NCBI GenBank assembly: GCA_024398955.1
Contig: JAKSIG010000014.1
Location: forward strand, 1-64,000
Reading direction: 5' to 3'
DNA length: 64,000 bases
DNA from: Fibrobacter sp.
GTDB taxonomy: Bacteria > Fibrobacterota > Fibrobacteria > Fibrobacterales > Fibrobacteraceae
The translations under genes and the position numbers were made by a program. This document shows, piece by piece, positions 1 to 64,000 of this stretch (position 1 is its first letter; every line of letters begins with the position of its first letter). The notes below the pieces were generated by a model that had not been told where the DNA came from, searched no databases, and saw only the letters and a list, made by a program, of their open reading frames with translations.

Positions 1-218
1 GGTGTACGCCTTCGGCCCACGGCTCCTCCCATCGCTAGGCACTGCGCGAAAAAAAGTATGTTGCCTGTATCGCCAGGCGCTGGACGTAAAACTGTCTGAC
101 ACTTCTGCAGGCCGCTGGATGTAATAGATATGTATTGCTTTGCCTTACTTGCAAGGTTGGTTCAAACTATTTATATTTGCACCACAAATTAATTCAAACC
201 TTAAATTAAGGCAATCTT
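1..218. other. Window start, no gene assigned
   Basis: No coding frame or RNA fold is recognisable in the first ~145 bases. The last ~70 bases form the promoter and leader of the next gene. Two similar pieces ending in 'GCTGGACGT' and 'GCTGGATGT' lie about 30 bp apart but explain nothing further. Confidence 0.4.
149..179 (+). promoter_or_regulatory. Candidate promoter of the prs-like gene
   Basis: TTG at 149-151 is followed by 20 bases and then TATATTTG at 172-179. This matches the TTG / TAnnTTTG arrangement known for Bacteroidota promoters, a relative within the FCB group. It would give a leader of about 35 nt before the ATG at 219, with a weak AAGG ribosome-binding site. Confidence 0.5.
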
Positions 219-1385
219 ATGTCAGATCGTTTTATCGTGACCGGAAATTTTACCGATGATCCTTTTGCCATCGACATGGCTCAGTACATCGGTCTCCGCG
301 AAGACATTTCCGACGTAGTCTCCCTGAAGACTTTCGCCAACTCTGAATTCTGCCCCCGCTATATGCTGGATGCCGACGATATTGAACATATCGGTCGTCG
401 TCTCGAAGGCAAGATTGTCCTTATCTGCTCTGTTTCTAACCATGAACGCAGCCGTAACGACTACGCCATGCGCAATATGATCCTGGCTCGCGCCGCCAAG
501 GATAACGGTGCCGAACAGGTAGTTCTTGTTGAACCGGACCTGTTCTACTCTGCCCAGGACCGCGGCCCTCACCGTGTTGGCGAACTTGAAAAGGATCGCC
601 CCGATGCCGACCTCAAGAAGTTCGACGGCCAGGCATTCTCCAGCATGCTCTATGCTGAACTCCTGAAGAAGTCCGGTGTTGACGCCGTGGTCACCTGCCA
701 CAACCACTCCATCAAGGTCCAGAACCTTTTCAACGACATTTTCGAAGGTCACTTCCACAACCTGATTCCTACCGACGTCTATGCACACTACATCAAGAAC
801 AGCAACTTTGTGCAGTGCGGTAAGGACGGCAACAATTTGGTGATTGTTTCTCCGGACAAGGGCGCACGCCCGTTCATGAACGCTGTTTACGATGCATTGC
901 AGCTGCCCGAATGCAAGCGCGTGGTAATGGACAAGGTTCGTACCGGCGAACGCGAGATTTCCATGACCTTTAACCCGGAACTTTCTGACATCAGCATCGA
1001 CGAAATCGAAGGCAAGGACGTAATCGTGTTCGACGACATGGTCCGTACCGGTACCACTATCGTTCAGTGCTGCGAACACATCAAGAAGGGCAACCCCAAC
1101 CGCGTGTGCTTCGGCGTCACCCACTTCCACACCAGTGCAGAAGCCCGTGAAAAGCTGAATAGCCCTGCCATCGACGAAATCCTTACCACCTCCACCCTGC
1201 CGGATATCATGAACCGTGACTGCCAGGGTCGTCTCCGTAAGAAGCTCACCGTTTTGAAGCTCGGTAAGTGGATTGCTCGCCACGTGATGCAGATGTACGG
1301 CATGGACGACGGTCGTTTCGAACGCGACTTCTACAAGATCGACATGTCTTCCAAGAATCCCCGTTGGCCGCCTCAGCAGTACTAA
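219..1385 (+). CDS. prs: Ribose-phosphate pyrophosphokinase (PRPP synthetase) family protein
   Basis: This 388-aa cytoplasmic protein resembles PRPP synthetase, which transfers pyrophosphate from ATP to ribose 5-phosphate for nucleotide, His and Trp synthesis. The N-terminus has the family pattern of an early strand followed by FANSEFCPRY. A PRPP-binding loop, VIVFDDMVRTGTTI, lies near residues 267-281. It keeps the two acidic residues, but the usual D-T-G/A-G-T segment reads R-T-G-T-T. At 388 aa it is longer than the usual ~315, with a C-terminal extension ending NPRWPPQQY. The gene stands alone with its own promoter and terminator. It could instead be a divergent Prs-like paralogue, so the enzyme class is fairly sure but exact activity is not. 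Confidence 0.8.
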   Translation: MSDRFIVTGNFTDDPFAIDMAQYIGLREDISDVVSLKTFANSEFCPRYMLDADDIEHIGRRLEGKIVLICSVSNHERSRNDYAMRNMILARAAKDNGAEQVVLVEPDLFYSAQDRGPHRVGELEKDRPDADLKKFDGQAFSSMLYAELLKKSGVDAVVTCHNHSIKVQNLFNDIFEGHFHNLIPTDVYAHYIKNSNFVQCGKDGNNLVIVSPDKGARPFMNAVYDALQLPECKRVVMDKVRTGEREISMTFNPELSDISIDEIEGKDVIVFDDMVRTGTTIVQCCEHIKKGNPNRVCFGVTHFHTSAEAREKLNSPAIDEILTTSTLPDIMNRDCQGRLRKKLTVLKLGKWIARHVMQMYGMDDGRFERDFYKIDMSSKNPRWPPQQY

Positions 1386-1414
1386 TCAGGCTTAACGCTT
1401 TTGGCATTAAAAAG

Positions 1415-1443
1415 TCCCCAGACAGTTGTCTGGGGATTTGTCT
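1415..1443 (+). terminator. Rho-independent terminator after prs
   Basis: A 10-bp inverted repeat (TCCCCAGACA / TGTCTGGGGA, 1415-1436) is followed by a T-rich stretch. It lies 30 bases after the prs stop. Confidence 0.8.
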
Positions 1444-1548
1444 TTTGTTTTGTCGGTTTTGTCAAATCTTTTTCACACGATATTTTTAAAAATGATTATC
1501 TTTTAAGGTACAAGGCTGAATTATTAAAACAATCAACCATAGGTGTCT

Positions 1549-2901
1549 ATGTCCGCAAAAGTGACCAGCAGTGACAAGATCGAAGAACTTTTCCCGGAAA
1601 CCCCTGTCCGCAGGATTCTTACTCCAATTGAACGCCTGATGAAGGTTGAGACCACTGGTGGCATAGTCCTTATCATTATGACGGTTGCCGCTTTGTTGTG
1701 GGCAAACCTCAGTCCTGAATCTTACCACCATGTGTGGCACATGCCTTTTGCCGTGACTATCGGTAGCTGGCTTGGAACTGGTGATCTTCATTGGCTCATT
1801 AACGATGCCCTCATGACGATTTTCTTCTTCAATGTGGGTCTTGAGGTCAAGGGTGAGATGACCTATGGCGAATTGAGGGATCCTAAGGCAGCAAGTCTGC
1901 CGATTCTCGCTGCAGCTGGCGGTATGCTGTTCCCCGCCCTGATTTACCTGGCCGTAAACGGCCTGTCAGGCACTGATGCAGCTCGTGGCTGGGGAATCCC
2001 TACTGCAACGGATATCGCCTTTGTGGTGGGTTGTATGGCTATTCTGGGTAAGAAGGTTCCTCATGCCCTTCGCGTGATGATCCTGACTCTTGCCATTGCA
2101 GACGATATTGGCGCGATTCTTGTGATTGCCATCGGCTACCCCAGTGGCGACGGTATTAACTTTGCCTCTCTGGGGGCTGGTATTGCCTTGCTGGTACTGA
2201 TCAACGTCCTGTTCCGTGTGGGGGTCCGCAATATCCTGCTTCACGGCGTGATTGGCGTGGCCGTCTGGGCTTTCTTTGTGAAGTCTGGTGTACATCCCAC
2301 CATCTCTGGTGTTTTACTGGGCCTGTCCGTTCCTGCAAAGCCAGTCGTGGCTAGTGGCAAGATGGGACTCTTTGCTAACAATGTGGGCCATGTCCTTTCT
2401 GGTGAAGCTACCGACAGCGAGGAGAAGTATCGTGTCTATAGCCTCCTGAAGAAGGGTGCTAACGAAAGCATTTCTATGCAGGAGCGCCTGTACAAGTCCT
2501 TGGCACCGTGGGTGAACTTCTTCATTATGCCACTGTTTGCCCTGGCGAACGCAGGTGTCGAGGTTAAGCTTGGCGGTGTTGAGGTTCCTGTGATGGGTGC
2601 TGTGGCCCTGGCTCTTGTCTTCGGTAAGCCCATTGGCATTTTCCTTCTCAGCTTTATCTCTGTAAAGATTGGCATTTCCAAGAAGCCCAGCTACAGCTGG
2701 AAGGTCTTGTGGGGTGGCGGCATGCTGGCCGGCATCGGCTTTACCATGGCTTTGTTCGTGGCAAGCCTTGCCTTTGATGTCGGAGACCGTCAGGACTCTG
2801 CAAAGCTGGGTATCCTGCTGGGGAGCTTTAGTGCAGCCATCCTGGGCACAATCTACATGAGCCTTGTCTCTAAGCCGGAGAAGTCCGAGACTGAAAAATA
2901 G
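1549..2901 (+). CDS. nhaA: Na+/H+ antiporter NhaA
   Basis: NhaA is an inner-membrane antiporter that expels Na+ in exchange for protons and helps with pH and salt homeostasis. The 450-aa protein has about 12 hydrophobic segments. The diagnostic LAIADDIGAILVIAIG segment carries the paired aspartates that bind the cations. The N-terminal FFFNVGLEVKGE and the C-terminal GIGFTMALFVASLAF segments are also typical. I chose the ATG at 1549, preceded by AGGTG, over an in-frame GTG two codons earlier. The gene is a single-gene unit between two terminators. Length and motifs are normal for the family. Confidence 0.95.
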   Translation: MSAKVTSSDKIEELFPETPVRRILTPIERLMKVETTGGIVLIIMTVAALLWANLSPESYHHVWHMPFAVTIGSWLGTGDLHWLINDALMTIFFFNVGLEVKGEMTYGELRDPKAASLPILAAAGGMLFPALIYLAVNGLSGTDAARGWGIPTATDIAFVVGCMAILGKKVPHALRVMILTLAIADDIGAILVIAIGYPSGDGINFASLGAGIALLVLINVLFRVGVRNILLHGVIGVAVWAFFVKSGVHPTISGVLLGLSVPAKPVVASGKMGLFANNVGHVLSGEATDSEEKYRVYSLLKKGANESISMQERLYKSLAPWVNFFIMPLFALANAGVEVKLGGVEVPVMGAVALALVFGKPIGIFLLSFISVKIGISKKPSYSWKVLWGGGMLAGIGFTMALFVASLAFDVGDRQDSAKLGILLGSFSAAILGTIYMSLVSKPEKSETEK

Positions 2902-2920
2902 GTTTCAAGGGGAACGATGT

Positions 2921-2945
2921 GCGGGCCATGTGCCCGCCTTTTTTG
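2921..2945 (+). terminator. Terminator after nhaA
   Basis: GCGGGC (2921-2926) pairs with GCCCGC (2932-2937) across a 5-nt loop and is followed by C then seven T. Confidence 0.85.
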
Positions 2946-2987
2946 TTCAATTGGCTTTTTGTGCTGGCTTACAATAAGAAACCTTCA

Positions 2988-3018
2988 CTCGTAATTCATA
3001 ACTCATAATTTATAATTG
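2988..3018. repeat. TAATTCR heptamer repeat, copy 1
   Basis: CTCG is followed by TAATTCA, TAACTCA, TAATTTA and TAATTG, four variants of one heptamer. Two further copies with the same CTCG start lie at 40951-40981 and 48975-49006. The junction of the last two units supplies the TATAAT (3011-3016) that sits 8 nt before the next gene's ATG. Confidence 0.75.
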
Positions 3019-3024
3019 AAACTC

Positions 3025-3423
3025 ATGCCTCATTTTGTCTATATGTTACGCTGCAGGGGAAACCGTATTTATACGGGTTATGCTGTAGATGTACAGGCTC
3101 GCTATCGGCAGCATTGCTGTGGCAAGGGGGCTCGCTTTACCAAGGCTTTTCCGCCGGAATGCATACTGCGTCAGTTTGAGCTAAATTCCAAGGAAGAAGC
3201 GCTTAGGCTAGAGGCTCGTATAAAGAAATTGCCACGTGCAGAAAAGGAACTGCTGGTGGGGGTGGAGTCCTCTGTGGTCATGGATGCCCCTGCAGGAATT
3301 GCCGCAAAAAAAATAGAGGCCTCGCTGTTGTCTGGACTCAGCGAGACCCTGGTTGATAGGTCAAAACGGATTCGTCGTGAAAACCGTAAATCTGTTGCAG
3401 GAAAGAAACCTGCCGACGGTTAG
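3025..3423 (+). CDS. GIY-YIG domain protein (YhbQ/UPF0213-like)
   Basis: This small 132-aa protein has a GIY-YIG nuclease-type fold in its first ~80 residues. FVYMLRC matches the first strand, and IYTGYAVDVQARYRQH matches the Y-x-G and R-x-x-x-H elements. The single-domain YhbQ family has a poorly known DNA-related role. Residues 85-132 form a basic tail absent from minimal members. The start is the ATG at 3025: TATAAT at 3011-3016 lies exactly 8 nt upstream and no Shine-Dalgarno is seen, so the mRNA may be leaderless. Its stop overlaps the stop of the convergent XRE gene by 4 nt. Confidence 0.8.
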   Translation: MPHFVYMLRCRGNRIYTGYAVDVQARYRQHCCGKGARFTKAFPPECILRQFELNSKEEALRLEARIKKLPRAEKELLVGVESSVVMDAPAGIAAKKIEASLLSGLSETLVDRSKRIRRENRKSVAGKKPADG

Positions 3424-3791
3424 GACTTTCCTTTTTTCTTAAGGACTATCTTGCTTGTGTCCTTGTTGCGGCGCTTTAGTTCCTTGTCGTAGTACTTTCT
3501 GGCGTCGTTAAGTTCTGCCTTCTTGCGCAGGGGCATGGTCTCGGACAGGAACTGCGTGTTCGCTGCGGCGAGAAGCGAAGGGAAATCCAGGCCCGCCGTG
3601 TTGAACATGCCTTGCACGGTGTAGAGGATAGTTGAGCACAGTCCCTTTTCCAGTTTGTCGTACTGCTGTCTCTGGACTCCCATTTTCTTGGCCATTTCTA
3701 GTTGGCTAAGTTTGAGATGGTCCCTTAGGAGACGGACGTGTTCACCAAGAATTTTATCGAAGGTTTTTTGAAAATCTGTTTTCTTTGCCAT
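3420..3791 (-). CDS. XRE-type helix-turn-helix transcriptional regulator
   Basis: This 123-aa protein has a Cro/CI-type helix-turn-helix at about residues 15-65, with LKLSQLEMAKKMGVQ and QQYDKLEKG as the two helices and following loop. The C-terminal half is basic and ends KIVLKKKGKS. It probably binds DNA as a dimer, because two matching palindromes lie just upstream of its start (3827-3844 and 3872-3893); autoregulation is inferred. The start ATG at 3791 was preferred to an upstream in-frame start, which would put coding sequence across the operators. The convergent neighbour shares the 4-base overlap TTAG at the stops. Ligand and targets are unknown. Confidence 0.8.
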   Translation of the reverse strand: MAKKTDFQKTFDKILGEHVRLLRDHLKLSQLEMAKKMGVQRQQYDKLEKGLCSTILYTVQGMFNTAGLDFPSLLAAANTQFLSETMPLRKKAELNDARKYYDKELKRRNKDTSKIVLKKKGKS

Positions 3792-3826
3792 AGAACGACT
3801 TTTTAGGAAAGTCGGACGGCTTGTAG

Positions 3827-3844
3827 TGCAACTACGTAGTTGCA
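3827..3844. promoter_or_regulatory. Palindromic operator 1 of the XRE gene
   Basis: TGCAACTACGTAGTTGCA is a perfect 18-bp palindrome 36 bp upstream of the XRE start. Its half-site TGCAACyA is shared with the site at 3872-3893. Confidence 0.7.
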
Positions 3845-3871
3845 TTTTTGGGGCGTTTGTGTAAAAAGAAA

Positions 3872-3893
3872 TATGCAACCAAGTGGTTGCATA
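3872..3893. promoter_or_regulatory. Palindromic operator 2 of the XRE gene
   Basis: The core TGCAACCAAGTGGTTGCA, extended by TA/TA on both sides, has 10-bp arms around a 2-bp centre. It is centred 47 bp from operator 1, so two dimers could bind in this promoter. Confidence 0.7.
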
Positions 3894-3963
3894 CGAAATA
3901 TTCCCCCTTATGGAATCGATTGCGGAGGGAAAGGTTTAAATCGAATCTCCAAGGTTACCCGGG

Positions 3964-4749
3964 TTAATGGATAATCAGGTCGACAATCAGGTAGGCGGCC
4001 AGAAGCAGGCTGCAGACGCTGATGAAGTTCTCGATGAACTTGTTGCCCTTCTTGCGTTGAAGGGAACTGCCTATGTAACCTCCGCACCAGGCACCCGCCG
4101 ACATGATGAGCGCGATGGGCCAGTCCACCTTTCCCGTGGCGGCCAGCATGATGGTGCTTATGACAAGGAATACTGTGGTAAGGCAATTCTTGAGGGCATT
4201 AACATGAATTGGGTCGAGACCCGTATAACGGGTGAGGCTGAAGATTTGCACAAAGCCTACGCCGACCTGCACAATACATCCATAGACCGAGACCAAGGTA
4301 AAGCCTATGGCTCCTTTCCAGGTGAGATTTTCGGGAGGTGTTTTAGGAGGCTTGCCTAGGATATCCTTGCGGAGCCTGCTCATGATGACCACAAGACAGA
4401 TGACGCCTGCAAGAATTGCCTGGAAGGTCTTATCGCCTATTTGCATTAGGAAGCAGACGCCGATGATAGCTCCTACCAATGAGGGAATGAGGAGCTGCCT
4501 GAATAGCCTGATGTTCAGGTAGCCGTGCCTTGCAAGGTTATAGACACTGCTAAGGTTTCCGATGATGAGGCCGATACGGTTCGTGCCATTCGCCACTGTT
4601 GGTGGCATTCCCAAAAAGATCATGACGGGCAGGCTCAATGTACTGCCTCCGCCCGCAATGCTGTTGATGAGGCTTACTGCCGCACCGAGCACGAAGAATA
4701 CCGGATATTGTCCGTACAACCACCAGTCTGAAGATGTGATTGCGTTCAT
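3964..4749 (-). CDS. TauE/SafE family membrane transporter (sulfite/anion exporter type)
   Basis: This 261-aa integral membrane protein has about eight hydrophobic segments. Family hallmarks are an N-terminal half with SLINSIAGGGSTLSLPVM and GMPPTVANGTNRIG, and a related C-terminal half with LDPIHVNALKNCLT and SAGAWCGGYIGSS. TauE/SafE proteins export small organic or sulfur-containing anions; the substrate here cannot be read from sequence. It lies 9 bp after the TPR-like lipoprotein gene, and behind the penicillin-binding protein gene, on the same strand, so it is probably the last gene of that unit. No clear terminator follows. Confidence 0.85.
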   Translation of the reverse strand: MNAITSSDWWLYGQYPVFFVLGAAVSLINSIAGGGSTLSLPVMIFLGMPPTVANGTNRIGLIIGNLSSVYNLARHGYLNIRLFRQLLIPSLVGAIIGVCFLMQIGDKTFQAILAGVICLVVIMSRLRKDILGKPPKTPPENLTWKGAIGFTLVSVYGCIVQVGVGFVQIFSLTRYTGLDPIHVNALKNCLTTVFLVISTIMLAATGKVDWPIALIMSAGAWCGGYIGSSLQRKKGNKFIENFISVCSLLLAAYLIVDLIIH

Positions 4750-4758
4750 GGCTTTGCC

Positions 4759-6060
4759 TTACTTGGACAGTTCTCTTTCCAGGAATTTCTTGTTATCGAT
4801 AACCTTCTGCTTCTGGGAATTTTCGGGATATTCGGAGAGGCACTTGTCCAGCGGCGCGATGGCGTCCTTTAGCAGATCTGCCTTCTTGGCAGGATCCTTT
4901 TGCTTTTGGGCCTTGCCAAAGATCTGGCTTGTAATTTTGCGCTGCGCATTGCAGAAGGAGTCGGCCAGCTTGCCGTATTCCTCGATGGCTTCTTTGCGCA
5001 GGGTGCTTGCCTTTAGCTTTGTAAGCAGAGCCTTGGCCTCTGCGAATTTGGACTGCTCAGAAAGTTCCCTAGCCCTTGCAAGGGCAGCGGCAGGATCGTT
5101 CTTTTGCCAGTAGGCTGCAGCTTCTGCATCGTTGGCGGAAGCCAGTTCGCGGATTTCATCGATCATGGCCTGAATCTTGAGTGCATCCTCGAAGTCTCGG
5201 TAGCGCATCTGGAACTCAATAGCCTTCTGTTCGGCTTCTGCAAACTTTGCCTGCTCCGTTGCCAGTTTCTGGATGTTTTCCTTTTCCTTGGAGGCCTTCC
5301 CAAGAGTGTTGTTGAAGGCTATTTGCTTTTGCTGGTTGGCGAACTTTACCAGAGAATCGCCCGGAGCCATGGCAATAAGACTGTCGGCTACTTCTGCCAC
5401 CAGACTGTAGCTGGAGCGGGCGCGGTTCATGTTCTGGATTTCCAGGACCATGGGCTCGTACTGCTTGGCGCGTTCGGCGTTTGTCTTTCCAAATTCAGCC
5501 AGCATGGAGTCCGCCTGGGATTCCCACTGATTCCAGAGAGGCTTGATTACGCGGAAGCGCTGGAGATAGGCTACCGCTTCGTCGACATGGCCCTGTCTAT
5601 AAAGACTGTCGGCGTGTTCAAAGGTGGCGTTGGCCAATGCCGGGAATGCAGTGTAAGGGTCGGCTGGTTCCTGTACTGCGGAAACCAGCGCGGCAAGGTT
5701 CGCTTCTCCCAGGGATTCCGCGTCGGAGGATGCAGCCGCTGTTACGGAACTTGAAGAGACGTTTTCTACGGGTTTGGCCTCTGCAGGTTTTTCCTCTGTC
5801 GTTGCAACTGGGTGGGGCTGGCTTGCCGAAGGTTGCGCATCTGGTGCTACGGAGTTTTTTGTAGGCGCCGCTGCGGGAGCGGCTGCAGGTGTTGCTGCCG
5901 CCTGCTCTTTGTTATGCTCTGATTCGGTTGCCGGAGCGGCCTGTGTTGCGGCGAAATCTGGTTCTGTGCAGGGAGCGGGAGCCCCTGCGCATGCCGTAAG
6001 GGAGAGGCTCACTGCGGTGACGCCTGCGGTACTTAGGAGAATGCGAGAAGTAAAACTCAT
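4759..6060 (-). CDS. Predicted lipoprotein with helical (TPR-like) repeats
   Basis: This 433-aa protein has a lipoprotein signal peptide with the lipobox LTAC at residues 21-24, so it should be lipid-anchored. Residues 25-115 are an Ala/Pro/Thr/Ser-rich linker. The rest is alpha-helical with TPR-like units, for example ADSLYRQGHVDEAVAYLQRF, ALARARELSEQSKFAEAKAL and AIAPLDKCLSEYPENSQK. It lies 37 bp downstream of a class A penicillin-binding protein and starts after AGAAGG, suggesting a shared transcript and a possible envelope or peptidoglycan scaffold role. No enzymatic motif is visible. Confidence 0.75.
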   Translation of the reverse strand: MSFTSRILLSTAGVTAVSLSLTACAGAPAPCTEPDFAATQAAPATESEHNKEQAAATPAAAPAAAPTKNSVAPDAQPSASQPHPVATTEEKPAEAKPVENVSSSSVTAAASSDAESLGEANLAALVSAVQEPADPYTAFPALANATFEHADSLYRQGHVDEAVAYLQRFRVIKPLWNQWESQADSMLAEFGKTNAERAKQYEPMVLEIQNMNRARSSYSLVAEVADSLIAMAPGDSLVKFANQQKQIAFNNTLGKASKEKENIQKLATEQAKFAEAEQKAIEFQMRYRDFEDALKIQAMIDEIRELASANDAEAAAYWQKNDPAAALARARELSEQSKFAEAKALLTKLKASTLRKEAIEEYGKLADSFCNAQRKITSQIFGKAQKQKDPAKKADLLKDAIAPLDKCLSEYPENSQKQKVIDNKKFLERELSK

Positions 6061-6097
6061 AACGCGAACCTTCTATTTTTACAAGCCTGTAGAAATT

Positions 6098-9000
6098 TTA
6101 TTCTGCCTCGATGGGAACGAAGGCGTTTCCGTTTCCGATTCCTTCGGGAAGATCCCAGTCGTCATCCTTGGGCATGGCTGCTGCGGGTGCGGGCTGTGCT
6201 GCAGGCGCCGGCTGTGCTGCAGGTTCGGGAGAGGTCTGTACCGTGGGCTCGGTTGCTGCAGGTGCGTCGCTAGTAACGGGAGCAGCCTCCGCAGTAATGG
6301 AAGGAATGGTTTCCGTTGCAGCGGGATCCTCTGCAGGTGCGGCCGCCGCAGGTTCTTCGGTAATTGCTGGCATGGGGAGGCTAACCATAATGCCGGATTC
6401 GGCGGCGGACTCGGCAGCCATTTCCTGTACCTGCGGGGGCGTAAAGCCGGGAACGTCGATCCAGGGTAACGGGCGGCCTGCTTCGGAATTTGCTCCAGCC
6501 ATAGTCATGCCGGTCATGGGGTCCACCACAAGTTCGCCTCGTTCGTTGCCAAGCTGTAGCGGGACTTCGCCGGATGCGAGAACGGAAATGTCCAGGAAGT
6601 CAACCTTCCTGTTGGTTCCCATGATTTCGATTTCTTCCTTGGCGAAGGCGGCCCACTGGGGAAGGCCTCCAGAGGCTCCTGCAATGCGGGTGCGGCCAGA
6701 TTTAAGGGGCTTGTTGTTATCGAAGCCTACGTAGCTGCCGATGGCGATTACGGTGTCTAGCGTTGCGCCATTTTTTTCGGAGGAGTATGCTGGGATCGCA
6801 CCCATGAAGGCCACGTTGCGGTAGTCGTTTGTGGTACCGGTCTTGCCCATGGCGGGGTAACGCAGGCTGACAGTGTTGTCTGTGGAGGTAACGGAAATAT
6901 TCTTCAGCTGACTGCGGGCAGTACCATTGATAAATACAGACTGAAGCATTACGGCCATCTGCGAGGTGACTGTGCTATCGAGAATGGTCTTGCTTTCCAA
7001 CTTGTTCCTGAAGATGGTTTTGCCATCGCGGTTCTTGATTTCCTTGATGAAGCTGGGGTCGGTCCATTCACCGTCAAGGCTCTTGAATACCTTGCCTGTC
7101 AGGAGCGTCTGGTAGGCTGTTGAGATTTCTGCCAGGGTAATTTCATTAACACCCAGAGGCATGCTGAACACTTTCTGTAGCTTCTGATGGATTCCGATTT
7201 CCTTGGCAAATCTTGCGTAATCGGCCATGGAAAGAGAACGGATGTAGTCGGGCCAGTAGCGGATATGTTCTGCGTCCAGATAATCGGCTTCGCCATTTAC
7301 AGGCTCGATCATGGTGTTCAGTCGTTTCATGTCGGCCAAGGTAAAGTTGGGGTACAGTTCGATGGATTCCAGTGGCGGGAGGCTTTCGGCAACATCAGGA
7401 TCCAGCTCCTTGGCCTCTCGGGTTCTCAGGGTCTCGTAGTAGTTCTTGAAGTTGTGATTTATGAACTTGATGGTTTGCGCATCTTTCTTGGCCTGCTTGA
7501 GAGCAATGTCATTGTAGGTGCCATAGCGGAGGTTGATGACAGCCCTGGACTTGGCTTCGTGACCTTCGTTCTTGTAGCGCTCGGCCAATGCAAACTTTGC
7601 CTTGGTAAATTCGATTTCTCTCTTGGATTCATCCTTAAGAGTCAGGCCATACTTGTCGCGGAGTCGTTCAAAATAAGCCTTGCGGTCTTCGTTATCAAAA
7701 CGGGCATAGCCGTTTTCCTTGGCGACTTCCTGGAAGTCTTCTGGAGAGAGCTTGTCCAGCAAATGTTCCAGTAGCCAGATGCTGGCGATATTTTCGGAAC
7801 GTGTGGTGGCCCAGGCAATGCTTACGACTTCGCCCTTGTTCTTGTGGTCGGGACGGGGGAAGTAGAACTGGTTGGTAAACTGGAATACGTTAAAGTCATT
7901 TTCCAGCGGGTCAAGGTAGTTGTAGTTGTACTTGATGGCCAGAGCGTAGAGCAAGGGTTTCCAGCTGGAACCTAGCTGGCGTAATGCCATAAAGCTACGG
8001 TCAAACCCGGTATTGTGGAAACCGCCCTGGGTTGCAAGAACTTCGCCATTCTTAATGGCGAAAAGGCCTCCCTGCAAAACGGGTTCCGGTTCAATTTTGC
8101 AGTCGATCATTCCGTCCAGCAGGTCATCGCTGAGGACGCTAACCAGCAGGATGGCCCCCTTATGCAGCTGGGATGAAAGAACCTTGTCCACATCGCCAGG
8201 CTTCTTGGGGTCGCCACTGATTTGTACTGCAAAGTCCTTGACAGACTTTTCGGTAATGACGCCCTTCATTTGGCCGAATCCCAATGTAAGAGTTTTCAGC
8301 TTGCCTTTGTCATCGACGGTAATGCTATCGACTGCTCCATACAGATAATCGCCTCGACGGGCCTTAAGGACTTTATTGGCGTATTGTGCCTTGGGAAGTA
8401 CAAAGCCACCCAGCTGCATTTGCAGGCTGCTGATATTTGTTTGCAGGGCACGCTTGGCGGCGTCCTGGGACTTTGCGTCCAGGGTGGTTACAATGGTAAG
8501 CTGTGCCTTGCGCCAGTCATCAATATTTTCCTTTTCAAGGGCTGCCTTGTAGAAGTCTCCGTCCAGCTTTTCCTCGATACGTTCCAGGATCGTGCTTACG
8601 TTAAAGCGGAAACTGCCCTGGCTAAAGGCCAGGGGCTGTGCCAATGCCTCGTCCATCTGTTCCTGGGAGATGTACTTTTCTTCTACCATGCGGCCAAGGA
8701 CGTATCGGAGTCGTTCTTCGCCACGCTTGATGGCCTTTTCTCTACGCTCGGTAGTTCTTTGGATAAAGGGGTCGTAATTGAAGGGACCTTTTACGGAACC
8801 TGCAATGAAGGCGCATTCGGCTAAGTTAAGGTCGTTCAAATCCTTATTGAAGAAATACTGGGCGGCAATGGCTACACCCTTACCCGTGCCGGATACGTGG
8901 AATTGATTTAGATAAAATTCCAGAATGTCCTGCTTGGTGAAGTGCTTTTCCATACGGAGGGCGTTAATCAGTTCCTTGCCCTTTTCCTTGATGCTGCGTT

Positions 9001-9427
9001 CTTCGCGGCCAAAAATGTTCTTGACGGTCTGCTGGGTAAGGGTTGACCCTCCCTGACGCATTTTGCCGTGGGCGATGTTGCTGACCATGGCACGGGTAAA
9101 ACCGTAGATGCTGAAACCGTTATGATTCCAGTAGCCTGCATCTTCTGCCGCAATAAGGGCGTTTACAATGTTAGGGGGAATGTCTCCGTAGGATACATAG
9201 AGTCGATGGTTGGCGTCAAAAAAGGCTCCCAGCAGTGTTTTGCCGTCATTGTAGTAGACACGGGTTTCTCCGGAGAGAACCTGCAGGATGGACTCTCTGT
9301 TAAACTGATTGTCGGGATCCTTTTCGGGCAGGACCTTGAATATGACGATGTAGGCTGGGATGCAGCAGATGAGGCCGACTAAGGCAAAAGCGGCCACTAT
9401 TTTAAATAATTTTTTAAGAAGACGCAT
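6098..9427 (-). CDS. Class A penicillin-binding protein (PBP1A-type)
   Basis: This 1109-aa bifunctional enzyme polymerises glycan strands and cross-links peptides. A transmembrane anchor lies at residues 10-30. The GT51 transglycosylase follows (EDAGYWNHNGFS, RQGGSTLTQQTVKN, EFYLNQFHVSGTGKG). The transpeptidase has the catalytic motif family LGSSWKPLLYA, SEN within RSENIAS, and KTG within MGKTGTTNDYRN. The protein is longer than E. coli PBP1A (~850), with a lysine-rich insert between these motifs and a ~150-residue Ala/Pro/Glu-rich tail similar to the linker of the next lipoprotein. The start MRLLKKLFK (9427) lies 6 nt after TACTTT without a Shine-Dalgarno, a leaderless-type start. Confidence 0.93.
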   Translation of the reverse strand: MRLLKKLFKIVAAFALVGLICCIPAYIVIFKVLPEKDPDNQFNRESILQVLSGETRVYYNDGKTLLGAFFDANHRLYVSYGDIPPNIVNALIAAEDAGYWNHNGFSIYGFTRAMVSNIAHGKMRQGGSTLTQQTVKNIFGREERSIKEKGKELINALRMEKHFTKQDILEFYLNQFHVSGTGKGVAIAAQYFFNKDLNDLNLAECAFIAGSVKGPFNYDPFIQRTTERREKAIKRGEERLRYVLGRMVEEKYISQEQMDEALAQPLAFSQGSFRFNVSTILERIEEKLDGDFYKAALEKENIDDWRKAQLTIVTTLDAKSQDAAKRALQTNISSLQMQLGGFVLPKAQYANKVLKARRGDYLYGAVDSITVDDKGKLKTLTLGFGQMKGVITEKSVKDFAVQISGDPKKPGDVDKVLSSQLHKGAILLVSVLSDDLLDGMIDCKIEPEPVLQGGLFAIKNGEVLATQGGFHNTGFDRSFMALRQLGSSWKPLLYALAIKYNYNYLDPLENDFNVFQFTNQFYFPRPDHKNKGEVVSIAWATTRSENIASIWLLEHLLDKLSPEDFQEVAKENGYARFDNEDRKAYFERLRDKYGLTLKDESKREIEFTKAKFALAERYKNEGHEAKSRAVINLRYGTYNDIALKQAKKDAQTIKFINHNFKNYYETLRTREAKELDPDVAESLPPLESIELYPNFTLADMKRLNTMIEPVNGEADYLDAEHIRYWPDYIRSLSMADYARFAKEIGIHQKLQKVFSMPLGVNEITLAEISTAYQTLLTGKVFKSLDGEWTDPSFIKEIKNRDGKTIFRNKLESKTILDSTVTSQMAVMLQSVFINGTARSQLKNISVTSTDNTVSLRYPAMGKTGTTNDYRNVAFMGAIPAYSSEKNGATLDTVIAIGSYVGFDNNKPLKSGRTRIAGASGGLPQWAAFAKEEIEIMGTNRKVDFLDISVLASGEVPLQLGNERGELVVDPMTGMTMAGANSEAGRPLPWIDVPGFTPPQVQEMAAESAAESGIMVSLPMPAITEEPAAAAPAEDPAATETIPSITAEAAPVTSDAPAATEPTVQTSPEPAAQPAPAAQPAPAAAMPKDDDWDLPEGIGNGNAFVPIEAE

Positions 9428-9458
9428 ACAAAAAAAGTAGAAATTTTGGGAATTCCCC

Positions 9459-9487
9459 TTGAAAAGGGGCGTGAAATAAAGTATAAT
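9459..9487 (+). promoter_or_regulatory. Promoter of tRNA-Ser
   Basis: TTGAAA (9459-9464), 17 bases, then TATAAT (9482-9487) give a near-consensus housekeeping promoter 15 bases before the tRNA. The -35 box sits in the inverted repeat CCCCTT-GAA-AAGGGG (9455-9469). Confidence 0.75.
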
Positions 9488-9502
9488 TTGTGCCCCCAAG
9501 AT

Positions 9503-9591
9503 GGGAAGATGGCCGAGCTGGCCGAAGGCGCGTCCCTGCTAAGGACGTATAGGACTAAATCCTATCGCGAGTTCGAATCTCGCTCTTCCCG
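9503..9591 (+). tRNA. tRNA-Ser (anticodon GCU)
   Basis: The acceptor stem is GGGAAGA (9503-9509) with TCTTCCC (9584-9590), with discriminator G9591. The anticodon stem CGTCC/GGACG encloses loop CTGCTAA with GCT at 9538-9540. A long variable arm (TAGGA/TCCTA) marks class II serine tRNA. The T arm GCGAG-TTCGAAT-CTCGC is intact. CCA is not encoded. It reads AGC/AGU codons. Confidence 0.97.
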
Positions 9592-9598
9592 CTGCAAG

Positions 9599-9626
9599 AG
9601 AGCCCCGGCATTGTCGGGGCTCTTTT
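9599..9626 (+). terminator. Terminator after tRNA-Ser
   Basis: AGAGCCCCG (9599-9607) pairs with CGGGGCTCT (9615-9623), followed by TTTG. Confidence 0.85.
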
Positions 9627-9714
9627 GTCTTGTGCGCATAGGATCTGACTCGGTGACCTTTTTTATAAAAATTGCGTTTTTGTCGCAAAAATCCCTAAAA
9701 AGGGCTGAAATCTA

Positions 9715-9745
9715 TTGACTTTTGTATATTCATAAGTGATATTAT
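9715..9745 (+). promoter_or_regulatory. Candidate promoter for 9772 gene
   Basis: TTGACT (9715-9720) and TATTAT (9740-9745) are spaced 19 bp, slightly long. The ATG and AAGGAG ribosome-binding site follow about 20-25 bp downstream. Confidence 0.4.
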
Positions 9746-9771
9746 GTCCGTCAGAAAAATAAGGAGTTTTT

Positions 9772-10128
9772 ATGAAAACATCTAGTTTTATTGCAGGTCT
9801 CGCTCTTGGTGCTGCAGCTGCCGTGGCAATTACCAAGAAAATGAAGTTATCTTGCTGTGGCTGCGATGATGCCGGCAAGACCGAAAATCCGGCACTGAAG
9901 GATGCCGAAAATGCCGTGGAAACTCTTCGCAGTTCCGTAGAATCCCTTCGCAAGGAGCTGAACACCCGCATCGAATCTGAACAGACTTACGCCGCCCAGT
10001 GCGAAGACCTAAAGGATCAGGTGGCCAAGAAGGATGTGGAAATTGGCAACCTCAAGAACATCTGCGAAAAGCAGGATGGCGTCAATAAGAAGCTGGAAGA
10101 AGAACTGGAAGAAGCCAGGGCCAAGTAA
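9772..10128 (+). CDS. Small membrane-anchored coiled-coil protein
   Basis: This 118-aa protein has one N-terminal hydrophobic Ala/Gly-rich segment (residues 5-21, GLALGAAAAVAI), then a short CCGCD cysteine cluster. A long charged helix (residues 45-118) is predicted to form a coiled coil. The N-terminus recalls YtxH-type stress proteins, but the similarity is too short to assign. A strong AAGGAG site precedes the ATG. The sulfatase-like gene starts 18 bp downstream, so the two may be co-transcribed. Function unknown. Confidence 0.7.
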   Translation: MKTSSFIAGLALGAAAAVAITKKMKLSCCGCDDAGKTENPALKDAENAVETLRSSVESLRKELNTRIESEQTYAAQCEDLKDQVAKKDVEIGNLKNICEKQDGVNKKLEEELEEARAK

Positions 10129-10146
10129 CTCTGCTGGCATAAAAAA

Positions 10147-12105
10147 ATGAAAAAATTATACTGGCTCTGGTTTGGACTGATTCTTTGGGTGTGTCGCGCC
10201 CTGCTCCTGTGTTCCGTGTACTTCATGGATACGCCGGCGGGTGGCCCCATTGTCGATCGCTGGTATAGATTTTTCCCCCATTCCCTGGTGGCCGAAGCTG
10301 GCGTTACCATGTGGCTTGCCTTTATCTGCGGCGCCCTGGCTACGTTTTGCGGGGCCACCTTTATTGCTAAGGCCTGGCGCGACCGTCTCCAGAAAGGTGT
10401 CGGCATTGCTTCCATTGTGCTTGGGGGCCTTTACATTCTGGCTTCCGCCATGGATGGCGAGATCATGCGCTGGATGGGCCAGCATCTTTCCGTTTCGTTC
10501 CTGGTGACTTATTCCGGTGCTGCCTCCGAGATGGGGCTTGTCTCTCGCGTGTTCTTGGGCGGTGCGGGGCATTTCCTGCTGACGCTATTGCTAGGGGTTG
10601 GCGGCCTTGTGGCCATTATCGCCCTATATCGCCGCTGCTTTGGCGCCTGGCGCGAAAACTGCGGTACGGGGCTTAGCCGGAGTGTGGCCTTCTGGATTTC
10701 TTCTGCCGTGATTCTTGCCCTGGGCATTACTGGCTACACGTCCAACAAGTGGTTTGCCCCCAGCAAGATGCGCTGGAAGAGAATTACGCCGGTGGTTTAT
10801 CACCTGGCGAACGAAATATCCTATAAGTTTTCTGCAGCCGAAAAACGTAGTGACTTTGCAGAAGGAATTCTGGCCCTTGGAGGGAATCCCGAAAGCGAAT
10901 ATCCCTTCTGGCATAAGGTTCCCGAAGATGAAGCCAACCTCGAAAATTTCCGCAATCGCCCTATGGACGAAAAGCCCGACATTGTGCTCTTGACCATCGA
11001 GACCTTTCGAGGCTGGACAGGCGATATCCGCATTCCGGCCACCTGCGAAAAGTTGCCGAACCTTTGCAAGTTGGCTGGTTCCGGAGCATACTTTCCCAAC
11101 GCTCACAGCGTAGGATATCCTTCCATCGAAGGATTCCTTGGGATGCTTGCTGGCGTATGGAGCCACCCCAGGTTCACCTTCCTTTCTGATGTGCCCAATA
11201 CCCAGATGCGAGCCTTGCCGGACGTGCTGAAGGATGCGGGCTATTACCGTATGGTGCTTACGGCTACGGAACCTAGCTTTGATAATTTGAATCCCTGGTT
11301 CGAGCGCTGGTTTGACTATTCTGAATACGATCCGAAGAACCAGCACGATGTTCCGATTGCAGATCGTTTTCGCGAACTTTATAGAAACCGTCCGGCGGAC
11401 AAGCCGCTTTTCTTTGACTGGATGAGTACCAGCAGCCATGTGCCGTTCACTATTCCCGACGAGTACGGCCCCACGCCTAAGGATCCTGAAGTTGCCTACA
11501 TTCGGTCCCTGGCCTATATGGATAGCGCCGTTGGCATTGTTCTTGACGAGATTGCAAAGGGCCCTCGTGCCAGCAGCACGCTGATTGTCCTGAGTGGCGA
11601 CCATGCCATTGCCACAAACGCTCAGCATGGGGTTCATGAATTTATCGGTGGAACCCATGATGGATACACCTGGGTCCCGCTGGTGTTTGCCGGTGCAGGC
11701 GTAGAAACCTTTGTGGATTCTTCAGTGGTGAGTCATGTGGATATTGCCCCTACAGTCCTTGCATCTATTGGCCTCAATGTTTCGAATAACTTTGTAGGAA
11801 CTGACCTGCAGGTTTCATCTACGGAGCGTCGCGCATGCAAGCCCGTATTCAGCTTCCGCATGGATGACATTGCCATGGAGGTGGATACGCTTACCTATTA
11901 CGCCAGCATGATTGATTCCACGGCAGGCTCAGTCTTTGGTACACGCTTTATGCCTGACTGGGACGTCGTTCATCCTGTAGAGGGTTTTGTGACTGGCCAT
12001 ACGGTTCCTGAAAAACCTGATGCTGCGGTTTTGCGCAGGATGCGTGCCGCTGCCTTCGCCTGGGAATACGTAGTGAATCAGAACCTGCTGATGCCGGCTC
12101 CGTAA
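10147..12105 (+). CDS. Membrane sulfatase / LtaS-type phosphoglycerol-transferase family protein
   Basis: This 652-aa protein has about five transmembrane helices in the first 210 residues, followed by an extracytoplasmic alkaline-phosphatase-superfamily domain. Motifs are DIVLLTIETFRGW (the Thr of the metal-binding ET would be the nucleophile), SVGYPSIEGFLGML, and the late LSGDHAIATNAQHG and GTHDGYTWVPLVFAG segments with metal-ligand residues. Such enzymes move phosphoglycerol or phosphoethanolamine groups onto surface glycans or lipid A, or cleave sulfate esters; the substrate is not determined. It follows the small coiled-coil gene by 18 bp, near glycosyltransferases and lpt genes, which fits surface-polymer modification. 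Confidence 0.8.
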   Translation: MKKLYWLWFGLILWVCRALLLCSVYFMDTPAGGPIVDRWYRFFPHSLVAEAGVTMWLAFICGALATFCGATFIAKAWRDRLQKGVGIASIVLGGLYILASAMDGEIMRWMGQHLSVSFLVTYSGAASEMGLVSRVFLGGAGHFLLTLLLGVGGLVAIIALYRRCFGAWRENCGTGLSRSVAFWISSAVILALGITGYTSNKWFAPSKMRWKRITPVVYHLANEISYKFSAAEKRSDFAEGILALGGNPESEYPFWHKVPEDEANLENFRNRPMDEKPDIVLLTIETFRGWTGDIRIPATCEKLPNLCKLAGSGAYFPNAHSVGYPSIEGFLGMLAGVWSHPRFTFLSDVPNTQMRALPDVLKDAGYYRMVLTATEPSFDNLNPWFERWFDYSEYDPKNQHDVPIADRFRELYRNRPADKPLFFDWMSTSSHVPFTIPDEYGPTPKDPEVAYIRSLAYMDSAVGIVLDEIAKGPRASSTLIVLSGDHAIATNAQHGVHEFIGGTHDGYTWVPLVFAGAGVETFVDSSVVSHVDIAPTVLASIGLNVSNNFVGTDLQVSSTERRACKPVFSFRMDDIAMEVDTLTYYASMIDSTAGSVFGTRFMPDWDVVHPVEGFVTGHTVPEKPDAAVLRRMRAAAFAWEYVVNQNLLMPAP

Positions 12106-12181
12106 TTTTACCACAAAAAATTCATCAATGCTTTTTTGCGGTTCATCGGCAAGAAAGCTTTTTTTTCACAAAAGCTGGTGG

Positions 12182-13240
12182 ATGGCGACTATCTTTATTT
12201 TTGTGAAAAAGAAAAAGCTGTGTGTCGTCTTGCTGATAATTGCAGGTTTGTCGCTGTTTGCCTTATTGGTAAACTCGGTAGACGACTACTTCTTTGACAA
12301 TCAGGAAGTTATTCCTGTAGAGGGGGCGGTAACCTCTGTTGATGCGGATACCACCCTTCCGTCTGGCTTTGTTCAGGCTGGGGAACTTTTTTCGGAAAGC
12401 GAATGGGGTGAAATCAGTACAGATGAAGTGCAGGGGATAACCCACAGCGAAACGCACTGGTACATAAGTACCCAATGGGAGATATTCAAGGTTCGCAGGG
12501 ATAGCCTGTCCCAGATTGATGCCCATGTCCACTTGCTGAAGTTTCAGAAGTTGCTAAGGAGTGGGTGGTACCGACATTTTGGTGGCATGGTTTATCATGA
12601 CGGGCTTATTTATGTGGCCACCACGGGACGTTTGCATCCCCTTACGACTGAAAAGGCCGTGCCCATTGTTGTCGTTCTAGATGCCAACCTTGAATTTGTA
12701 AGGTATGGCATATTGCCCCCCGTGGCGCAGAAGAATGCGGCATGGGTGGGGTATAATCCCGAGACGGGGCATATTTATTCCTCGAACGGGGTTCAGGAGC
12801 TCTTGGAGTATAATCCTGACTTTGAAAATGGCGATACCATTCGCCTAATCCAGCGTTACAAAATGCTGTATTCCCACGCTGACATGACGGCTGACGAATT
12901 GGTGAACATGGTGAGCCAGGGTGGCACATTTTCTGAGTCTGGCCTGCTGTACTATGTGCTGGATCGAAAGAATGCCCGTAATGATTCCTATACGGGGATT
13001 CATGGGTTTATAAAGAAGGATGGAGACTATTACGAGTTTGACGTTCCTGGTGTGAATAATAAAGGCGAGGATGTTGACTTTATCGGGATCAAGTATATCG
13101 GAGACCAGCCTGGAGATCGTCTTTGGGAGATGGAGGATCTAACAGTTACTAAAGAGAACGGTCATGAGTTTATCTATCATTTGCAATTACATAATGGAAA
13201 GCATGATTTCGCTCGCGTTGTTCGATATCGTCTAATGTGA
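12182..13240 (+). CDS. Hypothetical membrane-anchored or secreted protein, possible beta-propeller
   Basis: I do not recognise this 352-aa protein. A basic stretch KKKKL is followed by a hydrophobic segment at about residues 12-30, acting as signal anchor. The rest is rich in short strands with repeated elements such as THSETHWYISTQ, GMVYHDGLIYVATTGR and VGYNPETGHIYSS, spaced like blades of a propeller; this is a visual impression. The ATG at 12182 is chosen because upstream sequence is not protein-like, but the ribosome-binding site is weak. It lies on the same strand 76 bp after the sulfatase-like gene. Confidence 0.6.
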   Translation: MATIFIFVKKKKLCVVLLIIAGLSLFALLVNSVDDYFFDNQEVIPVEGAVTSVDADTTLPSGFVQAGELFSESEWGEISTDEVQGITHSETHWYISTQWEIFKVRRDSLSQIDAHVHLLKFQKLLRSGWYRHFGGMVYHDGLIYVATTGRLHPLTTEKAVPIVVVLDANLEFVRYGILPPVAQKNAAWVGYNPETGHIYSSNGVQELLEYNPDFENGDTIRLIQRYKMLYSHADMTADELVNMVSQGGTFSESGLLYYVLDRKNARNDSYTGIHGFIKKDGDYYEFDVPGVNNKGEDVDFIGIKYIGDQPGDRLWEMEDLTVTKENGHEFIYHLQLHNGKHDFARVVRYRLM

Positions 13241-13353
13241 CGTACGAGCGTAGGGTCCACAGAGTGGACTGCACCTGTTAAGGCAACAAAGCTGCTGAGT
13301 GTTCATAGGCCTTTAATACGCATCGAAGTGCGCATCGCCGTGGAGATCTTCTG
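13241..13353. other. Convergent gap without a clear terminator
   Basis: The gap holds one short hairpin, GTCCAC-AGA-GTGGAC (13255-13269), without a T tract. Nothing else is recognisable. Confidence 0.4.
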
Positions 13354-14466
13354 CTAGATGATTGTTTTGAAGATTTCTTCGAGGGCGGCGTTTTGCCTAA
13401 CGGTGTCGTATTCCTGCTCCATCTTGAGGCGTGCGGCCTTGCCCATCTGTATTCGCAGGCTATAGCTGGAGGCAAGCGCTTCCATGGATTCGGCCAGGCT
13501 GTCTACTTCATGCTGGCCAACTAGGAATCCGGAGTTTCCGTTGTCGATAATTTCGGGAAGGCCCCCGCAGAAGGTGCCGATGCTGGCCATGGCGCTGGCG
13601 CCCGCTTCCTTAAGGACAATCAGTCCTGAGTCGCGGTCGTTGTTTCCTGCTACAATGCAGGGGGCGACAAGTACATCGTAATCTGCCATAAGGGCTGGCA
13701 TTTCCTTTGCGGGAACGGAACCCTTGAAAATTACTTTATCAGAAATACGCAGTTCTGCCGCAAGGGCCTGCAGGTTTTCCATGAGGGGACCCTTGCCCAC
13801 CAGGGTAAGGGTGGATCCGGGGAATTTTCCTGCAATTTTTGCAAAGGCCCGGATTCCGTATTCGAATCCCTTCTTTTCGACCTGACGGCCAATCATTAAA
13901 AATTGTGCAGGGCGATCGGGCCTTTCGTAGGGCGTAAAGGCGGAAACGTCGACTCCCAGGCGGTGGATGCGGATTTTGTGGGCGGGGGCGCCAAGCTTGA
14001 CGAGGCATTCGGCCAGTTCCTGAGAGGCGGGGAGCATCAGCTGGGCTGACTCAAACATGCGCCTGTAAACCCTCTTGTAGAACAGGTAATCCAGAGGGAT
14101 GCGGTCGTTCATGAGGATGCCCACATCAACCCCATGGAAGGTTACGATCAGGGGGCGGTCCGTCTTGCGTGCAGTGGCCTCGATCAGGGCACCGTTGGTT
14201 CCGAAATGGGCGTGAATGAATCTGGCGTCCCATTCCCTGATGGCCTTGGCAAATTTACCGCAGGGAAGGGCTGCATAGTACAGCGCCCTTTCTATTGCAG
14301 ACAAAGAAATTACATGATCGTAGGGGAACATTTCCCTAGCCGGATTCAGGCCACGGGTAAGAACCAGAGGGCTGAAGTCCTTGGCATGCTTTACCTGGTC
14401 ATAAATGAATGTTTCGCTGTAGGGGAGCCAGTTGCCCACTGCCATGGCGTAGGGAATCTTTGTCAT
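13354..14466 (-). CDS. GT4-family glycosyltransferase
   Basis: This 370-aa cytosolic or membrane-associated GT-B enzyme transfers a sugar from a nucleotide donor. The N-terminal Rossmann half includes HAHFGTNGALIEATARK and VTFHGVDVG. The C-terminal half includes IGRQVEKKGFEYGIRAFAK, LVGKGPL and a donor-binding E-x7-E stretch around GLIVLKEAGASAM. The layout resembles colanic-acid/EPS mannosyl- or galactosyltransferases. It is divergent from the second GT4 gene, with 83 bp between starts. The start ATG lies 6 nt after TACATT and lacks a Shine-Dalgarno. Acceptor and sugar cannot be deduced. Confidence 0.85.
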   Translation of the reverse strand: MTKIPYAMAVGNWLPYSETFIYDQVKHAKDFSPLVLTRGLNPAREMFPYDHVISLSAIERALYYAALPCGKFAKAIREWDARFIHAHFGTNGALIEATARKTDRPLIVTFHGVDVGILMNDRIPLDYLFYKRVYRRMFESAQLMLPASQELAECLVKLGAPAHKIRIHRLGVDVSAFTPYERPDRPAQFLMIGRQVEKKGFEYGIRAFAKIAGKFPGSTLTLVGKGPLMENLQALAAELRISDKVIFKGSVPAKEMPALMADYDVLVAPCIVAGNNDRDSGLIVLKEAGASAMASIGTFCGGLPEIIDNGNSGFLVGQHEVDSLAESMEALASSYSLRIQMGKAARLKMEQEYDTVRQNAALEEIFKTII

Positions 14467-14549
14467 ATCCCCAATGTAGAATAATCGGGGCAGGTGTCTG
14501 CCAGAATAGATTTGTATTTTTAGGGATAAATAGAAGAAACTGAATCCCG

Positions 14550-15608
14550 ATGTCTAAAAACGAAAAAATCAAGGTCTGCTTTTATCCGACCTGTAAGAAT
14601 GGAACCAACCATTTCCTGAAGAATCTGGCTTGCCTGCTGGAGGAATCAGGGGATTTTAGGTGCTGCGGTTTTTTGGACAGGACGAAAGCCCACGAAAGTG
14701 TTTTTGACCAGGACGTTTATCACTTCAACTGGTTTGATCAAAGTGAGAACTGGCCTTCCTTCTTTTATCGACTTTGGATTTTATTAAGGCTGCACTTTGG
14801 AAGAAAGCGCATCGTGTGGACTATCCATAATGCGGTGCCTCATAGAAAGGTTCCCTGGTACAATTGCATCTTGCGAAAGCTGCTTCTGCGCTATTCCGAC
14901 GTCATTCACATTATGAGTGAGGGAACTCGTGAACTGCCCTTGCTGAAAGGTTTCCAGAGAAAGGTCCGGATGGTTCCCCATGGGGACTACTTTGGATCTT
15001 ACCCGCACTCCGACCTCGACATTCGTAAACGTCATCAAATCCCCGAAGGCAGGCCTGTAATACTGTTCCTTGGAGCGGTACAGCCGTACAAGAATGTGGA
15101 TATTTTAATCAAGGCTTTTGAACAAGCTAATGCCAAAGTGGCAGACAGATTCTGCCTTCTGATTTGTGGCAAGGTGACACCAGAAAATTACCTACAGGAA
15201 CTGCAGTCGGCTTCTGCACGGAATGTATTCTTTTATCCTCAGTTTGTTCCGGACGAGGAGATGGATGCCTATATCCGTTCCTCTGCCTTTATGGTGGCGC
15301 CCTATTCTTATCGTTCTGCGCTAAATTCGGGTACAGTCCTTTTGGCTTGTTCCTATGGCAAGACCATGGTGACTCCGGACATTATGAATGTACGTGATAT
15401 CCAGGAGGAATCCAAGGGGCTCTATGTCTATCATTATGATTCTGGATCGGAACATGTGGAGCGTCTGACCTGCGCATTAGAGGCTGCCGCCGCTGATTAC
15501 GAGAGCGGAAAGATAGCCGACAGGGAGGAGCGCTGCCGAATGTATATGGAAGGCCATTCCTGGAAAAGTCACAAGGCTCAGTGGTTGCAGATTTTTCTAC
15601 CTTTGTAG
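14550..15608 (+). CDS. Glycosyltransferase, GT-B fold (GT4-like)
   Basis: This 352-aa protein resembles GT4 enzymes. An N-terminal fold with VYHFNWFDQSENW and IVWTIHNAVPHRK is followed by a C-terminal domain with VILFLGAVQPYKNVDILIKAFEQA and a VAPYSYRSALNSGTV donor-site segment. It is the first gene of a run that continues four bases after its stop with the GT2-flippase fusion. It likely adds a sugar to a lipid-linked glycan exported by that flippase. The sugar specificity is unknown. Confidence 0.82.
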   Translation: MSKNEKIKVCFYPTCKNGTNHFLKNLACLLEESGDFRCCGFLDRTKAHESVFDQDVYHFNWFDQSENWPSFFYRLWILLRLHFGRKRIVWTIHNAVPHRKVPWYNCILRKLLLRYSDVIHIMSEGTRELPLLKGFQRKVRMVPHGDYFGSYPHSDLDIRKRHQIPEGRPVILFLGAVQPYKNVDILIKAFEQANAKVADRFCLLICGKVTPENYLQELQSASARNVFFYPQFVPDEEMDAYIRSSAFMVAPYSYRSALNSGTVLLACSYGKTMVTPDIMNVRDIQEESKGLYVYHYDSGSEHVERLTCALEAAAADYESGKIADREERCRMYMEGHSWKSHKAQWLQIFLPL

Positions 15609-15612
15609 GGCT

Positions 15613-17889
15613 ATGCAACTTCAACCAAGGTCTGAATACACTCCTGGCATTACCGTATTGATTCCCTTCTACAATGAACGGGAATTTTTGCCGAGACTTC
15701 TTGAAAGCCTTCTGCACCAGACAAAGCTTCCTGCGAAGCTTGTGCTGATCGATAATGATTCTACAGACGACTCGGTGGAGATTGCAAAGAAAACCCTAGC
15801 CGGCTGTAGCGTCCCCTTCGAAATTCTTCATGAGGCTCGAAAGGGTAAGGCAAATGCCCTGGAACAGGGCTGCCAGCATATCGAATCCGAGTATACGCTT
15901 TGTACAGATGCGGATACCTGGTTTCCGGAGCATACCATTGAACTGGCCGAAAGGCTTTTTAGGGAAAATCCGGACTATAGCTGTTTTTTGGCTTTCGGCC
16001 TGAATGAGGAATGGCAGGAAGAGGAGCAGCGTACATATATCCATCGCCTTTACAGGATGAGCCTGCATCATAAGGATCGCTGCTTTTCTGGTGGCTATGG
16101 ACATTTTTACCGCTCCGATCTTTTCTTGAAGGCAGGCGGTTACTCTACCGAGATCTGGCCCTTCACTTTGATGGATCACGAAATCATCCATCGTATGCTG
16201 AAGTACGGAAAGCGCGGTTACGATGAGGGCCTGTGGTGCTATACCAGCTTTAGGCGTACCAACCGTAAGTCGGTCCGGTGGACATTCTCGGAAAGGTTCC
16301 TTTATCGCAACTTGCCCTCGGGATGTATGGAATGGCTGTTCTACACCTACCTGTGGAAGCGTTTTGAAAAGCGCAAGATGAACGGGTTGAACCTTCGCGA
16401 GCAGCCTTGGCAGAAGGGGGTGATCCAGCAGGAAAACGAAATCGATAAAGACAAGAAGTTCCTTGCCCAAAGTTCACTGTTCTCTATTTTGGGGACGATC
16501 TTCAAGGTGGCAGGCCCGATCTTGATGATCCTTGTGGCTCGAGTTTTTGACAAGGAAGCTTTTGGCGTTTACGTCTCGGTTCAGCTGTTGATGCTCATGG
16601 TGAGCCGTGTTATCGTGATAGGGCTAGACAAGGGACTTCACTGGTTTATTCCGCAGAATAGACTGAATGGGAGGTCTCCGTCTTATGGTGTTGCCGAGGC
16701 TTTTTCCCAGTCTGTATTCATTGCCATTCTTATTTTTGCCCTAGGTTCTATACTGGCCCAGCTGGGGCTTCATCGGTATTCTACCAGCCTGGAGACGCTG
16801 TCTGCCTCTGAAATGATGTGCTTCCTGGGGGCGCTTGTACCTTGGGCTGCGATTCATATTCTCTCGGGTGTGTCAGAGGGCAATCGAAAGCCCCAGTACA
16901 AGATTTTCGTGAATGACTTTGCGGTGGCGGTTCTGGCCCCGTTGATTGGACTCATTCTTCATTATGCAGGCGTGGGGCGTGTTGCATTGCCCATCGGTCT
17001 AATGACTGCAAATTTTGTGGGTGCTGCTATGCTGGGTGGGCTGGTACTGAAGCAGTTCCCGGGGTTGAACTTTTTCTCGAGGCATCGGGTTGACAAGGCC
17101 TTGATGCGCTATTCTGTTCCCATCGGTCTTTCCGAGGTGGTGATTTCGTTCTTGCTGCGTGCGGACCTCTGGATGGTGCTATTGTTCCTTGGTCCTGCGG
17201 ATGCGGGCGTGTATGCCCTGATGGTTACGATTTCCAACGGGCTTAGAACCATTAGCCTTAGCTTTAGCCCCATTCTCTTGCCGGTGGTTGCCGGCATGAA
17301 GCCTGAACGTTACAAGACAGACCTTAAGGAAACCTACAGCTACTGTGTTGCCATGGTGACGTTGATCCAGCTGGCAATCGGATTTTTCATGGTGCTGTTC
17401 CCCGACGATGTCCTGCGTATCGCCGGCAACTCCTTTGTGCGTCATCCGGAGGTATTGGGCGTGTTGATGTTCGGGAACCTGATGAATGGCTTCTTTGGAC
17501 TTTCGGGAACCGTCATTAACGGCATGGGCAAGAGCCGCTTTATGCTGAAGCTGAACGCGGTGACTCTTGTGTTTGCCCTGGCAATGAATGCATTATTGAT
17601 CCCTCGTTTTGGCCTTATGGGTGCGGCCATGTCTACGGCCGGCTATCAGCTTCTGCAGTGTGTGTGGATGAACTGTTTCCTGGTGCGTATGGGTTTCTGG
17701 CCCTATAAGGCGAACTTGTTTGTACAGGGCGCCTGGATTCTGCTGATGCTTGTGGTGTATATCCTGTCTAATACGGTATATACATTGGGACGTGTCGAGG
17801 AAATCGTGCTTTTTGTGCTGGCCTCGCTGGGCTTGCTTTTGACCTTGAAGTGCCAGAACCTGATGGGAGTTCTGAAAAAGAAGAAATAG
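15613..17889 (+). CDS. Fusion of GT2 glycosyltransferase and Wzx-like polysaccharide flippase
   Basis: This single 758-aa frame holds two parts. Residues ~12-240 are a GT2 enzyme: TVLIPFYNEREFLPRLLESLL, LIDNDSTDDS and TDADTWFP, the last giving the DxD-type metal site. From ~residue 285 to the end is a multispanning protein with about 12-14 helices (LFSILGTIFKVAGPILMILVARVF, VPIGLSEVVISFLLRADLWMVL) typical of Wzx/MOP flippases, which turn lipid-linked glycans across the inner membrane. The two are usually separate genes. It is 4 bp after the GT4 gene and 3 bp before lptC, so it probably belongs to an envelope-glycan operon. Confidence 0.85.
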   Translation: MQLQPRSEYTPGITVLIPFYNEREFLPRLLESLLHQTKLPAKLVLIDNDSTDDSVEIAKKTLAGCSVPFEILHEARKGKANALEQGCQHIESEYTLCTDADTWFPEHTIELAERLFRENPDYSCFLAFGLNEEWQEEEQRTYIHRLYRMSLHHKDRCFSGGYGHFYRSDLFLKAGGYSTEIWPFTLMDHEIIHRMLKYGKRGYDEGLWCYTSFRRTNRKSVRWTFSERFLYRNLPSGCMEWLFYTYLWKRFEKRKMNGLNLREQPWQKGVIQQENEIDKDKKFLAQSSLFSILGTIFKVAGPILMILVARVFDKEAFGVYVSVQLLMLMVSRVIVIGLDKGLHWFIPQNRLNGRSPSYGVAEAFSQSVFIAILIFALGSILAQLGLHRYSTSLETLSASEMMCFLGALVPWAAIHILSGVSEGNRKPQYKIFVNDFAVAVLAPLIGLILHYAGVGRVALPIGLMTANFVGAAMLGGLVLKQFPGLNFFSRHRVDKALMRYSVPIGLSEVVISFLLRADLWMVLLFLGPADAGVYALMVTISNGLRTISLSFSPILLPVVAGMKPERYKTDLKETYSYCVAMVTLIQLAIGFFMVLFPDDVLRIAGNSFVRHPEVLGVLMFGNLMNGFFGLSGTVINGMGKSRFMLKLNAVTLVFALAMNALLIPRFGLMGAAMSTAGYQLLQCVWMNCFLVRMGFWPYKANLFVQGAWILLMLVVYILSNTVYTLGRVEEIVLFVLASLGLLLTLKCQNLMGVLKKKK

Positions 17890-17892
17890 TCT

Positions 17893-18684
17893 ATGTCCTG
17901 CCGAAAGATTCCTGGTATGTTTTTTTTCCTTGTCCTGATCGCCTCAGCATGGCTTTCGGGCTGTGAGGAAATTGAGGAGGAAAAACCCTGGATCCAGGTG
18001 GAACGTCCCGAAATGCTTTTTACGGATACCACTCTTTTGGATAGCTACGACAAGGGCGTGCAGGCATGGAAGTTGAAGACGGCTTATCTAGAAAGGTGGG
18101 GCGACAAGAATGTTGTCTTTGTAAAGCCCGTACTTGTCGACATCTACGATTCCCTGGGAGAGCGTACAGCATTCCTGCGCGCGGATTCCGGCAGGCTAGA
18201 CATGAAGTTTACCTATGTCTATGCCTATGGTCATGTCTATGCCCTGACGCCGAAGGGTGCCTCGGTTCGATCTGACTCCCTCTTGTGGAACAAGGGCGAT
18301 AACCAGGTAAAGACCGACAGCTATGTTCGCGTGGTAAGTGAAGATGGCGATGTCCTGCAGGGCAAGGGATTTGTAAGCGACGCCCGCATGGATAACTGGA
18401 GGATCCTTTCCAATGTGACGGGTATCTTCCAGGACGCGGCAAAGCGTCTGAAGGAAGAAGACAAGAACCAGGCGACCGAAATTGAGTCCCGGGATAGTGT
18501 GCAGAGGGCTACTGCTCCTGCACCTGCATCAAGTGCCGCCGCCGCTCCAGAGCGCAAACCCGAAGAACATAAGTCTTCTGCCGAAGAGCGTAAGCCTTCT
18601 CCTGAAGAAATCAAGGCAGAAAGGGAACGTATCGAGAAGATCAGGAATCGTGTAAAGCGCGCCAGTGCGAAGGAACGGGAATGA
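17893..18684 (+). CDS. lptC: LptC-like LPS export lipoprotein
   Basis: LptC links the LptBFG transporter to the LptA bridge and passes LPS across the periplasm. This 263-aa protein has a lipobox-like signal peptide (LSGC at about 21-24), unlike the membrane-anchored E. coli LptC. A beta-jellyroll domain follows, residues ~30-185, with LRADSGRLDMKFTYVYAYGHV and SVRSDSLLWNKGDNQVKTD resembling the LptC/YrbK pattern. The last ~80 residues are a charged, Pro/Ala/Glu-rich tail. Identification rests mainly on position, immediately before lptA and lptB. Confidence 0.8.
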   Translation: MSCRKIPGMFFFLVLIASAWLSGCEEIEEEKPWIQVERPEMLFTDTTLLDSYDKGVQAWKLKTAYLERWGDKNVVFVKPVLVDIYDSLGERTAFLRADSGRLDMKFTYVYAYGHVYALTPKGASVRSDSLLWNKGDNQVKTDSYVRVVSEDGDVLQGKGFVSDARMDNWRILSNVTGIFQDAAKRLKEEDKNQATEIESRDSVQRATAPAPASSAAAAPERKPEEHKSSAEERKPSPEEIKAERERIEKIRNRVKRASAKERE

Positions 18685-18685
18685 T

Positions 18686-20278
18686 ATGCAGGGCTCAGGA
18701 CTTTGCATAGGCGTTCGTCGTAGCTTGCTTTGGGCAGCCCTTGCCCTGGTGCTCCTGGTGTTTTCTACCGAGGGCGCCTTTGCCCAGACTTCCCCCATCA
18801 TCATGAAGCATGCCGATAGCCTCGCTGTCGCCCGCCGCCGCGGAACCCTTCTACTGCAGGGTCGAGTCCACTTCATCCACGACAGCATCCAGTTCAAGAC
18901 CCAGCGAGCCATCTGGAACAAGGATGGCGAGGTGGTGCAGTGCGATGGCGGCTTCCTGTTTACGCATCCGTCGGGCTATATTGACGCCCGCAGCGGAACC
19001 TACAAGAAGAAGCAGGGCATTGCCATTGCCAGCGGCGATGTTCACGCAGGGGATTCCGCCCATAGCTATTACTTTACCGGTGAATTCCTGGAATACGATA
19101 AGGAACACGAAATCCTTTCTATGCCCGAAAAGCCATTCCTTCGTCAGTTCGAAAAGAACAAGGAAGGCGGCGAGGATACGGTGACCATTGTCGCAAGGCG
19201 CATCAAGTACAACAAGAAGGATGGCTTTGCCGAAGCCCGTCAGAATGTGACCATTACCCAGAAAGAAGTAACCATTACTGCCGACAGCATGGATTACGAC
19301 AAGGGCAAGGGCTATGCCCAGGCCAGGGGCAATGCCACCATTGTTCATGACGACGTGACGATTTCTGCAGACTTTATGAACTACAGCAAGGAAGAGGACT
19401 TTGCCGAGGCCTTTGACCATGTGAAGGTTATCCAGAAGGATATGGTGGTAACCTGCGATACGGGATTTTTCAATCGCAAGGAAAACTGGCTCTCTATGAA
19501 GGGCAATCCTGCCTTTGACATGAAGAGCTACCACCTGACCGGTGATTCGATTTTCCTGGTGCTGGATTCTACGGGAAAGTCCCTGAAGTCGGCTCTGGTC
19601 ATTCGTAATGCCCATGGTGTCCAGCGAGAAGATGCCAAGAAAAGCGCTCCAGGGAGTGTTACCGAAGCCTTTGGCGATACCCTGTATGCTGAATTCAACG
19701 GTAACAAGATCGAACGTCTTTATGTGAACTTGAATGCCCGCGGATTCTTCTACGAAACGGATCTTACGGATTACCGCAATCTGATGGACGGCGACCGTCT
19801 GGACCTGTTCTTCAAGAAGGGCAAGATGGACAAGGCCGTTGTCTCTGGAAAAGCCCAGAGTACCTACTTCTATGTAAAGAAGGACCGTTCTGTCGCTGGC
19901 AAGAACGAGGCGTCCGGCGACACCATTCATATTCTGTTTGATGCTGCCAAGAATGCCGTGAAGACACTGAAGCTTCTGGGCAACTCGACTATGGCCAGCG
20001 GTCGCTATGTGGATCTCGAAAAGGAACGTCGCAATAGGGAAAATGCTGTGCGGGATTCCCTGCTGAAGGCTGATTCCCTAAACGTGTTGACAAAAACTGC
20101 AGATTCAACCGATAGTAATGTACAGAGGGCTGTCGATGCACAAAGGCAGGAAAAATCCAGGGAAATGTTCCGCCATAGCATCGAAAATATGAAAAAGGCC
20201 AAGAAAAATAGGGAAAAGGCGCCGGCTGATTCTACTGCGAATTATGTAAATTCTAGGAACGTAGAGGAAAAGAAGTGA
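18686..20278 (+). CDS. lptA: LptA/OstA-family periplasmic LPS bridge protein, long form
   Basis: This 530-aa protein has a signal peptide ending AFAQ and repeated OstA-type beta units. Examples are [21 protein letters not shown] and [21 protein letters not shown], each ~30-35 residues. E. coli LptA is ~185 aa, so this protein could span more of the periplasm by itself; alternatively it combines LptA with the N-terminal domain of LptD, which is not in the window. The ATG at 18686 is preferred: AGGAACGGGA lies upstream and the start follows the lptC stop by 1 nt. Its stop overlaps the lptB start (GTGA). Confidence 0.8.
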
Positions 20279-21012
20279 AGAATCTTGTCAGTACCATTCG
20301 AACAGAACACCTGAGAAAGGTGTACGGTGGCCGCCAGGTGGTGAGCGACGTTTCTATCCGTGTATCCCAGGGCGAGATTGTCGGCCTGCTGGGTCCTAAC
20401 GGTGCAGGCAAGACTACGTCCTTCTACATGATTGTCGGGATGGTCCGTCCGGAATCCGGCCACATCTTTCTCGACGACATCGAAATGACCGACAAGCCCA
20501 TGTACAAGCGTGCCCGCCTTGGTATTGGTTACCTCCCGCAGGAAGCTTCCATCTTCCGCAAGCTGAGCGTCGAGGATAACATCATGGCGATTCTAGAGAC
20601 TCAGGACATGAAGCGCGCCCAGCGCAAGGTGCGGCTGGAGCAGCTTCTTGAAGAATTTAAAATTACCCACATTCGCAAGACCAAGTCCATGAGCTGTTCG
20701 GGTGGTGAACGTCGACGTCTCGAAATTGCACGCGCCCTGGCTAGCGACCCCAGCTTCCTTTTGCTGGATGAACCTTTCGCTGGTATCGACCCCATTGCAG
20801 TGGCAGACATTCAGGGTATCATTTCGGGTCTTAAGGAACGAGGAATGGGTGTGCTTATTACGGACCATAATGTTCGTGAAACCCTTTCCATTACAGACCG
20901 CGCCTACATCATGTACAAGAGCCAGGTTCTTACCGAGGGTTCTTCTGAGCATTTGGCGAACGACCCCGAAGCCAAGAGAATTTATCTGGGCGATAGTTTC
21001 AAGTTGGATTAG
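20275..21012 (+). CDS. lptB: LPS export ABC transporter ATPase LptB
   Basis: LptB is the cytoplasmic ATPase that powers LPS extraction. The 245-aa protein shows Walker [13 protein letters not shown]-loop [10 protein letters not shown], signature [16 protein letters not shown], Walker [13 protein letters not shown] and switch His in ITDHNVRE. It begins with GTG at 20275, overlapping the lptA stop codon, after GAGGAAAAGAA. This predicts translational coupling. LptF and LptG are not in the window. Confidence 0.95.
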
Positions 21013-21049
21013 CTGTTTGTTTTTGGTACGTTTGGATTAGGAAAGAATT

Positions 21050-22717
21050 ATGGCGGATATAGGAATGAACTTAGGCACGAGCCAGCGATTGGAGCAGACT
21101 CTTTCGCCCCAGTTGTTGCAGTCCATCAACATTCTCCAGAAGACATCGCTGGAGCTGGAAACCGCCATCAAGGATGAACTGGAAACCAACCCGCTTCTGG
21201 AATTGGACGACTCCATGCCCGACGAAGACCGGGAAGTCCGCGAAGATGAACTGTCTGAGTCTGGTGCGGAACGTTCCGGCGAGATGTCTTCCGAAAACGA
21301 TGCCTATGGCGATGGCGACGATCGCGAAAGCGGTTCTCTTGATGACAGCGCCATGATCGACCGCGGCCTTCTGGATGGTGTAGAAGGTGATGTCAACTAC
21401 GAACAGCTTTTCTCTGACGGGACAGGCTCTGACGATGCTCCCTTCAAGGATCTTAACGCCGGTAGCAGCGATACCGACGATGAATGGGACCGCCCCATCA
21501 AGGATAACGGCAAGAGTCTTCAGGAGCAACTCCGCGACCAGCTGATGTTATGGTCGGGTAACCGCGACCAACTCGAGGAACTGCAGAAGAGTGGCTGTTC
21601 CGAAAAGCGTTTCCGCTCTCTGGTGGAATACCTTATCGATTCCGTCAACGAGGATGGCTTCTTGCAGGTGGGCGAACAGGAACACGCTCCCATCAATATA
21701 TCTTCTGATGAATTTGTCAACGAAATCGAAACTATGCTCCGCGGCGAAAAGCCGCTGGAAGATTGCACTCTCCCGGTAAGGGAAGCCCTGCATGTTCTTC
21801 AGGGATTCAACCCCCGCGGCATAGGCGCCCGCGACCAGCGCGAATGCTTTCTCATACAGGCATACAGCATCCCTAATTTTTCGCCGCTGGCTATCAGGAT
21901 TCTCGAGACCTGTTACGAGGACTTGCTTGCCCTTCGCTATGCAAAGATTGCAAAGTCACTCAAGGAAAGCCAGGAGACGGTGCAGAAGGCTGTGGCCAGT
22001 TTTGCAAAGCTGAATCCCCATCCGGGATTTAGCTTGTCCAATGCCAGGGTGCAGACCATTTCTGCGGACTTAAGGATTCTTGAAAAGCGGGGCAAGTTCT
22101 CTGCAGAGGCCGTACGTTCCCCTATGCAGAAGCGACTCCGCATCAACCAGACGTACAAGGCGATCATGGACGACAAGAATGCCTCCAAGTCCGATCGAGA
22201 TTACGTCAAGACCCATCTGAACAAGGCCATGGAATTCATGAAGGCGATCGACAATCGTTATTCTACCATGGAACTTGTCATGCTGGCGATACTCAAGCGC
22301 CAGAAGGATTTCTTTGCAAAGGGGCCCGCCTTTTTGAAGCCCATGGTGCTGCAGGATATTGCCGATGACGTAAAGCGTGACGTAAGTACCGTTAACCGAG
22401 TGACGAACGGCAAGTACGTAGATACGCCTTACGGTGTCTACGAACTTAAGAGGTTCTTTACTTCGGGTATCAGGCAGAAGCCCGCCGCAGGCGGTTCCGC
22501 CGATGCCGGCGCCGAGGAAGTTCTCGGTTCTGCCCAGGTTCTCGACGCCATGAAAAAGATGATCGACGAAGAGAACAAGAAGAAACCCCTTTCCGACCAG
22601 GCTATCTCTGATAAGCTTGCGGAAATGGGAATGAAGGTTGCCCGTCGTACTGTAGCCAAGTATCGCGAGAACTCCCTGAAGATTCTTCCTGCCAGCCAGC
22701 GCAAGCTGGTGAAGTAG
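21050..22717 (+). CDS. rpoN: RNA polymerase sigma-54 factor RpoN
   Basis: RpoN directs transcription from -24/-12 promoters with AAA+ activators. This 555-aa protein has the Gln-rich N-terminal activator-interacting region (QRLEQTLSPQLLQSINILQ), an acidic linker at residues ~60-165, a core-binding region, and the C-terminal RpoN box ARRTVAKYRE at about residue 533. It follows lptB by 37 bp with AGGAAAGAA before the ATG. The lptB-rpoN-hpf order is classic in proteobacteria. Confidence 0.96.
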   Translation: MADIGMNLGTSQRLEQTLSPQLLQSINILQKTSLELETAIKDELETNPLLELDDSMPDEDREVREDELSESGAERSGEMSSENDAYGDGDDRESGSLDDSAMIDRGLLDGVEGDVNYEQLFSDGTGSDDAPFKDLNAGSSDTDDEWDRPIKDNGKSLQEQLRDQLMLWSGNRDQLEELQKSGCSEKRFRSLVEYLIDSVNEDGFLQVGEQEHAPINISSDEFVNEIETMLRGEKPLEDCTLPVREALHVLQGFNPRGIGARDQRECFLIQAYSIPNFSPLAIRILETCYEDLLALRYAKIAKSLKESQETVQKAVASFAKLNPHPGFSLSNARVQTISADLRILEKRGKFSAEAVRSPMQKRLRINQTYKAIMDDKNASKSDRDYVKTHLNKAMEFMKAIDNRYSTMELVMLAILKRQKDFFAKGPAFLKPMVLQDIADDVKRDVSTVNRVTNGKYVDTPYGVYELKRFFTSGIRQKPAAGGSADAGAEEVLGSAQVLDAMKKMIDEENKKKPLSDQAISDKLAEMGMKVARRTVAKYRENSLKILPASQRKLVK

Positions 22718-22792
22718 CTATCGCTAGTTTGTTGTTAATTCCCGACTATTCCAAGTTGGAACAAGTCTTTTCTATAAAAATTGATGTTCCAC

Positions 22793-22824
22793 TTGTTTTT
22801 TCAAAAGAAAAAGATGTATATACT
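22793..22824 (+). promoter_or_regulatory. Possible promoter of hpf
   Basis: TTGTTT (22793-22798) and TATATACT (22817-22824) lie in the 165-bp gap before hpf, giving a ~55-nt leader. The -35 box is weak. Confidence 0.4.
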
Positions 22825-22882
22825 CTAGACGTAAGGTGCTCGGCCTTATGACTCGAAACTTTTTTCTACGGAGGTTTTTACT

Positions 22883-23200
22883 ATGGATATTCAGTTTTCT
22901 GCTCGCCACTTTAATGCATCTGCAGGTCTCCAGGACCGTATTCAGGAAGAAATGGACAAACTCGCCAAGTTCTACCCGAATATCACCAGTGCCTCCGTCG
23001 TCCTTGATCATGAAGTCGAAAATCGCCGCCATTGCGAAATTACCGTGAACATCGTTGGTTCCCAGGTGGTGGCCTCTGCAGACGAAGAAAACATGGGCAA
23101 GGCTGTAGATGTTACTCTCGAACGTATCAAGGTCCAGCTGAAGAAGGCAAACGACAAGCAGAATGACCATCGTGCACAGCCTGTATCCGACGTCGTCTAA
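22883..23200 (+). CDS. hpf: Ribosome hibernation-promoting factor, short HPF (YfiA/RaiA family)
   Basis: This 105-aa protein binds the 30S decoding region and inactivates ribosomes in stationary phase. The beta-alpha-beta-beta-beta-alpha fold is visible: MDIQFSARHFNAS, the helix ending MDKLAKF, and the C-terminal KAVDVTLERIKVQLKK. It is a short form without the dimerising C-terminal domain. Strong GGAGG lies 8 nt before the ATG. Here it follows rpoN, as in many proteobacteria. Confidence 0.93.
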   Translation: MDIQFSARHFNASAGLQDRIQEEMDKLAKFYPNITSASVVLDHEVENRRHCEITVNIVGSQVVASADEENMGKAVDVTLERIKVQLKKANDKQNDHRAQPVSDVV

Positions 23201-23234
23201 TTCCAGTCGTCCTAAAATTGTATAATTTTAGTCT

Positions 23235-24266
23235 ATGGCTGAATCAAGACTGAAAGATATTAAGATCCTGCATCGGGAACGCTTCCTGGTGCGGGACTTT
23301 TTTTGTCGGTACGGCAAGGACCTGCAGATGGCCTGCCACACTGCCGATAGCTTTATGGACGCCCCCATTGCCGAAAGTGGCATTCACAGGCCTGGCCTTG
23401 CCATGGCGGGCTATACGGCTGTTTACAGTTCCCAGCAGATTCAGGTAGTTGGCCATACGGAATGGAACTACCTGGAATCCATTGGCCATGAGGGTCGTGC
23501 CAAGGTTTTCGAGGGTCTCGCCCAGTTCAAGGCCCCTATGTGGGTGGTGACCCATGCCCAGATGCCTCATCCGGAACTTAAGGCCATGTGCGATCGTCAG
23601 GGAATTCCCCTGTTCTCGACCACCCTGCATACCTATGAGTTTATCAAGCTTTCCCAGCGCATCCTGGAAGAATTTTTTGCGCCCCATGCCATCATTCACG
23701 GAAGCCTTGTGGATGTGTACGGCATCGGGATGCTGTTCATTGGCGATAGCAATGTGGGTAAGTCCGAATGCGTTCTTGACCTTGTGGAAAGCGGCCACCG
23801 CATGGTGGCAGACGATGTGGTCCATATCAGCCATGTGGGGCGTTCCATTATTGGCCGCCCCGATCCGCTGATCAAGCACCACATGGAAATCCGCGGCGTA
23901 GGCATTCTGGATATCAAGTCCATGTTCGGTATTCACGCCATCCGTAAGACCAAGAAGATTGAAACCATCGTGGAGCTGCAGCAGTGGCGCCAGGATGGCG
24001 GCTACGACCGCACGGGGCTTAGCGAGCAGCAGGAAATCATTATGGGGGTGAATATCCCCAAGATCATTATTCCCGTGGCTCCCGGCAAGAACCTGACCGT
24101 GATTTCCGAAGTGATTGCCATGAACACCCTAATGAAAATGAACGGCCACAATGCCGCCGAGGATTTCAACGAGGCCTTAATGCAAAAGATTAAGGCCAAG
24201 GCCAAGGGTGAGTACGTGGAGGATTTGCTAGATTTCGACCCGGAGAACTGGTCCTACTATGAATAG
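23235..24266 (+). CDS. hprK: HPr kinase/phosphorylase HprK
   Basis: HprK phosphorylates and dephosphorylates Ser46 of HPr or Crh proteins in carbon regulation. This 343-aa protein has the N-terminal DRTGG-like domain (residues 1-130) and catalytic domain with Walker A IGDSNVGKSE (~residue 172), HMVADDVV, and the family signature EIRGVGILDIKSMFG (~residue 218). TATAAT (23221-23226) lies 8 nt before the ATG with no Shine-Dalgarno, so it may be transcribed leaderless although it lies only 34 bp after hpf. No HPr gene is in the window. Confidence 0.94.
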   Translation: MAESRLKDIKILHRERFLVRDFFCRYGKDLQMACHTADSFMDAPIAESGIHRPGLAMAGYTAVYSSQQIQVVGHTEWNYLESIGHEGRAKVFEGLAQFKAPMWVVTHAQMPHPELKAMCDRQGIPLFSTTLHTYEFIKLSQRILEEFFAPHAIIHGSLVDVYGIGMLFIGDSNVGKSECVLDLVESGHRMVADDVVHISHVGRSIIGRPDPLIKHHMEIRGVGILDIKSMFGIHAIRKTKKIETIVELQQWRQDGGYDRTGLSEQQEIIMGVNIPKIIIPVAPGKNLTVISEVIAMNTLMKMNGHNAAEDFNEALMQKIKAKAKGEYVEDLLDFDPENWSYYE

Positions 24267-25176
24267 ATTTGTGAAGCTGGTAAGGGAAAACCTTATTCCC
24301 TTTATCGTGTTTGTGATACTGGTGGTGTCTTGTGGAGGCGCCTGGTATCTATATCACCCCTCCAGCCCCTACCACAAGCGCTATTCCTTTGTGGTGCGCT
24401 ATGACGCCATAGGCACCCTTTCTCCTGGCAATCGTGTCGAAGTTCGTGGTATTTCTGCCGGCGAAATTACCAAGGTGCAGCTGACCGAAGATGCTGTCTA
24501 TGTGACAGCTAGAGTATACGCAACTACCAAAATTCCTACCAATTCCGAATTCAGGCTGATTAACTCTGGCCTTATGGGGGAACGCGAAATGTGCGTTCTG
24601 ACCGGAGATGGAACCGAGCTGATCCAGGATGGCGATACCCTGAATGGTCATTACGACGAGGGTACTTCCGGCGTGGGTCTCAAGCTTTATGCCATGTTCC
24701 AGGACATTAGCGAAATCAAGGACACGCTGAATTCCTTCCTGGATTCCCTGCAGCAGGGCCAGTATGCGGAACGGGCCAGGCGCGTCATCAAGAAGGGCAA
24801 GAACATCGTGAATGTGGCCCAGAGTGATATTGAATCCTGGATGGGTGATGTAAATCAGCTGATTGACAAGCTTGATGGCGACCTTGAGAAGGCGAAGTCG
24901 ACCTTGAGTGGCGTTGTGGACCAGGCGGGCCCGAAGGTGGACCAGGTAAAGGATTTGCTGGGGCGCGTAGACGCCCTGCTTCTGAAACTGAACGAGCTGA
25001 AGGGACAGGGCGAGAACCTTCTTGCCAAGATGTCCCAGGATGACAACACTGTAGGGCTTGTTTTGGCAAAGGATGGGGAGTTCAACAGGAGTATCGAGAA
25101 GATCGTTGTTGACGTCGATGCCCTGCTTTCCGATATGAAAAAGAACGGAATCAAGTTGAATATTGATATTTTCTAA
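24259..25176 (+). CDS. MlaD/Mce-family membrane-anchored lipid-transfer protein
   Basis: This 305-aa protein has one N-terminal transmembrane helix (residues ~12-32) and an MCE domain (residues ~40-135; RYDAIGTLSPGNRVEVRGISAGEI and FRLINSGLMGEREMCV). A long helical/coiled-coil tail (~150-300) follows. MCE proteins form rings that carry phospholipids between membranes, usually with an MlaE permease and MlaF ATPase, neither of which is present here. It overlaps the hprK stop by 8 nt. Confidence 0.85.
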   Translation: MNRFVKLVRENLIPFIVFVILVVSCGGAWYLYHPSSPYHKRYSFVVRYDAIGTLSPGNRVEVRGISAGEITKVQLTEDAVYVTARVYATTKIPTNSEFRLINSGLMGEREMCVLTGDGTELIQDGDTLNGHYDEGTSGVGLKLYAMFQDISEIKDTLNSFLDSLQQGQYAERARRVIKKGKNIVNVAQSDIESWMGDVNQLIDKLDGDLEKAKSTLSGVVDQAGPKVDQVKDLLGRVDALLLKLNELKGQGENLLAKMSQDDNTVGLVLAKDGEFNRSIEKIVVDVDALLSDMKKNGIKLNIDIF

Positions 25177-25264
25177 AAATTTTCAACAAATTCTGCCTTT
25201 CCTGTAAAAAAAAAGTTATTTATCACACTATTGATAGAGAAAACTCACAACCAAGGAGTTAACC

Positions 25265-25732
25265 ATGGCTGAAAAGAAACCTGTAAAAATGAGCGACGCT
25301 GATCTCAAGTTTTTTGAAGATATGCTGATTGAAAAACGCCGCGAAATCGTGACCGCACAGAGCGAGTCCGAAAAGGCGGAGACTTTCAAGAGCCAGGTGC
25401 AGGCCGGAGACGGTGGCGAATCCAATAGTGCAGACCTCGCTACTGACTATAATGCTCTCGAGACCAATTTTGAACTGGCTGCCCGCGAAGGCAAGTACCT
25501 TGTTTACCTGGAAGAAGCCCTGAAGCGTATCAAGAAGGGTACTTTCGGTATCTGCAAGGTTTGCGGCCAGCTGATTCCCAAGGCACGCCTGATTGCGGTT
25601 CCCACTGCTACCAAGTGCGTAAACTGCAAGGAAGAAACCAAGAAGAAGGAAAAGGAAGATAGCCGCCTCGAAATGGCTCGCATGCTGGCCGAAGAACAGC
25701 GCCGCGAAATGATGAAGCGCGCCGGCAAGTAG
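25265..25732 (+). CDS. DksA/TraR-family zinc-finger protein
   Basis: This 155-aa protein has an N-terminal coiled coil and a C4 zinc finger, C-x2-C-x17-C-x2-C (GICKVCGQLIPKARL..., then KCVNCKEE) at about residues 96-120. DksA-type proteins insert into the RNA polymerase secondary channel and respond to ppGpp. The C-terminal ~30 residues are highly charged. AAGGAG precedes the ATG. It forms a single gene unit ended by a terminator; whether it acts exactly as DksA is inferred. Confidence 0.88.
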   Translation: MAEKKPVKMSDADLKFFEDMLIEKRREIVTAQSESEKAETFKSQVQAGDGGESNSADLATDYNALETNFELAAREGKYLVYLEEALKRIKKGTFGICKVCGQLIPKARLIAVPTATKCVNCKEETKKKEKEDSRLEMARMLAEEQRREMMKRAGK

Positions 25733-25766
25733 CTTTCTTCTTTACGCCGATTTAGTATGGGTGAAT

Positions 25767-25804
25767 GCCCGCAGGTCTCGGATGGGGATCTGCGGGCTTT
25801 TTTT
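25767..25804 (+). terminator. Terminator after the DksA-like gene
   Basis: GCCCGCAG (25767-25774) pairs with CTGCGGGC (25790-25797) and is followed by a seven-T run. The T tract overlaps the stop codon of the convergent serine hydrolase. Confidence 0.9.
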
Positions 25805-26912
25805 ATTCGCTGATTTCGCCAAAGAATGCATCGGCCAGCTTGGCACGGAAGGCGTGGATGCGGTCGGCATTGGGCTCCCGGTGAGGGTAGGTGAAATTAC
25901 TGAGAAGAACCAGGGCGGCACCCTTGTCGGGGTCGGCGACGATGCTTGCTCCTGTGAATCCTGTTTTTCCGAAGGTGCGGGGGGAGACGCGTGTCCCCAT
26001 GAACTTGGTGGCGTTCAGTTCCCAGCCGAGGCCGGTGCAGTCGCCGGCAGAACCTGCCAGACAGCTGCCGTAGGCGGGATCCATGAATGCATTGCGGCTA
26101 ACGAGCCTTAACAGCCCTTCGGGGACGATGCGCTTGCACTCTGCGTGGGCAGGGGTGCCTGCAGGAGCCTGTCCGTCGTTCAGGACCATCTGGACGAATT
26201 TTAGAAGGTCCGGGACTGTACTGAACATGCCTGCGCTTCCTACGGGGAAGAGCTTTCGCAGGACCCAGGCGCTTTCGTCATGGATTTCGCCCTGGATTTC
26301 GCGATTTCTGAAACTGCAGATTTCTGTAGGTGAAATTTCCCCTTTTGGAATTCTATTGAAGTCTCGGGTGAGTGGGTCCCAGCCGCTGCGTGTCATTCCC
26401 AGGGGCTCAAAAAAAAGTTTGCGACCTTGTTCCTGCAAGGTTTCGCCTGTGAGCCTGCTTAGAATGATGCCCAGGAGTACGCTCGCCGGGTTGCCATAGT
26501 TAAAGGCGTCGCCGGGGGCTTTTTCGAACTGGTAGGTGTATAGGGCGTCAAGGATTCCTTCTGGAGGCAGCTCGCGGAGTGTCTTCATGGGGACACGGTA
26601 GTCGAGGCTGTGGGTCAGCAGATGGAATACTCGGATATCGTTACGGTAGTTTGTTTGTAATTCGGGGATGAAGTCTATGACTTTTGTATCGGGAGAAATG
26701 CGCCCTTCTAGAATGTACCTGAGGGCGAGCGTTGACGTAGGGCAGACCTTGGTAAGGCTGGCGATGTCGAAGACGGTTGTTTCGGGAGTATTCAGGGAGA
26801 CTGCTTTACGGGAACCGTCGGGAAGTATAAATCCTGCTACAGCCTTGCTAAATACGCCCTGGCCAGAAGCTTCTATCAAAAGTTTGCTGAATTTGTCTGC
26901 ATTGAAGTTCAT
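25803..26912 (-). CDS. Serine hydrolase of the beta-lactamase (class C-like) family
   Basis: This 369-aa protein has the serine penicilloyl-type active site. S52-L-T-K55 (IASLTK) is the SxxK motif. A YGN triad follows within FNYGNPAS, and a late GKTGFTG supplies the KTG. The LTGETLQEQG...FEPLGMTRSGWDP block is typical of the EstB/AmpC-like hydrolases. There is no signal peptide, suggesting a cytoplasmic esterase or peptidase rather than an antibiotic resistance enzyme. The ATG at 26912 lies 8 nt after TATATT without a ribosome-binding site. The frame stays open far upstream, but that is antisense to the neighbour. Confidence 0.88.
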   Translation of the reverse strand: MNFNADKFSKLLIEASGQGVFSKAVAGFILPDGSRKAVSLNTPETTVFDIASLTKVCPTSTLALRYILEGRISPDTKVIDFIPELQTNYRNDIRVFHLLTHSLDYRVPMKTLRELPPEGILDALYTYQFEKAPGDAFNYGNPASVLLGIILSRLTGETLQEQGRKLFFEPLGMTRSGWDPLTRDFNRIPKGEISPTEICSFRNREIQGEIHDESAWVLRKLFPVGSAGMFSTVPDLLKFVQMVLNDGQAPAGTPAHAECKRIVPEGLLRLVSRNAFMDPAYGSCLAGSAGDCTGLGWELNATKFMGTRVSPRTFGKTGFTGASIVADPDKGAALVLLSNFTYPHREPNADRIHAFRAKLADAFFGEISE

Positions 26913-26993
26913 AGGGCAAAAATATAAATCACAAAACTTATATTTTAATTGTTTTTGGTAATTATTGGCTATGATGAAGGAGCTGGTGTAAAA

Positions 26994-28412
26994 ATGGATG
27001 GTCGTGGGAAGACGATTCTGATTATTGATGATGATCATCTGTCCTTGAAGATGACGGAGCAAATCCTGAAGGACCGTTCTTTTGGGGTTCTGACCGCAAG
27101 TTCCGGAGAGCAGGGGATTCAGATCCTGCGGGAAAATCCGGTGGACCTGGTTCTGCTGGATATTGAAATGCCTGGTCTTAGCGGCTTTGAAACCTTGGAA
27201 ATCATCAGGAACGAGGAAAAGATACGGAATACCCGTGTTATCTTTATTACGGTGATGATGGTTGAGAGCTACAGGCAGGATGCTCGTCGGCTGGGTGTTC
27301 TTGACTTTATCCAGAAGCCGATTCTTCCGGTAAACCTGGTGGAACGAATATCGAAGACCTTCCGGGAACCCTCTAGGCAGAAAGTCCTGGTGGTGGATGA
27401 CGATTCCATGAATCTTCGCTTTGCGCAGCGCATGCTGGGCGCCTATTATGAAGTCACCTGCGTATCTTCTGGCATCGAGGCTCTTGAATTTTTGAAGACC
27501 ACTACACCTGCCCTGGCCCTCCTTGACCTGCATATGCCCGAAATGAACGGGTTCCAGCTTTTGGAAAGGATTCGGCTGATTCCCAATGGGGCCGACTTGC
27601 CGGTAGTCTTTCTGACGGCGGACAATGACCGCGAAACCGAGATACAGGTGTTCAAGGCCGGAGCCCTGGACTACATCCAGAAGCCCTTTGTGGCGGATGT
27701 GGTTCTGCAGCGATTGAACCGAATCCTTGACCTGAAGCGCTTGCAGAATTCTCTGCAGGAGGAAGTGGAAAGGCGTACTGCGGAACTGAGCGAAAGTCGT
27801 CGCAAGGTGACCAACTTGTCTTTGCAGGTGGTGACTACCCTGGCAAGCACCATCGATGCCAAGGACAAGTATACCAATGGTCATTCCAGGCGAGTGGCTA
27901 AGTATTCCAGGGAACTGGGGCGCCGAATGGGCAAGACTCCCGAGGAACTGGAGGAGATATACTTTATTGCCATGCTTCACGATATTGGCAAGATCGGTAT
28001 TCCCGATGCCATCATCAACAAGACAAGCAAGTTGTCCGATGAGGAATACGATACCATCAAGACTCACCCTGGGATTGGTGCCGAAATCCTGAAGAACATT
28101 TCCGAAATGCCGAACATGGAAATTGGCGCCCACTGGCATCATGAGCGTTTTGATGGCAAGGGCTATCCCGACGGCCTTAAGGGGAACGAGATTCCCGAAA
28201 TTGCAAGAATCATTGCCGTTGCCGATGCCTATGACGCCATGACCTCGCGCCGTAGTTACCGTGGCGCTCTTCCCCAGGAAGTTGTTCGCGGGGAAATCGT
28301 CAAAGGGCGTGGATTCCAGTTCGATCCCCAGATTGCCGACATGATGCTGGACATGATTGCGGATGACGCGGACTATGAGATGCACGACGAGGGATTCTAT
28401 GGCAGGTATTAA
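26994..28412 (+). CDS. Response regulator REC-REC-HD-GYP (c-di-GMP phosphodiesterase)
   Basis: This 472-aa protein has two receiver domains followed by an HD-GYP hydrolase. REC1 (residues ~8-118) keeps IIDDDH, LLDIEMP and the final QKP. REC2 (~128-240) keeps VVDDDS, LLDLHMP and QKP. A coiled linker leads to HD-GYP (~280-465): LHDIGKIGIPD, HHERFDGKGYPDGLKGNEIP. Such proteins hydrolyse cyclic di-GMP when phosphorylated. The ATG at 26994 has AAGGAG 11 nt upstream, a long spacing. It precedes the kinase operon by 51 bp and is probably its output. Confidence 0.92.
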   Translation: MDGRGKTILIIDDDHLSLKMTEQILKDRSFGVLTASSGEQGIQILRENPVDLVLLDIEMPGLSGFETLEIIRNEEKIRNTRVIFITVMMVESYRQDARRLGVLDFIQKPILPVNLVERISKTFREPSRQKVLVVDDDSMNLRFAQRMLGAYYEVTCVSSGIEALEFLKTTTPALALLDLHMPEMNGFQLLERIRLIPNGADLPVVFLTADNDRETEIQVFKAGALDYIQKPFVADVVLQRLNRILDLKRLQNSLQEEVERRTAELSESRRKVTNLSLQVVTTLASTIDAKDKYTNGHSRRVAKYSRELGRRMGKTPEELEEIYFIAMLHDIGKIGIPDAIINKTSKLSDEEYDTIKTHPGIGAEILKNISEMPNMEIGAHWHHERFDGKGYPDGLKGNEIPEIARIIAVADAYDAMTSRRSYRGALPQEVVRGEIVKGRGFQFDPQIADMMLDMIADDADYEMHDEGFYGRY

Positions 28413-28463
28413 GGTGTAGTCACGACACCGTAAAAGAATTTTCAACAGGGCTGTTAGATCGTT

Positions 28464-31100
28464 ATGACTCCTAAAAAGGTAAAAGGCAACAACAAGTACA
28501 TCCTGTACTATATCGCTGCAATTCTAGCGATATTGGGATGCGTGTGTGCCGCCGCCTTTGTGTCTTTGCGGGAGTTGTCGGACATGTCAAGGGACGATGT
28601 CATTAGCCTTGCGGAACTGAGGACGCATCAGGATGCGGTGGCCTTGGATAGCTTTATGCTTCAGGGTAAGGGCGCGCTGGAAATGACCGCCCTGGTTGTT
28701 GACCATATGATGGCGGTGGATGCAAGTACCGAGGAAATTCAGCAGTTGCTGGTTTCCAAAACGGGGCTCGCCGCCAAGAATATGGATTCCCTTTCGGGCA
28801 ATTTCTTTGGATATGTGAATGGGACTTTTATCCACGGAAATAACTGGAAGCCAAGTGAAGGCTTTGTTCCTACCCGCAGGCCCTGGTATCGCGATGCGTT
28901 AAGAACTCACGGAAAGACCGTTCTTGGAAAACCATTTGCAGGCTCCCGCATTGTTGATCCCATTGTTTCCTACAGCAAGACCCTTTCGGATAAGAAAAGT
29001 GTAATCACCTTTACGTTTCCGCTCATTAGTCTGAACAGGTTTTTTACGGCTCGCAAAAAGGGAAGCTCGGATATCTGGCTTGTTATGGACAAGGATGGCC
29101 TGGTAATCATTAGCTCCGGCGAAATCAGGCAGGGCTTCAACTGCCGTTCTTCCGAGGCCTGGGGCATGAGCGAAGAGAAGCTTGCCCGCGAAATCATGAT
29201 GGCCATGGAAAGGCCCTTTGATTTTTCGTACAAGGATAGGAACTACAAGGTCTTTTCTACAGTCATACAGGGTGGCTGGTATGTAGTGACCCTAAAGGAT
29301 GAGTACACGCTTTTTGAAAAATCCCGAAAGGCCCTGGTGTGGGGGATTTTCATATATGTCGTCATTTTCTTGCTGCTGTTCGTCCTGTGCACGTTTACAT
29401 TCTGGAATCGAGTTCGACTGGCCCGCTCTACAAGGGAAAGGTCCGGGTTCCTAAGAAGCCTTGGCAGAGAACTGTTGACGCCACTTAATGGCATTCTGGG
29501 TATGTCCCGTATCCTTTTACGGGAACTGCGCGATGATACCCAGCGGGATTATGTCAAGAATGTGCAGGTGGCTTCGGTAAACTTGCTTTCGGTAGTGAAT
29601 GACATTCAGGAAATCGCCGGTATCGAAAATGGCGAAATGTCGCTGAATCCGTCACAGTACGATTTGTATTCGGTGCTGAAGGAATGCTTTGATATTGTGT
29701 CACCGAAGGCGACGGCTAAGAACCTGCATTTTTCCCTGGAGTGCGATCCGGAAATTCCCTCGAGCCTATGGGGTGACGAAGATCGAATTCGCCAGATTAT
29801 CGTGAACCTGCTGTCCAATGCAATCCTTTATACGGAACTGGGCGAAGTCCGCCTGATTGTTTCATACGATGTGATTCCCAATCAGACTGGGCGCCTTCTG
29901 GATGAAAGCATCAACCTGAAAATTATGGTGAAGGACTCCGGTATGGGCGTTCGCGATGAGGCTCCAGGCTCATTGTGGGGCCTGTTCAACTTTGATGAAA
30001 GCCGAAATGCGGTAGGATCCAGGTTTAGCTTGAACCTGACAAAGCATCTGATTGCTATGTGCGGTGGCGAGATCATGGTGAAGAGTCGATTTGGTGAGGG
30101 ATCCTCCTACATGGTGTCGATTCCGCAGATGGTTCTGAACGTTGAGCCGATGGGGGACTTTGCTTCCCGCTACAAGAATGATATCAGCATTGCAAGGGCG
30201 AAGACAGAAAAGCTGTTCGCTCCTGGAGCACGTATTTTGGCTGTGGATGACGCGGAATTGAACCTGAAGGTTATACGTGGCATGCTGAAGGAAACCCGCG
30301 TGCAGATCGATACCGCATTGAATGGCTCCCAGTGCCTGGAAATGGTGCGGTCAAAGCACTATGACTTAATCTTCCTGGACAATTTGATGCCCATGATGGA
30401 TGGACCTGAAACTTTTGATCGCATGAAGCGTCTGGTTGATAGCCAGAATAAGGATACTCCTGTCATTATCTTTATTGCAGGCTTGATTCCTATGGAAAAG
30501 GAATCCATCTTGAACGCAGGCTTTGCCGACTATATTCCGAAGCCGCTGATGGAAGAGGATTTGTTAAGAGCCCTAAAGTGGTACCTGCCAAAGCATCTGA
30601 TCTTGACTCAGGAAGACCTGAAGGCGAACCCAAGTGTCATGCTTCCTGTCAAGAACGATAATGCTCCAAGGCCGGGCAGTAAAAAGGTACAGGTCGCCGC
30701 TTCTGCGGATGCCGAATTAGACATGGTAACGCCAATGAAGCCTGAAGAAAGAATGTCTGTCTTTACGGAATTTTTGAATGTGCGGTCGGGTCTTGGCTAT
30801 TGCATGAATGACGAAACGTTCTATAGGGAAATGTTGACGGAGTATGTTGCAGACGACAAGCGTAAGGAGCTGCAGAATGCTTTTGAAAAGGAAGACTGGC
30901 CCAGCTACCAGATAATGGTGCATACTTTGAAGAGTACGTCTCTGACTATTGGAGCCGATGATCTTTCTGCTGAGGCGAAATCCATGGAAATGGCCTGCAA
31001 GGAAAATCGCATTGACTTTGTTAAGCAGAATCATGATCATATGATTGCCAGCTATGCAACTGCTGTTGAGCGGATCAGGAAAGGTTTGGAGGAGAAATGA
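28464..31100 (+). CDS. Hybrid histidine kinase with degenerate kinase core (likely pseudokinase)
   Basis: This 878-aa protein has a TM helix (~12-32), a dCACHE-type periplasmic sensor (~40-280; RRPWYRDALR), a second TM (~290-312), HisKA, HATPase, receiver and HPt domains. The kinase core is damaged: where the family has S-H-E-I-R-T-P it reads G-R-E-L-L-T-P, so phospho-acceptor His is Arg335. The G2 ATP box reads GSRFSL instead of GTGLGL. The receiver keeps its aspartate (D639) but has Ile for the conserved Thr (IFIAG). HPt His820 is intact. The gene overlaps the first BMP gene by 4 nt. It may act as a signal-receiving partner of the intact kinase at 33262. Confidence 0.88.
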   Translation: MTPKKVKGNNKYILYYIAAILAILGCVCAAAFVSLRELSDMSRDDVISLAELRTHQDAVALDSFMLQGKGALEMTALVVDHMMAVDASTEEIQQLLVSKTGLAAKNMDSLSGNFFGYVNGTFIHGNNWKPSEGFVPTRRPWYRDALRTHGKTVLGKPFAGSRIVDPIVSYSKTLSDKKSVITFTFPLISLNRFFTARKKGSSDIWLVMDKDGLVIISSGEIRQGFNCRSSEAWGMSEEKLAREIMMAMERPFDFSYKDRNYKVFSTVIQGGWYVVTLKDEYTLFEKSRKALVWGIFIYVVIFLLLFVLCTFTFWNRVRLARSTRERSGFLRSLGRELLTPLNGILGMSRILLRELRDDTQRDYVKNVQVASVNLLSVVNDIQEIAGIENGEMSLNPSQYDLYSVLKECFDIVSPKATAKNLHFSLECDPEIPSSLWGDEDRIRQIIVNLLSNAILYTELGEVRLIVSYDVIPNQTGRLLDESINLKIMVKDSGMGVRDEAPGSLWGLFNFDESRNAVGSRFSLNLTKHLIAMCGGEIMVKSRFGEGSSYMVSIPQMVLNVEPMGDFASRYKNDISIARAKTEKLFAPGARILAVDDAELNLKVIRGMLKETRVQIDTALNGSQCLEMVRSKHYDLIFLDNLMPMMDGPETFDRMKRLVDSQNKDTPVIIFIAGLIPMEKESILNAGFADYIPKPLMEEDLLRALKWYLPKHLILTQEDLKANPSVMLPVKNDNAPRPGSKKVQVAASADAELDMVTPMKPEERMSVFTEFLNVRSGLGYCMNDETFYREMLTEYVADDKRKELQNAFEKEDWPSYQIMVHTLKSTSLTIGADDLSAEAKSMEMACKENRIDFVKQNHDHMIASYATAVERIRKGLEEK

Positions 31101-32188
31101 AACTTGTAGGATTTGTGTTCGGAAGTATTTTGCTGGTTATCGCCATAGGTATTATGGTGGTACAGGTTCAAATGCGAGAAACGGATGTGACCCTTCAGCG
31201 GGCGAAGGTCGCGGTGATAATGAATGGTTCTCGCGAGGACCATAGTTGGAGCGAATCCCATTACATTGCCATGGAGAAGGTCGCGAAGAACCTGAATCTG
31301 GATGTTACCTATTACGAAAATACTGCGGAAGATTCGCTGGCTGAAAATGTCATGGAGCAGGCCATAAAGGGTGGCGCCCGCATTGTAATTGCCAATTCCT
31401 TTGGCTTTGGTTCTTCGGTGCTGCGCATGGCGGAAAGGTATCCCGAGGTAAAGTTCCTGCATGCGACTGGATTGAACCAACGACAGAATCTTTCATCGTT
31501 CTTTGGTAGAATTTATCAGATGCGCTATCTGTCGGGCATTGTAGCCGGTCTTACCACAAAGACGAACGAAATTGGCTATGTGGCGGCCTTCGATATTTCC
31601 GAAGTGAACCGTGGTATTAACGCCTTTACCCTGGGCGTACGAAAGGTAAATCCCGAAGCCAAGGTCTTTGTGAGCTGGAGCCACTCCTGGGTTGATCCGA
31701 CATTGAATGCAGATGCCACCAACGACCTTATTGGCAAGCATCATATTGATGTGCTGTCTTTGCATGCGGATGCCATTTCTCCCTATGAAATTGCCGAAAG
31801 CAAGAATGTCCGTATGGTGGGCTATAATCTGGATAATGCCAAGCGATTTCCCAATAGCTTCCTGACGGCACCGGTGTGGCGCTGGGAAAACTATTACGAA
31901 CCTCATATTTTGGCGGTGCTGCAGGACAAGTTTACAGGGGAGGTTTCCTGGCAGGGGGTAGAAAGCGGCATTATGGATCTTGCTCCTATGACAAGTCTGG
32001 TGCCTGATTCCGTAAAACAGATTGTTTCTGCCGAAATGGAACGTCTTAAGTCCGGCGCCTTTGATGTCTTTTACGGACCCATCGAGGATAACCGGGGCAA
32101 TTTGAGAATCGGTGATGGCGAAAGCATGACGGATGCCGATATGCTTGGGCATTTTGATTGGTATGTTAAGGGGGTCGTGAATGAATAA
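31097..32188 (+). CDS. BMP-family periplasmic binding protein, membrane-anchored (copy 1)
   Basis: This 363-aa protein has a hydrophobic N-terminal anchor (residues 3-24) with no lipobox cysteine, then a Bmp/PnrA/Med-type ligand-binding fold. Typical family segments are [41 protein letters not shown] and VSWSHSWVDP. Family members usually carry nucleosides or related ligands to ABC importers, but no permease or ATPase gene is near. It begins within the preceding kinase stop (ATGA) and overlaps the second copy by 8 nt. A role as ligand-binding sensor for the flanking kinases is likely but inferred. Confidence 0.85.
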   Translation: MKLVGFVFGSILLVIAIGIMVVQVQMRETDVTLQRAKVAVIMNGSREDHSWSESHYIAMEKVAKNLNLDVTYYENTAEDSLAENVMEQAIKGGARIVIANSFGFGSSVLRMAERYPEVKFLHATGLNQRQNLSSFFGRIYQMRYLSGIVAGLTTKTNEIGYVAAFDISEVNRGINAFTLGVRKVNPEAKVFVSWSHSWVDPTLNADATNDLIGKHHIDVLSLHADAISPYEIAESKNVRMVGYNLDNAKRFPNSFLTAPVWRWENYYEPHILAVLQDKFTGEVSWQGVESGIMDLAPMTSLVPDSVKQIVSAEMERLKSGAFDVFYGPIEDNRGNLRIGDGESMTDADMLGHFDWYVKGVVNE

Positions 32189-33272
32189 GTCTTTATTTGT
32201 GGCTTCCTTTCTTGGCGTGACTCTTGTTGCTGTTATTGTTGCCTTGATTCTTACGTTTGGCGGTGAACAGGAAAGTAAGGAATCCTATGTAGGGGTGGTA
32301 TTGCCGGGAAGTGCATCTGAACTGGGCTGGAATGGAACCCATTACAAGGGGGTTAGCGATGCTGCCCAGGAGCTGGGTGCCAAGATTCTTCTTGCGGAAA
32401 ATGCCCACGAAAAAACGGGAGCCGCGGTAAGGGCGATCGATAGCCTTGTGGAGGCTGGTGCCAGCATGATTATTCTTGTCAGCTACAACTATGCCAAGGA
32501 AGTTGCGGAAACCATGCGTAAATATCCGAAGGTCATGTTCTATAGTCAAGATGCCGATATAAAGGAAGACAACTATAGGGTTTATTTTGCAAGAGTGTAC
32601 CAGGCCCGCTATCTGTCTGGCTTGATTGCAGGCCGCGTTACAAGGAGCAATAAGGTTGGCTATGTGGCCGCCATGAGTAACGACGAAGTGAATCGAGGTA
32701 TTAACGCATTTGCATTGGGCGTACGCAAGACAAATCCCAAGGCCCAGGTTTTTGTGGCTTGGACAAATTCATGGGATGACGCCGAAGTAGAAAGGGCGAA
32801 TGTCCGAAAGCTGGTAGAACAGAAGCAGGTGGACTTTATCGCCTATCACCAGAATCAGGGCTGGGTTCCCAGGGAAGCTGAATTGCTGGGCATTCCTTCC
32901 ATTGGCTACAATCTGGATTCATCAGGCTATTCGCCCTTGGTCATGTCTTCTGTAAGTACCCATTGGAAGATGGTGTATAAGGAATTGATACAGGACTTTT
33001 TACAGAAAAAGCAGAGCATCAATAATTATTGGATTGGTATTGAAAAATCTGCGGTAGGACTGACATTCTATTCTTCCGCGGTAGATGATTCCAGTAAGGC
33101 TGTTGTAGAGGATGCTATTCTTCAGATGCAGAACGGCATGGAAGTATTCAAGGGGCCGATAAGCGACAACCAGGGTAAGAAACGCTGTGGAAAGGATGAA
33201 GTGTTAAGCGATTCCTTCCTGCGAGAAAATATGGATTGGTTTGTAGATGGAGTGAACCTCTATGAAGAATAA
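32181..33272 (+). CDS. BMP-family periplasmic binding protein, membrane-anchored (copy 2)
   Basis: A paralogue of the preceding gene with the same length (363 aa). It has an N-terminal hydrophobic anchor (residues 5-27) lacking cysteine, then [42 protein letters not shown] and [10 protein letters not shown]. The last segment keeps [10 protein letters not shown], matching FYGPIEDNRG of copy 1. It overlaps copy 1 by 8 nt and the next kinase by 11 nt, so all four genes are probably translated together. The pair may recognise different ligands or form a heterodimer; sequence alone cannot tell. Confidence 0.85.
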
Positions 33273-35895
33273 AGTTCGTGTCAGGATGATTCTCTGGATG
33301 GTGGCTTTTGCCGCTATCCTGTGCTTGGTGGGAGGATTGCTTAGATTCCGCCTTGATGAACTTTTCCGTTTTTATGTTTCCAGCCAGGTTTCTAAACAGG
33401 CTGCCATCATGGCTGAACTTGCCGACGAAAAGGTGGGCGTTCAGCTGGAGATGCTGTCTGGTCTTTCTAGGGAAATTGAAAAGGACAGCGCTAGAACTTC
33501 TGCAATTCTTGAAATATACAGTTCCGATGAAGGTGTATCCTACGGAGTCATTTCTCTGAACGGAAAACTTGTTGCTGGCGATACTGCAACTCATGTTTCT
33601 GCTGCCGAATTTTCGAGTATTGCCCAGTCTTTCCGAGGCAATCAGGCTGTAAGCTATAGCGAGGGCAAGGGCTTCCTGTTTAGTGTCCCTGTATACAGGG
33701 GGCGAAATGTTCGTTATGTTCTTTACAAGTTGTATACGGAACAGCAGACGCTAAAGTACTTTGATAATCGCTGTTATGATGGAGAATGCTACTCCTCTAT
33801 TCGCAATGCCGACAATCAGGTGGTAATTGGTTCTTCGAATGATGAGCTGTCCAGGAATCCTGTGTGGGAAGGCAATAATTTTGATGGCATTCGCTCTCGC
33901 CTAAAGAAGTTGCTGAATATCTCCATTGCGTCGGCTGTTCGTGAAGAAATCAATGGTAGTTACTTCTACTTCTTTATGGCGGACTTGAAGTTGCCGGGTT
34001 TATCCCTGGTAGGCATGGTTCCGGAATCTGCCGCAGCCCGCGGCGTAGACAATATCACCTTCCTTATCTTCTGGGTGTTCGGTTTGCTGCTGGTACTGTT
34101 CCTGGTAGGGTTCGGATTCATCTTTATTTCGGAACGTAAGGCAGAAGAAAATGAAACCCTTCGCGAAGAAAAGCATCTGGCCGAAAAGGCTAGCCTTGCC
34201 AAGAGTCAGTTCCTGGCGAACATGAGCCACGAGATCCGTACGCCAATCAATGGCATCTTGGGCATGGATACAATGCTTCTGAAGGAATGCAAGGATGCCA
34301 ACCTTAAGGAATATGCACTGAACATTCAAAGCGCAGGCCAGACTCTACTTTCCATTATCAACGACATCCTGGATATCTCCAAGATCGAATCGGGCAAAAT
34401 GGAAATTGTCCCGGTGGAATATGACATGTTCACGGTGCTGAATGACTGCCGCAATATGGTGGCCTTGCGCGCCAACGAAAAATCACTGGATCTTCGTGTA
34501 GAAGTCGATAAGACAATGCCTTCGGGGCTCATGGGTGATGAAATTCGAGTCCGCCAGATCATAAATAACTTGCTGTCCAATGCCGTGAAGTATACGCCCA
34601 ACGGGAGCGTGACCTTGCGAGTAACCTATGAACGCTATGATGCTGAAAACGTCCAGAATAATTCCGACGTTCGTATGGTGAATGTGATTATCGCCGTACA
34701 GGATACAGGCATCGGTATTCGTAGCGAAGACATTGATAAGTTGTTCATGACCTTCCAACGTCTCGAGGAAAAACGAAATCGCAATATCGAGGGTACCGGC
34801 CTGGGCCTGAACCTGACAAAGCGTCTTGTGGATTTGATGGGTGGCGATATCCAGGTGGAAAGCGAATACGGCAAGGGCTCCACCTTTATCGTGACAATCC
34901 CGCAGATCGTGAAGCGCAGTGAGCCTATGGGCGATTTTAACGAACGCTGCAATAAGGCTTCTGACGTAGATATTGTTCGCAACCGTTTCAAGGCTCCTAA
35001 TGCGACCATCTTGGTAGTCGACGATGTTCCCATGAATCTTCGCGTTATGGGTGGCTTGCTGAAAGAAACCCAGGTGCAAATTGAAACGGCCTACAATGGC
35101 ATGGAAGCATTGGAACGCATCAAGCGCAGACATTATGATGTAATCTTCCTGGACCATATGATGCCCGTGATGGACGGCGTCGAGACGATGTCCATTATGC
35201 GTACTCTTTCGGGATACCCCAACGAGCGTACCCCGGTAGTTATGCTTACTGCAAATGCCGATAAGCAGGCTCGCGATTTCTATCTGCAGGCCGGTTTCTC
35301 TGATTACCTTTCTAAGCCAATCCGCGAAGCTGACTTGCTGGATATGCTTTTGAAGTATCTGCCCCAGGAACTGGTCATGATCTGCGACGTGGCCAAGCCC
35401 GTTGCCGAGCCCAAGTCCCTTGACGACTTGTATCAGAAGCCAGGCGCTTCTGTACCCCTGGCCAATAGCGTTGTTGAAGATAGCAAGAAGGATTCTGAAC
35501 CAATGCTGTCTGACAATGTAAACTGTTCCAATGACTTTTCCAGCCTTGCGGATACGGGATTTGTAGATGTGGGAATCGGGCTTGGCTATTGCATGAACGA
35601 TGAAGACTTCTATCGAGAAATGCTTATGGAGTTTGCAAAAACCAGCAAGGAGGCGGAATTGAATACCGCCCTTGGGGAACAGGATTACGAGAACTATCGA
35701 ATTTCTGTACACGCTCTCAAGAGTACATCGCTTACCATTGGCGCCGTGGAATTTTCTAGCCGCGCCAAGGCCATGGAATTTGCCTGTAAGGAAGGCCGCT
35801 ATGATTACGTGCAGATGCATCACGAGGAACTGATGGCCGAATACAGAAACTTCCTGAAGGTTCTTGACGAGTATATAAAGGGAAGTGAGGGCTGA
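33262..35895 (+). CDS. Hybrid histidine kinase (intact), HisKA-HATPase-REC-HPt
   Basis: This 877-aa protein has TM helices at ~8-28 and ~258-285, with a periplasmic sensor between. The kinase core is complete: H323 in MSHEIRTP, N-box [11 protein letters not shown]1 DTGIGI, G2 GTGLGLNL. The receiver has VVDDVP, phospho-acceptor D631 (FLDHMMP), LTAN and SKP. The C-terminal HPt contains His817 (HALKSTS). Domain layout and C-terminal sequence mirror the degenerate kinase at 28464, indicating duplication. Output is probably passed by HPt to a separate regulator, the HD-GYP protein being the nearest candidate. Confidence 0.93.
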
Positions 35896-35896
35896 C

Positions 35897-36442
35897 ATGT
35901 CTGCAGTTGGTATCGAAGAACAGATCGATGTTTTGAATCCGGATGGCTCCTTTGCCGGCTATGCCCGCGGCCGTACCGAAGTCCATTCAAAGGGCCTTTG
36001 GCATAGGACCGTTCACGTATGGGCCTTCGATAAGTCAGGCCGCATATTGTTCCAGCTTCGCGCCAAGGTAAAAGAAAATAATCCCGGCCTTCTGGATACA
36101 AGTTGCGCGGGCCACATTTCCGCAGGCGATGACAGTCGCCACGCAGGCGTTCGTGAATTGCGTGAGGAACTTGGGGTGATTAAGCGTCCCGAAGAACTGG
36201 AGTATCTGTTTGAATCCGGTCACGAAAGCGTTCTTAACGGTGGCGCCTATCTGGACAATGAATTTTATGACACGTACAAAATTGTATTGACCGACGAAGA
36301 GGCTGCAAATCTTGTACCCCAGCCCGGTGAAGTAGATGATTTTGTATGGATGACTCGCGAGGAATTTTTCGCGAAGCACAAGTTAACCCCCGAAAAGTTT
36401 GTCGACCATCCCAAGGATTATGCTTGGCTGGAAAATAATTAG
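35897..36442 (+). CDS. Nudix hydrolase (Idi/YfcD-like)
   Basis: This 181-aa cytosolic protein has an N-terminal segment with HVWAFDKSGRILFQLRA and a Nudix box running GHISAGDD...RELREELGV. The box keeps R-E-x2-E-E-x-G, but the first glutamate of the consensus is Asp. The overall layout resembles the isopentenyl-diphosphate isomerase/YfcD group, which acts on diphosphate substrates; exact substrate unknown. The ATG at 35897 is 1 nt after the preceding kinase stop, which suggests co-transcription with the sensor operon. Confidence 0.85.
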   Translation: MSAVGIEEQIDVLNPDGSFAGYARGRTEVHSKGLWHRTVHVWAFDKSGRILFQLRAKVKENNPGLLDTSCAGHISAGDDSRHAGVRELREELGVIKRPEELEYLFESGHESVLNGGAYLDNEFYDTYKIVLTDEEAANLVPQPGEVDDFVWMTREEFFAKHKLTPEKFVDHPKDYAWLENN

Positions 36443-36453
36443 GAGAACGGAAT

Positions 36454-37320
36454 ATGATGTTTAAGGAAACAGCCCTAGTTCTTGAAGGTGGTGGCATGCG
36501 CGGCGCCTACTCTGGAGGCGTTCTTGATATCCTTCTGGATAGCGGAATAAAGTTTGGTGGCTATGCGGGAACCTCTGCTGGCGCCACCCACATTTGCAGC
36601 TTTATTTCGGAGCAGCGTGAACGCAACATGCGTATCGATACGATCCATTCCAAGGATCCGCGCTATAGCGGTTTCAAGCAGTTGATAAAGACTGGGGATT
36701 ACTTCCCCCGTGAATTCTGCTACGTTACCATTCCCCGCGAAATCGATCCCTTTGACTACGCCAAGTTCGAGGAGAATGCCCACATTTCCGATTTCTATTC
36801 TGTCTGCACCAATTTGGAAACTGGCGAGGGCGAATACCTCTTGACCCAGGATGTGGACAAGGGTGATGGCCTGGAATGCGTCCGCGCTTCGGCGTCCCTT
36901 CCGCTGATGAGCAAGATTGTGGAACTCCGCGGCAAGAAACTTCTGGACGGCGGCATTGCCGACAGTATCCCCTTTGAATTCATGGACCGCAAGGGCTTCA
37001 GGAAGCAGGTGGTGATCCTCACCCAGCAGGAAGGCTACGTCAAGAAGCCGAATTCCCTGATACCCCTGTTCAAGCTGATGTACCGCAAGTATCCTAAGTT
37101 CGTTGCCGCGGCAGCTACCCGCCATATCCGCTATAACGAGGCCCTTGCAAAGTTGAAGGAATATGAGGCTGCAGGCAAGTCCTTTGTATTCCGCCCCAGC
37201 GAACCTTTCAAGATTAGCCGTATCGAAAAGGATACAGAAAAGCTGAAGGAACTCTATCGTATGGGCCTTCGCGATGGCGAACGGTTGCTCCCCGCCCTAA
37301 AGGAATTCCTGGAAAGGTAA
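36454..37320 (+). CDS. Patatin-like phospholipase
   Basis: This 288-aa protein has the patatin catalytic dyad. The GGGMRGAYSGGVLD oxyanion loop (~residue 12-25) is followed by the nucleophile motif GTSAG (~42-46) and the aspartate of DGGIADSIPF (~166). It should hydrolyse acyl esters of phospholipids. No signal peptide is seen, as in the YjjU-type bacterial members. A ribosome-binding site AGGAGAACGG precedes ATGATG. It follows the Nudix gene by 11 bp and ends the run that began at the sensor operon. Confidence 0.88.
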   Translation: MMFKETALVLEGGGMRGAYSGGVLDILLDSGIKFGGYAGTSAGATHICSFISEQRERNMRIDTIHSKDPRYSGFKQLIKTGDYFPREFCYVTIPREIDPFDYAKFEENAHISDFYSVCTNLETGEGEYLLTQDVDKGDGLECVRASASLPLMSKIVELRGKKLLDGGIADSIPFEFMDRKGFRKQVVILTQQEGYVKKPNSLIPLFKLMYRKYPKFVAAAATRHIRYNEALAKLKEYEAAGKSFVFRPSEPFKISRIEKDTEKLKELYRMGLRDGERLLPALKEFLER

Positions 37321-37339
37321 TTTTTGTAGAAACTGTAAG

Positions 37340-37376
37340 TGAGTCCCGGTAAAAATCGGGGCTTACTTTTTTTTGT
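37340..37376 (+). terminator. Terminator after the patatin gene
   Basis: A hairpin with CCCG / CGGG and outer GTAAG / CTTAC pairs is followed by eight T. It overlaps the end of the convergent EamA gene (its stop is at 37363-37365). Confidence 0.7.
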
Positions 37377-38265
37377 ATTCCGCGAGAATCATGCCGGCGA
37401 CAATTGCTGCTGCGCCTGCAATGGCCATGGGCGAGATATATTCCCTGATGGTAATGACTGCGGTAATCATGGTAATCAGCGGGATTGCAAAAATGTAGTT
37501 GCTGGCAAGAACTGTTCCCAGCTTCATCATTACCTTGTTCCAAACCAGGTAGCCGAAGAGGTTGCTGAAAATGCAGAGGCACAAGAAGTTTCCGATAACG
37601 ACTGGTTCACGGAAGGCTTCCCACGGAATACGATGGGCCGTTTCGAATAGCGAAGAACCCGGAATGCCGACGCAGTCCAAAATGAACAGCGGCAGAGATG
37701 TCAGCACGCCGTAGAAAAACACCTTTCGGATGGCGAAACTGGTGCTGTATTTTTCGCGAGTCTTTTGGGTGCTAAAAGCATAAATGACCCAGGATATGGC
37801 GGCGCCGAACGCCAGCAGGTCGCCAAGCGGCGAAAGCTTCAGGATAAATTTTCCGTTTAAAACGACAAGGGCTGCTCCCAGAAACGTAATGATGCTTCCT
37901 AAAATCTGACGTCGATTCAGCCTTTCTGCCTTGTACAGCAGTCCGCCGACAATCATGATCATTAGCGGGTTGGTGCAGACGATTAGCGAAACGTTGCTGC
38001 TAGGTGAAAGAGTCAGTGCGGAATTTTCTGCCCAGAAGTAAGTGGTGCAGCCTGTAAATCCCCCTAGGGCAAACTTCAGTTCATCCTTCCAGCTATCTGA
38101 ACGGAATTTTTTGTGGTTGGCAATTAAAAGCATTAGGTAGGTTGTCGCAAATCGGATAAAGAAAATCTGGATGGCAGAAAATTCGTGGCCAATCAGCACT
38201 TTTGTACTGACGAAACTTGTTCCCCAGAAAATTACGGTGACGATTGCGAGCAGATGCCAAATCAT
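37363..38265 (-). CDS. EamA/DMT-family metabolite transporter
   Basis: This 300-aa inner-membrane protein has ten hydrophobic segments in two related halves. The first EamA half has IWHLLAIVTVIFWGTSFVSTKVL and NSALTLSPSSNVSLIVCTNPLM. The second half has AISWVIYAFSTQKTREKY and ending GAAAIVAGMILAEYKKK. These transporters export amino acids, nucleosides or other metabolites; substrate unknown. ATG 38265 is chosen because family members start at MxWHLL. TATCTT lies 7 nt upstream and no Shine-Dalgarno is visible. The gene is divergent from the GGDEF gene. Confidence 0.88.
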   Translation of the reverse strand: MIWHLLAIVTVIFWGTSFVSTKVLIGHEFSAIQIFFIRFATTYLMLLIANHKKFRSDSWKDELKFALGGFTGCTTYFWAENSALTLSPSSNVSLIVCTNPLMIMIVGGLLYKAERLNRRQILGSIITFLGAALVVLNGKFILKLSPLGDLLAFGAAISWVIYAFSTQKTREKYSTSFAIRKVFFYGVLTSLPLFILDCVGIPGSSLFETAHRIPWEAFREPVVIGNFLCLCIFSNLFGYLVWNKVMMKLGTVLASNYIFAIPLITMITAVITIREYISPMAIAGAAAIVAGMILAEYKKK

Positions 38266-38326
38266 GGCCCAAAAGATAGAAATCGTCCCGACCAGGGCGA
38301 ACGCTTTTCTGCTATATTTTATGACA

Positions 38327-39493
38327 ATGGATAATGTATTTCCGGCATTTGACTTAAACGCTATTACCATTCCAAATATGCTTGGGGTGATGCTTCTCGG
38401 CATATTGCTATCGGGCAATGTGTGGCGTTTTAGAGACAGGACAAAAGAAAACGTTTTTTTGATGCTGTTGATGTTCTTTGCCTTTACCGACTGTATCGTC
38501 GATCCCCTGGTGTATATGGTGGATGGCCACCCTGGCCTGCTGAACTATCTTATCGTGAAGCTTGGAAACAGCTGGCTTTTCTTTGGTCAGCTATCCGCCG
38601 CGGTTTGCTGGCTGTTTTTCTTTTGCAGGCACCTGAACGGTAAAATTTCCAGGGTCCAGCAGGTTCTGCTGTTTTCTGTGATGTCTGGGGGCGCCATTCT
38701 GCTGCTTGTTAATTTGTTTGTTCCTATTGTCTTTGATGTTTCCAGTAGCAACGTGTATTCCCGCAAGCCTTTGTTCTTTGGCTTTGCCGCCGCGAACTAT
38801 ATTTTGCTTCTTGACTCCATTGTTATTTACTTTAAGTCCAGGCTGCGCGGCGGTTTTCTCAAGTTTTTCCCGTTCTGGGTTTACGCCATACCTGTAGCTG
38901 CTGGTGGCATTATTCAGTCCATGTTCTATGGCATATCGCTGAATTCCGTATGCCTTGCCATTTCTGTTGCGGGCATTCTATCTAGCCTGCAGAACGAGTT
39001 GATTTTTAGGGACCCCCTTACCAGCCTGTACAACCGGACTTATCTGGATTATCTCCTGAAGCTGTATTCCAAGAGGCGGATTAAGACTGTCACTGGAGTC
39101 ATGCTGGACCTGAATGCCTTTAAGTCCATTAACGACAAGTATGGGCACGCCGTGGGCGATGAAGCCCTGATTAAGTCTGCCGAAATTTTCCGTTCCATCG
39201 TTGGGGACCTGGGAATTGTCATTCGATATGCCGGCGACGAGTTTATTGTGCTGATCAACTCCCAGGAAGATCGCGTTATTGCCTCTTGCATGTCCGAGAT
39301 CCGCCGAACCTTGCAGGTGTTCAATCGCAATTTTGGTGCGTCCTACAAGCTGGCGGTTTCTATGGGCAGCTGCAAGCTGGACTTCGATAAGTTCACTATC
39401 GACGAATTCATCAACGAAATCGACAAGCGCATGTACGAAGACAAGAAGATATTCTATGCCAGTAACGTCGAATTTGATCGCCGCAGTCATTGA
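38327..39493 (+). CDS. Membrane-bound diguanylate cyclase (GGDEF domain)
   Basis: This 388-aa protein has an N-terminal module of about seven transmembrane helices (residues ~10-210), then a GGDEF domain (~225-380). The active loop reads RYAGDEF, an A-GDEF variant usually functional. DPLTSLYNRTYL and LDLNAFKSINDKYGHAVGDE are typical. No RxxD inhibitory site is apparent. It makes cyclic di-GMP from GTP. The ATG at 38327 lies 8 nt after TATATT (38313-38318); the in-frame ATG two codons earlier is only 2 nt from it. Together with the HD-GYP protein it gives this window both c-di-GMP synthesis and breakdown. Confidence 0.88.
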   Translation: MDNVFPAFDLNAITIPNMLGVMLLGILLSGNVWRFRDRTKENVFLMLLMFFAFTDCIVDPLVYMVDGHPGLLNYLIVKLGNSWLFFGQLSAAVCWLFFFCRHLNGKISRVQQVLLFSVMSGGAILLLVNLFVPIVFDVSSSNVYSRKPLFFGFAAANYILLLDSIVIYFKSRLRGGFLKFFPFWVYAIPVAAGGIIQSMFYGISLNSVCLAISVAGILSSLQNELIFRDPLTSLYNRTYLDYLLKLYSKRRIKTVTGVMLDLNAFKSINDKYGHAVGDEALIKSAEIFRSIVGDLGIVIRYAGDEFIVLINSQEDRVIASCMSEIRRTLQVFNRNFGASYKLAVSMGSCKLDFDKFTIDEFINEIDKRMYEDKKIFYASNVEFDRRSH

Positions 39494-39605
39494 TTGATTA
39501 TAGTTTCTTTTTATTACCATCTATAAGAAAAGCCTTTATGGTCATAGTTTACGATATGGCCTGCAGGTAGTGAAATGCAATTTTTATATCAAAAGTTATA
39601 GGAAC

Positions 39606-39660
39606 TATCTATATTTAAGCCATAAAAATTGCGGCAGTTCCGTCGCGAAAAAAGGAAAAA
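39606..39660 (+). promoter_or_regulatory. Candidate promoter and leader of the sulfhydrylase gene
   Basis: TATATT at 39610-39615 would give a leader of ~40 nt containing AAGGAAAAA before the ATG. No -35 box stands out and no riboswitch fold was recognised. Confidence 0.35.
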
Positions 39661-39662
39661 TC

Positions 39663-40940
39663 ATGGCAAATCTCGAAACATTGTGCGTTCAGGCTGGCTG
39701 GACCCCGAAAAAGGGCGAACCCCGCGTTCTCCCCATTTACCAGAGCACCACTTTCAAGTACGACACTTCCGCCCAGATGGCTGACCTGTTCGACCTGAAG
39801 GAATCCGGCTACTTCTACACCCGTCTCCAGAACCCCACCAACGACGCTGTTGCAAGCAAGATCGCCCAGCTGGAAGGTGGCGTAGGTGCCATGCTCACTT
39901 CCTCCGGTCAGGCTGCAAACTTCTACGCCGTGTTCAACATCTGCGAAGCTGGTGACCACTTCATTTCCACTTCCGCAATTTACGGCGGCACCAGCAACCT
40001 CTTCAGCGTCACCATGAAGAAGCTGGGCATCGAATGCACCTTCATTGACCAGGACGCATCCGACGAAGAAATCGAGAAGGCTTTCCGCCCCAATACCAAG
40101 TGCGTCTTCGGCGAAACCGTCGCAAATCCCGCCGGCAAGATTCTTGACTTGAAGCGTTTTGCTGATCTGGCTCACAAGCATGGCGTTCCCATGATCGTGG
40201 ACAACACTTTCCCCACTCCGATCCTCTGCCGTCCTTTTGAATTCGGCGTGGACATCGTGACCCACTCTACCACCAAGTACATGGACGGTCACGCCATGGC
40301 TGTGGGTGGCGGCATTGTGGATAGCGGCAACTTTGACTGGGAAGCCCATCACGACAAGTTCAAGGGCCTTACCGAACCGGATCCGTCTTACCATGGCCTT
40401 CGCTACACCGAAGCCTTCGGCAAGCTCTGCTACATCACCAAGGCTACCGTGCAGCTCATGCGCGACCTGGGTTCCATCCAGTCTCCGCAGAATGCATTCC
40501 TCCTGAACGTTGGCCTTGAAACCTTGTTCCTCCGCATGCCCCGTCATTGCGAAAACGCTCTCGCCGCTGCCAAGTGGCTGAAGAAGCATCCGAAGGTTGC
40601 CTGGGTTGACTACGCAGGTCTCGAAGACAATGCTTCCTACGCTCTGGCCCAGAAGCAGTTCAAGGGCGGCCTGCCCTGCGGCGTGCTCACCTTCGGTATC
40701 AAGGGTGGCCGCGACAAGTCCATCCAGTTCATGGATGCCCTGAAGCTGATCTGCATCGTGACCCACGTTGCAGACGCCCGCAGCTGCGTGCTGCACCCCG
40801 CAAGCCACACCCACCGTCAGCTTTCCGACGAACAGCTCATCGAAGCAGGCGTTGCTCCTGACCTGATCCGCTTCAGCGTCGGTATCGAAAACATCGAAGA
40901 TATCATCGCTGATTTGGAACAGGCATTAGCACAAGTGTAA
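39663..40940 (+). CDS. O-acetylhomoserine aminocarboxypropyltransferase / sulfhydrylase (MetY-type)
   Basis: This 425-aa PLP enzyme makes homocysteine from O-acetylhomoserine and sulfide, a direct step in methionine synthesis. It begins LCVQAGWTPKKGEPRV and shows YQSTTFKYDTS, GYFYTRLQNPTND, SSGQAAN and THSTTKYMDGH, where the lysine (STTKY) binds PLP. C-terminal HPASHTHRQLS and RFSVGIENIEDII are characteristic of the Cys/Met metabolism PLP family. The ATG follows AAGGAAAAA by 3 nt. The gene stands alone with its own terminator. Related cystathionine gamma-lyase-type members cannot be fully excluded. Confidence 0.9.
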   Translation: MANLETLCVQAGWTPKKGEPRVLPIYQSTTFKYDTSAQMADLFDLKESGYFYTRLQNPTNDAVASKIAQLEGGVGAMLTSSGQAANFYAVFNICEAGDHFISTSAIYGGTSNLFSVTMKKLGIECTFIDQDASDEEIEKAFRPNTKCVFGETVANPAGKILDLKRFADLAHKHGVPMIVDNTFPTPILCRPFEFGVDIVTHSTTKYMDGHAMAVGGGIVDSGNFDWEAHHDKFKGLTEPDPSYHGLRYTEAFGKLCYITKATVQLMRDLGSIQSPQNAFLLNVGLETLFLRMPRHCENALAAAKWLKKHPKVAWVDYAGLEDNASYALAQKQFKGGLPCGVLTFGIKGGRDKSIQFMDALKLICIVTHVADARSCVLHPASHTHRQLSDEQLIEAGVAPDLIRFSVGIENIEDIIADLEQALAQV

Positions 40941-40950
40941 CTAGCCTTAC

Positions 40951-40981
40951 CTCGTAATTGATAATTCATGATTCGTAATTA
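40951..40981. repeat. TAATTCR heptamer repeat, copy 2
   Basis: CTCG followed by TAATTGA, TAATTCA, TGATTCG and TAATTA, ten bases after the sulfhydrylase stop. Confidence 0.75.
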
Positions 40982-40986
40982 AAAAG

Positions 40987-41017
40987 CTCCCGCGATTCAC
41001 TCGCAGGAGTTTTTTCA
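40987..41017 (+). terminator. Terminator after the sulfhydrylase gene
   Basis: CTCCCGCGA (40987-40995) pairs with TCGCAGGAG (41001-41009) apart from one mismatch, followed by seven T. Confidence 0.8.
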
Positions 41018-41026
41018 ATGCCTATT

Positions 41027-41167
41027 TCATTTATCTTCGTCAGTGCCGTCGCCCATTTTTTGGGCGCTTTTAATTCCGCCGATAATCGTCGTAATAATGA
41101 TTGCGGTAATGGCTACGGCAAGTCCTGCCCCCAAAATGCCAAATACGATTTTTACAATGTCGATCAT
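41027..41167 (-). CDS. Small single-span membrane protein (46 aa)
   Basis: A 46-codon frame begins at ATG 41167 with GGAGGAACAC directly upstream, one of the best ribosome-binding sites in the window. Residues 4-31 are strongly hydrophobic (VKIVFGILGAGLAVAITAII), followed by a short charged tail GDGTDEDK. It is likely a membrane peptide of unknown role. It lies 24 bp after a 20-codon frame on the same strand. Confidence 0.65.
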   Translation of the reverse strand: MIDIVKIVFGILGAGLAVAITAIIITTIIGGIKSAQKMGDGTDEDK

Positions 41168-41191
41168 GTGTTCCTCCGGCGGGCAATATAG

Positions 41192-41254
41192 CTATTCTTT
41201 TTCCAGTTCCTGCAGTGTCGTTTTAAAATGGCTTACTCGTATAATGAACTTCAT
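41192..41254 (-). CDS. Possible 20-aa peptide
   Basis: ATG at 41254 after GGGAAGG, encoding MKFIIRVSHFKTTLQELEKE and a TAG stop. It precedes the 46-aa membrane protein by 24 bp. It may be a leader peptide or chance. Confidence 0.25.
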   Translation of the reverse strand: MKFIIRVSHFKTTLQELEKE

Positions 41255-41285
41255 AAAAATTGCCTTCCCTTTTGCAGGCCAATAA

Positions 41286-41312
41286 AAAAAGCCTGCGCAT
41301 TGGACGCAGACT
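41286..41312 (-). terminator. Terminator after FISUMP lipoprotein gene
   Basis: On the minus strand CTGCG and CGCAG (41293-41297 and 41305-41309) form a hairpin followed by a T tract (plus-strand A run 41284-41290). It ends transcripts from 41353-42237. Confidence 0.65.
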
Positions 41313-41352
41313 TTATTAATTTGTTTATAAAACCTTCGGCCAGGCCTAGATT

Positions 41353-42237
41353 CTACTTGTTTTCGACACAGCGAATGTTGTAGGCGCGGTCGGCGGCATC
41401 TTCTTGCAGGCCATGAACCTGGTCGCCATCAAAGTTCTTGATCTTCCATGCGTTGCCGGTACTCAGCCAGAAGTAACCCTGCTTGTCGGCGTCGCCGTAG
41501 TCGGTGGCTTCGCCGTTAGAGAGCTTGAAGCGTCCTCCAACAGACCACCATTCGTGGGGAACAGCTGCGTCCAAGGCTTCAACTTCTTCCTGGGTCGGAA
41601 GGCGCCAGCCTAGGGGACATGCCTTTCTGGCTGCGGTAATGGTGTAGAAACGACCATAAGTGCCGCACATGTCTTCGCTAGAGGCAGTCTTGCAGAAGGA
41701 ACCGTCCGCTGTTTCGTAGTTCAGGTTTTCTGCCATCCAGTGCATGCCTGCAATGGTCTGCAGCTTGTACATCTTCTGGTCGCGCTGGTCGATCATCTGG
41801 GTCTCGGTAACTGTGGGGTACACCGGAGCCTCGGAAGACAGTGTCACTTCGAGGCTGATCGAAGAGGAACTGGTCGCCGTAGAAGGAGAACTTGCGCCAG
41901 GGCAGTTGTCGCTCCAGCAGAACGGACCGCCGCTGCTGTAGTACGGAGCGGTGTAATTGCTGGTAGAAGAAATGATGACCTGAGTCGTAATCGTATCGTG
42001 AATGACTTCACCGGAACCAGTTACGGAACCGGAAGACGTGATTTCGTCCAGTGCGATTCCGTTGGAAGTTTTCTGTGAAGACGAGGTTGGCTTTGCCCCC
42101 GTCGCAGAGCTGGAGCTAGAGGTAATGGCCTGAGCCTGTTCGTTTTCCTCTTCGTTAACGCCCGTAACAGTATCGGAGCAAGCTGAAATCATGCTCACTA
42201 CACCCACTAATCCCAAAAATGCAGTGATCTTTTTCAT
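41353..42237 (-). CDS. FISUMP-domain lipoprotein
   Basis: This 294-aa protein has a lipobox ISAC at residues 17-20. A Ser/Thr-rich linker (~25-145) with several SSSSS runs leads to a FISUMP ('major paralogous') domain at ~150-292. Diagnostic elements are MHWMAENLNYETADG, YGRFYTITAARKACPLGWRLPT, GYFWLS and YNIRCVEN. Cysteine residues in it probably pair. The domain is an extracellular module expanded in Fibrobacter; its binding role is not established. The ATG lies 7 nt after TATATT (42250-42245), without a Shine-Dalgarno, and divergent from nuoA. Confidence 0.92.
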   Translation of the reverse strand: MKKITAFLGLVGVVSMISACSDTVTGVNEEENEQAQAITSSSSSATGAKPTSSSQKTSNGIALDEITSSGSVTGSGEVIHDTITTQVIISSTSNYTAPYYSSGGPFCWSDNCPGASSPSTATSSSSISLEVTLSSEAPVYPTVTETQMIDQRDQKMYKLQTIAGMHWMAENLNYETADGSFCKTASSEDMCGTYGRFYTITAARKACPLGWRLPTQEEVEALDAAVPHEWWSVGGRFKLSNGEATDYGDADKQGYFWLSTGNAWKIKNFDGDQVHGLQEDAADRAYNIRCVENK

Positions 42238-42305
42238 GCCCCCAAATATAGTTTACAAATCATCCCCTAACCAGCAAAAAGATTTTTACTATCTTTGTGC
42301 TCACT
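42238..42305. promoter_or_regulatory. Divergent promoter region between FISUMP gene and nuoA
   Basis: The minus-strand TATATTTG (42250-42243) ends 5 nt before the FISUMP start. The plus-strand TATCTTTG (42290-42297) ends 8 nt before the nuoA ATG. Both match TAnnTTTG. Little or no leader is possible. Confidence 0.6.
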
Positions 42306-42698
42306 ATGACGAACGTTGAAATTTTCGACACTACTTTTGCCATGACCATTCTGGTCGTCCTGGCTCTCTGCATTCCTACCATCCTTTTGCTGGCCAACTG
42401 GTTCCTGCATCCGGGCAAGATTAAGGAAACCGCTATCAAGGGCACTTCCTATGAATGCGGTATCGCTCACGTTTCTGGTACTTCCAATGAACGTTACCCG
42501 GTTAAGTACTATATGGTAGCAATGCTGTTCCTGGTGTTCGATCTTGAAGTGGCATTCCTCTACCCCTGGACCATCCAGTTCCTGGCAGGCGGTTGGGAAC
42601 TCCTCTTTGTTCTTCTCGCCTTCTTGGTGATTCTCGAAGCCGGCTACTGCTACCTCATGAAGAAGGGTGTGCTGAGCTGGACTCGCATTCAGGACTAA
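42306..42698 (+). CDS. nuoA: NADH-quinone oxidoreductase subunit A (NuoA)
   Basis: This 130-aa membrane subunit of complex I has three TM helices. The conserved loop YECGI (residues ~49-53) and VKYYMVAMLFLVFDLEVAFLYPW segment are diagnostic. It helps form the quinone chamber. A terminator follows 37 bp downstream and the next gene is on the opposite strand, so it stands alone here; other nuo genes must lie elsewhere. No Shine-Dalgarno is seen; the start follows TATCTTTG closely. Confidence 0.95.
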   Translation: MTNVEIFDTTFAMTILVVLALCIPTILLLANWFLHPGKIKETAIKGTSYECGIAHVSGTSNERYPVKYYMVAMLFLVFDLEVAFLYPWTIQFLAGGWELLFVLLAFLVILEAGYCYLMKKGVLSWTRIQD

Positions 42699-42734
42699 TC
42701 CTTAAGTCCAAACGGATATTCTATCTCAAAAATG

Positions 42735-42768
42735 GTGGCTGCGATCTTCGGGTCGTAGCCACTTTTTT
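42735..42768 (+). terminator. Terminator after nuoA
   Basis: GTGGCTGCGA pairs with the CGTAGCCAC segment (42754-42762) with one bulge, followed by TTTTTT. Confidence 0.8.
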
Positions 42769-42776
42769 CTGTAAAA

Positions 42777-43916
42777 TTAGAAGGCCGAACGTATATAGAC
42801 GGTCATGCCTAGCTTCTTGTAGTCAATGAGCGAAAATTCGCCACGGGCGTACAATCGTTCCTTTAAGTTAAGGGCTAGCATTCCGCCAAAGCCGATTGCC
42901 TGATGCCATTGGTTTCGCATCAGTTCGCTAAAGTGATCGCCTACCTTGGAACCTTCAAAGAAGATGTCTCCTGCCAACCTCCATCCGAGGTACTTGCGGA
43001 ATTCTGCCTGTAGGGTCAGCCCCTGTGAATCTCTGAAGTAAAGACTTTCTACACCGCGGAATCGCTTGATTCCGTCGGGTCCAGACAGCATGTCGAAGGG
43101 AACGTCGCCGCCGGCCCGCTGCCATAAGGCCGATGTGGCCATGGAGATGTTCCAGAACAGGGGCGTGTAGCCTCGCAGGTCCAGGCTTTCGGTATCGAAG
43201 GTGTAGTCTCCCAGATGGTTGTCGAAGAATATCTGTTGCCACTGCACCAGGAATCCGTGGACAGCCCAGTTGGTATTGTCCCTGGTGTCGTAAGCCAGCT
43301 GGTAGCCTATGCCATTGCGCCATCCGGGGTGTACGTCCGGCAACTCTACGCTGCAGTCTCTTTCGCAGTCGTCGAAGTCTATGGCTGAATTCTCGTAGTG
43401 GATCTTGAGCCCATACTTGAAGGCCGGAGGTAACCCTACGGACGACTGCACTTCGGCGCTAAACAGCAGGCGCTCCCTGTCGTAGTTTACGTAGTCGTCA
43501 AAGTCCACATCGTTGCCCATGCCGAAGTAGCTGCCTACCCAGTTCTGGTACCTGAAGTCCAGGGTGACGCTTACTTTGTCTTGAATCAGGTAGGCGTAGG
43601 GCGTTACCTGGAACTGGAACTGCCCTCGGGTGGAACCATAGGCAGCTAGGTCGATTTCGTTGACTTTGCCGCCGGGGTGACTGGGCTCAAAAAACAGTAA
43701 CGTCATGGCGCCGTACTGCAGTCTGGTTTCTTCGGAGTAGCCTAGCACTGGCAAGGCCGAAAACCTCTGGAAGTGTTCTGATCGTTGTGCTGTCGCCGAA
43801 CCTTCCTGCAGGTCCGATGATTGTTCCCCGGCCTGGATTCCACACGCTGCAAGGGCCACTGCGCACAATGTGTGGCGCAGCCGGCTAATGTTCCGTTGTG
43901 GCAAGGTGTGGCTCAT
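42777..43916 (-). CDS. Omp85/BamA-type outer-membrane barrel without visible POTRA domains
   Basis: This 379-aa secreted protein has a signal peptide (residues ~1-25) and an outer-membrane barrel pattern of alternating aromatic strands. It ends in YIRSAF, a terminal Phe typical of Bam substrates. GIGYQLAYDTRDN and GIKRFRGVESLYFRDSQGLTLQAEFR resemble the conserved barrel strands of Omp85 surface antigens. About 350 residues fit the barrel alone. It may secrete or assemble surface proteins or be a patatin-type translocator barrel. The ATG at 43916 follows TATATT by 7 nt and shares a 27-bp divergent gap with the NYN gene. Confidence 0.75.
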   Translation of the reverse strand: MSHTLPQRNISRLRHTLCAVALAACGIQAGEQSSDLQEGSATAQRSEHFQRFSALPVLGYSEETRLQYGAMTLLFFEPSHPGGKVNEIDLAAYGSTRGQFQFQVTPYAYLIQDKVSVTLDFRYQNWVGSYFGMGNDVDFDDYVNYDRERLLFSAEVQSSVGLPPAFKYGLKIHYENSAIDFDDCERDCSVELPDVHPGWRNGIGYQLAYDTRDNTNWAVHGFLVQWQQIFFDNHLGDYTFDTESLDLRGYTPLFWNISMATSALWQRAGGDVPFDMLSGPDGIKRFRGVESLYFRDSQGLTLQAEFRKYLGWRLAGDIFFEGSKVGDHFSELMRNQWHQAIGFGGMLALNLKERLYARGEFSLIDYKKLGMTVYIRSAF

Positions 43917-43943
43917 TGCCCACAATATATATATTAGAGCCGT
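43917..43943. promoter_or_regulatory. 27-bp divergent promoter with overlapping -10 elements
   Basis: TATATT on the plus strand (43930-43935) ends 8 nt before the NYN gene ATG (43944). TATATT on the minus strand (43929-43924) ends 7 nt before the barrel gene ATG (43916). The two elements abut in one ATATATATAT core, leaving no space for ribosome-binding sites. Confidence 0.65.
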
Positions 43944-45098
43944 ATGAATCATATTGCAATTTTTATTGATGCGGAGAACCTGACCAATTGGGTAAGGAAC
44001 GATGGTGTGCAGTCCCTGATGGACGAACTTCTTCCCCTTGGGCAGATCGTGGTGCGTAAGGCCTATGGTAAATGGTCGACCTCACAGCTGGCGCCCCTGC
44101 AGTCTGCCCTCAACGAGAATGGCTTTGAACTGGTGCACACGTTCCACCCGGTAAGTGGCAAGAACTCTACCGATATCAAGATGACTGTAGACACCATGGA
44201 AGTTGCCCTGGATTCCCAGGTGCAGTGGATTGTTCTTGCTACCGGTGATTCCGACTTCTCGCCCTTGTTCCGCAAGCTGCGTGAGCAGGGGAAGGAAGTG
44301 ATTGGCGTTGGCCCTAAGTCCCCTCTCAGCGAGTGCGTCAAGAATTCCTGTTCCCGCTACATCTACACCGACGATGCCGCCGCAAGTCAGGCCGATGATG
44401 GCGACGAAGACGATGGAGATCGCAGCAGCCGCCTGGTTGCCGAAAAGATTGACTCTATGGAAATGCTCCGATCTGTACTCCAGAAAGAAGACGGCCCGCT
44501 TCCCCTTGCGGCGGTAAAGCCCAAGATGATCGGGCTGGACAACGCCTTCAACGAAAAGCGCCTTGGATTCAAGACGTTCATGGAATTTGTCAAGTCTGCT
44601 GATTTTGTACAAATTGATGATATCGGCGGCGGTTCCTACACGGTGTCCCTTGCAGAGCAGAAAGTCTCGGTAGAGGAAGACGTACAGATGATTCTTGCCA
44701 AGGCCCTGAAGCGCAAGGGCTGGGATATTTTTCCGAAGAATATGCTGAAGAAGATTTACATGGCGGCTTGCGATCTCACCTCGTTCGTGCCCATGAGCAA
44801 GCAGATGCTGGTCGAGGAAATCGTTGCCATGAACATTCCCGGGACGACTAGCAGCTATATCAACCGTGCGTTGGGAACCTTCTTTAAGGCAAAGCTGGTG
44901 ACTGTTTCCATGAGCGATGATGGCGACAAGCTGTGGACCCTTACTGAAACGAATCAGTACTGGAAAGAAATTGACAAGGCTATGCTGGACCGCCTGAATG
45001 TAAGCCTCAAGGAAACAAACCAGAAGGTCGGCAAGAAGGATGTCGCCGCCATGCTTTATGGAAAGTACGCCGAAGGCGAAATCGAAAAGCTAATCTAA
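43944..45098 (+). CDS. NYN-domain (LabA/DUF88-like) nuclease with OST-HTH/LOTUS domain
   Basis: This 384-aa protein has an N-terminal NYN/PIN-like domain (~1-140): [32 protein letters not shown] and [16 protein letters not shown], whose aspartates would bind metal for RNA cleavage. After an acidic linker comes an OST-HTH/LOTUS module (~165-235; [21 protein letters not shown]), an RNA-binding fold. A second helical region (~240-384) resembles another such unit. NYN-LOTUS proteins are thought to act on RNA; targets unknown. Confidence 0.85.
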
Positions 45099-45186
45099 AG
45101 ACTGGATTCCTGGTTTATTTACTTTGTTGTGGATTTTAAACAAAGTAATTGATTAAACCGCAATCTTTTTTGATGACCATAAAAAT

Positions 45187-45213
45187 AAGGACTCGCCTTT
45201 GCGAGTCCTTTTT
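45187..45213 (+). terminator. Terminator after the NYN-LOTUS gene
   Basis: Perfect AAGGACTCGC / GCGAGTCCTT stem with 4-nt loop, then T tract. It may serve convergent dnaN as well. Confidence 0.9.
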
Positions 45214-45275
45214 AATGTCTTGGTCTGGGGAAAGGAGTCCAGTGGAAAGGGATGCTCCCTTTCCTTTGTGTCTCG

Positions 45276-46391
45276 TTAGTCGGCCAGGCGCAGCGGCATC
45301 AGCAGGAAGCTGAAGTTCTGACCTTCGCCAACGGGTTCGATGATGCAGGCGCCCAGGGGGCTGTTCATCTTGAGGATGACTTCTTCGCTCTTGCACATGC
45401 CGAGAATTTCGGAGAAGTAGCGGCCGTCAAAGCCCATGCTGAAGTTGCCTTCGCCGTTGTGGGTGATTGCGATTGCTTCGCGGCATTCACCACCGACATC
45501 CGGGTCGGTTGCAGAAAGTTCCATCATGTTGCCGTTCATGTGAAGGCGAATCTGGTGGGTACGGGGGTTTGCCATGGGCAAAATGCTTCTGACCTTGCCC
45601 TGAAGTTCTGCTCCGTTGGCCTGTACAGTACGTTCGAAATTCTGGGGAATAACGGTACGGTAGTTAGGATACGGTCCTTCGTACAGCTTGGAAATAATCT
45701 GGGTAGAACCGGTGCTGAACAGGATGTGGGTTTCGGTCGTACGGATTTCGATAATGTCGTCGCTCTTGGCAATGCGCAGAATCTGCTGCAGAACCTTGGG
45801 CTGCACGATAACGCCGCTGGGAAGGGACGCTCCTTCCTGGTCGATGCTTGCACGACCCATACGGTGACCGTCGGTTGCGACCATAGAAACCTTGTTGTCG
45901 CCTGCTTCCAGGAACACGCCGTTCAGGTTCATGCGGGTAGAGTCGTTGGAAGTTGCAAAGATGGTCTTTTCGACTAGGAATGCAAGTTCGCTTGCTGCGA
46001 GAGAGAGGCTGGCGCCTTCAACTTCGGGGAACGGAGGGAAGTCACCTGCGTCAAAACCCATGATAGAGGCCTGGCCGCGTTCGCTCCACTTGATGCGGGT
46101 CAGGTAGTCCTGCACGTCGATGCTGATGTTATCGATAGAGGCGTCGGACAGGGCCTTGATAAGTTCAGAGAACTTGCGGGCGTGGATCAGGACTTCGCCA
46201 TCACGTTCGCCAGAAACTTCGATCTTGGAGCGGATGCCGATGTTCAGGTCGGTAGCGCAGAGCTCAAGAACGTTACCCTCGAGACGAAGAGAGTAATTGT
46301 TCAAAATCTGAAGGGTAGACTTGTTGGGGATTGCGGTAATGGCGGTCTGCAGGGCTTCCTGCAGGTCGGACTTCTTGATTTCGAACTTCAT
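45276..46391 (-). CDS. dnaN: DNA polymerase III beta sliding clamp DnaN
   Basis: DnaN forms the ring that holds the replicative polymerase on DNA. The 371-aa protein shows the three-domain clamp pattern: MKFEIKKSDLQEAL at the start, VATDGHRMGRASI in the middle, and C-terminal FSFLLMPLRLAD containing the conserved M-P-(M/L)-R-L end. dnaA, recF and gyrB are not beside it. It starts 1 nt after the stop of the small membrane protein gene upstream, so the two are probably coupled. Confidence 0.96.
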   Translation of the reverse strand: MKFEIKKSDLQEALQTAITAIPNKSTLQILNNYSLRLEGNVLELCATDLNIGIRSKIEVSGERDGEVLIHARKFSELIKALSDASIDNISIDVQDYLTRIKWSERGQASIMGFDAGDFPPFPEVEGASLSLAASELAFLVEKTIFATSNDSTRMNLNGVFLEAGDNKVSMVATDGHRMGRASIDQEGASLPSGVIVQPKVLQQILRIAKSDDIIEIRTTETHILFSTGSTQIISKLYEGPYPNYRTVIPQNFERTVQANGAELQGKVRSILPMANPRTHQIRLHMNGNMMELSATDPDVGGECREAIAITHNGEGNFSMGFDGRYFSEILGMCKSEEVILKMNSPLGACIIEPVGEGQNFSFLLMPLRLAD

Positions 46392-46392
46392 T

Positions 46393-46542
46393 TTAGCCTC
46401 TCTGGATTAACATGGTGCCGACAAAGAAGATGACGGCGATTGCGGCAAGGACCACAATCACTCTGGTATCCAGAGCGTTCTTCTTATTCGGTGTAAACTT
46501 TTTGACTTCTTGCTTTGCGTGTCTGCGATCGCGACGACTCAT
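46393..46542 (-). CDS. Small basic membrane protein upstream of dnaN (49 aa)
   Basis: ATG 46542 after TGGAGAAAAACC. The first ~25 residues are very basic (SRRDRRHAKQEVKKF), and residues 28-45 are one transmembrane helix (VIVVLAAIAVIFFVGTML). The stop is 1 nt from the dnaN start, so both genes share a transcript. Unknown function. Confidence 0.7.
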   Translation of the reverse strand: MSRRDRRHAKQEVKKFTPNKKNALDTRVIVVLAAIAVIFFVGTMLIQRG

Positions 46543-46606
46543 GGTTTTTCTCCATTTTTTATACGGATAAAAAACTAATTTTTTTACAGACAATGGATAA
46601 GACTTT

Positions 46607-46879
46607 ATGAGTAAAATCCCTTTAAATAAGCTAAAAAATTCAGCCATGAACATGGCCTCTGTCGCTCTGTTACGGGTGGAACTGGCTACTGAGGAATCCA
46701 AGCTGAAAAAACGCTTTCAGCTTCTGGGGCAAAAACTCCACGGGGCGGTCCGGGACGACCTGCTGGCCGCTATCAAGGACGATCCCTCGGTAGTTGAACT
46801 GCTGGGGGCCATCGAAGAACAGAAACGCAGGATCAAGTCGTTGCGCAACCGCATCGATGGCAATAAGGACGAAGGTTAG
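46607..46879 (+). CDS. Hypothetical small helical protein (90 aa)
   Basis: This 90-aa protein has no signal peptide or membrane segment. It is largely charged helix (ELATEESKLKKRFQLLGQ and EEQKRRIKSLRNRIDGN) suggesting a coiled coil. It lies 8 bp before the M23 peptidase gene and so may share its operon. No family recognised. Confidence 0.65.
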   Translation: MSKIPLNKLKNSAMNMASVALLRVELATEESKLKKRFQLLGQKLHGAVRDDLLAAIKDDPSVVELLGAIEEQKRRIKSLRNRIDGNKDEG

Positions 46880-46887
46880 ATAGCGCT

Positions 46888-47715
46888 GTGAAAAAACTTG
46901 AAATACATGTATTCCCCAGCAAGACGACATCGGGCAAAAGTTACCGCGTGTCACTGCTTGGCGCAGTTGTTGCCGTTGTTGGTGTTATTGCGGCCGTCGC
47001 TGGCTTTTTGATGTTCTCGCCGGTCAGTATTGTAGACAACGTAACAAGTGGAAACGTGAGCAATGTCTATCGCCAGAATGCAACCATCAGGAAGGAGCTT
47101 AAGTCCATTCGTGCTTCTGTAGATTCCTCTATCCTTAAGGCCGAAGAAACCAGGATCTTGCGCGATAGCACCTTGAAGATGGGTGGCCTTGGCTTTACTC
47201 TGGAAACGGTTTCCGACGAGGAACGGGCTGCCCGCAAGCGCAAGAGCCTTATGGAGCTGGAGCATTCCTTTCGAAAGCTAGTCGATGCCCTGGAGAAGGA
47301 TTCTTCCCTGGCCGCAAAACTGCCGGTACTTCACCCCATGAAGAGCAATCATGCCGTCAAGAAACGTTTCGAGATGGTCTACGACCCCTTTACCGACAGC
47401 CAGCTGCCTCACCGCGGTATAGACTACGTGGCGGTGGAAGGGGACACTGTCTACGCAACGGGAGCGGGTGTCGTAACTGAGGTCCGCAGTCATCGTGGTT
47501 TTGGACTTTCCATGAAGGTGGAACATGTTAAGGGCGTGCGTTCCTTCTATGCCCACCTTGGCAAGGCCATCGTTGCGCAGGGGGCCTTTGTGAAACGTGG
47601 CGAACCCATTGCAATCATCGGCGAAAGCGGCCGCGAAACGAGCGTCGGCCTTCATTACGAAATCCGTCTAGACGGTAATTCCATCAATCCCGAAAGCTTC
47701 TTCATTACAAAATGA
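46888..47715 (+). CDS. M23/LytM-domain membrane protein, catalytic His replaced
   Basis: This 275-aa protein begins with GTG, has a TM helix at ~18-40, a coiled region, and a C-terminal LytM domain (~155-270). Zn-binding residues H175 and D179 (HRGID) are present, as are H223 (YAHL) and H256. The first histidine of the HxH motif, which acts in catalysis, is Gly254 (VGLHYE). It may therefore be an amidase activator like EnvC, not a peptidase. It is 8 bp after the 90-aa gene, and its stop overlaps the HAD gene start (ATGA). Confidence 0.85.
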   Translation: MKKLEIHVFPSKTTSGKSYRVSLLGAVVAVVGVIAAVAGFLMFSPVSIVDNVTSGNVSNVYRQNATIRKELKSIRASVDSSILKAEETRILRDSTLKMGGLGFTLETVSDEERAARKRKSLMELEHSFRKLVDALEKDSSLAAKLPVLHPMKSNHAVKKRFEMVYDPFTDSQLPHRGIDYVAVEGDTVYATGAGVVTEVRSHRGFGLSMKVEHVKGVRSFYAHLGKAIVAQGAFVKRGEPIAIIGESGRETSVGLHYEIRLDGNSINPESFFITK

Positions 47716-48683
47716 CAAACTCCGCTTTTGAACAGAATGTGATCGCCATGGTGTGGGACTGCGACAAGACCCTCATCAGTTCCTATATGCAGGAACCCTT
47801 GTTCCGCCGCTTCAATGTGGATGGAGGCAAGTTCTGGGCCGAAGTCAACGCTCTCAAGACCCGCTATGGCGCCCAGGGAATTTCTGTCAATTCCGATACG
47901 AGCTACCTGAACCACATTCTGACTTACGTAAAGGCGGGAATCTTTAAGGGACTTAACAACAAGATGCTGCGGGAATTTGGCCGGGAACTGAAATTTTACC
48001 CGGGACTTCCCCATTTCTTTGGCGAAGTGAAGAAACTGATCGAAGACGACCCGAAGTACAAGGCCTTTGACATTCGCCTGGAACATTATGTTGTTAGTAC
48101 CGGCTTTGCCGAGACGATTCGCGGGAGTGCCATTGCAGACTTTGTAGATGGAATTTTTGGTTGTGAATTTATTGAAGATGTTCTGCAGCCCGGCTTCCTG
48201 GATTCCCCGCGTCATCCTGAGGAGCGAAGCGACGAATCCGGCGAGATTTCCCAGATTGCCTGCGCCCTAGATAACACTTCCAAGACCCGCTATCTTTTTG
48301 AGATCAACAAGGGCAGCAACAAGTACCCTGAAACCATCGACGTAAATTCTTCCATCGCCCGCGCAAGTCGCCGAGTCCCTTTCGAAAACATGGTGTATGT
48401 GGCAGACGGTCCCAGTGACGTGCCTGCATTCAGCATCCTGAATTATAATGGCGGCAGCACATTTGCAGTTTACCCCAAGGGCGATGTGAATGGCATGCGC
48501 CAGGTGGAATCCTTGCGTAGAGATGGCCGTGTTCAGATGTATGGTGAAGCGGATTACTGCGAGGCGACCACATCCTGGTTGTGGCTTACAGAAAGGGCCC
48601 GTGCCATTGCCGACAAGATTGTGGCGACTAAGCAGGCTGCTATCAAGAACAGTGCCGGCGCGCCTCCGACTCATTTGCAGTAA
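47712..48683 (+). CDS. HAD-superfamily phosphatase with translated repeat insertion
   Basis: This 323-aa protein has HAD motif I WDCDKTL (nucleophile Asp16, acid Asp18) and motif IV VADGPSDVPAF near residue 235. A cap domain lies between, including FYPGLPHFF. Residues ~165-178 (PRHPEERSDES...) are the translation of a dispersed repeat and sit between motif II/III regions. The frame remains open. Substrate unknown; serine phosphatase-like enzymes are the closest guess. It overlaps the M23 gene by 4 nt. No terminator seen before the convergent membrane protein gene. Confidence 0.82.
   Translation: MTNSAFEQNVIAMVWDCDKTLISSYMQEPLFRRFNVDGGKFWAEVNALKTRYGAQGISVNSDTSYLNHILTYVKAGIFKGLNNKMLREFGRELKFYPGLPHFFGEVKKLIEDDPKYKAFDIRLEHYVVSTGFAETIRGSAIADFVDGIFGCEFIEDVLQPGFLDSPRHPEERSDESGEISQIACALDNTSKTRYLFEINKGSNKYPETIDVNSSIARASRRVPFENMVYVADGPSDVPAFSILNYNGGSTFAVYPKGDVNGMRQVESLRRDGRVQMYGEADYCEATTSWLWLTERARAIADKIVATKQAAIKNSAGAPPTHLQ
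48208..48246. repeat. Dispersed repeat inserted in frame in the HAD gene
   Basis: The DNA encoding PRHPEERSDES matches the 'GTCATCCTGAG...CGAAGCGA' repeat type known as scattered copies in many genomes; recalled, not searched. It contains the imperfect inverted unit GAGCGAAGC. No copy was seen elsewhere in this window. Confidence 0.6.
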
Positions 48684-48700
48684 AAAAGCCGGGAGTTTAT

Positions 48701-48898
48701 TTAGAACAAATGAATTCCCATTTCGTTCAGGAAGCGGTTCAGGCAGAAAAGGCCGAATCCAAGTAGAAAGATCTGGATGATGATGAAGGGAACGGGGTGT
48801 TCCCTGAAATGGTAGTCGCTACCCTGATGGGAAATGGTTCCGCGGACGATGTTGCCTGTGAACCAGGCGAAGAAGATGATAGACAGGATTAGGGACAT
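48701..48898 (-). CDS. Small two-span membrane protein (65 aa)
   Basis: This 65-aa frame starts after AAGGATGCC. Hydrophobic helices at 3-20 (ILSIIFFAWFTGNIV) and 37-56 (FIIIQIFLLGFGLFCLNRF) flank a short polar loop. Unknown function. It is convergent to the HAD gene with 17 bp between the stops. Confidence 0.65.
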   Translation of the reverse strand: MSLILSIIFFAWFTGNIVRGTISHQGSDYHFREHPVPFIIIQIFLLGFGLFCLNRFLNEMGIHLF

Positions 48899-48974
48899 GG
48901 CATCCTTAGTTTGCTTATGAAAATGTAGAAAAATTCCCCCAAAAAGAGCCTGTTTTTGCCCCTATTGCCAGTGT

Positions 48975-49006
48975 CTCGTAATTCATAATTCGTAATTCAT
49001 AATTAT
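48975..49006. repeat. TAATTCR heptamer repeat, copy 3
   Basis: CTCG followed by TAATTCA, TAATTCG, TAATTCA and TAATTAT, 74 bp before the RNase G gene. Confidence 0.75.
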
Positions 49007-49079
49007 ATTTATGGTCCCTAGTATTTTAGGGGGAAAGTTTTACTGACTATCCTGTTTATTGAACTACTTTAGGAATTGA

Positions 49080-52000
49080 ATGACGAACAAGTGTAAGTGT
49101 GGAATTCTGATTAGCAAGACGCCCTACGAGAAGCGCTACGCCATCATGGAAGATGGTGAGTTGGTGGAACTGATCGTAGATGGGGGGAATGCTACCCAGA
49201 TTACCGGAAATATCTATAAGGGAATTGTCAAGAAGATCGTCGCCGGCAAGTGTGCGTTCGTGGACATTGGCCTGGACATGGTCGGCAGCCTTGCAAAGGA
49301 AGAAGTGGTTGACCGCAGTGCTTCCAGGGGAAGGAATCACGAAGACGATGCTCCCGTGGCTGACATTGGGCAGTTGCTCCATGTGGGTGACGAGGTCATG
49401 GTCCAGGCAACCAGTGAACCTTCTAAGGATGAATCGGGTGTAGAACACCGCCCGCAGCTGACAATGCGTCTGAATCTTGCCGGATCCCTTCTTGTCTGCA
49501 TGCCCGGTTCAGACTTGATCCGAGTTTCCAAGCGTGAACGCGACCCGGCTCGCCGCACCGACATGAAGCGCATGATCAACCGCCTGAAGGCGAAGGATGT
49601 GGGCTATATTGTCCGTACCGAAGGCGTGAACGCATCCGAAGTGGAACTGACCCAGGAAATGCGTGGTCTAGAAGCCAAGTGGGAAGGCATCAAGGAAAAC
49701 TATGCAAACCTGGATGGCGCGGGCCTCGTCTATGAGGAATCCAATTCCACCAAGCGAGCCATTGGCGAATACATCAACGAGAATACGGACTATGTCTATA
49801 TCGACAACCGCGACGAGTATTTTGCCATTCGCGATGTGCTGAAGACCATATCTCCAGACACGTTGGACAAGGTGAAGCTTTGGAGTTCCGCCGAAAGCCT
49901 GTTTGAATATTTCAAGGTGGAAAACGATTACGCCCGCTCCCTGCAGCGTACCGTGCCCCTGCCTCGAGGCGGAAACCTGGTCATTGAGCAGACGGCGGCC
50001 CTCGTTTCCATCGACGTGAATACCGGTCCCAAGGTTCATGGAAAGGACCAGGGCAAGATTATTCTTGAAACCAATATCGATGCCTGCCGTGAAATCGCAA
50101 AGCAGTTGCGTCTTCGTGACGTGGATGGTCTTACCATCGTAGACTTTATCGATATGGAGACCGAGGCGGACAATACCACGGTCTACAACGAGTTCTGCAA
50201 GGCAATTCGTCGCGACAGGGCCAAGGTGGAACCTGCGACCATTAGCCAGTTCGGCCTGATGGAAATCAGACGTAGGCGTGTTCATGTGGATCCCGTCGGC
50301 GGAAAGACTCATGTGTGCCCGGTCTGTTCTGGTGGTGGCCGTACCGCCACCCTGGAAAGTACCCTGGGAATGATCGACCGCTGGATGGCTCGCGCCAGTG
50401 CCAAGGGTAACATGAATGCAGTGACCTTGGTGACCAATCCCTACGTGGTTGATGTGCTGGCCAAGGACCGCAGCCGCATGTTCAACTATCTGGAATACAA
50501 GCATGGCATGTCCATCGACCTGATCCAGGATGAAAACGCCCATGTGAACCAGTTCTGGATGTACAACGAGAACAAGGAAGACATTACAGACCAGTACAAC
50601 TTTGCCGACATGGGCAAGGCCGAAAAGACAGCCCGTCACGATAACCGCAACAAGGCCAAGCGCGAAATCCTCATCAGCAAGACCCCTTACGAAAAGCGTA
50701 TCGCCATCATGGAAGATGGTGATTTGGTGGAACTTGTGGTGGAAGGCGTATCCTCCAACCGCGTGCTGGGCAACATCTACAAGGGCGTTGTCCAGAAGGT
50801 CCTGCCTGCCCTGAAGGCTGCCTTCATCGACATCGGCATGGAAAAGGCAGGCTTCCTCCATCAGGAAGATGCCATGGACCGTTCCGAGCTGTTGCGCCGA
50901 GAATACGGTGACGACGATGACGAAAGCGGTTCCTCCAAGGAAATTCCTATCGACGAAATCCTCAAGGAAGGTCAGGAAATCATGGTGCAGGTGGTGAAGG
51001 AACCCATCAGTACCAAGGGTGCCCGTTTGACTACGCACTTGAGCTTCGCCGGTCGCTTTCTTGTCTGCATGCCGGGAACCAACTTCATTGGCGTGTCCAA
51101 GCGTGAACGTGATCCGGCAAAGCGCCGCGAATTCAAGAAGGTGGTTCGCCGCCTGAAGGGTCGCGACGTGGGATACATTGTCCGCACCAACGGTCTCAAC
51201 GAATCCGAATTTGAAATCAACAAGCAGATGCGTGAGCTGGAAGCCAAGTGGGAAGAAACGAAGTTCAACTTCGAGAACCAGCCGGCCGAAACCTGCATCT
51301 ACGAGGAATCCGATTCCATCGAACAGACTGTCCGCGAATACTTCAGCGACAATACCGATGTGGTCTACATTGATAACCGCGAAGAGTATTACGCCCTCCG
51401 CGACTACCTGCAGCGCCTGTCCCCGGACAAGCTGAACAAGGTGAAGCTGTGGAACGAAGACGTCAGCCTGTTTGAAAACTTCAAGATTGAAAATGACTAT
51501 GCTCGCTCCCTGCAGCGCAAGGTTCCTCTGTCCGTTAACGGTCATCCCTGCGGTTGGCTGACAATTGAACAGACTGAAGCCCTCGTTTCTATCAAGGTGG
51601 AGTGCGGCGCAACATTGAATGATTGTGCCGTCGCCTGCCACGAGATTGCAAAGCAGCTGCGTCTCCGCGACGTTGGTGGTCTTATCATCATCAAGTTCCC
51701 TGACTTTGGCAAGGACTCGAATCCCGATCAGCACTTCCTCGACAGCTATCGCGACTTCATCTATCAGGAATTCCGTAAGGCGATTCGCCGCGACAAGGCT
51801 CCTATCAGCCCGTCTCCCGTTAGCCCCTTCGGCCTGATGGAAGTGACCCGCAAGCGCGTCCGCGTGAACCTCATGACCGAAAAGACTGAAGTCTGCTCCG
51901 TGTGCTGTGGCGGTGGCCGCATTGGCTCCGTCAATGGCACTCTTGGCATGATCGACCGCTGGATGAGCCGTGCCCGCAACAAGGGCCGCATGCGTGAGGT

Positions 52001-52187
52001 TACATTGGTCGTTAGCCCCGCCCTGGTGGATGAACTTTGCAAGAACGGTTGCGACATCTATCGCTACCTGGAAGCAAAGCACTTCATGAAGATTAACCTG
52101 GTGGAAGACGAGTACGCTCACGTCAATCAGTACTGGATGTACGACAAGAACAACGAAGATATTACCGAACTGTACAATTTCGCTTAA
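49080..52187 (+). CDS. Tandem double ribonuclease G/E with inactive second copy
   Basis: This 1035-aa cytosolic protein contains two complete RNase G-like copies (residues ~6-520 and ~525-1035). Each starts ILISKTPYEKR and ends in a ...NQ(F/Y)WMY...DIT...YNFA block. Each has an S1 RNA-binding part (GNIYKG, FIDIG), 5'-sensor VGYIVRT, and Cys Zn-link (CPVCSGGG / CSVCCGGG). Copy 1 keeps metal-binding D312 (SIDVNTG) and D355 (IVDFIDM). In copy 2 the same positions are K839 (SIKVECG) and K872 (IIKFPDF), so it cannot bind Mg in the normal way. Bacterial RNase G is ~490 aa. It acts in rRNA/mRNA processing. The start ATG 49080 follows TACTTT by 9 nt; AGGAA could be a weak ribosome-binding site. Confidence 0.93.
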   Translation: MTNKCKCGILISKTPYEKRYAIMEDGELVELIVDGGNATQITGNIYKGIVKKIVAGKCAFVDIGLDMVGSLAKEEVVDRSASRGRNHEDDAPVADIGQLLHVGDEVMVQATSEPSKDESGVEHRPQLTMRLNLAGSLLVCMPGSDLIRVSKRERDPARRTDMKRMINRLKAKDVGYIVRTEGVNASEVELTQEMRGLEAKWEGIKENYANLDGAGLVYEESNSTKRAIGEYINENTDYVYIDNRDEYFAIRDVLKTISPDTLDKVKLWSSAESLFEYFKVENDYARSLQRTVPLPRGGNLVIEQTAALVSIDVNTGPKVHGKDQGKIILETNIDACREIAKQLRLRDVDGLTIVDFIDMETEADNTTVYNEFCKAIRRDRAKVEPATISQFGLMEIRRRRVHVDPVGGKTHVCPVCSGGGRTATLESTLGMIDRWMARASAKGNMNAVTLVTNPYVVDVLAKDRSRMFNYLEYKHGMSIDLIQDENAHVNQFWMYNENKEDITDQYNFADMGKAEKTARHDNRNKAKREILISKTPYEKRIAIMEDGDLVELVVEGVSSNRVLGNIYKGVVQKVLPALKAAFIDIGMEKAGFLHQEDAMDRSELLRREYGDDDDESGSSKEIPIDEILKEGQEIMVQVVKEPISTKGARLTTHLSFAGRFLVCMPGTNFIGVSKRERDPAKRREFKKVVRRLKGRDVGYIVRTNGLNESEFEINKQMRELEAKWEETKFNFENQPAETCIYEESDSIEQTVREYFSDNTDVVYIDNREEYYALRDYLQRLSPDKLNKVKLWNEDVSLFENFKIENDYARSLQRKVPLSVNGHPCGWLTIEQTEALVSIKVECGATLNDCAVACHEIAKQLRLRDVGGLIIIKFPDFGKDSNPDQHFLDSYRDFIYQEFRKAIRRDKAPISPSPVSPFGLMEVTRKRVRVNLMTEKTEVCSVCCGGGRIGSVNGTLGMIDRWMSRARNKGRMREVTLVVSPALVDELCKNGCDIYRYLEAKHFMKINLVEDEYAHVNQYWMYDKNNEDITELYNFA

Positions 52188-52219
52188 TTTGTTCGTGACA
52201 ATCTGATGTAATCCAATGG

Positions 52220-52252
52220 GAACCTCGTAAGCACTGCGAGGTTCCTTTTTAT
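52220..52252 (+). terminator. Terminator after RNase G
   Basis: GGAACCTCG / CGAGGTTCC stem (52220-52228 and 52238-52246) followed by five T. Confidence 0.88.
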
Positions 52253-52288
52253 GCAAGGGGCTAGTCGGAATCGCTGTCAGCATAGAAA

Positions 52289-52312
52289 GACCCCGCACTT
52301 GCAATGCGGGGC
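52289..52312 (-). terminator. Terminator of the fibro-slime protein gene
   Basis: Minus-strand stem GCCCCGCA / TGCGGGGT followed by CTTTCT. It lies 37 bp after the stop of 52349-56389. Confidence 0.7.
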
Positions 52313-52348
52313 CTTGCCGTTAAAAGGTCTTGCTAGGGATTGCTTTGC

Positions 52349-55300
52349 CTAGAAGTCCAGACCAAGCTCGTTGATTCTGCCGCGGCGTACGCCCCACAGC
52401 TTGTCGCGCGTCTGGTGCAGGGTGGTTTCGCCGTTAACGATAATCTTCAGTTCCAGTCGGGCGATATAGACACCTGTACCCACCAAGCGGCCGTTGTCGG
52501 AACGCATGTTCCAGGCTAGGAAAATTCTGCCCTTGTTCTTGAGGCAGCCCTCCTCGCCGTATACAGACTTGTCGGAACACTTGATGGTGTTGGATGTTCC
52601 GCCAATGTATTCGCCGAACTGGCTGTAGTAACGGGTGCGGTAGAAGAGTTCTACGGCGTCGTCTGCAATTAGGGACTTGGATCCGTTGCGATATTCTTCC
52701 AGGTTGAATTCGTTGACGTCGCCGTTCTTGATTGCTTCAATCAGGGCCGGGCTTACACCGGCCTTTGCCAGTTCCTCGTCAAGGAGCCCGCTCTTGATGG
52801 CTTCGAACAGGTCTGCCTGGGTAACGCTGGCGATGTCGCTTACAGAAATGACGGTGTCGAGGCTTGCCTCAATGTTGTCCTGTATCAGCTTGGTTATAAT
52901 CGCCTGTTCGTTGGGTGTCAGCTTAGACTTGTAGTTTTCCACCGTAACGGAACCTTCCATGATGGCGGTAACGGCGGCTTCGCTCAAGCCGAAGTTTTCG
53001 CCGACTATTCCTGTACTGATATCGGCAAATACCATGTCAAGGGCTTCTGACTGGGTAATGCTTGTGACCGTGGTGTCATAGAAGGTAGTGCTGCCCAGTC
53101 GAGACTCAATGAAGGCGTCCAGAGCGTTTACGGCTTTCTGGGTTTCCTCGATCATGATCTTGGAAATGTCGTAGTCGATCAGGCTGCCCTGTACACCAAG
53201 GGAGTCGCCAATCTCCTGTGCGTCCTGGAAATTGTTGCTGATCAGGAGGGACTGGGTTACAGTGTCGTTCTTGATGATGCCGTAGGGGTCTGCGCCAATT
53301 CCAATGACGCTGGGGCTTTCGTTAGAAAGTTCCTGATCGCCGGTAATAGTGACCCACGGGTTGTTTTCGTGAGGCATGTTGCCCAGCAGGTCCCTGGTAT
53401 CGTCATTATTTCCGGTTCCAGGAACAAAGCGGATCAGGTCTCCGTTGGTGGGGAGTACCGCATCCTGTGTGCTTACGCTATAGACGAGAGTCATTGTATT
53501 GCCGGAACCTGCCTGCTGCACGGGTACTTCGGGCTTTTCGTTAATGCCGGAGCGCATGCAGATAAATTCAAACATGGATTCGAACTGCTTGCGGGAATCG
53601 TCAGTGATGGCTTCGCTGAAGGTAATGTTCAAATGTCTGCTGCCGTCACTGCTCTTGCTCTTTACGGCGCTCATGACAATGGGGCCGACTCCATCGCTTA
53701 TAGGCTCGTTTTCCTTGTAGAATTGACTTGCCTTGCCGTTGTCCTGATAGGTAAACCAGTTGTTCAGGGTGCCTGTATAAACGCTGGCCTGGCCGCCAGT
53801 AAATTGCTTGCTGCCAAAGCCGCATACATCGCCAGAGCATTTTTCTGGATTTACGTTTTCTGCGACGGCAATAATGTCGGTACCGTTAACCACGTTAAAC
53901 TTGGTGGTCGTAGTAAAGGATTCTCCAAATGTAAACTGAATGGAATCCAGCCTGCTTTTTCCGGTCAGGTCCTTATTGAACTTTACATAAAGGCTGTCGG
54001 CGCGTCCATCGCCGTTCCTGTCAGAAATGACTGCCTGAACCACCTGGGGAATCGGAGGCTCGATAAAGTTCAGGTTGGTCCATACAGAAGCGCCTGCTGC
54101 AGCACCCTTGGCGGTAAGGGTAACGCCAGAGACTGGTGCGTTGGCATGAACGTAGAATGTGGCACGACCGTTGGAGTCCAGATTGACCGAGGTGATCTTT
54201 CTGCCGCCGACAGCATCCAGAATGTCCATGTTCACGTCGGAGAAGGACAGGTTGATCTTTCTGTTATAGTTATTGACCTTTGCCCACTCTTCGAAGAAGC
54301 TGATGTTTACCTGATAGGTTGCGTAGGCGAAGTCGCCGATTTGGACCGTGTCGCCGGAAACGCTTGTTCCAAGGATGGTCCAGTCGGTTTTCGCAAATGC
54401 AACGCTCGGAATGTCATAGGCGGGAACGGTAATTTCGACCTTGGTCGACTGGGAAGGATCTGACTTCAGGGTGATTTCCAGGAAGTAATGGCCCGGAGCC
54501 AGGGCGCCGCCTGCCTTGATGGCTTCGACATTGACGCTGAAAGTGGAGTCGGAGGTAATATTCAAACCTTCAAAATACGTCTTTCCTGCCTCGAGAATCT
54601 GAGCTTCCGAAAGGTTGCCACCAGTAAGCTTGAAGGTGGAAGTACCTCCTGTAGTATCCTGTTCAGTGGTGTTGGCGTCGTAACCGCAGGACAGCTTATT
54701 CTTCTTGTTAACCTGCCAGATGTCATAATTGGTAACATCGCCTCGTTCATCGGAAGTGATGAAAATGGATGCGTCCACCTGCAGGTCGATAGAAGTGCGC
54801 ATGCGGAAATTGGATTCGCTAGTGTGGCGTTCCGCATAGAAAATGTGGAAGTTGTAGGTTTCACCGGGAACCAGTTTCTTGCCGGTGGTCTGGCCGATGG
54901 TGTCAAGGTCGACGGCGCCGGCCTTTTGCCCGTGCTGCCCACCGATATCCACAGCTAGGCGGTTGTCGATGAATACCCACACGTCGTCATCGCCGTAAAA
55001 GTCGAAGTACTGTCCGGGAACGTATTCAAAGGTTGCCTGGATCTTTACGGTAAAGCTAAAGTTATGAGTGCCGCCACTGCCGTTCAGCTGGTCGTAGTAG
55101 GGGTTCTTTATTGTTTTTGCATCGTCAAGATACTGGAAGTCATCGATAAGGAACATGCCGCCCTTATTTTTTTCGTTGCCTTCGGAAATGCGGTCCTTTG
55201 AAACTTCTGCCAACCAGAATCCTTCATTGTCCATAGAAATGTACAGGTCGCGGCAGGTCATGTTGGTGTATTCATTGCCTGCTGCATCCTTGGCGACAAC

Positions 55301-56389
55301 TTCGGGAATAAACCAGTCTGCCAGATGTTCTGTCAACTTGCATTTTTCGGGGAACGGTGTTGCAGGAACGGGGACTCCGTTGGGTCCCAGGTTGTATTCC
55401 ACCATGCCAGACATGAATCCCTTATCGTTGTTGCTGCCGCCGCAGCCACCGCTTTCGAAGTCTGCGCTGGGGCCTTCGGTACCCTTGCCATACCAGTCAA
55501 ATACGGTAACGGGGAATTTTTTTAGGGGGCAGTCGCCAAGGACGCCGGGATACTTGGAGAACTGTGCCGGTGCGTCGCCCTTGTAACCCTGTACCCAGAT
55601 GGTGTCAGAAATGGCGGCGATAGAATCCAGGGAAATTTCGGTAGCTGTCGTGGGTTCGTCCAGGACCATGCCCTCGGCGCCCACATAGTGCATGCCAATG
55701 GTCTGCTTGAAATAAACCTTAAGTCCGCTTGCCGGAGGCGTAACAGAAGTGACGAACCAGCCACAATAATTCTTGAGAGAAGTCATGGTGCCCATGGATT
55801 CGCCATTGAGGTAGAGAATGGCGTTGGTGTTGCTCCAGGGGGTAAAGAATGCGATAGTCTTCTTTCCGTTCTTCTGGGGTGCTACTGCAGAACTGGAAGT
55901 CGGCTTTACGGGATCTTTTACTGAAGAAGAAGAGACAGGCTTTGTAGGATCGGCAGGATTTGCTACAGAGGAGGACGAAGCTGCTGCAGGCTTGCCCTGG
56001 GTAATGGAGCCATCCTCATTCAGGGTGACTGTTACCCTTTGGCTGCCTACGAACAATGTGTTGCCTGCCACAGACGTAATGGCTGTTTCACACGTTGCGT
56101 CGCTGAAGAACCGGATTTCGCTTGCGGGGAGTTTTTTGCTGTCTAGGTTAAACCTGACGCCATTTGCAGCAGATGTGCATTTTTGCACGATTTCGCGTCC
56201 GTTAACGACCTGATAGAAAAGGTCTCCTTCATGGTATACGGTTGCGTTATAGTTGGCTGCAAAAGCGCATGTGCCTGCTAAAAGTCCAAGGAATGCACCC
56301 ATGCGCAATTTCCGCATTGGGCTATGCTTTAAAACAGACAAAAGAGAGGGCAACTTTATTGCCTTCTCGAGAATTTCTCTACACACCAT
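52349..56389 (-). CDS. Secreted fibro-slime domain giant protein (paralogue 1)
   Basis: This ~1346-aa protein has a signal peptide (GAFLGLLAGTCAFA) preceded by a long N-region, a Ser/Pro linker with three SSS runs, then fibro-slime/PA14-like module. Hallmarks are FYGDDDVWVFIDNRLAVDIG and YNFHIFYAERHTSESNFRMR. Ig-like domains and a helical insert (~1140-1290) follow. The last ~90 residues resemble the Fibrobacter terminal domain ending LELKIIVNGETTLHQTRDKLWGVRR with GVYIARLELK. Such proteins are surface-located and implicated in adhesion to cellulose. It has AAGGAGAGA 7 nt before the ATG. Confidence 0.9.
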   Translation of the reverse strand: MVCREILEKAIKLPSLLSVLKHSPMRKLRMGAFLGLLAGTCAFAANYNATVYHEGDLFYQVVNGREIVQKCTSAANGVRFNLDSKKLPASEIRFFSDATCETAITSVAGNTLFVGSQRVTVTLNEDGSITQGKPAAASSSSVANPADPTKPVSSSSVKDPVKPTSSSAVAPQKNGKKTIAFFTPWSNTNAILYLNGESMGTMTSLKNYCGWFVTSVTPPASGLKVYFKQTIGMHYVGAEGMVLDEPTTATEISLDSIAAISDTIWVQGYKGDAPAQFSKYPGVLGDCPLKKFPVTVFDWYGKGTEGPSADFESGGCGGSNNDKGFMSGMVEYNLGPNGVPVPATPFPEKCKLTEHLADWFIPEVVAKDAAGNEYTNMTCRDLYISMDNEGFWLAEVSKDRISEGNEKNKGGMFLIDDFQYLDDAKTIKNPYYDQLNGSGGTHNFSFTVKIQATFEYVPGQYFDFYGDDDVWVFIDNRLAVDIGGQHGQKAGAVDLDTIGQTTGKKLVPGETYNFHIFYAERHTSESNFRMRTSIDLQVDASIFITSDERGDVTNYDIWQVNKKNKLSCGYDANTTEQDTTGGTSTFKLTGGNLSEAQILEAGKTYFEGLNITSDSTFSVNVEAIKAGGALAPGHYFLEITLKSDPSQSTKVEITVPAYDIPSVAFAKTDWTILGTSVSGDTVQIGDFAYATYQVNISFFEEWAKVNNYNRKINLSFSDVNMDILDAVGGRKITSVNLDSNGRATFYVHANAPVSGVTLTAKGAAAGASVWTNLNFIEPPIPQVVQAVISDRNGDGRADSLYVKFNKDLTGKSRLDSIQFTFGESFTTTTKFNVVNGTDIIAVAENVNPEKCSGDVCGFGSKQFTGGQASVYTGTLNNWFTYQDNGKASQFYKENEPISDGVGPIVMSAVKSKSSDGSRHLNITFSEAITDDSRKQFESMFEFICMRSGINEKPEVPVQQAGSGNTMTLVYSVSTQDAVLPTNGDLIRFVPGTGNNDDTRDLLGNMPHENNPWVTITGDQELSNESPSVIGIGADPYGIIKNDTVTQSLLISNNFQDAQEIGDSLGVQGSLIDYDISKIMIEETQKAVNALDAFIESRLGSTTFYDTTVTSITQSEALDMVFADISTGIVGENFGLSEAAVTAIMEGSVTVENYKSKLTPNEQAIITKLIQDNIEASLDTVISVSDIASVTQADLFEAIKSGLLDEELAKAGVSPALIEAIKNGDVNEFNLEEYRNGSKSLIADDAVELFYRTRYYSQFGEYIGGTSNTIKCSDKSVYGEEGCLKNKGRIFLAWNMRSDNGRLVGTGVYIARLELKIIVNGETTLHQTRDKLWGVRRGRINELGLDF

Positions 56390-56543
56390 CCAATCTCTCC
56401 TTATGGGTTTTCGAACACCATTTGAAAACCCCAGGTTCGTCAAGAAATAGATTTTTTTTTGTGAGAAATCAATAAGGTAAAGAAAAGTTTCTGTGTAAAT
56501 AGTGTTTTATGGAAAAAATAGTGTGTTTTTGGGGTAAATCGTA
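56390..56543. other. AT-rich gap between the slime genes
   Basis: After the leader of the first slime gene, a purine/AT-rich stretch with runs of A and T. A promoter is likely but I cannot place it. Confidence 0.3.
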
Positions 56544-56573
56544 TCAAAAAAAGGCGCCCTTTTGGGGGCACCT
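56544..56573 (-). terminator. Terminator of fibro-slime paralogue 2
   Basis: A GC-rich hairpin, AGGTGCCC / GGGCGCCT with one G-T pair, followed on the minus strand by seven T (A run 56545-56551). Confidence 0.75.
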
Positions 56574-56615
56574 TTAAAAAAGACAACATTTTTTTTTGAG
56601 AACGTTATTGAGAAA

Positions 56616-59600
56616 CTAAAGCCCAAGATCGATGGCGTTCACCTTTCCCCTGCGTACGCCCCAGAGGAAATCCTGGGTGCGGTCGGTAATGACCTTGGTG
56701 TTTACGGTAATCTTGACCTCGAGACGTGCAATGTAGACGCCTGTGGCAGCCAGCTTGCCGTTTTCTGCACGCATGTTCCAGGCCAGGAACAGCTTTCCTT
56801 CGCTATCCAGGCAGTTGCTCTTTCCATCGGCCTTGAATATGTCGTCATTGCAGGTAATGGTGCCGGATTCGCCATTGACATAGTGACCCAGGCTGGTGTA
56901 GTAGTAGGTCTGGTACGTTAGAACGGTCTTGTCGGCAACCGCGGATACGATATGCTTGATGTCCGCATCGGTTCCGCGGGAGTAGTAAACCAGGTTTTCC
57001 TTTGTCAGAAGGCCGTTCTCGTAGGCGTCTACAATAACGTCGCTAAGTCCGAAACGGTCCTGAGCCTCATCGATGGTCATTTTTCCGGTGCTTACGGCTG
57101 TAATGATGTCTTCGATGGTGTAGGTCTTGGCGCCAATCGGCAACCCGTTAGGACCGATACTTCCGGCGGATCCGTCGCTTCCGTTGACAGCAGGATCGTT
57201 CTTGTCGACGTAGGCGGGAGTTCCCTGAACAGCCTTCACGATTTCTGCAATCTCGTTTTCTACCAGCTGGGCCATATCCAGGTCGCCAAGGTAGTGACCC
57301 TGGGTTCCATAGATGGCGCCTACCTGTTCGGCGCTCAAAGTCTGTTCGCTAGTTACGAGCTTCGTGACGGTTGCGGTTTCGCTACGGATAATGGCTGCGG
57401 CACTGTCAAAGTTTGCAGATTCCGGGGAGAGGGTTACAACCTTCGGGCTGGTAACGGTAACCTTCTGTTCGCCGGTAATGCGGACCCATGGGTTGTCCTC
57501 GTGAGGAGCGGCGTTCACAAGGTCGAGAGCCTGTCCACCCAAGGAGGGCGGTGTAAAGCGGACTGAGTCGCCTACTGCGGGAACAACGTCCTTCAGGCCG
57601 CCCTTGGTAAATACCAGACCCCATTGGTTTGCCGGAGTCGTTCCAATATCGCCGGCTTCCTTGATGTTGGTTTCCATGGCATTGTCGCGCCAGCAGATAA
57701 AGCTGAACATGCTGGAACTAGCGTTGGCACTGTTAAGGCCTTCGCTGAAGGAGAGTCTAAGCAAGGTGTTGCCATCGCTCATGTATTCCACTTCGGCGGC
57801 AATGATCACGGGGCCAATCCTGTCGTGGAGATCGCCTTCAACCGGGAAGTAGGAGACCTTGCCTTCGTCATCGGTGTAGGTGTAGAATACGGTAACCTTG
57901 CCGTGGTATACATCCGTTGCGCCGCCGGTAAAGATCGCTGTGCCAAATCCGTCACCGTCTGCCACGACAGTTGCTACGACGTCGCCGTCCTTATAGTTTG
58001 CCTTGTAGGGGGTGTCGAAGTTGGAACCGAATACGAACTTCAGGGAGTCGAGAACACTCTGGCCGCCAAGGGGCTTCTTGAAGTGGAGCCAGAGGCTGTC
58101 GCCGCGGCCATCGCCATTGCGGTCATAAATGTAGGCGGTGTCTACCTGGGGAACAGGGGGCACTGCCATGTTGATGTTGGTCCAGTCTACAGAAACGTTC
58201 TTGGCGCCGGCGCTCTTTATGGTAAGGGTTCCGTTAACCACTTCGTCCAGGGCCTTCACGAAGAAGCTTGCGTGGCCGCCTGTCAGGAGTACTTCGTCAA
58301 TGACGTTGCCCAGGGAGTCGCAGGCTACCAGGTTGGGGGTAGAAGTCTTGATAGAAACAGGGATGCCGCTGTACATGATTGCCCAGTCTTCGGCATACAT
58401 GATGTTAACGGGGTAAGAGCGTCCTGCCCACATCTTTTCGGACTTGTCCAGGTTAATGGGGAGGGTGTCGCTAGAAACGTTGCGGCTGATTTCGTTGCCA
58501 TAGGGATTCCAGAACTGGGTAAAGCAGAGGGAATCTGCTGCATCCTCGGAATCGTCAATAAAGTTCAGAACGCAGTATGCAGAGTCCTTCACGCTTGCGT
58601 AAGCGAGATTGGGGAGCTCGTAGGGGGCCACGGTGAAGGTAATGTCCTTGAATTCCTTGGGATTGCTCTTCAGGGATACTCGTACGTAGTAGGTTCCCGG
58701 GGGAAGACTCTGTGCCTTGGCAATGGCCTTCTGGTCAATGGTAATCTTGGTAAAGTCGCCAGTGATGGAAATGCCGTTGTAGTATAGGGAATCCAGAACA
58801 GTCAGGGGAACGCCGCCCTTGGCAACGCCCTTGCCCATAAGAACGAAGTTGGAGGGGCCGAGTTCTGTAGTTTCTGTTTCGGGGCTGGAGCTAAAGTCGC
58901 AGGCCAGCTTACGTTCACGAACCTTCTGCCACACTTCCTTTACGATGGTGGTGGTATCCGGAGAAAGGTCCATAAAGAACATGCTTGCGTCGGTCTTCAA
59001 GTCGATGGACGTACGCATCTTGAAGTTGGATTCCTTCTGGTGACGTTCGGCATAGAAAATGTGGAAGGGATAAGTCTGGCCAGGAACCAGAGCTTCGCCA
59101 CCACCCTTGCCGATGGTGTCCAGCTTGACCTTGCCATTTACACGATGGTGCTGTCCGCCAATGTCTACCACAAGCTTGTTGTTAATGAATACCCATACGT
59201 CGTCATCGCCAAAGAATTCGAATTCCTGACCGGGGACATATTCAAACTGCGCCTGGATCTTCATGGTAAAGCCATAGTTATGGGTTCCCAGATCCGTTTT
59301 GATATTGTCGTAGTAGGGGTTCGGAATGGTCTTGGCGCTATCCAGGTACTGGAAGTCGTCCAGGAGGAACATACCCTTTGTGGGGCTGTCAATATCTTCC
59401 TGTCCCAGCCAGAAACCTTCGTCGTCCAGGACAAGTTCAAGGTCTCGGCAAGTGGCGTTGGTGTACACGTTGCCCATGTTGTCCTTGGCGAGGTCTTCGG
59501 GTAGGAACCAGTTGGCCAGATGGTTTGTGGTCTTGCAGTTCGAGGGGAAGTTTGCTGCAGGAACGGGAACGCCGTTGGGACCCAGGTCCACTTCCACCAT

Positions 59601-60554
59601 GCCGGTCAAAGCCTTATAGGCGTTGTCCGGACCGACGCAGCCGCCGGTTCCGAAATCCTGGCTTGTGCCGCTCTGGCTTGCAGTGTTCTCTTCGTCATTG
59701 CCACTTCCATGGAGCCAGTCGAACACCATTACCGGAAGATTCTTGATGGGGCATTCTCCCAATTCGTCGGGGAACTCGGTGTAGAGATCCGGAGAACTGT
59801 ACATGATGGAGGTAATCCAAACGGTGTCGGATAGCTGCAGGACAGAGTCCAGCTTGATTTCGTTTTCTACACTAATGGGGTTGTTTTCGAGACCATCCTT
59901 GCCGATATAGTTTTCGCCAATGGTCTGCTTAAAGGAAACGAATACATCTTTTGGGTCAAGGAGAATCTTGGTTTCGAACCAGCCGCAGTAGGGGCTTCCT
60001 ACAGGGGTCATGTAGTATTCGTTGCTGCCCATGAACATGATGGCGCTTGTATTGGTCCAAGGAGCCAGGAATCGAATGGTTTTCTTGCCAGGCACAACAA
60101 TCTGGATGTTGGGCTTGGAATCGTAGGTGCTGATGGTTCCGTCTTCGTTGATGACAATCCATACTTCAAGAACTGGCTTCAGGGCCAGATCGTCGTCGTT
60201 AATGTCGCTGGGATAGTCGTATGCCGGGAAGAGTTCGGCAAGATAGGGACGGTTCAGTTCGTTCAAGTCGGTTTTGCAGGTTCCATTGCTGCAGACAAGT
60301 CCGAAACGCAGCTGTCTGACGTCCTTTTTTCCGTCGGCAAGACGTTCATTTGAAAACTTGATGGAAAACATTCCATCGTCACCCTTGGTCAAGGCTTTGT
60401 ACTTAAGGTTGCTTTCGTTGTCTGCGTAATAAAGGCTATTGCCATCGTATATAACGTGCGCCACGGCCACAGAATCGCGTTTGGCCGCGCTAGCAGAAAT
60501 AACAAATAGAGCCAGGCACACCACCAAGCCCCGGAACAGGTAATTGAACCTCAT
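56616..60554 (-). CDS. Secreted fibro-slime domain giant protein (paralogue 2)
   Basis: This 1312-aa protein has a signal peptide (MRFNYLFRGLVVCLALFVISASAA) and the same layout as paralogue 1: a first beta domain, fibro-slime/PA14-like core with FFGDDDVWVFINNKLVVDIG and YPFHIFYAERHQKESNFKMR, Ig-like domains, a Gly/Asn linker, and the shared terminal GVYIARLEVKITVNTK domain. The start is set by AAGGAGAGA 7 nt upstream, the same motif as paralogue 1. Paralogues are on the same strand with ~230 bp between them, and a terminator, so they are probably separately transcribed duplicates. Confidence 0.92.
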   Translation of the reverse strand: MRFNYLFRGLVVCLALFVISASAAKRDSVAVAHVIYDGNSLYYADNESNLKYKALTKGDDGMFSIKFSNERLADGKKDVRQLRFGLVCSNGTCKTDLNELNRPYLAELFPAYDYPSDINDDDLALKPVLEVWIVINEDGTISTYDSKPNIQIVVPGKKTIRFLAPWTNTSAIMFMGSNEYYMTPVGSPYCGWFETKILLDPKDVFVSFKQTIGENYIGKDGLENNPISVENEIKLDSVLQLSDTVWITSIMYSSPDLYTEFPDELGECPIKNLPVMVFDWLHGSGNDEENTASQSGTSQDFGTGGCVGPDNAYKALTGMVEVDLGPNGVPVPAANFPSNCKTTNHLANWFLPEDLAKDNMGNVYTNATCRDLELVLDDEGFWLGQEDIDSPTKGMFLLDDFQYLDSAKTIPNPYYDNIKTDLGTHNYGFTMKIQAQFEYVPGQEFEFFGDDDVWVFINNKLVVDIGGQHHRVNGKVKLDTIGKGGGEALVPGQTYPFHIFYAERHQKESNFKMRTSIDLKTDASMFFMDLSPDTTTIVKEVWQKVRERKLACDFSSSPETETTELGPSNFVLMGKGVAKGGVPLTVLDSLYYNGISITGDFTKITIDQKAIAKAQSLPPGTYYVRVSLKSNPKEFKDITFTVAPYELPNLAYASVKDSAYCVLNFIDDSEDAADSLCFTQFWNPYGNEISRNVSSDTLPINLDKSEKMWAGRSYPVNIMYAEDWAIMYSGIPVSIKTSTPNLVACDSLGNVIDEVLLTGGHASFFVKALDEVVNGTLTIKSAGAKNVSVDWTNINMAVPPVPQVDTAYIYDRNGDGRGDSLWLHFKKPLGGQSVLDSLKFVFGSNFDTPYKANYKDGDVVATVVADGDGFGTAIFTGGATDVYHGKVTVFYTYTDDEGKVSYFPVEGDLHDRIGPVIIAAEVEYMSDGNTLLRLSFSEGLNSANASSSMFSFICWRDNAMETNIKEAGDIGTTPANQWGLVFTKGGLKDVVPAVGDSVRFTPPSLGGQALDLVNAAPHEDNPWVRITGEQKVTVTSPKVVTLSPESANFDSAAAIIRSETATVTKLVTSEQTLSAEQVGAIYGTQGHYLGDLDMAQLVENEIAEIVKAVQGTPAYVDKNDPAVNGSDGSAGSIGPNGLPIGAKTYTIEDIITAVSTGKMTIDEAQDRFGLSDVIVDAYENGLLTKENLVYYSRGTDADIKHIVSAVADKTVLTYQTYYYTSLGHYVNGESGTITCNDDIFKADGKSNCLDSEGKLFLAWNMRAENGKLAATGVYIARLEVKITVNTKVITDRTQDFLWGVRRGKVNAIDLGL

Positions 60555-60844
60555 CCGTTCTCTCCTTGAAATAATCCCAAAACAACAAAACCAGACTAAA
60601 AATAAATTTTTTTTACGTGCACTCAAATGCTTTTCTATCAATAAGTTGTAAAGTTTTATTAAAGAATCCTGCAGTGCTGAAAATGCGTGATAAATGGACA
60701 AAAAAATGCCTAATGTTTATGAAAAATTTGGACTTTTTTGATAATGAGCGTGTTTTTAAGGTGCCAAAATCCTAATTTTTAGGCCAGAATAGGGAACAGA
60801 CTGCAGTCTGAATAAAGAATTTATGAAAAAATAGGAGATTTAGA

Positions 60845-62236
60845 ATGAATCGTGTATATCTCGTTGCCGCCGCCGACATGGCCGCCAAGGTCAAGGTTGC
60901 TGTTGACGCTGTAGCCACCGCAGGCCTCAAGGCTGCTACCTACAAGCCCTGCCTTAATGGTTCCGCTGCTGTGGAAATGCTCAAGTCCGGCGATAGCGCT
61001 GTCCTTATGGAAAAGATCGCTGCCGACTTCATCGCCCAGGACTTCGACGCCGTGGACGTTGTAGTGGTGGAAGGCGCCCAGGACATGAGCGGTGCCGCTG
61101 CCTACAAGTTCAATGACAAGCTTGCTACCGCCCTCGATGCAAAGATCTTCTGCGGTGACGAAGATGCTGACCTGTACTGCCCCAGCCGCATCATGCATTG
61201 CCCCAAGTGCATTGCCCGCGACCTGGCTGAACCCGCTGCCGAACGCAAGACCTCCCAGGCCATGTTCCGCGCAGGCCTCCTCCAGAAGGCATCCAAGTCC
61301 GTAAAGCGCATCGTGCTTCCCGAAGGCTCCGAACCCCGTACCGTCCAGGCTGCAGCTCTCGCCGTAGAACGCGGCATAGCAGTTCCCGTGCTCATCGGCA
61401 AGAAGTCTGAAATCGAAGCCGTGGCCAAGGAAAAGGGCGTGAAGCTCCCCGCCAACATCGAAATTATCGAACCCAGCGCAGAACTTGCTGAAAAGTACGT
61501 TCCCACCCTGGTTGAACTCCGCAAGGCCAAGGGCATGACCGAAGAAGCCGCCCGCGCAGCTCTCGCTGACAATGTAACCCTCGGCACCATGATGCTTAAG
61601 ATGGGTGAAGTGGACGGTCTCGTTTCCGGCGCCATCCATTCTACTGCAGACACTCTCCGTCCGGCTCTCCAGATCATCAAGTGCGCTCCCGGCGTAAAGT
61701 CTGTCAGCTCCGTGTTCTTCATGTGCCTGCCTGGCCAGACCTACGTCTATGGCGACTGCGCTATCAACCTGAACCCCACCGCCGAAGAACTTGCAGGTAT
61801 CGCCCTCCAGTGCGATGACACCGCCAAGGCATTCGGCCTGCCCAGCCGCGTTGCAATGCTTTCCTACAGCACCATCAATTCCGGCAAGGGCCCCGACGCT
61901 GACCTCGTGAAGGAAGCTACCGCCATCGCCAAGGCTGCCCGCCCCGACATGGCCCTGGATGGCCCGCTGCAGTACGATGCTGCAACTACCCCCAGCGTTG
62001 GCTCCCTGAAGGCTCCCGGTTCTGCTGTGGCTGGCAAGGCAACCGTGTTCGTGTTCCCGGATCTTTCTGCCGGTAACATCGGCTATAAGGCTGTGCAGCG
62101 TTCTGCCCAGGGTACCATCGCTATCGGCCCCATGCTCCAGGGCCTTGCAAAGCCGGTGAACGACCTCTCCCGTGGCGCCTTGGTGGAAGACATTGTCTAT
62201 ACCATCGCCCTGACTGCTGTTCAGGCCCAGGCTTAG
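60845..62236 (+). CDS. pta: Phosphate acetyltransferase Pta (463 aa, reduced N-terminal domain)
   Basis: Pta turns acetyl-CoA and phosphate into acetyl phosphate, the first half of acetate fermentation with AckA (not seen here). The catalytic domain, residues ~145-460, begins [12 protein letters not shown] and has [25 protein letters not shown], typical of the family. The N-terminal ~130 residues align in place with the P-loop domain of long Pta but the glycine-rich ATP loop is absent. AGGAG precedes the ATG. A terminator follows. Confidence 0.93.
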
Positions 62237-62272
62237 GAGACCGGCGGCTCAGTACATCGGTAAAATGCAAAG

Positions 62273-62305
62273 ACGCTCCGCAAAATACGGGGCGTTTTTT
62301 GTTTT
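62273..62305 (+). terminator. Terminator after pta
   Basis: ACGCTCCG (62273-62280) pairs with CGGGGCGT (62288-62295), allowing one G-T pair, followed by six T. Confidence 0.85.
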
Positions 62306-62357
62306 GCTGTGAATCGGAAAAATAGGGACTAGAGATTAGAGACGGTCCGTAGAAAAA

Positions 62358-63155
62358 TCACTTCTTATCCAGCTTGGCGTTGATCTTTTTCTGCAGTTCC
62401 TTCAGGTGCCAGCGGCCGCGCTTGTCTTCTAGGAAGAAGCTGGTGCGTACGCCTCTTGCTAATCCGCGGTCAATAAGATTCAATGCGTCGGCGTAACGGT
62501 TCTGATCGAAGCGCAGTTCTGCCAAGAAGAAATAGTTGTACAGGTCTTTCGGATTCTGCTGCAGTGCCATGGTTAGGTACTTGTCCGCCAGCTTCTTGTC
62601 GGGCCACGAAAGTACCAGCGGGATATAGGGCAGTACAAAGTGGGCTCGGCCTAGAATCTGCCAGTTCTCCGTAGCAGTGGCTACATCTCGGACTGTTGAA
62701 GCCACTCCTTCCTTTACGGATGTGAGGGCGCCACGCTCGTTTCCCCACATAGAAATGGTAGATGCGTACACGTGTGCAATTTCCTTGTTCTTAGGGAACT
62801 GTCTGTAGGCGTTTTCGCTAATGACCTTAAGGCTGTCCAGTTTCTGCTTGCGTTTATTTTTTTCGAAGGGAACAAATCTAAAGCTGAAGTAGAGGCTCTT
62901 TACAAGTCCCTCGGTGGCGGGTTCCTGCAGCGCTGAATCTGCAAGTGCGGCGCGGTACTTTGCAATCATCAGGTTTGCGTTCTTCTTGTCGGCCTTGTCG
63001 CCGTTGGCTCGTTCGGCACGGGCTGCGTAACAGGAGTCGGCAATTCGCAAATCGTCTTTACCGTTATATTTTTCGAAAGATACGGCTGTAGAGTCCGCAA
63101 ACCCTAAGGTGGCGGAAATTATGACCAGGAGCAAAGTGGCGATAAGCCTTCTCAT
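62358..63155 (-). CDS. Secreted helical-repeat (TPR-like) protein
   Basis: This 265-aa protein has a signal peptide (LIATLLLVIISATLGFA) and an all-helical body with TPR-like units, for example TMALQQNPKDLYNYFFLAEL and QNRYADALNLIDRGLARG. It probably acts in the periplasm. Its ATG overlaps the stop (ATGA) of the 47-aa gene upstream, indicating translational coupling; GGAAGG lies immediately before it. Partner unknown. Confidence 0.75.
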   Translation of the reverse strand: MRRLIATLLLVIISATLGFADSTAVSFEKYNGKDDLRIADSCYAARAERANGDKADKKNANLMIAKYRAALADSALQEPATEGLVKSLYFSFRFVPFEKNKRKQKLDSLKVISENAYRQFPKNKEIAHVYASTISMWGNERGALTSVKEGVASTVRDVATATENWQILGRAHFVLPYIPLVLSWPDKKLADKYLTMALQQNPKDLYNYFFLAELRFDQNRYADALNLIDRGLARGVRTSFFLEDKRGRWHLKELQKKINAKLDKK

Positions 63156-63295
63156 ACCTTCCAATTTTGCAACAGCTTGTTCAGCTGTGCAATGCGGGAC
63201 TTTTCGTCATCGGTACCGTGATAAGTCTTGAACAACAGATAGCGGTACTCCATAAGTGCAGTACGAATTAAAACTTTGTCTTCTTTTTTCAGCAT
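63152..63295 (-). CDS. Small protein (47 aa) coupled to the TPR-like gene
   Basis: The frame begins MLKKEDKVLIRTALMEYR and ends QLNKLLQNWKV. Its TGA overlaps the next ATG, the main argument for translation. It is charged and helical with no membrane segment. TATCTT lies 2 nt before the ATG, but a longer leader is possible. No family recognised. Confidence 0.5.
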   Translation of the reverse strand: MLKKEDKVLIRTALMEYRYLLFKTYHGTDDEKSRIAQLNKLLQNWKV

Positions 63296-63368
63296 AAAAG
63301 ATAACGTAGTTAACGAGCTGGAGAGGGGAACGTTGGTTCCCTCCCTCCAGTCTCGATAAAGGATGCGG

Positions 63369-64000
63369 TTACTTGTGGCCCTTGCCCTTTCCGGAGAAGT
63401 AGTCCTGCTGGCGAGTCATACCAAGCACGGCATGCCACAGGTTTCCGTTGGGGTTGATTTTCTTTCGTTCGTTCACGGCATATTCGATAGGCACGTGGGA
63501 GAATGCGTTGTTCATGCTGCCTACGACCATGTCGGTCTTGCCGGCCATGCCTGCATGTACAGCGGCTTCGGCCAACTGGAAGCAGAAGATGGCGTCGGTT
63601 CCCTTTGCCGGAGTACTACGAACCATGTAGCTGGGGTCAAAGTACTTGATGTTGATTTCCTTGCCCACCTTGTTGAAGTGTTCCTTAATCTTGCGGGTCA
63701 GGAATTCGCCAATGTCGTTCTTAAGAACATTTCCGCTTGCGTCCTTGCGCTCGGGCTGGTCAACGAATAGTTCCTGACCGGCACCTTCGGCCACTGCGAT
63801 CACGGCGTGTGTCTTGCCGTTGTCGTAGCGACTTTCAAGAGCCTTGCAGAGCCCTTCAAGAGTAAAGGGAACTTCGGGAACCAGGCAGATGTTCACCACG
63901 GTCGTAGCGAGTGCTGCGTAGGCTGCAATAAAGCCTGAGTCGCGACCCATAAGCTTTACCAGACCGAGTCCGTTAAAGGCGCCGTTTGCTTCGTTATGAG
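63369..64000 (-). CDS. 6-phosphofructokinase, pyrophosphate-type (3' part, runs off window)
   Basis: The reading frame continues to the window edge, so the N-terminus is missing. Coded residues include HNEANGAFNGLGLVKLMGRDSGFIA, with the PFK-family MGRDSG segment, and later VPEVPF, DPSYMVRSTPAKGTDA and ending FSGKGKGHK. The pattern resembles the TP0108-like long PPi-dependent type. It phosphorylates fructose 6-phosphate in glycolysis. Which phosphoryl donor is used cannot be judged from this portion. Confidence 0.85.
   Translation of the reverse strand, partial: HNEANGAFNGLGLVKLMGRDSGFIAAYAALATTVVNICLVPEVPFTLEGLCKALESRYDNGKTHAVIAVAEGAGQELFVDQPERKDASGNVLKNDIGEFLTRKIKEHFNKVGKEINIKYFDPSYMVRSTPAKGTDAIFCFQLAEAAVHAGMAGKTDMVVGSMNNAFSHVPIEYAVNERKKINPNGNLWHAVLGMTRQQDYFSGKGKGHK

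Follow-up and report, generated by a model that had tools for sequence, protein, structure and literature searches.

The question raised by this locus, a gene of Fibrobacter sp. contained in the window (the whole stretch of 64,000 nucleotides that was analysed), is how an RNase E/G protein is meant to work when two enzyme cores are joined in one chain and only one metal triad is present per two cores. RNase E/G initiates mRNA decay in many bacteria. The gene product is best read as a covalent RNase E/G pseudo-dimer that retains one of the two composite active sites of the dimer, a reading given a probability of about 75%, in which the pairing of the copies and the binding and cutting of RNA are inferred. 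Nothing relevant on a tandem RNase E/G, or on a Fibrobacter RNase E/G, was found in the open literature, which is not proof of absence.

The claim of the preliminary description that two full RNase E/G cores share a single frame of 1035 codons was borne out. The frame has no internal stop, both halves match the family model TIGR00757 (two stretches, 670.5 bits in total versus a cut-off of 325.95), RNase_E_G was matched twice in the Pfam scan, and the Pfam and NCBIfam scans of the protein returned the RNase E/G and S1 families and nothing else. The order of the domains in each copy is RNase H, S1, 5' sensor, DNase I, Zn-link and small domain, and the junction between the copies (50560–50720) is in-frame coding DNA of an ordinary kind. 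The features of the gene are listed in Table 1. An antisense open reading frame of 878 aa lies opposite the double gene (49668–52304, minus strand), and antisense frames of 1300–1500 aa lie opposite rpoB and rpoC in Fibrobacter (loci L092–L111); both are most likely artefacts of codon usage. A frame of 2737 codons with an RNase E/G match in another genome was rejected as a candidate, being a long antisense frame at a gene of normal length.

Table 1. Positions in the window of the double-length RNase E/G gene, its domains and its flanking signals
Feature	Position	Strand	Remarks
Promoter-like site, upstream, weak	48982–49009	+	9/12 consensus match only; region barely richer in sites than its shuffles
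Double-length RNase E/G gene (P0001)	49080–52187	+	1035 codons; sole RNase E/G match in the genome
Copy 1, residues 1–503, putative catalytic half	49080–50588	+	Alignment to E. coli RNase E
Copy 1 S1 domain, diverged	49197–49466	+	F67 position is S70 (codon 49287); K112 position is E118 (codon 49431)
Copy 1 5'-sensor domain	49467–49751	+	Diverged overall; pocket residues R179/T180 kept
Copy 1 DNase I domain	49941–50306	+	D312/N314/D355 intact (codons 50013, 50019, 50142); triad in 20/20 species
Copy 1 Zn-link motif CPVC	50307–50348	+	C413, C416
Copy 1 small domain	50349–50588	+	Alignment
Basic linker between copies	50589–50648	+	20–36 aa across species
Copy 2, residues 524–1035, putative RNA-binding half	50649–52184	+	Alignment to E. 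coli RNase E
Copy 2 S1 domain, conserved as in single-copy enzymes	50760–51035	+	F582, F592, K646 kept
Copy 2 5'-sensor domain, conserved	51036–51320	+	R702/T703
Copy 2 DNase I domain, catalytic residues lost	51510–51884	+	K839/E841/K872 (codons 51594, 51600, 51693)
Copy 2 Zn-link motif CSVC	51885–51926	+	C939, C942
Copy 2 small domain	51927–52166	+	Alignment
Terminator-like hairpin 3' of the gene	52218–52246	+	12 pairs, then a T run; consensus match only

The double-length gene was found in 20 of the 80 Fibrobacter species searched, and nearly all of the remaining species carry a single core of about 515 aa. The source genome (88% complete) holds no RNase E/G match besides the double gene. 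No second RNase E/G gene was matched in any of the double-carrying genomes, several of which are listed at 99–100% completeness, and none of the 80 species showed both forms; the possibility that a further RNase E/G gene makes the double dispensable was rejected accordingly. In a sample limited to Fibrobacterota (120 genomes, 38 genera), two cores in one frame were absent from all other genera. A second, longer RNase E/G-like gene (about 675–870 codons) stands beside the usual one in some Fibrobacterota outside Fibrobacter (seven genomes, same class). The named records with the double-length gene come from gut metagenomes, including those of horse, rumen, yak and buffalo.

Residue equivalences were obtained by aligning each copy with E. 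coli RNase E, the metal triad of which is D303/N305/D346. The alignment confirmed that both metal-binding aspartates (D312 and D355) are present in copy 1, where the triad is complete in all 20 double-carrying species. In copy 2 the position of D346 is occupied by Lys in 20/20, and the triad is thus absent, whereas the position of D303 is variable (D in 11 species, K in 7 and N in 2). The lysines described earlier at both aspartates of copy 2 are therefore real in this species (K839 and K872) but not general, being shared by only 7 of the 20. Since D346 is replaced by Lys throughout and D303 in some species only, the former is taken as the shared, older change and the double-Lys state seen here as derived. 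It is a matter of speculation that the Lys at D346 occupies the metal site and pairs with D303 where this is kept.

The RNA-binding residues are distributed the other way round. The S1 uracil pocket (F57/F67/K112) and the 5'-phosphate pocket (R169/T170) are all present in copy 2, and the retention by this copy of its S1 domain, its 5'-sensor Arg-Thr and its Zn cysteines was upheld by alignment. In all 20 doubles Phe67 of the uracil pocket survives in copy 2 but has been replaced in copy 1 by V, S or I. K112 is kept by copy 1 in 15 of 17 distinct sequences, this species being an exception. The preliminary description had treated copy 1 as a fully normal enzyme; its triad is intact, but its S1 and 5'-sensor domains have diverged. 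Nevertheless, the 5'-phosphate pocket of copy 1 (G124, V128, R169 and T170) is kept in all distinct sequences, and judging from these residues copy 1 may still be able to bind RNA ends. The Zn-link cysteines (equivalents of C404/C407) are present in both copies of all 20 doubles; in this species the second motif reads CSVC instead of CPVC, with its cysteines retained.

The divergence was found to be reciprocal by domain. Identity to the single-copy Fibrobacter enzymes was 53% for copy 1 and 93% for copy 2 in S1, 58% and 94% in the 5' sensor, and 80% and 76% in the DNase I domain, respectively. Positions were scored as invariant when unvarying in the single-copy Fibrobacter and outgroup enzymes, and the doubles were represented by 17 distinct sequences. 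Copy 2 retained 67/67 such positions in S1 and the 5' sensor and copy 1 only 32/67 (p = 1e-13), with 25 of 38 otherwise invariant positions varying in the S1 domain of copy 1 alone; in the DNase I domain copy 1 retained 49/58 and copy 2 28/58 (p = 6e-5), sites being treated as independent in both tests. The dN/dS values, calculated per domain by a simple pairwise method for two separate clades of doubles (A and B), followed the same pattern. For S1 they were 0.17 and 0.16 in copy 1 (clades A and B) and 0.04 and 0.05 in copy 2, for the 5' sensor 0.22 and 0.25 in copy 1 and 0.03 and 0.02 in copy 2, and for DNase I 0.06 and 0.11 in copy 1 and 0.19 and 0.20 in copy 2. Bootstrapping of the copy 1/copy 2 ratio put 1 outside the 95% range for each of the three domains in either clade, although dS in the S1 domain of copy 1 is near saturation and its omega is rough. 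The S1 and 5'-sensor values of copy 2 are about as low as those of single-copy enzymes. As every dN/dS is well below 1, neither half is decaying freely and both are under selection, on different parts. On the evidence of the sequences, the decay appears reciprocal, with copy 1 keeping the cutting site and copy 2 the RNA-gripping surfaces.

The ordinary RNase E dimer contains two mirror-image composite sites. In RNase E the protomers are joined by Zn, and S1 and the 5' sensor move jointly as one clamp. In the E. coli enzyme, RNA held by one protomer is cut by the partner protomer (PMC3997798). The +2 base is predicted to be sandwiched between F67 and K112, the scissile phosphate lying where two protomers meet (PMC8522691). 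The small domain of one protomer adjoins the RNase H domain of the other protomer in the principal dimer (PMC6202311). In the proposed pseudo-dimer, the site retained after tandem duplication in early Fibrobacter would be formed by S1 and the 5' sensor of copy 2 together with the DNase I domain of copy 1. The lost site, S1 of copy 1 with DNase I of copy 2, would have decayed on both sides, copy 2 losing D346 to Lys and later D303, and copy 1 losing Phe67 and much of its S1 and 5'-sensor domain. The copies are inferred to pair across a shared zinc, the Zn-link thus being intramolecular, with copy 2 binding and copy 1 cutting, activity itself included in the inference. The short linker from the small domain of copy 1 to the N-terminus of copy 2 would suit the adjacency of small domain and RNase H domain, and two fused proteins might form a pseudo-tetramer with two working sites instead of four. 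If each copy were instead to bind and cut its own RNA in cis, no intact site would be left in the double proteins. The pseudo-dimer with a dead half for RNA binding or 5'-end sensing had been put forward in the preliminary description; the retained positions and dN/dS values support it, with the amendment that copy 1 is not a whole normal enzyme, and the half-decay of this supposedly active copy is the stronger evidence for it. Which DNase I site each S1 faces was assigned without coordinates, on the strength of the papers cited, and these are clearest on the 5' sensor. An AlphaFold model of the whole chain (pLDDT 47, pTM 0.26) was too poor to judge pairing; copy 2 also gave a weak model (pLDDT 59.8), in which good agreement with solved RNase E domains was limited to single domains (TM about 0.85 for S1 and DNase I, normalised to the target).

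The tree and wider survey proposed earlier were carried out, and placed the origin of the double in one early duplication within Fibrobacter. The first copies cluster in one clade and the second copies in another, the branching of the two being mirrored, and separate duplications in two Fibrobacter clades were rejected by AU tests (p = 1.7e-4 and 1.2e-4); a single event, inferred to be an in-frame tandem duplication early in the genus, is thereby established. The doubles are scattered across the rpoB/rpoC tree, by which a single species clade of doubles was rejected (5 changes, AU p = 2e-92). The gene tree of the doubles fits the rpoB/rpoC tree (AU p = 0.14), and so does that of the singles. 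No match to rpoB was obtained in 25 of 61 Fibrobacter genomes, some listed as 94–99% complete, which is probably an effect of metagenome binning or of the data available. Many singles and doubles have flanking genes in common (dnaN, a small gene, an M23 peptidase and a HAD-like gene, with a PA14-domain protein on the other side), which places the exchange at one locus. A HAD-like gene (47712–48683) has a hypervariable loop near 48200–48260, which reads RHPEERSDES in this species and other repeat-like strings, such as ASPKGEA or RHPERSEAERS, in relatives; it looks like the repeated in-frame insertion of short dispersed repeats at one spot.

The simplest reading of this distribution is that an old double was inherited down both main clades and was later replaced by a single gene or differentially lost. 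Transfer among near relatives is not excluded and cannot be told apart from vertical descent with replacement or loss. A tentative extension, which has the odds somewhat against it, is that the one-site heteromeric pseudo-dimer is now obligate through irreversible complementary decay. Crossing-over between the copies would combine the decayed S1 of copy 1 with the dead catalytic domain of copy 2; a lineage could therefore escape only if it took up an intact single gene from one of its relatives. If true, this would account for the scatter of the 20 double species among the 80 over the species tree.

Other explanations of the double were weighed. That copy 1 is self-sufficient and pairs with copy 1 of another molecule, copy 2 serving as a pseudoenzyme with a regulatory or inhibitory role or as an additional tether for RNA, is unlikely but is the strongest competitor, given that copy 1 retains its triad, its Zn cysteines and the residues of the 5'-phosphate pocket, and that a non-cutting second site acting as a tether has been discussed for RNase E (PMC3997798). 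Against it stand the universal loss of Phe67 and the variation of the S1 domain in copy 1; a pair of first copies would be impaired on both S1 sides, yet it is S1 and the 5' sensor of copy 2 that are constrained as tightly as in single-copy enzymes. Conservation supports a pair of copy 1 with copy 2 but not that the pair lies within one molecule, and there is a small chance that the chain is cleaved in its linker, which is basic and of variable length (20–36 aa), to give a heterodimer of separate subunits, or that partners from two chains are domain-swapped. Cleavage is disfavoured by the frame having stayed unbroken in 20 species, though splitting into two genes would be easy, and no defined cleavage motif was noted in the linker.

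It is very improbable that copy 2 is a decaying duplicate, as yet functionless. Its DNase I domain is relaxed and D303 was lost after D346 and in some lineages only, but a spare copy would be expected to decay everywhere, and the dN/dS of 0.02–0.05 and the unbroken set of invariant positions in its S1 and 5' sensor are contrary to this. Least credible of all is an assembly error, or the reading of two neighbouring genes as a single one, even though the named double-length records in the collection are all metagenome-assembled genomes. A frameshift or misassembly at the junction had been named beforehand as what would refute the double; none was found, and the same frame with the same Lys recurs in the 20 species, which stem from different studies, hosts and assemblies, while the trees of the two copies mirror each other and, among the doubles, agree with the rpoB/rpoC tree. 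The recurrence and the ordinary in-frame junction led to its rejection.

The Fibrobacter double shares with the RNase E/G family its domain order, the match of both halves to the family model and, in copy 1, the triad. In the family, however, there is a single core per chain, assembled into homodimers or tetramers with a triad of its own in each, whereas the double has two fused cores, of which one is, judging by its residues, catalytically dead and the other is degenerate on its RNA-binding side. The closest likeness is to tRNase ZL (ELAC2-type), which consists of fused tRNase ZS copies and likewise goes back to the tandem duplication of a homodimeric ribonuclease; one half still binds the substrate through the flexible arm but no longer has its metal residues, and the other has given up the arm and remains catalytic (PMC3714273). 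tRNase ZL differs in its unrelated metallo-beta-lactamase fold, in processing tRNA 3' ends, in its restriction to eukaryotes and in the reversed order of its halves, the N half binding and the C half cutting. The metallo-beta-lactamase fold was not matched in the Fibrobacter double by the Pfam and NCBIfam scans, and the resemblance is one of evolutionary logic and probably of working principle, not of kinship. Unlike tRNase ZL, the Fibrobacter double has sister species in which the gene is still undoubled.

The trans model of RNase E/G, in which one subunit holds the RNA and the partner cuts it, rests mainly on crystal structures. In the Fibrobacter double this model has apparently been tested by evolution, the two halves having lost the parts that are assigned to one of the two sites. 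The protein offers an asymmetric enzyme, ready-made by nature, for mutating binding and cutting independently within a single chain. It is also a counterpart in bacteria to tRNase ZL, and sister species with the undoubled gene are at hand for comparison.
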